Of a stretch of 34,267 nt of DNA, positions 1 to 34,267 are shown one piece after another (within the stretch, counting starts at the first letter, position 1; the number at the start of each line of letters is the position of its first letter). Source of the stretch: Anaerofustis stercorihominis (GTDB lineage: Bacteria > Bacillota > Clostridia > Eubacteriales > Anaerofustaceae); contig SVCP01000014.1 of the NCBI GenBank assembly GCA_015058295.1, positions 1 through 34,267 on the forward strand, given 5' to 3'. The notes beneath the pieces were generated by a model. That model saw only the letters and a program-made list of their open reading frames with translations. It searched no databases and was not told the DNA's origin. Position numbers and translations under genes: made by a program.

Positions 1-404
1 TTTTGTAGGTGTATGTTCTGCTTCGTCCTGCTTTTCTCCGCATACACATTCGTGCCAGTGCTTTTCTCCGTCGCTTTCCCACTCTTCGCCGAATTCGCAT
101 TCATGAGTTGCAGGAATAGGTTCGCCTTCTTTTATAAGACCGTTGCATGATTTACAATATGTGTCGCCTGTATAACCATCTTCAAATTCTCCGGCAGGTT
201 TATAACCTCTGAGTTCAGTTTCCCCAACATGGTTATCCTTGTCAACACCGCCGAGTTCCTTTTCGCAGATTTCACATACCGACGGTGTCACACAGTCCGC
301 TTTTGTAGGTGTATGTTCCGTTTCGTCCTTCTTTTCTCCACATTCGCATTCGTGCCAGTGATTTTCTCCATCAGATTTCCATTCTGTTCCGAATTCGCAT
401 TCGT
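1..404 (-). repeat. 300-bp-period direct repeat inside the surface protein gene
   Basis: Bases 1-104 and 301-404 are near-identical, in phase with the reading frame, giving an exact 100-residue protein period. The gene is therefore built from tandem modules and probably continues with more copies to the left of the window. Confidence 0.85.
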
Positions 405-972
405 GAGCATCAACATCCTTAACGTCTATCTTATATGCAAAAAAACTCTGTTGCCCATCATTTTTCGGTTCAAAAACCGCAAAATAGAACGTAACTTCTT
501 TGTTGTCTGATGTTACGATTGAATATCCTTCATCCGGGATAGCCGGACCGTCATAGGCTTTAGCACTCTGCGCAAGAGTTTTTCCATCACCCCAAGTATA
601 ATCACCATCAGAAAGATTGTATATTGCAGACGGAATTACAGAATCTTTTTTATCATCTCTGATAACATAACCGTCGTTTCCGTCAGAAACAAACAACTCT
701 TCGAAATGCTGTGTAAAAATGTATTTCAGGCATTGCGAAATATTGCTGTCGTCAATATTACTTTTTGCTACCGACGCATCTGAAACACTGAACACGTCAC
801 CAACATAGGCTCCGGACAATTTGTGGTCAATACAATAACCATAGAATCCGTTCGAGAATGCGATGTCAGTAAATCCATTTTCGTTCGCCGTAACAGTCTC
901 CCCTGTTGCAAATACAGGGAAGCACAAGGTGACCATCAATAATGCCATACATAAGCTGAGTGCCTTTTTCAT
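1..972 (-). CDS. Secreted Cys/His-repeat surface protein, possible degenerate thioester domain (partial)
   Basis: The reading frame runs from ATG at 972 through the left edge of the window, so at least 324 residues are visible and the C-terminus is missing. GGAGG lies just upstream of the start. Residues 1-23 form a signal peptide (MKKALSLC..., hydrophobic core, cleavage near FATG). Residues 25-180 form a globular domain with YCID (Cys47) and, about 70 residues later, SAIYNLSDG; this spacing and wording resemble thioester (TQXA/TED) adhesin domains, but the expected Gln position is Pro114. Two copies of a 35-residue Cys/His module (HECEFG..EW..DGE, then HWHEC.CGEK) start at residues 190 and 290, separated by a CxxC-containing linker. 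Such Cys-pair modules are common in clostridial surface proteins. The thioester assignment is inference. A cell-wall anchor, if present, lies outside the window. Confidence 0.7.
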   Translation of the reverse strand, partial: MKKALSLCMALLMVTLCFPVFATGETVTANENGFTDIAFSNGFYGYCIDHKLSGAYVGDVFSVSDASVAKSNIDDSNISQCLKYIFTQHFEELFVSDGNDGYVIRDDKKDSVIPSAIYNLSDGDYTWGDGKTLAQSAKAYDGPAIPDEGYSIVTSDNKEVTFYFAVFEPKNDGQQSFFAYKIDVKDVDAHECEFGTEWKSDGENHWHECECGEKKDETEHTPTKADCVTPSVCEICEKELGGVDKDNHVGETELRGYKPAGEFEDGYTGDTYCKSCNGLIKEGEPIPATHECEFGEEWESDGEKHWHECVCGEKQDEAEHTPTK

Positions 973-1053
973 CTTCGATTCCTCCGTTTTTTCTTTTTTT
1001 AGTGTTTTTTTGATAAAATAACATATTTTTCTCCAAAATGTTATTTAACGTCC

Positions 1054-1082
1054 ATTATGCACTTACAAACCGCAAAAGTCAA
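1054..1082 (-). promoter_or_regulatory. Putative promoter of the surface protein gene
   Basis: On the minus strand TTGACT and CATAAT are separated by 17 nt, about 80 nt upstream of the ATG. Between promoter and start is a 9-bp hairpin (1016-1024 with 1038-1046) in the untranslated leader, which might affect translation or mRNA stability. Confidence 0.45.
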
Positions 1083-1196
1083 GCAAAAAATAAAATTTTT
1101 GACACTCTTCACCTTACATATGAAACCGGAGAATTTATGAATAAAATTAATTAATTTACTCTTTATTTCTTTAATATATAAAGTGACATAAAAATA

Positions 1197-1227
1197 AATA
1201 ACTGCCGCACCGGATGCGGCAGTTATT
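1197..1227 (-). terminator. Rho-independent terminator after nagB
   Basis: A 13-bp perfect stem (AATAACTGCCGCA with its complement) with a 5-nt loop is followed on the minus strand by a T-rich run. It lies 25 nt past the nagB stop. Confidence 0.85.
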
Positions 1228-1251
1228 GTTACTCAACATGTGAGCGGAATG

Positions 1252-2037
1252 TTATTTTTCGTTTCTGTAAACATCTTTGAAATACTTGTAAGTATTTACT
1301 TTCAGTTCTCCGCAGGCAGCTTCGTCGCAGGCAACGATTCCGTCCGGATGAAGCTGAAGGGCACTTACTGTCCATGCGTGGTCAACTCCGCCTTCGACGC
1401 AGTGACGCAGGGCACGGGCTTTGTTGTGGCCGCTGATGAGAAGGAGCACCTGTTTTGCATCGCACACTGTACCTACTCCTACGGAAAGTGCCGTCTTCGG
1501 GACCTTTGTCATATCATTGTCAAAGAAACGTGAGTTGGCGATAAGTGTATCTTCTGTAAGGACCCTTACACCTGTACGTGAAGTAAGGGATGTAAACGGT
1601 TCGTTGAATGCAATATGTCCGTCTACTCCGCATCCGCCGAGGAAAAGGTCTATCCCGCCGTAGGAAGCGATCTTTTCTTCAAAACGTGCACATTCCGCTT
1701 CCGGGTCTTCTGCCATTCCGTCAAGAATATTGATATTTTCTTTTGGTATCTTAATATGGTCAAAGAGATTTTCGTGCATAAAGTACCAGTAACTCTGGTC
1801 ATGATCTTTCGGAAGGCCTACATATTCGTCCATGTTGAATGTCACAACATTTTCAAACGAAAGAGTCCCCGCTTTGTTCATTGCAACAAGGCGTTTGTAT
1901 ACACCGATGGGAGAAGAGCCTGTGGGAAGGCCGAGAACAAACGGACGGTCTTCTTTATGGTTGTTGATTGCATCTGCGATGTGCTGCGCAGCCCAGTCGC
2001 TCATTTCTTCATAGTTATTTTTTATAATAAGTTTCAT
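1252..2037 (-). CDS. nagB: Glucosamine-6-phosphate deaminase
   Basis: Converts glucosamine-6-phosphate to fructose-6-phosphate and ammonia in the cytoplasm, the last step of GlcNAc/chitosugar catabolism before glycolysis. The 261-residue length fits the family. Visible motifs are [13 protein letters not shown] (phosphate binding), FNMDEYVGL (catalytic Asp), [10 protein letters not shown] (catalytic His and Glu region) and the C-terminal [12 protein letters not shown]. The start at 2037 ([12 protein letters not shown]) is preferred to an in-frame GTG four codons upstream because AGGAG sits 11 nt before this ATG and would overlap the GTG. The gene stands alone with its own promoter and terminator. 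No nagA is present in the window. Confidence 0.95.
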
Positions 2038-2088
2038 ATTCGTCCACACTCCTGTTCAGAATATTCGGAGGATTTCTCCATGTAACAA

Positions 2089-2116
2089 ATTATACACTTT
2101 TTTTCCAATTTGTCTA
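2089..2116 (-). promoter_or_regulatory. Putative nagB promoter
   Basis: Minus-strand TAGACA, 16-nt spacer, TATAAT, about 50 nt before the nagB start. The -10 is perfect, the -35 moderate. Confidence 0.4.
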
Positions 2117-2243
2117 TAAAAAAATATTATCCGGTTATATAAACATATTAAATTATACACAGCAGAGGGGCGTAATATGCCACTCACGTATCGTATAGCA
2201 TTTACATACAAAGAAAATATTTACATTCACGCAAACAAATAAA

Positions 2244-2272
2244 TTGCGCATTTGTATCATGTATGATAAAAT
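2244..2272 (+). promoter_or_regulatory. Putative promoter of the anchored propeller protein gene
   Basis: TTGCGC, 17-nt spacer, TAAAAT, followed by AAGGAGGA shortly before the ATG at 2310. Confidence 0.4.
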
Positions 2273-2309
2273 TTGTGTTACAGGTCATAATTAAGGAGGA
2301 ATTAAAATT

Positions 2310-4739
2310 ATGAAAAGAACACTTGTCGCTCTTATGCTGACAGTGATGCTTCTGCTCGGTGCAGTAAGCCCTGCATTCGCGGCAGAAGAGCTTCCGTTCA
2401 ACACATCGCTTACGATCGAAAAAGTAAGTAATCCGCAGAACGGAGCAGGCGAAGCTGACGGCCTTGAAGAAGGCACAGACCGCCACAATTCTTATGCATG
2501 GTCAATGAGACACCTCAAAGATGAAAACGGGGATTATGTCTACATCGGCAGCAACAGAAACATTCTTTACAGCATCGTCGGCTCAATGGCAGGCGACAGT
2601 GCGAAAGCACTTGTTGATCTCGTAACAAACGGCGAAATCTCATCAGAACCTTCAGACGGTAAAGCATGCATCGTCCGTTACAACAACGAAACAGGAAAGA
2701 CAGAAACATATTTTGATTCTGCAAACCCGGAACACATTGCTGCACTCAATGCTACTGATGTTGCAAAAGCATCAGGACACACTATCGCAGCTATCTGGGG
2801 ATTCCGTTCTTCAGTTGAATTTAACGGCGTAGCATACTTCAACGGTTCAGGCGCAAGCACAAAAGGTCAGTCACTGAGCCTTCTTATGAAGATTGAATCA
2901 AATGCTCAGGCTTCTCCGGAACTTGTATACTGTGATGCAGGCGGAGACCTTCGTGCATCCACAGTATCCGAAGACGGCAAGACACTGTATGTAGGCGGCA
3001 ACGACAACGCATATACATACCAGCCGGAAGGCGCTGATGCAAATGCAATGCAGTTTATCGCAATGCAGACAACAGACGGCGAAAACTATGAAATGATCGC
3101 AGATCCTTCTGATTTCGGTCAGTACTGCATTAACGGCAAGTTCCGTTCAACAGGCGGCGACGCATGGGATATGGCTCATTATCAGGGCAAACTTTATTTC
3201 TCTATGATGACAACAGCCGGCGGCGTTGTGTTCAGAGGTTATGAAGATCCCACAAATCCCGATGCAAACGCTTATGGCTGGGTATGGGAAGAATTCGTAG
3301 GCGCAGACGGAAAATTTGACTACGGCTTCGGAAACCCGCTCAACTACACACTTACACCGGTTGTTTATGACGGAAACCTTTACTTCATCACATTCACAGA
3401 CGCTATGGGCTCAATGCTCGCAACAGTGGCAGGTCTTATCCAGGGAATCAATACAGGCAATATGGATGCATACTTCTATGGTCTCAGCCTTATTGACAAG
3501 TCTATGGAAAATGAAACAGCTCTCTTCCGCATGCTCCCCGACGGCACAGTTGAAATGGTTATGGGTGATGAAAAAGACCTTGGCGACCCCAACGTAAAAT
3601 TCAATGCAAAGATCGGTGCAGGCTTCAACAACCTCCCGCGCAGCACAACACAGTATAACTGGAGAGCTACAGAATTCAACGGTAAACTTTACATCGGCAC
3701 ATTCGATGCATATCCGCTTTACAAATATGTGACAAAAATCACAAACGGCGACCTGTTCGAAATGACACAGCCGGAATTCAAGAGCCAGATTGCGTTCCTC
3801 TTCGCATTTGTATGCGCAGTTGCAGAAGATATCAATGCTGAAATCTCTGCAGAAATTTCTCAGATCATTGAAAACCTGAAAGATAAGATCTTCCCGGATG
3901 ATGACTACACGGAACTTCTCCCGGAAGGCATCACAATGGATGACATCAACGAAGCTGCTGAAATCTTTGTCAGCGGGTATACAATGACTCTTGCTGAAGG
4001 TGCTGAAGGTGAAGACGGTGCTGAAGGGGCTGAAGGCGAAGAAGGTGCTGAAGGCGAAGAAAGCGAAATGCCGATTCTTGAACAGCTTTTCGATTCACTT
4101 ACAGACTCACTCGCAACAATTCTTGCGGGTCTTTACGGTGAAGACACAACAGAAACTGTATCAGCACTTATGAAACTGTTCGACGCAACAACGCCGAAAC
4201 TCGGTGAACTTCAGACAAAAGTTGAAGAAACAGCTGCTGAACTCGAAGGTCAGCCGGGCGCAAGAGTTCTCGGAGTGCTCGCTGAAGCAATTCAGGCAAT
4301 CCGTGACAAAATCGGCCAGATCGATCAGGAAAAAGTAGATCTTTACATCCGTGTATCTGATACTATCGCAGCAAACGACGATCCGGGCTTCGAACTTTAC
4401 TGCACAGAAGACGGTGTTAACTTTGAAGCTGTCACAATCGACGGATTCGGTGATGAATTCAACTACGGTGTAAGAAATATTCTCGCAACAGATGACGCTC
4501 TCTTCGTGGGAACAGCAAACCCGTACTACGGAGCACAGCTCTGGAAACTCACTGACCCCAACGCAAGTGATGACAAGACAGATGACGATATCACTGACGA
4601 CACAGAAGAACCGGGAGAAGTTGAACCTGAAACAGACAACCCGCCGACAGGCGACAATATGACAGAAGTTATCTGCTTCACACTTGTCCTTATGGCTACG
4701 GTTCTCGTAATCAGAAAACGCAGAAACGAAATGAATTAA
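2310..4739 (+). CDS. Sortase-anchored (NPPTG) propeller-like surface protein
   Basis: A secreted 809-residue protein of unknown substrate. Residues 1-24 are a signal peptide ending AFA-A. Repeated short strands of the type G.LYF/G.LYIGT (NGVAYFNG, QGKLYFSM, DGNLYFIT, NGKLYIGTFD, DDALFVGTAN) are typical of beta-propeller blades. The propeller seems split: between blades, from about residue 490 to 700, lies a helical insert with an acidic EGAEGE tract (about 563-585). After the last blade (GAQLWKL) come an Asp/Glu-rich spacer, the sortase motif NPPTG at 777-781, a hydrophobic segment and the basic tail RKRRNE, so the protein is probably cell-wall attached. The start has a strong AAGGAGGA site. 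The gene is monocistronic, with a terminator directly after it. The family was not recognised beyond this architecture. Confidence 0.8.
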   Translation: MKRTLVALMLTVMLLLGAVSPAFAAEELPFNTSLTIEKVSNPQNGAGEADGLEEGTDRHNSYAWSMRHLKDENGDYVYIGSNRNILYSIVGSMAGDSAKALVDLVTNGEISSEPSDGKACIVRYNNETGKTETYFDSANPEHIAALNATDVAKASGHTIAAIWGFRSSVEFNGVAYFNGSGASTKGQSLSLLMKIESNAQASPELVYCDAGGDLRASTVSEDGKTLYVGGNDNAYTYQPEGADANAMQFIAMQTTDGENYEMIADPSDFGQYCINGKFRSTGGDAWDMAHYQGKLYFSMMTTAGGVVFRGYEDPTNPDANAYGWVWEEFVGADGKFDYGFGNPLNYTLTPVVYDGNLYFITFTDAMGSMLATVAGLIQGINTGNMDAYFYGLSLIDKSMENETALFRMLPDGTVEMVMGDEKDLGDPNVKFNAKIGAGFNNLPRSTTQYNWRATEFNGKLYIGTFDAYPLYKYVTKITNGDLFEMTQPEFKSQIAFLFAFVCAVAEDINAEISAEISQIIENLKDKIFPDDDYTELLPEGITMDDINEAAEIFVSGYTMTLAEGAEGEDGAEGAEGEEGAEGEESEMPILEQLFDSLTDSLATILAGLYGEDTTETVSALMKLFDATTPKLGELQTKVEETAAELEGQPGARVLGVLAEAIQAIRDKIGQIDQEKVDLYIRVSDTIAANDDPGFELYCTEDGVNFEAVTIDGFGDEFNYGVRNILATDDALFVGTANPYYGAQLWKLTDPNASDDKTDDDITDDTEEPGEVEPETDNPPTGDNMTEVICFTLVLMATVLVIRKRRNEMN
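3993..4067 (+). repeat. Short tandem repeat encoding the acidic EGAEGE tract
   Basis: GCTGAAGG(T/G/C) units and GAAGAA variants are iterated in frame, giving alternating Ala-Glu-Gly. Such a tract can expand or contract by slippage without a frameshift when whole 3-nt units change. Confidence 0.8.
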
Positions 4740-4749
4740 TTTTATCTTA

Positions 4750-4782
4750 AATCCGCCTGCAATATGCAGGCGGATTTTTTAT
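4750..4782 (+). terminator. Terminator after the propeller protein gene
   Basis: A 12-bp perfect stem (AATCCGCCTGCA / TGCAGGCGGATT) with a 3-nt loop, followed by TTTTTTATTTTTT. Confidence 0.9.
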
Positions 4783-4891
4783 TTTTTGTAAAGCCCTGCA
4801 TACACTTGACTGCAGGTAAGATTGTGGTATATTTGTTATATAAACTTTCTTATTGCAGACAATCACGGTATATTCCGTAAAGGAGACAATC

Positions 4892-6544
4892 ATGAAACAT
4901 TCACTGTGCAATATCCCCGATATAATCATACATAATGCCTGCGTTCATCTTGTAGATGATGAAAACAGTACAGAACAGGCAATCGCCGTATCTGACGGAA
5001 AGATCCTTGCTGTGGGAAATAACAGCGAAATACTTTCACTTGCAGGAGAAGATACGAAGATAATAAATGCTGACGGTGCTTCAGTAATTCCCGGTATAAA
5101 CGATTCCCATTGTCATATGTGGGAAGCAGGTATGCTTATGGAAGGGATAATCACTTTCGGCATCCCCAGTATAAAGGAACTTGCGGAGCTTGTAGGAGAA
5201 TATACGAAAAAGATGCAGCCCGGGCAGTGGCTTCAGGGCGGAAGCTGGATAGAATCACAGTTTGTTGAAGGCAGAATGCCCACAAAGTACGATCTCGATC
5301 CGTATTCGCCGGAAAATCCCGTTGTTTTAGAGAGAATATTCTCCACCTGCTGTGCAAACAGTGCGGCACTTAAAGCCGCAGGCATCACAAAAGAAACTCC
5401 CGACCCAAAGGGCGGCACCATCGGAAGAGACGAAAACGGTGAACCCAACGGTCTTCTGTTCCGAAGCGCTAAACAGCTTGTAAGAGATGTTATGCCCTCC
5501 GCATTTGGCGACAGCAAATTCGGTTCAGGCGAACAGATAACCCTCGCCATAAGACGTGCGCAGGACGAATTTCTCAGATACGGTATTACGAGCATTATGG
5601 AAGCAGGCGTCACACCGAGTATGATACGAGCCTATCAGAGGATCAGAAATAATGGGGAACTGAAGCTGAGAGTAAACCTCATGCCCTGCTGGCACGGTTT
5701 TGCCATAAACGAAGATGAAGACTTTTCCGACAGACTTATCGGTGAACTCGGACTTTCAAGCGGTTTCGGAGATGAATGGCTCAGAATCGGGAATCTGAAA
5801 ATGGCCATTGACGGAGGCCTCACATCAAAAACAAGCCTTCGCACATGGAATTACGTGGGAGATGATAATATAGAGGAATTTCCTCTCCGCCTTGATCTGA
5901 ATGAACTTGACGGCTGGGTAAAAGAAGCACATGACAACGACTGGGGCGTAGGCATACATGTTATGGGAGATGTTGCCGTAAAAAAAGCCGCAGAAGCAAT
6001 ATACTCCGCGTATAAAGAGAACCCTGCAGACCGTCGTCATCAGCTTATTCACTGTTATTATGCAGATGAAGATGTGCTGAAAATGATGGCAGAAGCAGAT
6101 ATTATCATGGCGGCACAGCCTGCGTTCATATACAACGAAGCCGACGGATATCCGAAACTCCTTCACGAAGAACAACAGAGAACATTTATGCCACTGCGTT
6201 CCGCAATAGATGCGGGAGTAAATATCTCAATGAGCACAGACATTCCTTCCGCACATCACAATCCGTTCTGGGGAATGTATTCTGCAGTGACGAGAAAAGG
6301 TATGCACGGACACTGTCTCGGCAAAGAAGAAGCAATCACCATGCAGGAAGCACTCCGGGCAATGACAAAAGGCGGAGCGTATATGAGCAAGGAAGAAAAT
6401 ATCAAAGGCTCTCTCCTTCCGGGAATGCTTGCGGATATGGTAATCCTTGACAGAAACTTAAATAATACCCATGAAGAAGATATCAGAAATGTCGTCGTTG
6501 AAATGACAATAGTTGACGGAAAAATAGCTTACGAAAGATCATAA
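4892..6544 (+). CDS. YtcJ-like metal-dependent amidohydrolase
   Basis: 550 residues of the amidohydrolase_3/YtcJ family, cytoplasmic hydrolases of mostly unknown natural substrates. The N-terminal part is a beta-sandwich start (DIIIHNACVHLV, AIAVSDGKILAVG). The metal site HxH is in INDSHCHMW. Further family motifs are GGSWIESQF, an Asn-Ser-Ala-Ala-Leu segment (CCANSAALK), MAIDGGLTSK, GIHVMGDVAV, QLIHCYYAD and the late metal-binding Asp in STDIPSAHHNP; the C-terminal return to the sandwich is GSLLPGMLADMVILD. The start at 4892 is supported by AAAGGAG 6 nt upstream; an ATG 13 codons earlier has no such site. The usual RxxGH before the NSxAL segment is not visible (ERIFSTCCANS), so substrate contacts may differ. 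Monocistronic. Confidence 0.88.
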   Translation: MKHSLCNIPDIIIHNACVHLVDDENSTEQAIAVSDGKILAVGNNSEILSLAGEDTKIINADGASVIPGINDSHCHMWEAGMLMEGIITFGIPSIKELAELVGEYTKKMQPGQWLQGGSWIESQFVEGRMPTKYDLDPYSPENPVVLERIFSTCCANSAALKAAGITKETPDPKGGTIGRDENGEPNGLLFRSAKQLVRDVMPSAFGDSKFGSGEQITLAIRRAQDEFLRYGITSIMEAGVTPSMIRAYQRIRNNGELKLRVNLMPCWHGFAINEDEDFSDRLIGELGLSSGFGDEWLRIGNLKMAIDGGLTSKTSLRTWNYVGDDNIEEFPLRLDLNELDGWVKEAHDNDWGVGIHVMGDVAVKKAAEAIYSAYKENPADRRHQLIHCYYADEDVLKMMAEADIIMAAQPAFIYNEADGYPKLLHEEQQRTFMPLRSAIDAGVNISMSTDIPSAHHNPFWGMYSAVTRKGMHGHCLGKEEAITMQEALRAMTKGGAYMSKEENIKGSLLPGMLADMVILDRNLNNTHEEDIRNVVVEMTIVDGKIAYERS

Positions 6545-6567
6545 TATATCCGTAACTCACAATTCAT

Positions 6568-6605
6568 AAAAAAAGAGTCTGAACATAATGTTCAGTCTCT
6601 TTTCG
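6568..6605. terminator. Bidirectional-looking terminator hairpin
   Basis: AAAAGAG-T-CTGAAC pairs with GTTCAG-T-CTCTTTT around ATAAT, with one T-T mismatch. A-runs and T-runs on both sides allow function on either strand. It follows the amidohydrolase stop. Confidence 0.75.
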
Positions 6606-6722
6606 TGTAAAATCAGCAATAACACCTGCATTTTTCAGGGAGAAATGTGCATAATATGGTTTCATACATATTTTTGTGATATACTTACTGCAGTAATATC
6701 TGATAATGCACAGGAGAATACT

Positions 6723-6941
6723 ATGTTTAAAAATACAGACAATACATTCAATGAAATAAGAGAGCGTTCCCTTCTTAAATGGCTTGATGATATGGAAAAG
6801 CACGAAGATGTGGAAGTAAGAGGCGGAGTGAGACTCTGCAGAGAATATATGAATTATCTTATAGAACAGAATGCAAAATTAAAACAGGAATGTGAGCTCA
6901 AAAACAGCTATCTGAAAAAAATGGCTGAAAAATATAAATAA
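6723..6941 (+). CDS. Small coiled-coil protein of unknown function
   Basis: A 72-residue charged protein starting MFKNTDNTFNEIRERSLL. The start at 6723 is chosen because CAGGAGA lies 5 nt upstream. The C-terminal half (YLIEQNAKLKQE, LKNSYLKKMAEKYK) has heptad-like hydrophobic spacing and should form a short coiled coil. No signal peptide or Cys is present. A TGATATACT extended -10 box lies about 40 nt upstream of the start. The family was not recognised. It precedes the DUF2156 gene on the same strand with a 71-nt gap, so co-transcription is possible. Confidence 0.6.
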   Translation: MFKNTDNTFNEIRERSLLKWLDDMEKHEDVEVRGGVRLCREYMNYLIEQNAKLKQECELKNSYLKKMAEKYK

Positions 6942-7012
6942 AACACATACATAATTGTATAAAACGACTGATTTTTATCAGCCTGAGCTATAACGCACAT
7001 ACAGGTAAACAT

Positions 7013-7921
7013 ATGATTAATTTTATTGACTATTCACCGGAAGTTCTCAGAGAACTTTCTCCGATAATACAACAAAGTCCGTACAAATCAAACGACATTT
7101 CCCTCGGATCGTTTCTTATGTGGAACAAAAGCAGTGATCTTAAATTTGCCGTGCTGAATGATACATTTATTTCCCGGGTAATAATCGACGGAATAGTCTC
7201 TTTCAGTTATCCTTTCGGAAAAGATGTTGACGGGGCGCTGAAAGCACTGTGCGGATACACAAAGGAAAATAATATTCCACTTGTGTTTTACTGCGTGGAA
7301 GAAGAAATGCTTGCAGAGCTTGGCGGGAATCCGTATTTTTCCGTAACGGAATATTCCTACGACAGAAGATGGAGCGATTATCTTTATGACTACAACGAAA
7401 TGGAAAATTTCCCCGGAAGAAAATTCAGCGGGCAGAGAAACCATATAAACAAATACAAAAAACTGTACGGAGAACCTGATCTTCGCCCCATAAAAAAAGA
7501 AGATTCTCTGAATGTTCATAAAATGCTGGAGGAATATTATATTTCAAGGGAAGAACCTTCCACAGAGCTCGAAAACGAGGAATTCTGCCGGACATACGAA
7601 CTTTTAGAGCAATTTGAAGAACTCGGAATGTATTGCGGAGGACTGTACGCAGAAGATAAACTCATCGGCATCACCATCGGGGAGATCATAGGAGATATGC
7701 TGATACTTCATGTTGAGAAGGCACTGACAAAATATACGGGAGCATACCCTACCCTTTTCAACAGCTTCATCAGATATATGAAGGAGATTTCACCGGTAAA
7801 TCTTAATGTCATAAACCGCGAAGATGACTCGGGCGATGAAGGTCTGAGAACATCGAAAATGCAGTATAAACCTATTCAGATACTCCATAAATATACTGTA
7901 AACACAAATCTCAACATATAG
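7013..7921 (+). CDS. DUF2156 / LPG-synthase C-terminal-like GNAT-fold protein
   Basis: 302 residues matching the phosphatidylglycerol lysyltransferase C-terminal domain type (tandem GNAT folds) without any membrane segment. Characteristic parts are the central Y-D ... FPGRKFSGQRNHINKYKK, GGLYAEDKLIGITIGE, HVEKAL..YTGAYPTLFN.F and the end NREDDSGDEGLRTSKMQYKP. In MprF this domain transfers an aminoacyl group from tRNA to lipid. Stand-alone soluble forms are widespread and mostly uncharacterised; aminoacyl transfer here is inference. The ribosome binding site is weak (CAGGTA). A terminator follows immediately. Confidence 0.85.
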   Translation: MINFIDYSPEVLRELSPIIQQSPYKSNDISLGSFLMWNKSSDLKFAVLNDTFISRVIIDGIVSFSYPFGKDVDGALKALCGYTKENNIPLVFYCVEEEMLAELGGNPYFSVTEYSYDRRWSDYLYDYNEMENFPGRKFSGQRNHINKYKKLYGEPDLRPIKKEDSLNVHKMLEEYYISREEPSTELENEEFCRTYELLEQFEELGMYCGGLYAEDKLIGITIGEIIGDMLILHVEKALTKYTGAYPTLFNSFIRYMKEISPVNLNVINREDDSGDEGLRTSKMQYKPIQILHKYTVNTNLNI

Positions 7922-7946
7922 CACCGTTCTGACGGTGCTTTTTTTC
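7920..7946 (+). terminator. Terminator after the DUF2156 gene
   Basis: AGCACCGT / ACGGTGCT, 4-nt loop, then seven T. The stem begins at the last base of the stop codon. Confidence 0.9.
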
Positions 7947-7987
7947 GGCAAAAAAACATTAATAAACAAAACTTCCGAAGAATTAAG

Positions 7988-8016
7988 ATGACAAATACCG
8001 TATACTATGGTATAAT
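7988..8016 (+). promoter_or_regulatory. Putative promoter of the sugar transferase operon
   Basis: ATGACA, 17-nt spacer, TATAAT, with TGG before the -10. The spacer contains the inverted repeat ATACC/GGTAT, a possible operator. Confidence 0.55.
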
Positions 8017-8073
8017 AACCTGAATTTATGTGTCTTTAAGATAACAACAAAATACACAATGTGGAGGCAACTC

Positions 8074-8760
8074 TTGGAAACTCAGTTCACAACAACAGAC
8101 AAACAACAAAAGAAAATAAACGGAATATATAACCGCTTCATAAAACGTGCCATAGATATTGTGCTGTCCCTTACGGCAATGATTCTTTTCGGATGGCTGT
8201 TTTTACTTCTTATGCTTATAGTAAGAATAAATATGGGCTCACCTGTATTCTATTCATCACAGAGAGCAGGCAGAGGAGAAAAGCCGTTCAGAATTTACAA
8301 ATTCAGAAGTATGACCAACGAAACCGATGAAAACGGTGTGCTTCTTCCGTCACCGCAGAGACTTACAAAATTCGGACGCCTCCTCAGAAGCACAAGCCTT
8401 GATGAACTTCCTTCATTGTGGAATATTCTCAAAGGGGAACTTTCCATAGTCGGCCCGAGACCTCTTCCGATGAAATACCTGCCGTATTATCGTGAAGACG
8501 AAAGAGTGCGTCACGCAGTGCGTCCCGGTCTTACAGGCTGGGCGCAGGTAAACGGCAGAAACGCAATATCCTGGGACGACAAGTTCAGCCTTGATGCGGA
8601 GTATGTGGAAAATATGTCACTGCTTTTTGATATAAAAGTGCTTTTATATACAGTTATAAAAGTAATCAAAAGAAGCGACATTATTCAGGATGACCAGCAG
8701 ACAGCCAGTCTGCATATCGTCAGGGCAGATATGAATAAACAGACAGATGAACTGTCCTGA
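8074..8760 (+). CDS. Monotopic phosphoglycosyl transferase (PglC/WcaJ-type sugar transferase)
   Basis: Transfers a sugar-1-phosphate from a UDP-sugar to undecaprenyl phosphate at the cytoplasmic membrane face, starting a glycan. Features: IKRAIDIVLSL and a following re-entrant hydrophobic segment, FRIYKFRSMT, the catalytic Asp-Glu dyad in SLDELPSLWNILKGE, SIVGPRPL and RPGLTGWAQVNGRNAISW. The start is probably TTG at 8074, because TGGAGG sits 6 nt before it; the in-frame ATG at 8059 overlaps that ribosome binding site and has none of its own. Length (228 residues) fits the compact PglC class. First gene of a three-gene operon; the next gene begins 18 nt after the stop. Confidence 0.92.
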   Translation: METQFTTTDKQQKKINGIYNRFIKRAIDIVLSLTAMILFGWLFLLLMLIVRINMGSPVFYSSQRAGRGEKPFRIYKFRSMTNETDENGVLLPSPQRLTKFGRLLRSTSLDELPSLWNILKGELSIVGPRPLPMKYLPYYREDERVRHAVRPGLTGWAQVNGRNAISWDDKFSLDAEYVENMSLLFDIKVLLYTVIKVIKRSDIIQDDQQTASLHIVRADMNKQTDELS

Positions 8761-8778
8761 GCAAGCAGGAGATAATCT

Positions 8779-9810
8779 ATGAAACCTGAAATGGGCAGCG
8801 AATTCTGGTATACGACTGCAGAAAAAGAACATTATCCCGTGTGGGAAAAGTATTCGGAGTACTCCCGCCTGTATATGTCCGGGAGAGGCGCATTATATGC
8901 AACAATACAGGACATCCTTTCATACCGTGACTGCAGTGTTGCGTATCTGCCATCGTACTGCTGCGACAGTATGGTTGAACCGTTCCTCAGATGCGGAATA
9001 TCTGTGGAATTTTATGATGTAGTGTTAAAAAACGGTATTGTGAGCATCATTAACCCTTCGTTTTCCTGCGATATCATTCTCACTGTGGATTATTTCGGCT
9101 TTTCAACGGAAATGCAATCCCTTCCCGATGCTGTACATATACATGATGTCACACATTCGGTACTTTCATCGCCTGCTTATGAGTATGCAGACTATTATGT
9201 TGGAAGTCTCAGAAAATGGGGCGCTGTCGCAGGTGCGGGATTTGCGGCAAAAACAAACGGAAATTTCAATACTGCACTTCCGGCAGACACAAACGAAAAA
9301 TATCTCTCCCTGCGTCACGACGGATACGCTCTGAAGGAACAATATATAGATAATGCAAAGGGAGACAAGCAGATATTTCTTGATAAATTTTCGCAGGCGG
9401 AAGAACTTCTCGAAGAAGATTATCTGGACTACGCGCCGGACGAAAACTCCGTAAAATGCGCAGGTCAGATAATATATTCAAAAGAAAAAAGAACTGAAAA
9501 TGCAAAGATAATATATAACGGTCTCAGAGACAACAGGCTGATCGAGTTCGTATTCCCGTCAGTAGGCGAAAATGATGTGCCGCTGTTCGTTCCCGTACTT
9601 GTAAAAAATAATTTAAGAAACGAACTGCGACGCCACCTGATAGCGAATGACGTGTACTGTCCTGTTCACTGGCCTGCACACAACGGAATAACGGGAGAGT
9701 TATACGAAAGAGAATTGTCGTTACTTTGCGACCAGCGTTACGACAAAGATGATATTCAAAGGCAGATCGACCTGATAAACAGTTTTGAAGAAAGCGTGGA
9801 TTTGATATGA
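8779..9810 (+). CDS. DegT/DnrJ-like PLP-dependent aminotransferase, divergent
   Basis: 343 residues with a fold-type I PLP enzyme layout: substrate/PLP binding start (SGRGALYATIQDIL), YLPSYCCDSMVEPF, an Asp in HIHDVTHS (about D123) suited to bind the pyridine nitrogen, and the likely Schiff-base lysine K146 in GSLRKWGAVAGAG. The C-terminal half (VPLFVPVLVKN..R..LRRHLIANDVYCPVHWP) matches the small domain of sugar aminotransferases. The DegT reading is by motif, and identity to known members looks low. It sits between a phosphoglycosyl transferase and a GNAT/FemAB-like protein with a 4-nt overlap to the latter, so a role in making an aminated sugar for a lipid-linked glycan is inferred. GGAGA precedes the start. 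Confidence 0.78.
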   Translation: MKPEMGSEFWYTTAEKEHYPVWEKYSEYSRLYMSGRGALYATIQDILSYRDCSVAYLPSYCCDSMVEPFLRCGISVEFYDVVLKNGIVSIINPSFSCDIILTVDYFGFSTEMQSLPDAVHIHDVTHSVLSSPAYEYADYYVGSLRKWGAVAGAGFAAKTNGNFNTALPADTNEKYLSLRHDGYALKEQYIDNAKGDKQIFLDKFSQAEELLEEDYLDYAPDENSVKCAGQIIYSKEKRTENAKIIYNGLRDNRLIEFVFPSVGENDVPLFVPVLVKNNLRNELRRHLIANDVYCPVHWPAHNGITGELYERELSLLCDQRYDKDDIQRQIDLINSFEESVDLI

Positions 9811-10814
9811 GTGAAAAAACATTACAGCAAAAAGACGTATACTTTCACACAGAATACGGAAAACTCTACGAAAAGGCAGAAAACGGAATCTGCGACACTT
9901 TTGTGTATTCCGATGAAAACGGCACCGTATGCAACACATATATAAAACGTGAAGTTCCGCAGGATATGGATGATGCGGTTTATTACGACATAACATCTCC
10001 CTACGGATACGGCGGACCGTGTATCGTAAACTCCACAGATAAAAATCTGCTCATAGAAAATTTCCGCAAAGCATGGAACAGTTACTGCATCGGAAACAAT
10101 ATTATCAGTGAATTTGTGCGCTTCCATCCGCTTGAAGAGAATCATAAGGATTTCGGCGATATGTACAATGCTGTGTTTAATCGTCATACACTTGCCATTG
10201 AACTTACAGACGACTTTTTTGCAACGCAGTTTTCGTCAAAATGTCGCAACAGCATCAGAAAAGCAGAAAAAGAAGGTGTAAGTTGCGTTTATGATCTCAA
10301 CTGCGAAAATATGGATAGTTTCATAAACCTGTATTATGAGACTATGAAGAAAAATAATGCAACTACGTATTATTTTTTCAAGGAAGATTATTTTTATGAT
10401 ATGAAAAAAGCTCTCGGAGAAGATCTCATTCTTGTAAACGCATTATACGACGGAAAGATAATATCATCATCTCTGTTTATGCTGTCAGAAGAGTATATGC
10501 ATTATCATCTGTCTGCAACAGATCCGAACCATTATAATCTTTCCGCAAATAATCTTATTCTCAAATACGCTGCGGATTTCGGTGTTGAAAGCGGAAGGAA
10601 ATGGCTGCATCTTGGAGGAGGGCTCTCTTCCGATGAAAATGATGCGCTGTTCAAATTCAAAAGATCTTTCGCAAGAGAAGAAAAAAACCTCAAAGATTTC
10701 TGTATCGGAAGACTTGTTCACAACGAGGACATCTATAACAAGCTCACTCAGCACCGTATCGATAAAGGAGAAATCGATCCCGATACGGAGTTTTTCCCGA
10801 AATACAGAGCATAG
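9807..10814 (+). CDS. FemAB/GNAT-like acyltransferase
   Basis: 335 residues resembling the BioF2/FemAB-like acetyltransferase group found in polysaccharide clusters: YYDITSPYGYGGP near the N-terminus, SKCRNSIRKAEKEGV (typical R-N-x-I-R/K-K-A), LYYETMKKNNA, DGKIISSSLFML, HYHLSATDPNHYNLSANNLIL and WLHLGGGLSSDENDALFKFKRSF. The start ATG overlaps the upstream TGA (ATGA), showing translational coupling. Probably N-acylates or aminoacylates the amino group installed by the preceding aminotransferase, analogous in logic to PglE-PglD but with a different acyltransferase fold; this is inference. A terminator follows. Confidence 0.82.
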   Translation: MSEKTLQQKDVYFHTEYGKLYEKAENGICDTFVYSDENGTVCNTYIKREVPQDMDDAVYYDITSPYGYGGPCIVNSTDKNLLIENFRKAWNSYCIGNNIISEFVRFHPLEENHKDFGDMYNAVFNRHTLAIELTDDFFATQFSSKCRNSIRKAEKEGVSCVYDLNCENMDSFINLYYETMKKNNATTYYFFKEDYFYDMKKALGEDLILVNALYDGKIISSSLFMLSEEYMHYHLSATDPNHYNLSANNLILKYAADFGVESGRKWLHLGGGLSSDENDALFKFKRSFAREEKNLKDFCIGRLVHNEDIYNKLTQHRIDKGEIDPDTEFFPKYRA

Positions 10815-10817
10815 CAT

Positions 10818-10855
10818 AAAAGATCATCAAAATACATTTTTGGTGGTCTTTTTTA
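10818..10855 (+). terminator. Terminator of the sugar transferase operon
   Basis: A 15-bp stem with two G-T pairs (10818-10832 with 10838-10852) and a T-run. Confidence 0.85.
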
Positions 10856-10977
10856 TTACAGGGTATTCCGGTGTATATGAACACAAAGACTATGTGCGGA
10901 ATCAATGTCTTTGCAGGCGTACTTTGCGGACACTGTATGTCTTTCTTCGTATATATTCGCTTTTCATCGCTTAACTT

Positions 10978-11021
10978 GTTGACAAATCAACATCATATCG
11001 TTATAATGTTGATAAATCAAC
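10978..11021 (+). promoter_or_regulatory. Consensus promoter with two palindromic operators
   Basis: The promoter is TTGACA (10979-10984), 17-nt spacer, TATAAT (11002-11007). Two copies of the palindrome GTTGAYAAATCAAC occupy 10978-10991, covering the -35, and 11008-11021, directly after the -10. Their centres are 30 bp apart, about three helical turns, so two dimers would sit on the same face. The TTGA/TCAA half-site type is usual for MarR-family regulators, so autoregulation by the next gene is likely. Confidence 0.85.
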
Positions 11022-11037
11022 GATTATGGAGTCGCAA

Positions 11038-11472
11038 ATGCAGGACAGATTTGAAGCGTTTGTAACAGGGATCAATATCTGCTACAAATTTATACAGAAA
11101 ATAAAGACAACGGAAATGACAAAGTTCAATCTCAAAGGAATTCACGCAATGTGCATATATTTCCTGCAAAGAAATGAAGACGGACTGACCGCAGCCCAAC
11201 TGTGCAGACTGTGCTCTGAGGATAAAGCCGCAATATCAAGGGGGCTGTCAACGCTTTCGGAGCAGGGATACATCGAATCCGGGGAAAAGAAATACAGAGA
11301 TAAAATAAAACTTACTCAAAAAGGAAAAGAGCTCGGAGAATATGTCAACGAACATATCCGCCAATGGGTAATTTCCGGAGGAAACGGACTTACCGAGGAA
11401 GAAAGGAATACATTTTACAAGGTACTCTCTCTCATTTCGGACAATCTGAGAATAAACATTGAACAGATATAG
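11038..11472 (+). CDS. MarR-family transcriptional regulator
   Basis: 144 residues with a winged helix-turn-helix: LTAAQLCRLCSEDKAAISRGLSTLSEQGYIES, wing KKYRDKIKLTQKGKELG, flanked by dimerisation helices. The start at 11038 is preferred because GGAG (11028-11031) lies 6 nt upstream; the ATG at 11026 would overlap it. It forms an operon with the DegV-like gene 23 nt downstream. Since FabT, a MarR protein, regulates fatty acid metabolism in streptococci through a TTGAT-type palindrome, a lipid-sensing role is a reasonable inference from the neighbour and the operator, not a demonstrated one. Confidence 0.9.
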   Translation: MQDRFEAFVTGINICYKFIQKIKTTEMTKFNLKGIHAMCIYFLQRNEDGLTAAQLCRLCSEDKAAISRGLSTLSEQGYIESGEKKYRDKIKLTQKGKELGEYVNEHIRQWVISGGNGLTEEERNTFYKVLSLISDNLRINIEQI

Positions 11473-11495
11473 AAAATAACTGAAAGGACATAAAA

Positions 11496-12344
11496 ATGGC
11501 AATAAAATTCATCATAGATTCCGCATCGGACGTGCTTCCGTCAGAGGCAGAAAAACTGGGAGTAACACACATTCCCTTGAAAGTGATTTTCGGGGAAGAC
11601 GAATATCTCGATGCAATAAATTTATCACACAGAGAGTTCTACGAAAAACTCGTCGAAACAGACACACTCTCCACCACCTGTCAGATTCCTCCTGCAGATT
11701 TTATGTCGGCATATGAACATCTTACGGCAAACGGAGACGAAGTAATCGTTATTACTTTATCATCAGAACTTTCGGGAACATACCAGAGTGCTGTTATGGC
11801 GGCAGAAGGATATGAGGGGAAAGTATACGTTGTTGACAGCCGCAGTGTTTGTATCGGGGAGAGAATACTTTTGCTGAGAGGAATTGCGCTCAATAAGCAA
11901 GGACTTTCCGCAGAAGAAATCGTATCGGAGCTTAATGCGGAGAAAAACAAAATACGCGTCCTGGCGCTTCTTGATACTCTTGAATACCTGAAAAAAGGCG
12001 GCAGGATATCCGCTGCTACGGCGCTTGCCGGCGGAATACTCTCCATAAAACCTGTAATAGCCGTAAATGACGGAAAAGTCGAACTTGTGGGAAAAGCGAG
12101 AGGATCCAAAAAGGGAAACAATCTTCTCCGTGAGCTTGTTGAAAAGTGCGGAGGGATCAACTTTGACAAGCCGCTGGCCCTTGCTTACAGCGGACTGACA
12201 GATGAACTCCTGAAAAAATATATTAAAGACAGTGAAGAACTCTGGCAGGGACATACAGATGAACTGCAGATCACAACAGTGGGCTGTACAATCGGAACTC
12301 ACGTAGGTCCGGGAGCTGTCGCCGTTGCATTTTTTGAGAAATAA
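11496..12344 (+). CDS. DegV-family fatty-acid-binding protein (FakB-like)
   Basis: 282 residues. DegV/FakB proteins hold a fatty acid that the kinase FakA phosphorylates for phospholipid synthesis. Family motifs: IDSASDVLPSEAE, the TTCQIPP stretch, VITLSSELSGTYQSA, VVDSRSVCIGE, LDTLEYLKKGGRIS, and IGTHVGPGAVAVAF at the end. Fatty-acid contacting Ser/Thr/Arg positions typical of the family are in place by eye. AAAGGACA is the ribosome binding site. Co-transcribed with the MarR regulator. No FakA is seen in the window. Confidence 0.92.
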   Translation: MAIKFIIDSASDVLPSEAEKLGVTHIPLKVIFGEDEYLDAINLSHREFYEKLVETDTLSTTCQIPPADFMSAYEHLTANGDEVIVITLSSELSGTYQSAVMAAEGYEGKVYVVDSRSVCIGERILLLRGIALNKQGLSAEEIVSELNAEKNKIRVLALLDTLEYLKKGGRISAATALAGGILSIKPVIAVNDGKVELVGKARGSKKGNNLLRELVEKCGGINFDKPLALAYSGLTDELLKKYIKDSEELWQGHTDELQITTVGCTIGTHVGPGAVAVAFFEK

Positions 12345-12356
12345 TACCGTTTCCCC

Positions 12357-12449
12357 CGCCGCAGGCGGCCTGAGTGCACCGAAGGTGCACTCAGGCCCTC
12401 AAAGGCTCTGCCTTTGAGCAGCAGGCCCTGCAGGCCTGCGCCTGCGGCG
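12357..12449. repeat. GC-rich cloverleaf of nested inverted repeats
   Basis: An outer 10-bp stem (12357-12366 with 12440-12449) encloses three arms: a 14-bp stem (12367-12380 / 12384-12397, loop GAA), a 9-bp stem (12398-12406 / 12410-12418, loop TCT) and a 7-bp stem (12421-12427 / 12433-12439, loop of 5). All stems are perfect and almost every base is used. It is about 71% GC (66 of 93), far above its surroundings. It lies between convergent genes and may terminate both, but no T-run follows, so it looks more like a mobile palindromic repeat unit. Confidence 0.9.
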
Positions 12450-12461
12450 CGGAGAAATTAC

Positions 12462-13016
12462 TCAGATAATGCCTGCAAACAGTCCCATAACTCCGCATAA
12501 TCCCATAACAAGTATGGGGTTCTTTTTATATTTGCGAAGCGCAACAAATGCCGCAAGAAACAAGACCGTTCCTGTGATATTTATATGGGAAATGTTCATC
12601 GCTCCGCCACCGAATATCACCTGCAAAAGTATGCTCACTCCTGCGGAAGCAATAAGTGCTACCACTGCAGGACGGATACTCTTCAGTATGCTGTCAAGAA
12701 GAGGCAGTCCCTTATATTTGTAATACACAAAGGACAATGCGGACACAATAAACAGCGACGGCAGAATACATCCGAAAGTAGCAATCACCGCTCCGGGAAT
12801 TCCCGCGATCCTGATTCCGACAAATGTGGCGGAATTTATGGCAATAGGCCCGGGGGTCATCTCTGCAATGGTAACAAGATCCGTAAATTCACTGAGGTTC
12901 AGCCAGGAGTATTTTTCCACTACCTGTGCCTGAATAAGCGGCATTGCCGCATAACCTCCTCCTATAGAAAACAGGCCTATCTGAACAAAGCTGAAGAACA
13001 ACTGTAAATATTTCAT
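12462..13016 (-). CDS. ChrA-family chromate-type transporter, short chain, second half
   Basis: A 184-residue membrane protein with the CHR domain signature: FSFVQIGLFSIGGGYAAMP, WLNLSEFTDLVTIAEMTPGP, then several hydrophobic helices ending in GLCGVMGLFAGII. Short-chain CHR proteins work as pairs of half-size polypeptides. Chromate efflux is the named function; the natural substrate in anaerobes is often unclear. Its ATG directly abuts the TGA of the upstream chrA half gene, with GGAGG inside that gene's end, so translation is coupled. The cloverleaf repeat begins 12 nt beyond the stop. Confidence 0.9.
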   Translation of the reverse strand: MKYLQLFFSFVQIGLFSIGGGYAAMPLIQAQVVEKYSWLNLSEFTDLVTIAEMTPGPIAINSATFVGIRIAGIPGAVIATFGCILPSLFIVSALSFVYYKYKGLPLLDSILKSIRPAVVALIASAGVSILLQVIFGGGAMNISHINITGTVLFLAAFVALRKYKKNPILVMGLCGVMGLFAGII

Positions 13017-13586
13017 TCAATCCTCCTTCCTGCAGGCGTAAAACCTGATTATTCCTATGGATGCAGATGCCAGGATTATCAATGCCACATTTACCTTCAT
13101 GAAAAATACTGCGATAAATGCACAGAGTATTATCATAGAATTGATTCCCGGAGATTCTTTTATTGCATTGTCTCCCAATGAAAACACTACATCCAGTATC
13201 ACTGCCGCCACTCCCGACTGCATTCCCTTAAGCACAAGAGCAACATACGGGTTTGAAGCGAAAGCAGCATAAAACAGAGATATTACGGACAGTATCACCA
13301 TCGGAGGAATTATAGTTCCGAGTACGGACACAACCATCCCCATAAACCCGCATACATGCCACCCTACAAGTATAGCCGCATTAACGGCGATGGCTCCCGG
13401 AGACGACTGCGCAAGCGCTGTCAGGTCGAGCATTTCATCTTCCGTAAGCCAGTTCAGTTCGTGTACATATTTGTGTTTCATAAACGTAATAATGACAAAT
13501 CCACCGCCGAAAGTGAATGCACTTATGTACAGGTTACTCAAAAACAACTTTTTAAGAATTTCTTTTTTTGTTATGTTCTGTTGCAT
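13017..13586 (-). CDS. ChrA-family chromate-type transporter, short chain, first half
   Basis: 189 residues from MQQNITKKEIL. CHR motifs: FLSNLYISAFTFGGGFVII, WLTEDEMLDLTALAQSSPGA, then four or more hydrophobic segments. The start at 13586 is supported by GGGAGG 4-5 nt upstream; an ATG four codons earlier overlaps this site. First gene of the transporter pair, divergent from a LysR regulator and likely controlled by it. Confidence 0.9.
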   Translation of the reverse strand: MQQNITKKEILKKLFLSNLYISAFTFGGGFVIITFMKHKYVHELNWLTEDEMLDLTALAQSSPGAIAVNAAILVGWHVCGFMGMVVSVLGTIIPPMVILSVISLFYAAFASNPYVALVLKGMQSGVAAVILDVVFSLGDNAIKESPGINSMIILCAFIAVFFMKVNVALIILASASIGIIRFYACRKED

Positions 13587-13614
13587 ATTCCCTCCCATAT
13601 TTACTGCTGTAAAA

Positions 13615-13643
13615 AGTATACTTCTTGTAAAGATATATGTAAA
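13615..13643 (-). promoter_or_regulatory. Putative chrA promoter
   Basis: Minus-strand TTTACA, 17-nt spacer, TATACT. The -10 lies inside the palindrome AAGTATACTT (13614-13623) and overlaps the divergent LysR promoter. Confidence 0.6.
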
Positions 13644-13653
13644 ATGCTATAAT
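13625..13653 (+). promoter_or_regulatory. Putative lysR promoter
   Basis: TTGTAA, 17-nt spacer, TATAAT with a TGC extended -10. It overlaps the chrA promoter face to face over 19 bp. Confidence 0.6.
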
Positions 13654-13692
13654 TTTATAAACTTGATACATAATATGAATAAGGAACCAAAA

Positions 13693-14595
13693 ATGAACAT
13701 AAAAAATCTTAAAATATTCCTTAGCGTATACAGGCACGAAAACATTACACAGGCCGCAAAAGAGCTTTATATGAGCCAGCCAAGTGTCAGCCGTGCCATA
13801 CAGGAAATAGAAAATTATTACGGTATCAAACTTTTCGAAAGAGTAAATCAGAGGATACATATCACACAAAGCGGAAAAAAATTCTATTCCCATGCCCTGC
13901 ACATCGTTGAATCTTTTGACATAATGGAAAAAGAAATGAAAAATTACGACGAATTCGGTATTTTGCGTGTGGGAACAAACATAACACTCGGCAACATCGT
14001 CCTTCCGAAAGTTATTTCGCAGTTCTCTGCACTTTATCCGAACGTTACGCTCAGTGCAACCGTTGCAAACATAGACAGACTGTGTGCAGACGTATGGAAC
14101 AATGAGCTGGATTTTATAGTCGTTGAAGGCGAGCCGGAGGAAACAGATTTTGTTAAAGAACTCGTAGCGACGGATAAAATGCTCCTTGTCATGAACAGAT
14201 CACATAATCTTGCAAGGTGCGAAAACATAAATATGGCAATGCTTGAAAATGAATCGTTTCTTCTCCGCGAAAAAGGCAGTGCCGCAAGGGAACTGACAGA
14301 TCACATATTTGCTGTAAACGGAATGAAGCCCCGCATACTTATGGAAAGCTCAGATACTCTGGCGATAATAAACGGAATAAAGGAAAACATCGGCCTTGCA
14401 ATTCTTCCCGCATTACTCATAAATGAATATACTGCAGACGGAGAGATAATCTCCGGGGAAATTTCCGACGCAAACTTAAAAAGAAATTATTACATCGTAT
14501 ATCACAAAAATAAGTTTATGTCTAAAACTGCCCTGAAACTGATGGACTGCTTCAGAGAGATGTTGCTGTGCATAACACAAAAGAATATCCGCTAA
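13693..14595 (+). CDS. LysR-family transcriptional regulator
   Basis: 300 residues. The N-terminal winged helix-turn-helix (MNIKNLKIFLSVYRHENITQ, AAKELYMSQPSVSRAIQEIE, LFERVNQRIHITQSGK) is followed by a periplasmic-binding-protein-like effector domain (LRVGTNITLGNIVLPKVIS, FIVVEGEPEE, GIKENIGLAILPALLI). AAGGAA lies 6 nt before the ATG at 13693; a possible ATG at 13675 lacks a site. Divergent from the chrA pair with shared overlapping promoters, the usual arrangement for a LysR protein and its target. The effector is unknown. Confidence 0.92.
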   Translation: MNIKNLKIFLSVYRHENITQAAKELYMSQPSVSRAIQEIENYYGIKLFERVNQRIHITQSGKKFYSHALHIVESFDIMEKEMKNYDEFGILRVGTNITLGNIVLPKVISQFSALYPNVTLSATVANIDRLCADVWNNELDFIVVEGEPEETDFVKELVATDKMLLVMNRSHNLARCENINMAMLENESFLLREKGSAARELTDHIFAVNGMKPRILMESSDTLAIINGIKENIGLAILPALLINEYTADGEIISGEISDANLKRNYYIVYHKNKFMSKTALKLMDCFREMLLCITQKNIR

Positions 14596-14606
14596 ACACT
14601 ATTAAA

Positions 14607-14635
14607 TTGCAATCATCAGTATCATATGGTATGAT
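14607..14635 (+). promoter_or_regulatory. Putative promoter of the LUD-domain gene
   Basis: TTGCAA, 17-nt spacer, TATGAT, just downstream of the lysR stop, so the LUD gene can be expressed independently. Confidence 0.55.
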
Positions 14636-14657
14636 TAAACAAAAAACGGAGGAAATT

Positions 14658-15263
14658 ATGGACTTTTCGGCTATCGGAAATAATCTCGGAAAACATGGAT
14701 ATAAGATAAGTATATTTGACACTGCCATTGATGCGGCAGACTACATAACAGACACTGTAAAAGGAAAGACAGTTGCTTTCGGAGGTTCAATAACACTGCA
14801 GGATATGAAGCTTTATGAAAAGCTTTCCGAAAACAATGATGTCGTATGGCACTGGCAGCCAAAAGAAAATCAGACTGCGGACGATGCGAGAAAAGAAGCG
14901 AGAAATGCACAGGTATATTTCTCGTCAGTAAATGCCATAGCCTGTACGGGAGAAATCGTAAATATTGACGGAAGTTGCAACCGTATTGCGGAAATATTTT
15001 ACGGACATGAAAAAGTATATCTTGTCGTCGGCAAAAACAAAATCACGGAAGACCTTTCTTCCGCGATTCACAGAGCGAGAAATGTCGCATCTCCGCTGAA
15101 TGCACAGAGGCTTAACAGAAATACTCCCTGCGCAGTAAAAGCAGATAAATGCTATGACTGCGACAGCGATGAGAGGATATGCAGAGGTATGTCCGTAATA
15201 CTCGACAAACCCTCCTCCTGCGAATACGAAATAATATTCATCAACGAAAATATGGGGTATTGA
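14658..15263 (+). CDS. LUD-domain protein (LutC/YkgG, DUF162 family)
   Basis: 201 residues. Family motifs: GKTVAFGGSITLQDMKLYE, DDARKEARNAQVYFSSVNAI, TGEIVNIDGSCNRIAEIFYG, KVYLVVGKNKI and RNTPCAVKADKCYDCDSDER. LutC-type proteins belong to lactate-utilisation and related electron-transfer systems; stand-alone clostridial members with the C-terminal Cys cluster (C..C..C) have no firm role. The start at 14658 has ACGGAGGA upstream. The stop codon lies inside a perfect 16-bp palindrome. No lutA/lutB is near. Confidence 0.88.
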   Translation: MDFSAIGNNLGKHGYKISIFDTAIDAADYITDTVKGKTVAFGGSITLQDMKLYEKLSENNDVVWHWQPKENQTADDARKEARNAQVYFSSVNAIACTGEIVNIDGSCNRIAEIFYGHEKVYLVVGKNKITEDLSSAIHRARNVASPLNAQRLNRNTPCAVKADKCYDCDSDERICRGMSVILDKPSSCEYEIIFINENMGY

Positions 15264-15271
15264 TCAATACC
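15256..15271. repeat. Perfect 16-bp palindrome over the LUD stop codon
   Basis: GGTATTGATCAATACC is self-complementary over its full length and contains the TGA stop at 15261-15263. Confidence 0.9.
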
Positions 15272-15277
15272 TATGTA

Positions 15278-15305
15278 CTCCCTGTGATAAACAGGGAGCT
15301 TTTTT
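15278..15305 (+). terminator. Terminator after the LUD gene
   Basis: CTCCCTGT / ACAGGGAG, 5-nt loop, then CTTTTTTAT. Confidence 0.88.
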
Positions 15306-15323
15306 ATCGCAACAACACGGGCT

Positions 15324-15384
15324 GTGCGAGTCCGGGAAAGTAACTGCCGTTATGCCGTATATTCTTGTTTATATCTTCTTGCGT
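15324..15384 (-). repeat. Partial copy of structured element B (5' part only)
   Basis: Contains GGGAAAGTAAC followed by TTATGCCGTATATTCTTG, matching the flank of the two complete reverse-orientation B copies at 15415 and 15725. The hairpin portion is absent, so it is a remnant. Confidence 0.65.
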
Positions 15385-15414
15385 CTGAGAAAGTACTGAT
15401 TCCCACCCAACCCA

Positions 15415-15550
15415 CGCGTCGAAACAGCTCTGATTTACTCCGAAATCCCCTGAAGGGCATTTCTCCGCTTATATAGCTGTTTCTCCTTTGTCGCGGAAAT
15501 GGGATTTCCGCGAGTATGGGAAAGTAACCGTCTTTATGCCGTGTATTCTT
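15415..15550 (-). repeat. Structured element B, copy 1 (core 15415-15527) with 5' flank
   Basis: On the minus strand: TTACTTTCCCA, a 9-bp hairpin (15492-15500 / 15504-15512), AAGGAGAAACA, a 9-bp stem (15421-15429 / 15475-15483) enclosing a GAAAT...ATTTC hairpin (15442-15463), ending GTTTCGACGCG. Bases 15425-15550 recur at 15725-15849 with only about three differences. Confidence 0.85.
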
Positions 15551-15581
15551 TTGCAGGAAATACGAAGCGAAACACACAAAA

Positions 15582-15634
15582 AGTCCCCCCTTGTGCAAAG
15601 GGGGAAGAAAAATCCACGATTTTTCAGGGGGATT
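15582..15634 (-). repeat. REP-like palindromic unit, family C, copy 1
   Basis: Minus-strand CCCCCTGAAAAATC, loop, GATTTTTCTTCCCCC, followed by a CCCCCTT...AAGGGGG hairpin. It matches two plus-strand copies at 15675 and 25019 that have other stem sequences. Confidence 0.75.
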
Positions 15635-15674
15635 GGCTGTATATGTGCTGATTTATTGAGTTCAGGTTTAAAGG

Positions 15675-15716
15675 TCGATCCCTCCCTGAAAGCTTACGCT
15701 TTCTTCCCTCCCTTGC
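15675..15716 (+). repeat. REP-like palindromic unit, family C, copy 2
   Basis: CCCTCCCTGAAAGC, loop TTAC, GCTTTCTTCCCTCCC. Same frame as copies 1 and 3 but with a compensated stem change. Confidence 0.75.
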
Positions 15717-15849
15717 GTGTGAGCCAGCTCTGATTTACTCCGAAATCCCTGAAGGGCATTTCTCCGCTTATATAGCTGTTTCTCCTTTGTCGCGGAAATA
15801 GGATTTCCGCGAGTATGGGAAAGTAACCGGCTTTATGCCGTGTATTCTT
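15717..15849 (-). repeat. Structured element B, copy 2, right end decayed
   Basis: Bases 15725-15849 repeat 15425-15550. The segment corresponding to CGCGTCGAAA of copy 1 reads differently, so the last stem is partly lost. The 9-bp hairpin and its loop are intact apart from one loop base (AGG for GGG). Confidence 0.8.
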
Positions 15850-15878
15850 GTTAATATCTTCTTATGTTCACGAATGTA

Positions 15879-15930
15879 ACCCCTCTCCGTCAGCTTTCGC
15901 TGACAGCTCTCCCAAAGAGAGGGCTTTTTC
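15879..15930. repeat. REP-like palindromic unit, family D
   Basis: CCCTCTC, an inner stem GTCAGC / GCTGAC around TTTC, then CTCTCCCAAAGAGAGGGC. The outer CCTCTC/GAGAGG arms can pair. A T-rich tail (GGGCTTTTTC) follows, so it could also terminate plus-strand transcription. This type of unit is widespread in clostridial intergenic regions. Confidence 0.7.
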
Positions 15931-15939
15931 TTTTCTGCA

Positions 15940-16521
15940 AATAAAAAACTGCGATGCAACCAACACAGTATATTATAACTCTTCTTTACAATTCACATTT
16001 ATGCGCAGGATAAATCGCTCATAGACGGGTGCGGCTTTTGATATCCTAACCCACAACAAAAATTTAAAAACTCCACACAATCTGCAATTACTTTCCCACT
16101 CTCGCCAAAATCCTATTTTGGCGAAACAAGGAGAAACATCTTTATGAAATGAGAAAGTGCCTTCAGGTACTTTCGAGACAAATCAAAGATGTTTCGACGC
16201 GGCGCGTGGTTTACCTATGTGTAAATGAGCGACAGCCGCGCAGCAACCATTAATACAATTCACATTTATGCGCAGGATAAATGGACGAAGACAAGGCGGC
16301 TTTTGGAGCGACGAAGGGCGCGTACTTAAGCGTACGTGAGCACTGACGATGAAAAAACAACAAACATATCACGCATTATGACAAATCTCATTTATGCGCA
16401 GGATAAATCGCTCATAGACGGGTGCGGCTTTTGAGCCGATGACGCGTGGTTTACTTGCAGTAAATGAGCGGCAGCGGCGAAAAAACAATCCCGTATATGA
16501 CGATTTAGACAAGCATAAAAG
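15940..16521 (+). repeat. Composite structured array 1: three element-A units with nested element B
   Basis: A 582-nt locus paralogous to 25169-25748. It has a 58-nt shared leader (15940-15997), then unit A1 (15998-16264) containing element B (16088-16201), unit A2 (16265-16390) and the complete terminal unit A3 (16391-16521). Each unit begins TTTATGCGCAGGATAAAT. Only A3 ends with the conserved ATTTAGACAAGCATAAAAG. In A3, 16405-16422 pairs with 16490-16506 (17 pairs, one bulge, one mismatch). An internal hairpin GTTTAC/GTAAAT or GCGTAC/GTACGT is found in every unit. No open reading frame is credible here. Confidence 0.9.
16088..16201 (+). repeat. Structured element B, copy 3, nested in A1
   Basis: Same frame as copies 1 and 2 but with different stems: CGCCAAAAT / ATTTTGGCG (16103-16111 / 16115-16123), GAAACATCTTT / AAAGATGTTTC (16133-16143 / 16185-16195) and GAAAGTGCC / GGTACTTTC (16153-16161 / 16166-16174). 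It interrupts the unit between CTTTTGA and the CGTGG hairpin, where intact units have a short GCCGATGA segment. Confidence 0.88.
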
Positions 16522-16526
16522 GGTAA

Positions 16527-16561
16527 ACAAAAAAGGGCAGCCTGCAAACTACTACCCTTTT
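16527..16561 (-). terminator. ohrR terminator
   Basis: Minus-strand AAAAGGGTAG / CTGCCCTTTT stem (one G-T pair) with an 11-nt loop, then TTTTTTG. It lies directly next to the right end of array 1. Confidence 0.75.
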
Positions 16562-16573
16562 CCTGATTCTCCA

Positions 16574-17008
16574 TTACTCTTCATTTGCTGTAAGCAACTC
16601 ATAAAGGAGTTCATACAACTGTTTCGCTTTGTCCTCATCCATTTTAATGCAGCCTTTGATCTGTTCGGGAACAACAAGAGCTTTTTCTCTGAGAGCTTCG
16701 CCCGCTTCTGTAAGCTCAACGATCAAAAGTCTTTCGTCAGCAACGTAACGTGTACGTGTAACGAGACCTTTTGCTTCCAGGCTTTTAAGCATGGGGCTGA
16801 GTGTTCCTGAGTCAAGGTAAAGCTTTTTGCCCAGTTCTTTAACACTGATCTTCTTGTCTTCCCAGAGTACAAGCATAGCAATGTACTGTGTGTAAGTAAG
16901 TCCGATAGCATCAAGGAAAGGACGGTATTTCTTTACCACTTCTCTTGAGCACGCATAAAGAGGAAAGCATAATTGGTTTTCAAGTTTCAATACATCATAT
17001 TTTTTCAT
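16574..17008 (-). CDS. ohrR: Organic-hydroperoxide-sensing MarR regulator
   Basis: 144 residues closely matching OhrR: LENQLCFPLYACSREVVKKY with the peroxide-sensing Cys14, LTYTQYIAMLVLWE, VKELGKKLYLDSGTLSPMLK (recognition helix), wing RYVADERLLIVELTEAG. Oxidation of the N-terminal Cys by organic hydroperoxides or hypochlorite releases OhrR from DNA. The usual target gene ohr is not adjacent; the divergent neighbour is hydF. The ribosome binding site is GAAAGAGG. It has its own promoter and terminator. Confidence 0.9.
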   Translation of the reverse strand: MKKYDVLKLENQLCFPLYACSREVVKKYRPFLDAIGLTYTQYIAMLVLWEDKKISVKELGKKLYLDSGTLSPMLKSLEAKGLVTRTRYVADERLLIVELTEAGEALREKALVVPEQIKGCIKMDEDKAKQLYELLYELLTANEE

Positions 17009-17039
17009 TTCTCTGGCCTCTTTCTAAAGCGATACATAC

Positions 17040-17068
17040 ATTATACCTACACACACTGTCTTTTGCAA
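17040..17068 (-). promoter_or_regulatory. Putative ohrR promoter
   Basis: Minus-strand TTGCAA, 17-nt spacer, TATAAT. The rest of the 332-bp ohrR-hydF gap holds the hydF promoter. No convincing TACAATT-type OhrR operator and no credible gene were seen in it. Confidence 0.6.
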
Positions 17069-17240
17069 TAGTTAAATGTCCAATTTCCAGTCAATTTCAT
17101 TCTTTTTTATCCTGATAAAATTTTTTCATGATTAAAATGTATAATTTTATAAATCAACCGATTTTTATGGTATTCGACGGCCGTTTTTCAGGATAATTTC
17201 CGATGAAAACAAAGGAGAACCGTATTACAGGTTTATTTAA

Positions 17241-17269
17241 TTGTGTTTCCGTTTTTTTTGTGATATACT
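17241..17269 (+). promoter_or_regulatory. Putative hydF promoter
   Basis: TTGTGT, 17-nt spacer, TATACT with a TGA extended -10. The same TTTTTGTGATATACT string occurs before the small gene at 6723. Confidence 0.55.
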
Positions 17270-17340
17270 TGAAATAAGATAAATACAGGCATTTCTGCCT
17301 TTGTATATCAGAATATTTATAATAAAGCAAGGAGAAATCA

Positions 17341-18537
17341 ATGAACAAGACACCCTCCTCCGAAAGAATACATATTTCCTTCTTCGGCAAAAGAAATGCA
17401 GGAAAATCCAGCCTTCTCAATGCTTTCACAGACCAGGATATCGCCATCGTATCCGATGTGAAAGGTACCACAACAGATCCTGTTCAGAAATCAATGGAGC
17501 TTCTTCCACTGGGTCCTGTTGTAATCATCGACACACCGGGTATTGATGACGAAGGGCATCTCGGTGAACTCCGTGTCAGAAAGGCAAAGCAGACACTCAA
17601 CAAGACAGACCTTGCCATTGTGGTAATAGATGCATCTGTGGGAATGAGTGAAGTTGACAAAGACCTTATTGAACTTATCAAGGCAAAAGATATCCCTTAT
17701 ATCATCGCTTACAACAAATGCGATCTTCTCGCAAATATCCCCGAAACAGCAGAAAACGAACTGTATGTAAGCGCAGTAACAAAATATAACATTCACGAAT
17801 TAAAAGAGCTTGCGGCAAAACTCGGAGTTCTCGAAGAAAACAAAAAGCATATAGTAAAAGACCTTCTCTCACCGGAAGATGCGGTTATCCTCGTTGTTCC
17901 CATCGACAAATCCGCTCCCAAAGGCAGGCTTATCCTTCCTCAGCAGCAGACTATCCGTGATATTTTAGACGGAGGTGCAAGCGCATTTGTCTGCAGGGAT
18001 ACGGAGCTTGTGGCGACAATAGACAAGCTCAAAAATCCTCCGAGAATCGTTATCACAGACTCACAGGTATTCGGACCGGTGAGCAAGATGGTTCCGGAAA
18101 ATATTCCTCTTACATCTTTCTCCATTCTTATGGCAAGATACAAAAGCGATCTGCGCTTAGTGGTTGAAGGAGTAAACGCTGTAAATCACCTCAAGGACGG
18201 AGACAAAGTCCTCATTTCCGAAGGCTGCACACATCACCGTCAGTGCGAAGATATCGGAACAGTAAAAATCCCCAACCTCATCAGAAAGAGAACGGGGCAG
18301 AATCCGGAATTCGTATTCACTTCCGGCACACAGTTCCCGGATGATGTAAGCGAATATAAAATGGTCATTCACTGCGGCGGCTGTATGCTTACGGAAAGAG
18401 AAGTACTCTATCGTATGCGCTGCTGCAAAGACCAGAATATCCCCGTAACAAACTACGGAATCCTCATCGCCTACCTTAACGGCATCCTCAAACGCACCAT
18501 CGAACCGTTTGATGAAGTAAGAGGGATACTGGAATAA
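17341..18537 (+). CDS. hydF: [FeFe]-hydrogenase H-cluster maturation GTPase
   Basis: 398 residues. HydF is the scaffold on which HydE and HydG assemble the di-iron subcluster before transfer to the hydrogenase. Visible: P-loop GKRNAGKSS (about 16-24), DVKGTTTDPVQKSMEL (switch I), IDTPGIDD (G3), AYNKCDLL (G4), and the iron-sulfur ligands CTH (C296, H298) and HCGGC (H344, C345, C348) with 45 residues between the two His, as in the family CxHx(n)HCxxC. AAGGAG precedes the start. Monocistronic, with no hydE, hydG or hydA in the window. Confidence 0.96.
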   Translation: MNKTPSSERIHISFFGKRNAGKSSLLNAFTDQDIAIVSDVKGTTTDPVQKSMELLPLGPVVIIDTPGIDDEGHLGELRVRKAKQTLNKTDLAIVVIDASVGMSEVDKDLIELIKAKDIPYIIAYNKCDLLANIPETAENELYVSAVTKYNIHELKELAAKLGVLEENKKHIVKDLLSPEDAVILVVPIDKSAPKGRLILPQQQTIRDILDGGASAFVCRDTELVATIDKLKNPPRIVITDSQVFGPVSKMVPENIPLTSFSILMARYKSDLRLVVEGVNAVNHLKDGDKVLISEGCTHHRQCEDIGTVKIPNLIRKRTGQNPEFVFTSGTQFPDDVSEYKMVIHCGGCMLTEREVLYRMRCCKDQNIPVTNYGILIAYLNGILKRTIEPFDEVRGILE

Positions 18538-18548
18538 TTACAAACAAC

Positions 18549-18578
18549 AAGGGCAAGCAATGCTTGCCCTTATTTTAT
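18549..18578 (+). terminator. hydF terminator
   Basis: AAGGGCAAGC / GCTTGCCCTT, 3-nt loop, then ATTTTATT. It abuts the 3' end of the convergent lipoprotein gene. Confidence 0.88.
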
Positions 18579-19423
18579 TCTGTAATCTCCGAAAGAGGTC
18601 TGTATTTATATACGGAGTACCCTGTTATTTCCTCCGAAGAATTGTAATTTGTTGATGTGTAGCTGTGAGAGTCATCTTCGTATTCATTTCTGCTTGCAGA
18701 TACAACATTTCCCGATGCATCGTATTTCACTGTTCCGGCAAGCTTTCCGTCTTTGTCATACTCATATACTGTATACTGACTCAGATCAGCCTCAGTATAC
18801 TCACGGAAACCATCCACATTATATACTCTCATTTCTTCAACACTTCCGTTTTTGTTCAGCTTTCTGACAGTGTATTCACAACTGTCATCTTTGATCCAAT
18901 ATCTGTTTACCGTATTCATTGTATCGGTGTATGTATAATAAAACTGATATGTCCCGTCAGCTGATTCGATAAGCCTGCCTTGTTCGTCATATGCTTTCAT
19001 CTCAGGGCCTCCCGTCGATCCGTCATCCCATGTCCGGTCGATATAGGCTATACGCCCTGAAGGATCCCATGTATAAACATCATTATAGCTGCTTGTGGCA
19101 TCTCCCCCGTCATTATATACCGAAGATACCCTGCCGTCTTCGAGATATGTATATTCCCACAGGAATAAATTTACACGAACATCATTTTCATCATAGCTTT
19201 CATAGCGACACATATCTCCATGATCGTTATACAAATATGTTGATCTGCTTTTTTGATCATAATCCGCGTCAAGGTATATTATTTCCGCAATTTCCCATTC
19301 CTCGCCTGACATTTCACCGTTTCCCGAAGATACGGCATTATCGTCAGTCTGATTACATCCGCACAGCAATAAAATCAATGAAATTACCGCCGCAACATAA
19401 GCTGTTGTCCTGTTAAGTTTCAT
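18575..19423 (-). CDS. Lipoprotein with YD-like repeats
   Basis: 282 residues with a lipoprotein signal peptide and lipobox LCGC (Cys23), so it should be membrane-anchored and extracellular. The mature part consists of repeated short strands of the Y-x-x-x-G-x form (TYLYNDHGDMCRYESYDEND, YTWDPSGRIAYIDRTWDD, YEYDKDGKLAGTVKYDASGN), similar to RHS/YD or MORN-like strand repeats. No catalytic motif was recognised. The gene has its own promoter at 19459-19487. Role unknown. Confidence 0.8.
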   Translation of the reverse strand: MKLNRTTAYVAAVISLILLLCGCNQTDDNAVSSGNGEMSGEEWEIAEIIYLDADYDQKSRSTYLYNDHGDMCRYESYDENDVRVNLFLWEYTYLEDGRVSSVYNDGGDATSSYNDVYTWDPSGRIAYIDRTWDDGSTGGPEMKAYDEQGRLIESADGTYQFYYTYTDTMNTVNRYWIKDDSCEYTVRKLNKNGSVEEMRVYNVDGFREYTEADLSQYTVYEYDKDGKLAGTVKYDASGNVVSASRNEYEDDSHSYTSTNYNSSEEITGYSVYKYRPLSEITE

Positions 19424-19458
19424 ACGCCACCTGCTTTTTATTTGTTTTCGCGAATATT

Positions 19459-19487
19459 ATAATACAACAAATGTATCGGTTTTGCAA
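19459..19487 (-). promoter_or_regulatory. Putative promoter of the YD-repeat lipoprotein
   Basis: Minus-strand TTGCAA, 17-nt spacer, TATTAT. Confidence 0.5.
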
Positions 19488-19539
19488 ATATCAGTTTACT
19501 CCGTATGTATCATTCACTTATCTCATCATTGCAGGATAA

Positions 19540-19568
19540 TTGACACGCAGATAATTATCATATAAAAT
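19540..19568 (+). promoter_or_regulatory. Putative promoter of the frameshifted lipoprotein
   Basis: TTGACA, 17-nt spacer, TAAAAT, about 40 nt before the ATG at 19609. The control region is intact although the gene is broken. Confidence 0.6.
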
Positions 19569-19608
19569 AAATTGTAAGATCATTTATGTATGCGGAAAGG
19601 AGAATATT

Positions 19609-20309
19609 ATGAACAGAAAACGGACTGTTATTTTTATAGTATCGGCAATTCTCATAATATTCTTTTTCATATCCGGCTGTAAAAAGGATCACGGAGAAGA
19701 TGCTGTTCTCACATATGAGTCGGAATACTTTCCGCTCGTGGATATTGAGCTCGGAATTTCGGAAGCCGAACTTCGTTCCACTTTCGACGGAGAGAGTATA
19801 TACACCGGAGAAGATTATCTTGCGGGAAAAAACAGATACAGAGTATTCATAAGAAAGCTTGAAGAGAGACAGTACGGCGGACTGCTCACTGAACAATATT
19901 ATTTTGATGAAACAGAAGATGAACTTGTATGCATGAAGGCAAGCATCGGTCTTTTTGCACCGGCGGAATACTATTACAATGAAGAAACCGAGGCAGAACT
20001 TTTTGCAACAGGATATGATAATATCAGAATATATTCCTGCGGCTTCAGGAGCTGACAGGTGTCACTTTTGACAAAACTGCCGATGAGCTTATAAATGACA
20101 TAATATCAGACAATATCCACCCACGCATTACAAGTAATGATAAATGGGATATTTTGTTCAGCGCAAACTGTTATATGGGAGATTTCGTTGATCGTCGCAA
20201 CAGAATCGCAGGAAAAAACGGCAGTTTCTCATATGCGTGGATACATATACTTATAAGACATAAAGATTCCTCCCCGGGAGTAAGGATAGTCCCGATGAGC
20301 ATAATTTAA
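19609..20309 (+). pseudogene. Frameshifted lipoprotein gene
   Basis: The first part (19609-20055) encodes a lipoprotein signal with lipobox ISGC and about 143 plausible residues, then stops after an unnatural tail. A second frame continues without a stop from 20022 to TAA at 20307-20309 and encodes LQELTGVTFDKTADELIND and a plausible C-terminus. Adding one C at 20036-20037 (TCCTG to TCCCTG) would join both parts into about 233 residues reading YSLRLQELTG. Either a recent one-base deletion or a sequencing error. Family not recognised. RBS AAAGGAG. Confidence 0.75.
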
Positions 20310-20327
20310 ACATAAATCCATAAAAAC

Positions 20328-20398
20328 AAGGAGCAAGTTCGGTGATATGCACCCAAAAATTCAGACACTTTTGGAGGTGCATATCATTTCCTGCTCTT
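20328..20398. other. Long hairpin resembling an IS3-type left end
   Basis: TGATATGCACC (20343-20353) pairs with GGTGCATATCA (20376-20386), extended inside by CAAAA/TTTTG and outside by GAGCA/TGCTC. The order TGATATGCACCC-AAAAATT-AGACA-TTTTGG-GGTGCATATC is reminiscent of the left terminus of IS3/IS150-group elements, where a TIR is followed by its complement. No transposase reading frame follows, so at most a remnant. Confidence 0.5.
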
Positions 20399-20457
20399 TA
20401 TTAAATTTTAACCGGCACATCACGTACAGCTCAATATTTGTTTATACGACTAAACAG

Positions 20458-20581
20458 TATGCGCAGTATAAATGGACGAAGACAAGGCGGCTTTCGAAGT
20501 CGATGACGGGCGCGTACTTAAAGCGTACGTAACCGGCAACGACAAGAAAACAACGCAGTATTCGTTCATTTAGACAAGCAT
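20458..20581 (+). repeat. Solitary complete element-A copy (A4)
   Basis: A 124-nt element from TATGCGCAGTATAAAT to ATTTAGACAAGCAT. The closing stem AAATGGACGAA (20470-20480) pairs with TTCGTTCATTT (20561-20571), 11 pairs with one G-T. The internal hairpin CGTAC/GTACG is present. It ends 3 nt before the stop codon of the convergent AIM24 gene. Confidence 0.88.
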
Positions 20582-20584
20582 CGA

Positions 20585-21355
20585 TTACACCAACCCCTTG
20601 TTCACCGGCGCAAGCAAAACCTTCCCCGTTCCGCGATATACATTCACAAGGCCTTCACCGCTTGCGGCAGAGCCGACGAGAGATTTACCTGAGCGTTCAA
20701 CGGTAAAGTCAAGGCTTCCGCTCCATGCGATTGCCATATTTCCGTCAACTTTAAGAGTATCGTTTTCCAGGATAATTTCCACAAGCTCTTCTTTCGGGCA
20801 GGCAGATTCAAGACAAAGAATACCTTTTCCCTGAATACCGAGATTGAAAAGGCCTTCTCCCCCGAGTGCCGCTGATGAAATATTTGAGCGCATTACCGCC
20901 TTATGTTTAAGGCTTGATTCACATGCAAGGAACAATCCGTCATCAAGAACGATTGAGCCGTTCCAGTCAGCCACATCAATAAGAAGGATATGTTTGTATG
21001 TGGGTTCAAGTACGAGAACTCCCTCTCCCGCATATTCCGGCTTGATAGCGCTTTCTCCCGTAACACTGCCTCTGAGTGCTTTGCCGAAAAAGTCTCCGAC
21101 TCCTTTTACGCCTGTGTTTGCGTTTACGTTACCTACAGTCCACTGCATTGCACCTGCCTGAAGAGTGATTCCTTCTTTTGATACTTCACATACGACCTGT
21201 TTTTTTCTTACGTTCATTTCGTTGCAGTAATACGCAAGCATAGCCATATCCGGAGTAACACTCAGATCTCTCTGATATTCGATTACTTTAAACGGGCCAA
21301 GCTGATTTATGATCTTTACATCATCGTTGTCTGTAAAATTTCTGATATTATACAT
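20585..21355 (-). CDS. AIM24 / TIGR00266-family protein
   Basis: 256 residues of the TIGR00266/AIM24 family, beta-rich trimeric-type proteins of unknown bacterial function. Motifs: MAMLAYYCNEMNVRKKQ, GEGVLVLEPTYKHILLIDV, the Ser/Gly-rich NISSAALGGEGLFNL, GKGILCLESACP and the late SASGEGLVNVYRGTGKVLLAP. No signal peptide or membrane segment. The ribosome binding site is AAAGGA. The only sequence between its stop and the next gene is repeat A4 and the hairpin at 20328, with no separate terminator seen. Confidence 0.88.
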   Translation of the reverse strand: MYNIRNFTDNDDVKIINQLGPFKVIEYQRDLSVTPDMAMLAYYCNEMNVRKKQVVCEVSKEGITLQAGAMQWTVGNVNANTGVKGVGDFFGKALRGSVTGESAIKPEYAGEGVLVLEPTYKHILLIDVADWNGSIVLDDGLFLACESSLKHKAVMRSNISSAALGGEGLFNLGIQGKGILCLESACPKEELVEIILENDTLKVDGNMAIAWSGSLDFTVERSGKSLVGSAASGEGLVNVYRGTGKVLLAPVNKGLV

Positions 21356-21418
21356 TCCCGATTCCTTTCATACACTTTTTTTCTCTTCCACATTATATCA
21401 TAAGAGTATATGCATCTC

Positions 21419-21447
21419 TTGAAATTTAATGAAAATTTAATTATAAT
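21419..21447 (+). promoter_or_regulatory. Putative yitT-family gene promoter
   Basis: TTGAAA, 17-nt spacer, TATAAT. Confidence 0.6.
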
Positions 21448-21468
21448 GCTTCTGTTTGGAGGGAAAAT

Positions 21469-22338
21469 ATGCAAATCAAAAAATTTCTTACAAATAAAAT
21501 GATATGGGGAGTACTTTTCGGAAATATACTCTATACTCTGACAGTAAAATTCTTTCTTCTCCCCGCAGATATGATGAGCAGCGGCACAACAGGTATAGCA
21601 CTCGTGGTAAATCACTTTACAGGGCTTGACATTTCCGTATTTATCTTCTGCTTTAATGTTACGATGCTCATTGTGGGATATTTCTGCATCGGAAAACAGT
21701 TTGCACTTACCACTATCGCAAGCTCCGTGATATATCCTGTAACGCTCGGCATACTCAACAGGGCTTTTCCCGATATATACATTACAAAAGACCCGCTTTT
21801 ATCTGCACTTTTCACAGGTATCGGCCTCGGTATAGCTCTTGGTATCGTAATCCGCAGCGGAGCATCTACGGGAGGTATGGACATTCCGCCGCTTGTGCTG
21901 AAAAAATACCTGAACATTCCCGTATCCGTGAGCCTGTATGTATTTGACTTTATCATCATCATGTCGCAGGCATATTACCATACAGCAGAAGATCTCCTTT
22001 ATGGAATAATCCTTCTTATTGTGACGTCCGTAATGCTCGACAAAACACTTCTTTTCGGTGCAACAAAGACGGAAGTAAAGATCGTAAGCCGGCATTCGGA
22101 CAAAATCAAAAAAGAAATTCTTACGAATATCGACCGTGGTGTCACAGTCCTTTACGGCGAAGGCGGATATTCTTCCGAAAGATATGACATTCTGCTGAGC
22201 GTGCTTTCCAACTACGAGCTTGCAAAAGTACAGAGGATCGTAAGAGAGATCGATCCGGAAGCATTTATTATAATCAGCCATGTGAAGGAAGTCATGGGCA
22301 GAGGCTTCTCCGCAGAGAAAAAATATATCAGCAAATAA
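21469..22338 (+). CDS. YitT-family membrane protein (DUF161 with DUF2179)
   Basis: 289 residues: five to six hydrophobic helices (about 13-185), including the family motifs LLPADMMSSGTTGIALV and GIVIRSGASTGGMDIPPLV, followed by a soluble DUF2179 domain (TEVKIVSRHSDKIKKEIL, RGVTVLYGEGGYS, AFIIISHVKEVMGRGFS). Transport or sensing function in the cytoplasmic membrane, substrate not established. TTGGAGGG is a strong ribosome binding site. Monocistronic. Confidence 0.92.
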   Translation: MQIKKFLTNKMIWGVLFGNILYTLTVKFFLLPADMMSSGTTGIALVVNHFTGLDISVFIFCFNVTMLIVGYFCIGKQFALTTIASSVIYPVTLGILNRAFPDIYITKDPLLSALFTGIGLGIALGIVIRSGASTGGMDIPPLVLKKYLNIPVSVSLYVFDFIIIMSQAYYHTAEDLLYGIILLIVTSVMLDKTLLFGATKTEVKIVSRHSDKIKKEILTNIDRGVTVLYGEGGYSSERYDILLSVLSNYELAKVQRIVREIDPEAFIIISHVKEVMGRGFSAEKKYISK

Positions 22339-22342
22339 AATG

Positions 22343-22369
22343 CAGGGATACTAAAGTATCCCTGTTTGT
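22343..22369. terminator. Shared terminator between convergent genes
   Basis: A 10-bp perfect stem CAGGGATACT / AGTATCCCTG around AA, with T-rich flanks. Serves the YitT gene and possibly the convergent methyltransferase. Confidence 0.75.
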
Positions 22370-23101
22370 CTATATACTCTTTTCGGCCTTCACAACAAGC
22401 ATCATCGGACGGCGCATCTCGTCTGCCATTCCCGGAATACCGAGAGTATCCGGATGCGGCCCGATTTCCTCCATACAACGGATATTAAATCCGCAATTTA
22501 TAAGCCCCATGATTATCTGGGTAAGTGTATGATGATATTTGACTACTTTCATTCCAAGAAATACCGTGATTCTCTCACCGGGATAATAATAATTATCAAC
22601 CGGCCAGTATTTCACATTTCCGGATCCGTCGGTTATCCACTCCTGATTCACCCCTGCCGTAAATGTGGGATGCTCAATGTTGAATACAAAACATCCTCCG
22701 GGTCTGAGGGTATTGAATATATTTTTGTAAACCGTATCCAGATCTTCTATGTAATGCAGTGCGAGGTTTGATATTGCGACATCATAATATTCCACCGGAT
22801 AATCAAACTCACAGATACCCATGTGTCTGTAGGTAATATTTTCGTGAGAATTGATTTCATCTGCCCTTTTGAGCATTCTTTCACTCAGATCTATTCCAAG
22901 GACTTCCGATGCGCCGTTTTCTGCGGCATATCTGCAGTGCCACCCATATCCACATCCGAGATCAAGTACTCTTTTTCCGGCAAAATCCGGCAACAATTCG
23001 CGGAATCTGTACCACTCCCCTGCACCGTCAAGCCCGTGTGTACTCCGGTACATTGTTGCATATTCATCAAAGAATCTTTTGTCGTCATATATAGTGCTCA
23101 T
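22370..23101 (-). CDS. SAM-dependent class I methyltransferase
   Basis: 243 residues. SAM-binding motif I is VLDLGCGYGWHCRYAAENGA, acidic motif II GIDLSERML, then YDVAISNLALHYIEDLD (motif IV/post) and LRPGGCFVFNIEHP (motif V/VI). Methyltransf_11/25-like; substrate unknown. The C-terminal segment (IMGLINCGFNIRCMEEIGP) is a usual cap for small-molecule methylases. Isolated gene. Confidence 0.88.
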   Translation of the reverse strand: MSTIYDDKRFFDEYATMYRSTHGLDGAGEWYRFRELLPDFAGKRVLDLGCGYGWHCRYAAENGASEVLGIDLSERMLKRADEINSHENITYRHMGICEFDYPVEYYDVAISNLALHYIEDLDTVYKNIFNTLRPGGCFVFNIEHPTFTAGVNQEWITDGSGNVKYWPVDNYYYPGERITVFLGMKVVKYHHTLTQIIMGLINCGFNIRCMEEIGPHPDTLGIPGMADEMRRPMMLVVKAEKSI

Positions 23102-23180
23102 AATGTTTCCTCACTTATATTTCACATAATTATATATCCCTGCAAAGAAAAAAGAAAGCCCGGGCTTTATTTTGATTCTG

Positions 23181-24137
23181 TCAGTATACGAATTGAAAAA
23201 TGCAGAACGCCGCATAAACCCCAAGCAGCACGATTCCCTGCCAGCGTGAGAGTTTACCTGTTTTCAGAGCAGGAAGGGATAAGACACTCATTACAAGAAA
23301 CATTACGGGAATATCAACGACAAGTGATGCATTCATTCCACCGATGAATTTGCTCGCAGGAATTGAAAACGGGCTGAGTGTTACGGAAAGACCGCTTACA
23401 AATACGAGATTGATGAAGTTTGCACCGATGATATTTCCGATGGAAAGTGAGCTGTGACCTTTTGTCAGTGCGGTAATTGCGGTTACAAGTTCCGGAAGTG
23501 ATGTACCGAGAGCAACAAACGTAAGGGCAATAACACTTTCCGCAACACCAAGTTCCCTTGCGATGAGTGTGCCGTTGTCAACGAGAAGATCTGCACCGGA
23601 TGCAATAAGAACTGCACCCACAAACAACAAACCGATATCTTTCGCGAGAGTATTCTCCGTGTGTTTTATCTTGTCCGTAGGAACGTTATCCGACGCCGTA
23701 TGGACGGTATATATCGTATATACAGCGAATATCCCCAACAGAATAAGCCCTGCACCCCTTGAGAAATATCCCAGGGTATAGGAAATTGCCGCATAAAATA
23801 TCGCCGCTATATAAAAGAATCCTACAGGAAGTTTCAGCGACTTCGGATCAATATTCATAGGTTTGATGGCTATGGATATTGCCGCAATAAAAGACGTGTT
23901 GCAGATGATGGAACCGATGGCGTTTCCGTATGCCATTTCTCCGTGTCCCGCAATAGCTGAAGCGGAAGAAACCATTACTTCAGGAAGAGTTGTGCCGATG
24001 GATACAATACTCGCACCGATGATAATTTCAGGCACCCTGAAACGCTTTGCGATGGCAGTCGCTCCGTCAACGAACCAGTCCCCACCCCTGATAAGAAGAA
24101 CAAGTCCGAAGGCGAACAATAATACGCATTTTATCAT
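23181..24137 (-). CDS. Calcium/sodium antiporter, CaCA family (YrbG-like)
   Basis: A 318-residue polytopic membrane protein with two inverted alpha-repeats: the first with GASIVSIGTTLPEVMVSSAS and GNAIGSIICNTSF, the second with ALTFVALGTSLPELVTAITA and GNIIGANFINLVFV. Each holds the acidic ion-binding Glu after T-x-L-P. Exchanges Ca2+ or related divalent ions for Na+/H+. The ATG is 1 nt after the mntP TAG, so it is the second gene of a riboswitch-controlled operon, which suggests a part in Mn2+ or divalent ion balance. Confidence 0.93.
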   Translation of the reverse strand: MIKCVLLFAFGLVLLIRGGDWFVDGATAIAKRFRVPEIIIGASIVSIGTTLPEVMVSSASAIAGHGEMAYGNAIGSIICNTSFIAAISIAIKPMNIDPKSLKLPVGFFYIAAIFYAAISYTLGYFSRGAGLILLGIFAVYTIYTVHTASDNVPTDKIKHTENTLAKDIGLLFVGAVLIASGADLLVDNGTLIARELGVAESVIALTFVALGTSLPELVTAITALTKGHSSLSIGNIIGANFINLVFVSGLSVTLSPFSIPASKFIGGMNASLVVDIPVMFLVMSVLSLPALKTGKLSRWQGIVLLGVYAAFCIFQFVY

Positions 24138-24138
24138 A

Positions 24139-24726
24139 CTAAAAAATTCCCTTTACAAATATTTCTATGCCGATAAAAATAAGGATGCATCCACCGAAAA
24201 TGTTAGCTTTTCCCGCAAGGGCATTTCCGAACTTTTTACCGATAATGATGCCGAAATAACAGATGAAGAATGTTACCACAGCGATTATAGCAGCACACAA
24301 AAGCGCAGCTATAAGGCCGTAATCCGAGATAGTGAATCCAACGGACAGTGCGTCTATGCTTGTTGCAATACCCTGAAGAATAAGTGCGGAAAAAGTAAGA
24401 CATGATTCGCAGTCCCCGCCTTCCTCACAGCCGCATCTGCCGTCACGGATCATTTTGATTCCTATATAGCAAAGAAGTATAAGTGCGATCCACGGAATGA
24501 GCTTTTCAAACGCCGTAAAATATTCCACCAGAGTATGGACAAGCACCCAGCCTGTCATAGGCATTGCCGCCTGAAAAGCCGCGAACACAACGGCTATCTT
24601 TATCATGCAGCCCCTTCCCATCTTTGTGTCATTCATGCCGTTTGCCAGAGACACGGAAAATGCATCCATAGCAAGACCTACCCCCAGAAGAACGCTGTTG
24701 AACAGAAACAAAAAGTCAATTTTCAT
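24139..24726 (-). CDS. mntP: Manganese efflux pump MntP
   Basis: 195 residues from MKIDFLFLFNSVLLG. Six transmembrane helices in two repeats with family motifs VGLAMDAFSVSLANG and QGIATSIDALSVGFTISD (Asp residues needed for Mn2+ transport), and between them a Cys-rich loop DGRCGCEEGGDCESC not universal in the family. GGGGGAAG precedes this ATG; the upstream ATG four codons earlier lies within that site. Directly downstream of a yybP-ykoY riboswitch, the expected control for this gene. Confidence 0.95.
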   Translation of the reverse strand: MKIDFLFLFNSVLLGVGLAMDAFSVSLANGMNDTKMGRGCMIKIAVVFAAFQAAMPMTGWVLVHTLVEYFTAFEKLIPWIALILLCYIGIKMIRDGRCGCEEGGDCESCLTFSALILQGIATSIDALSVGFTISDYGLIAALLCAAIIAVVTFFICYFGIIIGKKFGNALAGKANIFGGCILIFIGIEIFVKGIF

Positions 24727-24752
24727 AACTTCCCCCAATTATCTATCCTTAA

Positions 24753-24910
24753 TAAAAAACCGAGTACATAAACCATACTCGGCGATAATTCAGTATTCGG
24801 ACACCATGTATAGCTTATATACATGAGTCTCGTAATTTAAAATCAAGCCGGGGATGTCCGGTATGTCGGCTTGATTACATCATCGATGCCTACTACTCCC
24901 TCATATTGCT
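24753..24910 (-). ncRNA. yybP-ykoY manganese riboswitch with terminator
   Basis: The minus-strand leader contains the two conserved loops of this class, GGGAGTAG near the 5' end and ACGAGACTC near the 3' end of the aptamer (about 24908 to 24815), brought together by the ATGAG/CTCAT stem. A long stem AATCAAGCCG / CGGCTTGATT lies between. Downstream is a terminator (CCGAGTA / TACTCGG, 24760-24782, then TTTTTT). Mn2+ binding is expected to prevent termination and switch on mntP. Confidence 0.88.
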
Positions 24911-24914
24911 GAAT

Positions 24915-24943
24915 ATTTTAACATAAATAAACATATTTGTCAA
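24915..24943 (-). promoter_or_regulatory. Promoter of the riboswitch-mntP operon
   Basis: Minus-strand TTGACA, 17-nt spacer, TAAAAT. The predicted transcription start is at the first base of the aptamer. Confidence 0.75.
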
Positions 24944-24994
24944 GACAAGCCCTCCTGCTCCTGCGGTGCTTCACGTTTTCAGAGAAAGATTATA

Positions 24995-25156
24995 GCCTCG
25001 CCCTCAGGGAGAGGCGACAATCCCTCCCTGAAAATCTTGCGATTTTCTTTCCCCTACGGGCCTGGTCGCGGTAGTGACCGCTTCCCGCTTTGGCTAAAAA
25101 TATGCCACCGGCATATTTTCTTAACGCGTCGCGCCCTTGCTAAGGGCGGGCTTTTG
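24995..25156. repeat. Cluster of REP-like hairpins
   Basis: Contains GCCTC-CCC / GGG-GAGGC (24995-25015), family C copy 3 (25019-25056: CCTCCCTGAAAATC, loop TTGC, GATTTTCTTTCCCC), a 10-bp stem AAAATATGCC / GGCATATTTT (25097-25106 / 25110-25119) and CGCCCTT / AAGGGCG (25129-25145). No gene. It leads directly into array 2, as family D does for array 1. Confidence 0.75.
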
Positions 25157-25168
25157 CGTTTTCTCCAA

Positions 25169-25748
25169 AATAAAAAACTGCGATGTAACCAACACAGTAT
25201 ATTATAACTCTTCTTTACAATTCACATTTATGCGCCGTATAAATTTTCGCAGACCAGGCGGCTTTTGATATCGTGACCCACAACAAAAATTTAAAAACTC
25301 CACACAATCTGCAGTTACTTTCCCACTCTCGCCAAAATCCTATTTTGGCGAAACAAGGAGAAACATCTTTATGCAATGAGAAAGTGCCTTCAGGTACTTT
25401 CGAGGCAAATCAAAGATGTTTCGACGCGCGTGGCGTACCCAAGCGTACGTGAGCACTGACGATGAAAAAACAACGAAACATATCACGCATTATGACAAAT
25501 CTCATTTATGCGCAGGATAAATCGCTCATAGACGGGTGCGGCTTTTGAGCCGATGATGCGTGGTTTACCTATGTGTAAATGAGCGGCAGCGGCGCAGCAA
25601 CCATTAATACAATTCACATTTATGCGCAGGATAAATTTTCGCAGACTAGGCGGCTTGCGAATCGGCGGCAGGCGCGTACTATACAGTACGTAACTGACGA
25701 CGATGAAGCAAACAACAACGTCTGCGGAAATTTAGACAAGCATAAAAG
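25169..25748 (+). repeat. Composite structured array 2: three element-A units with nested element B
   Basis: A 580-nt paralogue of 15940-16521. Shared leader 25169-25226, unit A5 (25227-25504) containing element B (25315-25428), unit A6 (25505-25618) and complete terminal unit A7 (25619-25748). In A7, AAATTTTCGCAGAC (25633-25646) pairs with GTCTGCGGAAATTT (25720-25733) over 14 continuous pairs with one G-T. Unit order by stem type differs from array 1. No credible reading frame. Confidence 0.9.
25315..25428 (+). repeat. Structured element B, copy 4, nested in A5
   Basis: 114 nt, same length and same stems as copy 3 at 16088-16201, with a handful of substitutions outside the stems. Confidence 0.88.
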
Positions 25749-25749
25749 A

Positions 25750-25780
25750 AAGAAAAATACTCTCCGTTTAAGGAGAGTAT
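25750..25780 (-). terminator. rpmE terminator
   Basis: Minus-strand ATACTCTCC / GGAGAGTAT stem, 6-nt loop, then TTTTTCTTTCTTTT. It abuts the right end of array 2. Confidence 0.88.
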
Positions 25781-25802
25781 ATAAGTAAGTTCTTTTTTTC
25801 TC

Positions 25803-26012
25803 TTATTTCTGAACTTTCTTTTCGAGTCTTCTCTGGAATCTGCCAACTCTTCCGCCTGTATCTACGAGTTTCTGTTTACCTGTGAAGAAAGGATGGCATT
25901 TTGAACATACTTCGACTTTGATTTCAGCTTTTGTTGAACCTGTTTCGAAAGTATTTCCGCAAGCGCAAGTTACTACGCATGTTTTGTAATCCGGATGGAT
26001 ACCTGCTTTCAT
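25803..26012 (-). CDS. rpmE: 50S ribosomal protein L31
   Basis: 69 residues, the usual length. The zinc-binding type is shown by CACGNTF (CxC) and [13 protein letters not shown]. The C-terminus [14 protein letters not shown] is basic, for rRNA contact. The ribosome binding site is GAGGTGA. It lies downstream of rho on the same strand, the usual Firmicute order, with its own promoter. Confidence 0.96.
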
Positions 26013-26138
26013 TTATATTCACCTCTTTCGTTAAATGAATCAATAATTGATTTGCACAGCTACAACATTATATCGTAAACCGGCAATAAAGTTCATGCAA
26101 CTGCGCGGATATATATCATATCCGAACATAGCCTAATC

Positions 26139-26167
26139 ATTATAGCAGTATTTAAGCAAAAATACAA
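26139..26167 (-). promoter_or_regulatory. Putative rpmE promoter
   Basis: Minus-strand TTGTAT, 17-nt spacer, TATAAT with TGC extension. It predicts a leader of about 120 nt containing a CGGATAT / ATATCCG hairpin (26106-26124), a possible autoregulatory site. Confidence 0.55.
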
Positions 26168-26176
26168 ACATTATTT

Positions 26177-27973
26177 TCACTTTGATGCATAATTTTTTAT
26201 GATTATATCCACAAATTGCCTGTTTGAACGGGTTTTGGACATATTCTGAATGACATTGTCCGTAAATGAGATGGTTCCGCCTGACGAAAGCATACCGCGG
26301 ATGCTGTACTGCGCGGTAATATACTCTTCGCTGAGGAGAAGATCTTCCCTTCTGGTACCGCTTCGCTGTATGTTTATTGCCGGGAACATTCTTCTTTCCG
26401 CAAGTTCTCTTTCAAGATGAACTTCCATATTTCCCGTACCTTTGAACTCTTCATAGATGATGTCATCCATTCTGCTTCCCGTATCTATAAGTGCCGTTGC
26501 AAGGATTGTGAGGGAGCCGCCGCCTTCGATGTTTCTTGCAGAGCCGAAGAATTTTTTCGGAAGGTACAGACTTTCCGGATCAAGCCCGCCGGAGAGTGTT
26601 CTTCCCGAGCTGGGAACAACAAGATTGTTTGCCCTTGCGAAACGGGTGATGCTGTCCATGAGGATGATTACATCTTCTCCCATCTCAACAAGCCTTTTCG
26701 CTCTCTCAAGAACGATTTCGGCCGCTTTGATGTGACTTATGGGCTTCTGGTCGAATGTGGAGAATACCACATCAACATCAAGGCTTCTCTGAATATCCGT
26801 AACTTCTTCCGGTCTTTCATCGATGAGAAGAATGATTATCTTGCAGTCCGGATAGTTATGGTTAAGAGCCATTGCTATCTGTTTGAGAAGGACTGTCTTA
26901 CCTGCTTTCGGCGGAGAAACGATGAGGCCTCTCTGCCCCTTTCCGATAGGAGCAAAAAGATCGAGTATTCTCGTTGAGAGAATCGACGGATCAGTCTCAA
27001 GAACATACTGTTCGTCGGGGAATACGGGAACGAGCTTGTCAAAATGCTTCCTTCCCATATTTTTTTCCGCTTCAATGCCGTTGACTTCTTCCACATACAA
27101 AAGAGCATCATATCTTTCGCCTTCGCCTTTGAGACGAATCTTTCCGCTGACCATATCCCCTTCACGGAGACGGTATTTTCTTATCTGCTGAGGGGATATG
27201 TATATATCGTTCTCTCCGTTCAGATAACCGCTTGTTCTGAGGAATCCGAATCCGTCGGCAACTATATCGAGTATACCTTCGTGAGATTTTTCATATATGG
27301 ACAGATCCTTCGCAGGACCGCTCATAGCCTCTTTTTCCTTGGCGATAAGTTCCTGAGTCCCCACACCGTTTACTTCTTCCAGGAAAAGCATGGCATAATA
27401 CTTTTCTCCCGGTCTCGGGGCCCTTACTTTACCGAAAAGCTCATCTCCGCTGACCAGCTTGAATCTCTGCACCTGCGAAGCCGACACATATACATATTCT
27501 TCCGGGGAACGCATATTCTCATTCTTCATAAATCCGAAGCCTTCCGGCAAAAGCTGCAGTGTGCCTCCCATTTCGATGCTGTCATCTATTGCATCCTTGA
27601 GCTTTGAATATTTTTTATCCTGAGATGCGTTCACTCCGTTTGCGATCTTTTCAGGCGGATCTGCGGAGTTGTGAGAACGTGTATATCTGCGTGGAGTGCG
27701 TCCTGTCTCCGTTTTTTCGGAGGGAATAGACTCCGTATCCTTTTTTTCCTCTTTTTCCGCACGGACAAATACACCGATATCTTCGGTTATATGCACATCG
27801 TCTGTATTGTTCTCTTCCGATGCAGGTTCGTCTGCCTGCCCGTTATTGCTCATAAATTCCTGCATGAGTCCGATCAGTTCAGCCTTTGTGATTCTGCCGA
27901 TCTTTCCCATACCCATAGCTTCCGCCTGCCTTCTGAGTTCCCAAAAAGAAATATTAGCAAGATCTTCTGTCAT
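26177..27973 (-). CDS. rho: Transcription termination factor Rho with duplicated RNA-binding domain
   Basis: 598 residues, longer than the common 420. Order: Rho_N helical domain (about 1-45, ISFWELRRQAEAMGMGKIGR), acidic and basic disordered linker (46-125), a first cold-shock-like OB domain (about 137-205: GTLQLLPEGFGFM, YVYVSASQVQRF, GEKYYAMLFLEEVNG), a second, canonical one (about 233-300: GILDIVADGFGFLRTSGYL, DIYISPQQIRKY, GERYDALLYVEEVNG), then the hexameric ATPase with Walker A SPPKAGKTVLLK (K359), Walker B IILLIDERPEEVT, the Q-loop/R-loop region and the C-terminal RSGTRREDLLL. GGAGG lies 6 nt before the start. RNA helicase that ends untranslated transcripts. The extra OB domain is unusual. 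Confidence 0.95.
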   Translation of the reverse strand: MTEDLANISFWELRRQAEAMGMGKIGRITKAELIGLMQEFMSNNGQADEPASEENNTDDVHITEDIGVFVRAEKEEKKDTESIPSEKTETGRTPRRYTRSHNSADPPEKIANGVNASQDKKYSKLKDAIDDSIEMGGTLQLLPEGFGFMKNENMRSPEEYVYVSASQVQRFKLVSGDELFGKVRAPRPGEKYYAMLFLEEVNGVGTQELIAKEKEAMSGPAKDLSIYEKSHEGILDIVADGFGFLRTSGYLNGENDIYISPQQIRKYRLREGDMVSGKIRLKGEGERYDALLYVEEVNGIEAEKNMGRKHFDKLVPVFPDEQYVLETDPSILSTRILDLFAPIGKGQRGLIVSPPKAGKTVLLKQIAMALNHNYPDCKIIILLIDERPEEVTDIQRSLDVDVVFSTFDQKPISHIKAAEIVLERAKRLVEMGEDVIILMDSITRFARANNLVVPSSGRTLSGGLDPESLYLPKKFFGSARNIEGGGSLTILATALIDTGSRMDDIIYEEFKGTGNMEVHLERELAERRMFPAINIQRSGTRREDLLLSEEYITAQYSIRGMLSSGGTISFTDNVIQNMSKTRSNRQFVDIIIKNYASK

Positions 27974-28147
27974 TACATACCTCCGGAATAATACAATCCA
28001 AAATTGATATCCATTTATATATACTTAACTGTTCCAAAAGAAAATAGTAAACATCTTTTATCTAAATCCAACTGAATAATAGCATTTTTGCGGTACTTTG
28101 TAAAGAATATTTTGTGCTAAATAAGTAATTTTATTGTCATATTATAC

Positions 28148-28174
28148 ACAAAAAAGAACTGCCCGAAGGCAGTC
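28148..28174 (-). terminator. Terminator of the GH3-like/dockerin operon
   Basis: Minus-strand ACTGCC / GGCAGT, TTCG tetraloop, then TCTTTTTT. Between it and the dockerin gene stop, 28175-28243 holds only a weak TTATGC/GCATAA inverted repeat. Confidence 0.8.
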
Positions 28175-28243
28175 CGCCGTAAAAATCAAAAACTTATGCA
28201 GTAACTGACAACCAACGCAGCATAAAATGATTCAGGCAATGCA

Positions 28244-29260
28244 TTAGTAGGTTGTGTCACCGTATTTCGAAAGAAGTATAGTAAAATCCTTTGAGTTTAC
28301 TGTTCCGTCGTTATTCAGATCCGCTGCGGCATCTGTTCCGCCGTATTTTGACAGAAGAATCGTGAAGTCCTTGGAATTTATGATCCCGTCGGCATTTATA
28401 TCCCCGGTCATATTCACAAGGGTAACATTCACTTTTATACTGTGCCCGTCCAGTGTACCCGAAGCTGTGAGTGCAAAAGGCATACTGCTTCTCGGGACAG
28501 TAACTTTCGAAGAAGTATATTTTGTATTTGCGGAGGTAATATTCCAGCCCGGTGTATAGACAAAGTCCCCATCGGAATTCATTACGGCACCTGCGGTGTA
28601 TGTCTGTGTTCCCAGGACAACTGTTTCATACTTTGCAGACGAAGACAATTTTATGTCCGGTATATTGTTGTTTCCTGCCCAGAGATATTTCAGGGCATGG
28701 TTTGCGGAAACATTGAGCCTTATAAGATTATTGTCTTTTATGCTCAGCTCAGAAAGGCTCAGGCATGAGGAGAAATTAACACTGTTCAGGGCGTTTCCGT
28801 GAAGGAATACCTTTACCGCCGATGAAGGCAGCACGACAGAGATAAGCCTGCAGTTATGAGCATATATTCTCGTAAGAGCTTTGTTCTTCGACAGATCAAG
28901 TTTTTTAAGAAGATTGTCATTTATAAACAGATATCTGAGATTCGTATTCTTTGTCAGATTTACGGATGAGATCTTATTGTCGGACACATCCAGAAAAGTA
29001 AGCCCTGTACAGTACTCAATGCCTGCAATAGATTTAATACCTTTGCCGGGAACAGAGATTTCTTTGATTGCCGCAAGGGCAGTCTTGTAGTTACCTATAT
29101 CTGCTTTTGTATCGGTGATGCCCGCTTTTTCGCAGATATAACTGCGGAAAACACTGTCCGTAAATACAGATTCCACAGTTGTGGCTGCTGAAGTTACCGA
29201 CGGAACGAACACCGCCGCAACAATAAACACCGCAAGCATTATTGAAAATATTTTTTTCAT
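28244..29260 (-). CDS. Secreted leucine-rich-repeat protein with type I dockerin
   Basis: 338 residues. Signal peptide 1-25 ending TSA-A. Residues about 85-205 hold six to seven 20-21-residue leucine-rich repeats (LTFLDVSDNKISSVNL, LRYLFINDNLLKKLDL, LSELSIKDNNLIRLNV). A beta domain follows. The last 50 residues are a type I dockerin with two calcium loops, GDINADGIINSKDFTILLSK and DLNNDGTVNSKDFTILLSK, that would dock to a cohesin on a cell-surface scaffold. Ca ligands Asp/Asn are all present. The start abuts the GH3-like gene stop (TAA-ATG) with GGAGATAA upstream, so the two are co-translated. No cohesin gene in the window. Confidence 0.9.
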   Translation of the reverse strand: MKKIFSIMLAVFIVAAVFVPSVTSAATTVESVFTDSVFRSYICEKAGITDTKADIGNYKTALAAIKEISVPGKGIKSIAGIEYCTGLTFLDVSDNKISSVNLTKNTNLRYLFINDNLLKKLDLSKNKALTRIYAHNCRLISVVLPSSAVKVFLHGNALNSVNFSSCLSLSELSIKDNNLIRLNVSANHALKYLWAGNNNIPDIKLSSSAKYETVVLGTQTYTAGAVMNSDGDFVYTPGWNITSANTKYTSSKVTVPRSSMPFALTASGTLDGHSIKVNVTLVNMTGDINADGIINSKDFTILLSKYGGTDAAADLNNDGTVNSKDFTILLSKYGDTTY

Positions 29261-31600
29261 TTACTTATCTCCCAAAATGATCTCTGATATTTCTGTCGGC
29301 TTTTTCGGCCTCTGCAGTTTATCCCTGTAATATTTTCTCACATCCCCGAGAGAAGTATTTTCCGTAAGTTTTTTTCTTATGGATGCAAAACCGTCAGACG
29401 GTGGAATAAACTCACTGTTTTTCTTTCCGTCGGAAGGAATACTGCCCTCAAACAATACGGAAAGGATCTTTTCAGCCTGTTTGTCCAGCATCATCAGATC
29501 AGCGACAGGCGTATCTTCATTGATCTTGCTTTTTTCTGTGCTCTGCGGAATATTTCCGTGAGGACAGATCCTGAGATATTCGTTATTTGCAACTGTCAGC
29601 CTTCTGCCTTCTTCGGGATAATATGAGGGCATCTCCTTGACGGAGAATTTCTCATCGTATATTTCATCGGAAAGTATGCTGATGGGAATGGTGATCCTTA
29701 TATCTTCCGATGAGGAACCGATCTCTATTTTATATTTTGATGAACAGAAATACCATTCTCCCCTGTCCGTATCAAAATACGAAAAATCCTTTATATTAAG
29801 TCTTACATTTATTCTTGTGCTTTCACCGGGGCCGAGAGATACTTTCTCAAAATATTTCAGCTCTCTTCCTGGGCGGAATACCCTCTTGTCCGAATCGCTG
29901 ACATATATCTGAACAACTTCCTTCGCAGTGATATCTCCCGTATTGGTGATATCAAACGCAAGGTCAATATTCCCGTCAGGCTTCAGATACGAACATCTCT
30001 CCGAAGAATATTCAAACGACGAATATGAAAGCCCGTGTCCGAAGGGGAATGCGGCTTTTTTTGCTCCGAGAGTAAAATATCTGTATCCGCTGAGAACGGA
30101 TTCCATATATCTTGAAACTTTGTCATCTCCCGTATATTTTGCACAGGGATAATCTTCATAATTGACCGCAACAGCCTGATTGAGTTTCCCGCACGGAGAA
30201 ACTACGCCGAAAATAATATCACACAATGCTTCGTACGCGCCTTCTCCGCAAAGAGGGTCGTAAATTATGGCATCGGCCATATCCGCAAAATCAATGGGCG
30301 GGCAGTTGGCTCCTGTAATTACGGCGATCACTTTCTTACCCATAGAGTTAAGTGTATTGATCGTCTTTTTCTGTTCATCACTTATACGGAAATATTTTCC
30401 GAACTGATCCGATGTATCGTCCGCACCTATGAAAACAACGAATATATCTTTGTCCGAAAGCGCTTCTTCGGATAAAACCGCAGACGAATGATCCCCGAGA
30501 TATTCGCTTACGCAGTATTTCGGAGAAACTTCCATAAATGATGCCGCATTTACCGGATTCACCCAGTATTTTCCCTTTATCTGCATAAAAGGTGATACCG
30601 CGTTTTTTCCGATAACATATATTTTCTCATTTTTCGCAAGAGGAAGTATATTTCCTTCATTTTTCAGAAGCACAAAACATTCCCTCGCAGCAACTTTCGA
30701 AAGAACGGAGTTGACCTGAGAGTCATGCATATATTTTATCTTTTCGTTTGCGTGAAGCTTACGAAGCACCGTACCTGTTCTGTTGAAAAGAGAAGACAGC
30801 TTTTCTTCTGGTATTTCACCGCTGTTTACAGATGAAATTATTTTCTTTGCAACTTCGGAATCGTCAATACCCATTTCAGGCAAAACTCCCGCATTTATGT
30901 TCTTCACAACGTCATTTCCGCCTCTGTACGGAGCAAAGACAACTCCCGCAAACCCGCTTTTCTTTCTGAAGTCTTCCACCATAGCTTCGTCTTCGGAAAA
31001 GTTTTTGCCGTTTATCTTTGCATATGGAGCCATCAGGCCTATGGGTTTTATTCTGCGTATAATACTTACAAATCCGCTTTCATAAAGCTCACTCAGCGCC
31101 CTGTCGTCGATTATATTGTTTTTATAACGGTTGTCCGCAGAATTGTCTGCACCGTAGCCGTCAAGAATTACTTCAACGCCTCTGAGTTTTATTCCCTGGG
31201 CATATCCTTCGCACATCTTCATTGCATGATACGGATCTTCCGAATAAGAATATGCATTTCTGTTAAGAGAAGGATCTCTTTTTATATTCGCTCCCGAAAT
31301 CACCGCTGAATTTATATCTTCCGCACGAAGATCTTCTCCCACGGCCTTTGCAACTTCCCTGATGAGAGAAGTATTGAAGCTGCAACCCATAGCATTTGCA
31401 CAAGGATATAAAACCTCCTTTACGGATTCATCAAACAGAAGATAATCCTTCATATGAGAGTGTCCGCTCTGCGCATAACTCATGCGGATGTTTCCCACAA
31501 AGACTTCGTCAAAGTCTTTTGTTTTTGTGACCGATGAACTCGTAAGCAGATGAGCTTTCTTTTCGATTGGTATTCTGTCAGATTTTTCTTTTATCTTCAT
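29261..31600 (-). CDS. GH3-like protein lacking catalytic residues
   Basis: 779 residues with the glycoside hydrolase 3 order: TIM-barrel-like domain (about 1-290; NIKRDPSLNRNAYSYSEDPY, NNIIDDRALSELYE), alpha/beta sandwich (about 300-500; ARECFVLLKNEGNILPL, VFIGADDTSDQFG, GANCPPID), FnIII-like domain (about 510-640; SGYRYFTLGAKKAAFPFGHG). The nucleophile motif, normally GFxGxVxSDW, reads GFAGVVFAPYRGGN, with Pro224 in place of Asp, and the substrate-binding KH motif reads LDGYGADN (147-149). It therefore probably does not cleave glycosides. No signal peptide. First gene of an operon with the LRR-dockerin protein. The ribosome binding site is weak (AAGGTA). Confidence 0.85.
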   Translation of the reverse strand: MKIKEKSDRIPIEKKAHLLTSSSVTKTKDFDEVFVGNIRMSYAQSGHSHMKDYLLFDESVKEVLYPCANAMGCSFNTSLIREVAKAVGEDLRAEDINSAVISGANIKRDPSLNRNAYSYSEDPYHAMKMCEGYAQGIKLRGVEVILDGYGADNSADNRYKNNIIDDRALSELYESGFVSIIRRIKPIGLMAPYAKINGKNFSEDEAMVEDFRKKSGFAGVVFAPYRGGNDVVKNINAGVLPEMGIDDSEVAKKIISSVNSGEIPEEKLSSLFNRTGTVLRKLHANEKIKYMHDSQVNSVLSKVAARECFVLLKNEGNILPLAKNEKIYVIGKNAVSPFMQIKGKYWVNPVNAASFMEVSPKYCVSEYLGDHSSAVLSEEALSDKDIFVVFIGADDTSDQFGKYFRISDEQKKTINTLNSMGKKVIAVITGANCPPIDFADMADAIIYDPLCGEGAYEALCDIIFGVVSPCGKLNQAVAVNYEDYPCAKYTGDDKVSRYMESVLSGYRYFTLGAKKAAFPFGHGLSYSSFEYSSERCSYLKPDGNIDLAFDITNTGDITAKEVVQIYVSDSDKRVFRPGRELKYFEKVSLGPGESTRINVRLNIKDFSYFDTDRGEWYFCSSKYKIEIGSSSEDIRITIPISILSDEIYDEKFSVKEMPSYYPEEGRRLTVANNEYLRICPHGNIPQSTEKSKINEDTPVADLMMLDKQAEKILSVLFEGSIPSDGKKNSEFIPPSDGFASIRKKLTENTSLGDVRKYYRDKLQRPKKPTEISEIILGDK

Positions 31601-31800
31601 AAATTTTACCTTAAAGTACTGTGATTTTATTTAGTTACAGATACTCATTGTAATTTTAACTCATTTTTTGCATAAATGGAAGGGGCTTACTCAAAAAAAA
31701 CAGCACGTCAACATATACAAATACATATTCTCCTGCACAATAAGACAATATTTTCCCCGATATGTCTTTACAATTAAAAAAAACATTAAAAGGAAACATT

Positions 31801-32592
31801 ATGAGCAAAGTAATAGTAGTAACAAGCGGCAAAGGAGGTGTGGGAAAGACCACCTGTACCGCAAACATAGGCATAGCTCTTTCCTTTCTCAAAAAAAGCG
31901 TTGCTGTCATAGATGCTGATATAGGGCTCAGAAATCTCGATATGGTACTGGGACTGGAAGAAAAAATAATGCACAACATTCTTGATGTAATCTCCGGGAA
32001 AATAAATATCCGTCAGGCCCTCATTCACGACGAGCGGTATCCCGGCTTTTATCTTCTTCCCGCATCACAGCACTCACCCACAAACATTATTAACCCGCAG
32101 GTAATGACATCTCTCGTAAATGATATACGCAATGATTTTGACTACATACTCATCGACTGCCCTGCGGGAATAGAAAACGGATTTTACAGCGCTGTCACTC
32201 CCGCAGACGAAGCCATCGTCGTTGTTACCCCCGAAATATCTTCCATAAGAGATGCAGACAGGATAACACAGATTCTCAGCCTGTCGGAAAATGCAAAAAT
32301 AAGCCTTATCGTGAACCGTGTCAACCATAAAATGATAGATTCCGGAGATATGATCTCTGTGGAGGATATTACGGATATTTTGGGCATCACGCTTCTCGGC
32401 GTTATTCCCGAGGACAAAAGTGTGATAATATCCTCAAACAAAGGAATTCCCGTTTGTGCAACAAACAGCCCCGTCGCAAAGCAGTTCAAAAACATCGCCC
32501 GACGGATCACGGGAAGTGAAGTATCCATAGAAATGTTCCGTCCGAAAGAACGCTTTGCGGACAAGCTTGCGAAAATATTCTCATGGGGGTGA
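31801..32592 (+). CDS. minD: Septum site-determining ATPase MinD
   Basis: 263 residues. Deviant Walker A SGKGGVGKTT with the signature Lys, AVIDADIGLRNLDMVLGLE, LIDCPAGIENGF (Walker B), and a C-terminal amphipathic membrane-targeting helix ERFADKLAKIFSWG. Binds ATP, dimerises on the membrane and positions division inhibitors. The start at 31801 is supported by AAAAGGAA; an in-frame ATG 13 codons upstream is less likely. The 200-bp divergent gap to the GH3-like gene (31601-31800) is AT-rich without a clear promoter. minE follows after 3 nt. minC is not in the window. Confidence 0.95.
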   Translation: MSKVIVVTSGKGGVGKTTCTANIGIALSFLKKSVAVIDADIGLRNLDMVLGLEEKIMHNILDVISGKINIRQALIHDERYPGFYLLPASQHSPTNIINPQVMTSLVNDIRNDFDYILIDCPAGIENGFYSAVTPADEAIVVVTPEISSIRDADRITQILSLSENAKISLIVNRVNHKMIDSGDMISVEDITDILGITLLGVIPEDKSVIISSNKGIPVCATNSPVAKQFKNIARRITGSEVSIEMFRPKERFADKLAKIFSWG

Positions 32593-32595
32593 ATT

Positions 32596-32805
32596 ATGAA
32601 AAGTAAGATCATTGCCGCAGACAGGCTGAAAAGTACAATTTCAAGAGACCGCACCGATTGCCGCAATATCGATACAGACAGCTTAAAAGATGACATAAGT
32701 GAGCTTATATCGGAATTTCTCCCCGTTGAAAAGCACAGTGCGAAAATAGAAATAAAAAATTATGGCAATGCAAGGATCCTTACATATACAGTGGAGATTA
32801 TCTGA
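32596..32805 (+). CDS. minE: Short MinE-like topological specificity factor
   Basis: 69 residues. AADRLKSTISRDRTD corresponds to the MinD-binding anti-MinCD region (A..RL...L..DR), and DSLKDDISELISEFLPVEKH with KIEIKNYGNARILTYTVEI to the dimerisation beta domain. The N-terminal amphipathic membrane segment (MxLLDFF type, about 10 residues) of typical 80-90-residue MinE is missing. GGGGGTGA ribosome binding site, 3 nt after minD, so coupled. Identification rests on context plus these motifs. Confidence 0.82.
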   Translation: MKSKIIAADRLKSTISRDRTDCRNIDTDSLKDDISELISEFLPVEKHSAKIEIKNYGNARILTYTVEII

Positions 32806-32812
32806 TGCGCAA

Positions 32813-32841
32813 TAAAAAAACGGAACCGAAAACGGTTCCGT
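32813..32841. terminator. Shared terminator of minE and the corrinoid gene
   Basis: ACGGAACCG / CGGTTCCGT around a 4-base loop. On the minus strand it is followed by TTTTTTTATT, a strong terminator for the corrinoid protein gene; on the plus strand the T-run is weaker. Confidence 0.85.
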
Positions 32842-32854
32842 CGTATATTTTTAT

Positions 32855-33493
32855 TTATTTTACCCAGTCCATACAGATCCTTACGCCTTCTGCGGCATTT
32901 TTCGTCGCCGCATCCGCACGGACTATGTCACATACTTCATCACTTACGCAGTTTCCTCCGAGTATGATCTTTACTTTATGTCTGAGGCCTGCTCTGGTAA
33001 TTTCTTCAACAACATATTTCATTTCGGATATGGCCATAGTCAGCACTCCCGAAAGACCTACTATATCGGCTTTTATGTCTGTGATCTTCTTCACAAATTC
33101 TTTTGCTGGAACATCAATGCCGAGATCATATACTTCAAAGCCGGAAACTTCCGCCATTTTCTGGAATATTTTCTTTCCTATGTCGTGAAGGTCTCCCTGC
33201 ACTGTTCCGAGAACGATGGTTCCGATGGTGGGAGTGTCGCTTTCTTCAAGGATATCATGGAGTATATCCATGGCCTCGCTGAGAATATCGCCGGCATAAA
33301 TAAGATCCCCGATATAATACTCTCCCTTTTCATATTTGCTTCCGACAACTGCCATGCCTTCCTGACATGCAATAACGGCATTGATTCCGTCCTGTTTTGT
33401 TGCGCCGTTTTTTACAAAAGCCTTCAGAAATTTATATACTCCGTTTTCATCAAGCTTTCCCAGAAGCTGTGATAATTCTCTGAAATCAGCCAC
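32855..33493 (-). CDS. Corrinoid (B12-binding) methyl-carrier protein
   Basis: 212 residues. The N-terminal helical cap (B12-binding_2 type: FLKAFVKNGATKQDGINAVI, EGMAVVGSKYEKGEYYIGDL) is followed by a Rossmann B12-binding domain with the His-on motif DLHDIGKK, LGIDVPAKEFV, IVGLSGVLTM and KIILGGNCV. Such proteins shuttle methyl groups between a substrate-specific methyltransferase and a second methylase (MtaC/MtbC-like). The start is GTG at 33493 (VADFRELSQLL), with GGGGGAAG just upstream; the longer frame adds an unnatural N-terminus. No methyltransferase partner is adjacent. Confidence 0.93.
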   Translation of the reverse strand: MADFRELSQLLGKLDENGVYKFLKAFVKNGATKQDGINAVIACQEGMAVVGSKYEKGEYYIGDLIYAGDILSEAMDILHDILEESDTPTIGTIVLGTVQGDLHDIGKKIFQKMAEVSGFEVYDLGIDVPAKEFVKKITDIKADIVGLSGVLTMAISEMKYVVEEITRAGLRHKVKIILGGNCVSDEVCDIVRADAATKNAAEGVRICMDWVK

Positions 33494-33528
33494 TTGTCTT
33501 CCCCCTGAAATAATACATTTGCTTTCTG

Positions 33529-33558
33529 ATTCTAACACAACAAAAGCATAAGTGTCAA
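33529..33558 (-). promoter_or_regulatory. Putative promoter of the corrinoid protein gene
   Basis: Minus-strand TTGACA, 18-nt spacer, TAGAAT, about 30 nt before the GTG start. Confidence 0.5.
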
Positions 33559-33621
33559 CACGATTATTTCATGCAATACTCATGCAAAATAAGTATCTAA
33601 TGAAATTTTAAGAATCTGATT

Positions 33622-34035
33622 TTATTTCAGCCTTCTCACACTGTAATTACCCATGGGGCAACTCAGGCACGAATACTCACATCCTCTTTCATCGCAACGG
33701 TCCGTAACACCCATTTTCATCAGATCACTCATACCGCATCCGAAACACGTCCCGCATTCAATGCACATAGTTCCTGTATTTTCGTCAGAAGTGATTATAA
33801 GATCATTTCTCATTGCCATAGCACCGGAGCAGCCCAGACTTGTGCTTTTATCAAGAGCTCTGAGCATATATGAATATTCTCCTTTTTCCATCATGTATTT
33901 TGCAAACACGAAAAGATCATCCCCTCCGAGGCTGTCTATGGCTTTATCCGCAAGTTCATATGCTTTCTGCATTTCGTCTACGGAAAGTGTATTCAGGTAA
34001 CTGTCGATCTGATTTATAATTTCAGAAAGTCTCAT
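33622..34035 (-). CDS. Cys-rich protein of unknown function
   Basis: 137 residues. The N-terminal half is helical (MRLSEIINQIDSYLNTLS, ELADKAIDSLGGDDLFVFAK). The C-terminal 50 residues hold nine cysteines in two clusters, CIECGTCFGCG and CDERGCEYSCLSCPMG, suitable for iron-sulfur or zinc binding. The pattern is not a standard 2[4Fe-4S] ferredoxin (CxxCxxCxxxC). Upstream of the corrinoid gene on the same strand with a 128-nt gap and a separate promoter for that gene. The family was not recognised; weak ribosome binding site GGCGAG. Confidence 0.75.
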   Translation of the reverse strand: MRLSEIINQIDSYLNTLSVDEMQKAYELADKAIDSLGGDDLFVFAKYMMEKGEYSYMLRALDKSTSLGCSGAMAMRNDLIITSDENTGTMCIECGTCFGCGMSDLMKMGVTDRCDERGCEYSCLSCPMGNYSVRRLK

Positions 34036-34148
34036 AAATTCTCGCCTTTTTATCTTTGATTAAGATTATACATTCATAGCAGGAAAGTGTCCATAAAATA
34101 CTGCCTGTGCAGCCCCGAAAAAAAATATAAATTTTTTTAAAAAAGTGC

Positions 34149-34177
34149 TTGACATTTTTCGACCTAAGGTGTATATT
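34149..34177 (+). promoter_or_regulatory. tRNA-Lys promoter
   Basis: TTGACA, 17-nt spacer, TATATT, about 19 nt before the tRNA. Confidence 0.65.
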
Positions 34178-34195
34178 ATAGAAGCTGTTTGCAGT

Positions 34196-34267
34196 GATTC
34201 ATTAGCTCAGTCGGTAGAGCACCTGACTTTTAATCAGGGTGTCCGGGGTTCAAGTCCCCGATGGATC
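34196..34267 (+). tRNA. tRNA-Lys (TTT), discriminator end beyond the window
   Basis: Acceptor GATTCAT / ATGGATC (one G-T), D-arm AGCTCAGTCGGTAGAGCA, anticodon stem CCTGA / TCAGG with loop CTTTTAA (anticodon TTT), variable loop, T-arm CCGGGGTTCAAGTCCCCG. All 72 bases to the end of the acceptor stem are present; the discriminator base and any encoded CCA lie outside. Confidence 0.97.

Follow-up and report, generated by a model that had tools for sequence, protein, structure and literature searches.

A dispersed palindromic repeat at gene 3′ ends in Anaerofustis stercorihominis is probably a clostridial member of the ERIC/IRU/RU-1 superfamily

The window, a 34,267-nucleotide stretch of DNA from Anaerofustis stercorihominis, contains arrayed and solitary copies of a structured repeat, here called family A. 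Family A is probably a clostridial lineage within the ERIC/IRU/RU-1 superfamily, that is, a non-autonomous imperfect palindrome of about 127 bp that has spread through the genome and whose amplification would require a folded + strand. ERIC is a 127-base palindromic repeat of gut enterobacteria. To our knowledge, it has so far been regarded as belonging to enterobacteria and related proteobacteria, and we know of no mobilizer for it. What is new is an ERIC-type repeat in a clostridial genome, the complete turnover of its stems with two loops kept, its nearly always antisense placement at gene 3′ ends, and a larger sister family (family B) with duplicated terminator hairpins on its flanks. No description of a clostridial ERIC was found in the open-access literature, which is weak evidence of absence, and a literature search by sequence words gave no match.

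RESULTS

Family A units in the window. The window holds three intact family A units, and arrays 1 and 2 contain diverged or interrupted units besides intact ones (Table 1). Units were scored with R1, a covariance model built from 21 clostridial copies with no ERIC sequence included. The first-pass annotation had described three complete copies with fixed ends, and these were confirmed with limits refined to those in Table 1. Moreover, its observations that the closing stems are unrelated to one another while each is self-complementary, and that the inner hairpin exchanges GCGTAC/GTACGT for GTTTAC/GTAAAT, both hold in the intact copies. The left-end motif TATGCGC(A/C)G(G/T)ATAAAT occurs seven times in the window at zero or one mismatch (six exact, one with a single mismatch), against an average of 1.5 matches in shuffled sequence even at a looser limit of three mismatches. 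The right-end motif TTTAGACAAGCAT has three exact copies in the window, one per intact unit, and its count when searched alone at up to two mismatches was not above chance. By inspection, unit ends read (T/A)ATGC..GCAT(A/T), mostly TA..TA with some AA..TT or other pairs, and right ends of clostridial family A copies read GACGAGCATT or GACAAGCATA. The TATAAAT of the left end was considered as a promoter element and rejected, as matches to a −35 element were inconsistent by eye.

Table 1. Positions of family A units and of their conserved parts in the window
Feature	Position	Strand	Evidence
Interrupted unit, array 1, insert at ~16031-16201	16000..16266	+	Left end at 16000; 171-nt repeat in common with 25258-25428
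Diverged unit, array 1	16267..16392	+	R1 full-length match, 55.9 bits
Intact unit, last in array 1, 127 nt	16392..16518	+	R1, 115.9 bits; end-helix limits; fold
Intact solitary unit, 127 nt	20457..20583	+	R1, 126 bits
CAAGGCGG, 5′ side of conserved inner loop, copy 20457	20483..20490	+	Sequence; motif also in RU-1
Apical hairpin GGGCGCGTAC..GTACGTAACC, copy 20457	20508..20534	+	Sequence; fold
CAACGCAG, 3′ side of conserved inner loop, copy 20457	20551..20558	+	Sequence; motif also in RU-1
Interrupted unit, array 2, insert at ~25258-25428 (repeat as in array 1)	25229..25506	+	Left end, one mismatch; shared insert
Diverged unit, array 2	25507..25620	+	R1, 37.2 bits
Intact unit, last in array 2, 126 nt	25620..25745	+	R1, 130.2 bits

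The 171-nt small repeat that interrupts one unit in each array lies in the inner stem of several family A units and of one unit of the larger sister repeat, family B. Its place of insertion is constant while the closing stems of the host units differ, which suggests exchange of interiors. Inverted relatives of this small repeat lie at positions 15415-15528 and 15738-15827 of the window. The window ends within a tRNA gene (34196-34267, + strand).

Fold and covariation. The family A unit folds into a single long, imperfectly paired hairpin that is closed by a terminal helix of 6 bp and carries two internal loops, both conserved. From the ends inward, the order is terminal helix, internal loop GCAGKA/GACAA, closing stem, loop CAAGGCGG/CAACGCAG, inner stem, and apical hairpin. 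Covariation extends over the closing stem, the inner stem, and the apical hairpin, with 92% of alignment cells paired compared to 73% in shuffles, and pairing dropped from 92% to 30-39% once partners were slid against each other; the cells count related sequences, such that independent events are overstated. The first-pass annotation had proposed a selected structure with strong covariation, a claim to be abandoned if copies elsewhere in the genome failed to covary or if Rfam returned a known family. The proposal was borne out by 140 two-sided changes compared to 43±5 in shuffles, copies genome-wide do covary, and Rfam gave no relevant match to the repeat at either gathering or relaxed thresholds. 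In the terminal helix, covariation reaches across six pairs and stops there, which sets the length of the unit at about 127 nt. Conserved bases to the left of the unit at first resembled a longer element, but that reading was rejected, and they are best explained as the right ends of older units that have since decayed. Folding energies of five copies were below those of dinucleotide shuffles (z of −5.0 to −8.4). Moreover, in 28 of 33 copies the + strand was the more stable one when both strands were folded as RNA, with a mean difference of 5.4 kcal/mol, the copies being related to one another. We note that in the first internal loop the left spacer (GCAG or GAAG) and the right spacer (GACAA or GACGA) vary in concert, as though they made a non-standard contact.

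Placement at gene 3′ ends. R1 gave 47 matches in the genome (1.83 Mb in 91 contigs), of which 26 scored above 100 bits; as the assembly breaks at repeats, these are minimum copy numbers. The unit and its 3′-side neighbor gene are convergent at almost every locus. The right end of the unit falls at a gene 3′ boundary in 29 of 30 cases, nearly always antisense to the gene: 18 lie within −12 to +4 nt of the stop codon in the 3′-side gene, 9 coincide with the end of a terminator T-tract, 1 with the 3′ end of a tRNA-Ser gene (by eye), and 1 with the 3′ end of RNase P RNA, the remaining one lying elsewhere. Within the window, the right end of the solitary unit and the stop codon of a convergent gene of the AIM24 family (20585-21355; assigned by Pfam) are 3 nt apart, and the last unit of array 2 ends where the terminator T-tract of the ribosomal protein L31 gene (Pfam L31) ends. 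In all eight tandem loci of the genome, the unit beside the gene has the higher R1 score. A second genome of the same genus (G010) has a plain terminator where the home genome has a unit downstream of the genes for an M18 peptidase, the L066 gene product, RNase R, and PurH, and the prfB end holds a unit with different stems in both species. The purH end (L060, L272-L277) and the prfB end (L061, L133) are apparent hot spots, with units of different stems in different species or families.

One way to account for such placement is that each hairpin is a cis-acting element of the 3′ untranslated region kept for the adjacent gene (3′-end protection, a block to read-through, or translational control), in which case the covariation would record selection locus by locus and not a need for folding during spread. 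The gene-boundary placement in nearly constant orientation, the better conservation of the gene-proximal unit in tandem loci, and the common position of the prfB unit are consistent with this explanation. The better-folding strand is, however, antisense to the mRNA in question, orthologues in G010 do without the element, the unit has no T-tract of its own, and interrupted and decayed copies are common. We consider maintenance by the adjacent gene unlikely and favor an ERIC-type repeat that spreads in a folded form.

Relationship to ERIC. BLAST searches with the apical motif returned unannotated stretches of proteobacterial records, and these matches, together with the sequences of ERIC primers, suggested an ERIC identity, which was then tested. 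When applied to E. coli ERIC sequences, R1 matched three of four loci, two of which are the same cus locus, and gave a whole-model match of exactly 127 nt (860-986). Scores were modest (20.6 and 23 bits), with E-values of 9.4e-5 and 4.3e-4 in 7.4 kb, which are rough, as E-values of home-made covariance models are. R2, a model restricted to the core, matched all four E. coli loci. The RU-1 consensus printed in PMC2759123, when reverse-complemented, reads TATACCC..CAAGGCGG..GGAGCTTAC-ATAA-GTAAGTGAC..CAACGCAG..GGGTATA; it is 127 nt long and has the fold and strand asymmetry of family A. The interior RU-1 motifs CAAGGCGG, GGAGCTTAC..GTAAGTGAC, and CAACGCAG recur in family A without a change of order, the apex showing C/G variation. 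Moreover, the E. coli ubiV ERIC ends on the right in GACGAGCATA, similar to the clostridial right ends given above. The first-pass annotation had left the repeat unrecognized; its statement that this is not a known riboswitch, tRNA-like element, group II intron domain, or attC site stands, but the repeat probably does have known relatives, namely ERIC/IRU/RU-1.

Family A thus resembles ERIC in length (127, 127, and 126 nt for the intact copies), in forming a long imperfect hairpin with CAAGGCGG and CAACGCAG at the inner loop, in a GGAGCNTAC..GTANGTGAC apex and a GACNAGCATA right end, in being multicopy and intergenic, and in which strand folds better. ERIC has a terminal inverted repeat with a 5′ TA (PMC2229807), and the covarying end helix of family A is likewise mostly TA..TA. 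The E. coli cusC and ubiV units are also antisense and lie 5 to 6 nt from a stop codon, whereas the pgk-fbaA copy is in the sense orientation, and the antisense gene-end placement of family A is far stricter. The two differ further in every stem sequence and in the clostridial host. A search for target-site duplications in family A detected none of at least 5 bp, a 2-bp TA duplication being indistinguishable from the end helix. Because the stems have no sequence in common, homology rests on the loops, apex, ends, length, and fold.

Relatives of family A were found in other Clostridia. R1 matched 2 of 13 genomes of the bacterial family, the home genome and G010, and gave full-length matches in six genomes of another family of the same order, where the unit adjoins the purH stop codon at five of the six loci read. 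With R2, at E-values up to 0.001, weaker relatives were indicated in 24 of the 391 genomes from the class, and units of like fold were present on three IMG/VR contigs; the weakest of these matches may include false ones. At 14 of 16 such loci, the 3′-side gene is convergent, and the stop codon lies mostly 13 to 33 nt from the core, i.e., near the right end of the unit. A sequence-pattern search requiring GCGGMTT returned two records, taken as chance matches without folding; since that sequence was demanded, the pattern was blind to the relatives later found with covariance models.

The absence of stem sequence in common with ERIC and the modest model scores could also indicate convergence, in which an unrelated clostridial repeat acquired an ERIC-like fold and short loop motifs through the same conserved cellular reader. 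Two identical 8-nt loop motifs in order, an apical hairpin, a length of 127 nt, and a near-identical right end are nevertheless much to arise separately, and intermediate forms occur across the class. Convergence therefore seems improbable to us, and we conclude that family A probably belongs to the ERIC/IRU/RU-1 superfamily.

Spread and the search for a mobilizer. A probable mobility of family A is supported by three features of the sequences: near-identical copies are scattered, arrays are nested, and orthologous sites have plain terminators instead of a unit. Between recent copy pairs, differences amount to 82 of 416 positions at the ends and 89 of 1580 in the interior, a roughly 4-fold excess per site at the ends for which the computed p-value is too small, as the pairs overlap; because of this excess, interiors seem to have been exchanged between resident ends. 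Minimal copies, whose two ends meet across a very short interior or none at all, occur at L069:2103-2134 and G000:C77:26721-26753.

Covariation and strand asymmetry point to the folded + strand as the form that would be recognized. We propose that a copy can amplify only when its + strand is able to fold, either as single-stranded DNA or as RNA, since a host or trans-acting factor would read the loops; such reading would preserve the fold and leave the stems free to drift or to be swapped as cassettes. Multi-helix covariation and better folding of the + strand might equally be expected of stand-alone genes for a family of trans-acting small RNAs, but by inspection the left end lacks a consistent promoter, at many loci the + strand is transcribed by neither neighbor, and many copies are decayed, which together make small RNA genes quite doubtful. 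The attC R boxes are GTTRRRY and RYYYAAC. Although variable stems enclosed by conserved end boxes and spacers, the presence of tandem arrays, and interiors exchanged relative to ends recall an attC-type folded site moved by a tyrosine recombinase, that origin is very unlikely, as inspection of the ends showed (T/A)ATGC..GCAT(A/T) and not the R-box consensus, the conserved motifs lie deep within the hairpin, and no cassette genes separate the units. The reading we retain is a non-autonomous ERIC-type repeat.

No mobilizing enzyme for family A was identified among the Y1/RAYT-like, IS200, and reverse transcriptase candidates of the genome. The IS200 element was rejected because its ends differ, and a RAYT-like Y1 protein was rejected because its HUH motif is lost, with YCILPDRANF in its place. 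A conserved REP-transposase-like protein without the HUH histidines is encoded at L168:1093-1995 (− strand) and at the end of L173, and adjoins mcsA in G010. The sole reverse transcriptase of the genome is of the UG26 defense type (L216:1105-2442, − strand); G010 gave no RVT_1 match, and the enzyme is therefore not a shared mobilizer.

Family B and other repeat systems. Family B is larger than family A, has a core in common with it, and starts with a terminator-like hairpin of its own (e.g., L182:2090-2390). In most copies with both flanks readable, the host terminator hairpin is present on both sides as copies of 16 to 32 bp, and two family B sites correspond to a single terminator in G010. 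No autonomous partner carrying family B ends was seen. YPAL is reported to make duplications of 3 to 26 bp at or beside dyad symmetry (PMC2229807). By description, family B is similar to YPAL/RU-2 of Yersinia (~168 bp) in size and in duplicating a palindromic terminator, but differs in the core that it has in common with family A and ERIC. REP sequences are 20 to 40 bp long with a GTAG tag (PMC3733652) and often lie near stop codons (PMC12306157); family A also consists of dispersed palindromes close to stop codons, but its ends have no GTAG tag and the only RAYT-like proteins found are those without HUH histidines. The BOX, RUP, and SPRITE repeats of Streptococcus pneumoniae form nested clusters of small repeats, some of them terminator-like (PMC10969869), and family A is similar by description in its nested small-repeat clusters in a Gram-positive genome.

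DISCUSSION

A bolder reading, which we offer as speculation, is that an ancient element, of which ERIC itself would be one branch, is present in widely separated bacteria, with its identity held in two internal loops and all of its stems replaceable. The 5′ tip of such an element would pair with its target, a stop codon or a T-tract, hence the preference for gene 3′ ends, and the terminal helix would record the pairing of guide and target. For the host, a hairpin within the 3′ untranslated region of a convergent gene may alter mRNA stability or translation, by analogy with the effects of ERIC on neighboring mRNAs summarized in PMC2229807.

Clostridial relatives with different stems separate the conserved features of ERIC (loops, ends, fold, and placement) from those that are replaceable, and in doing so narrow the candidates for what a recognition factor reads. 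Moreover, the present genome is rich in intact copies and has nested arrays, and the orthologous sites of a sister species are empty; together they provide a test bed for how such repeats move and how they come to stop at gene ends.
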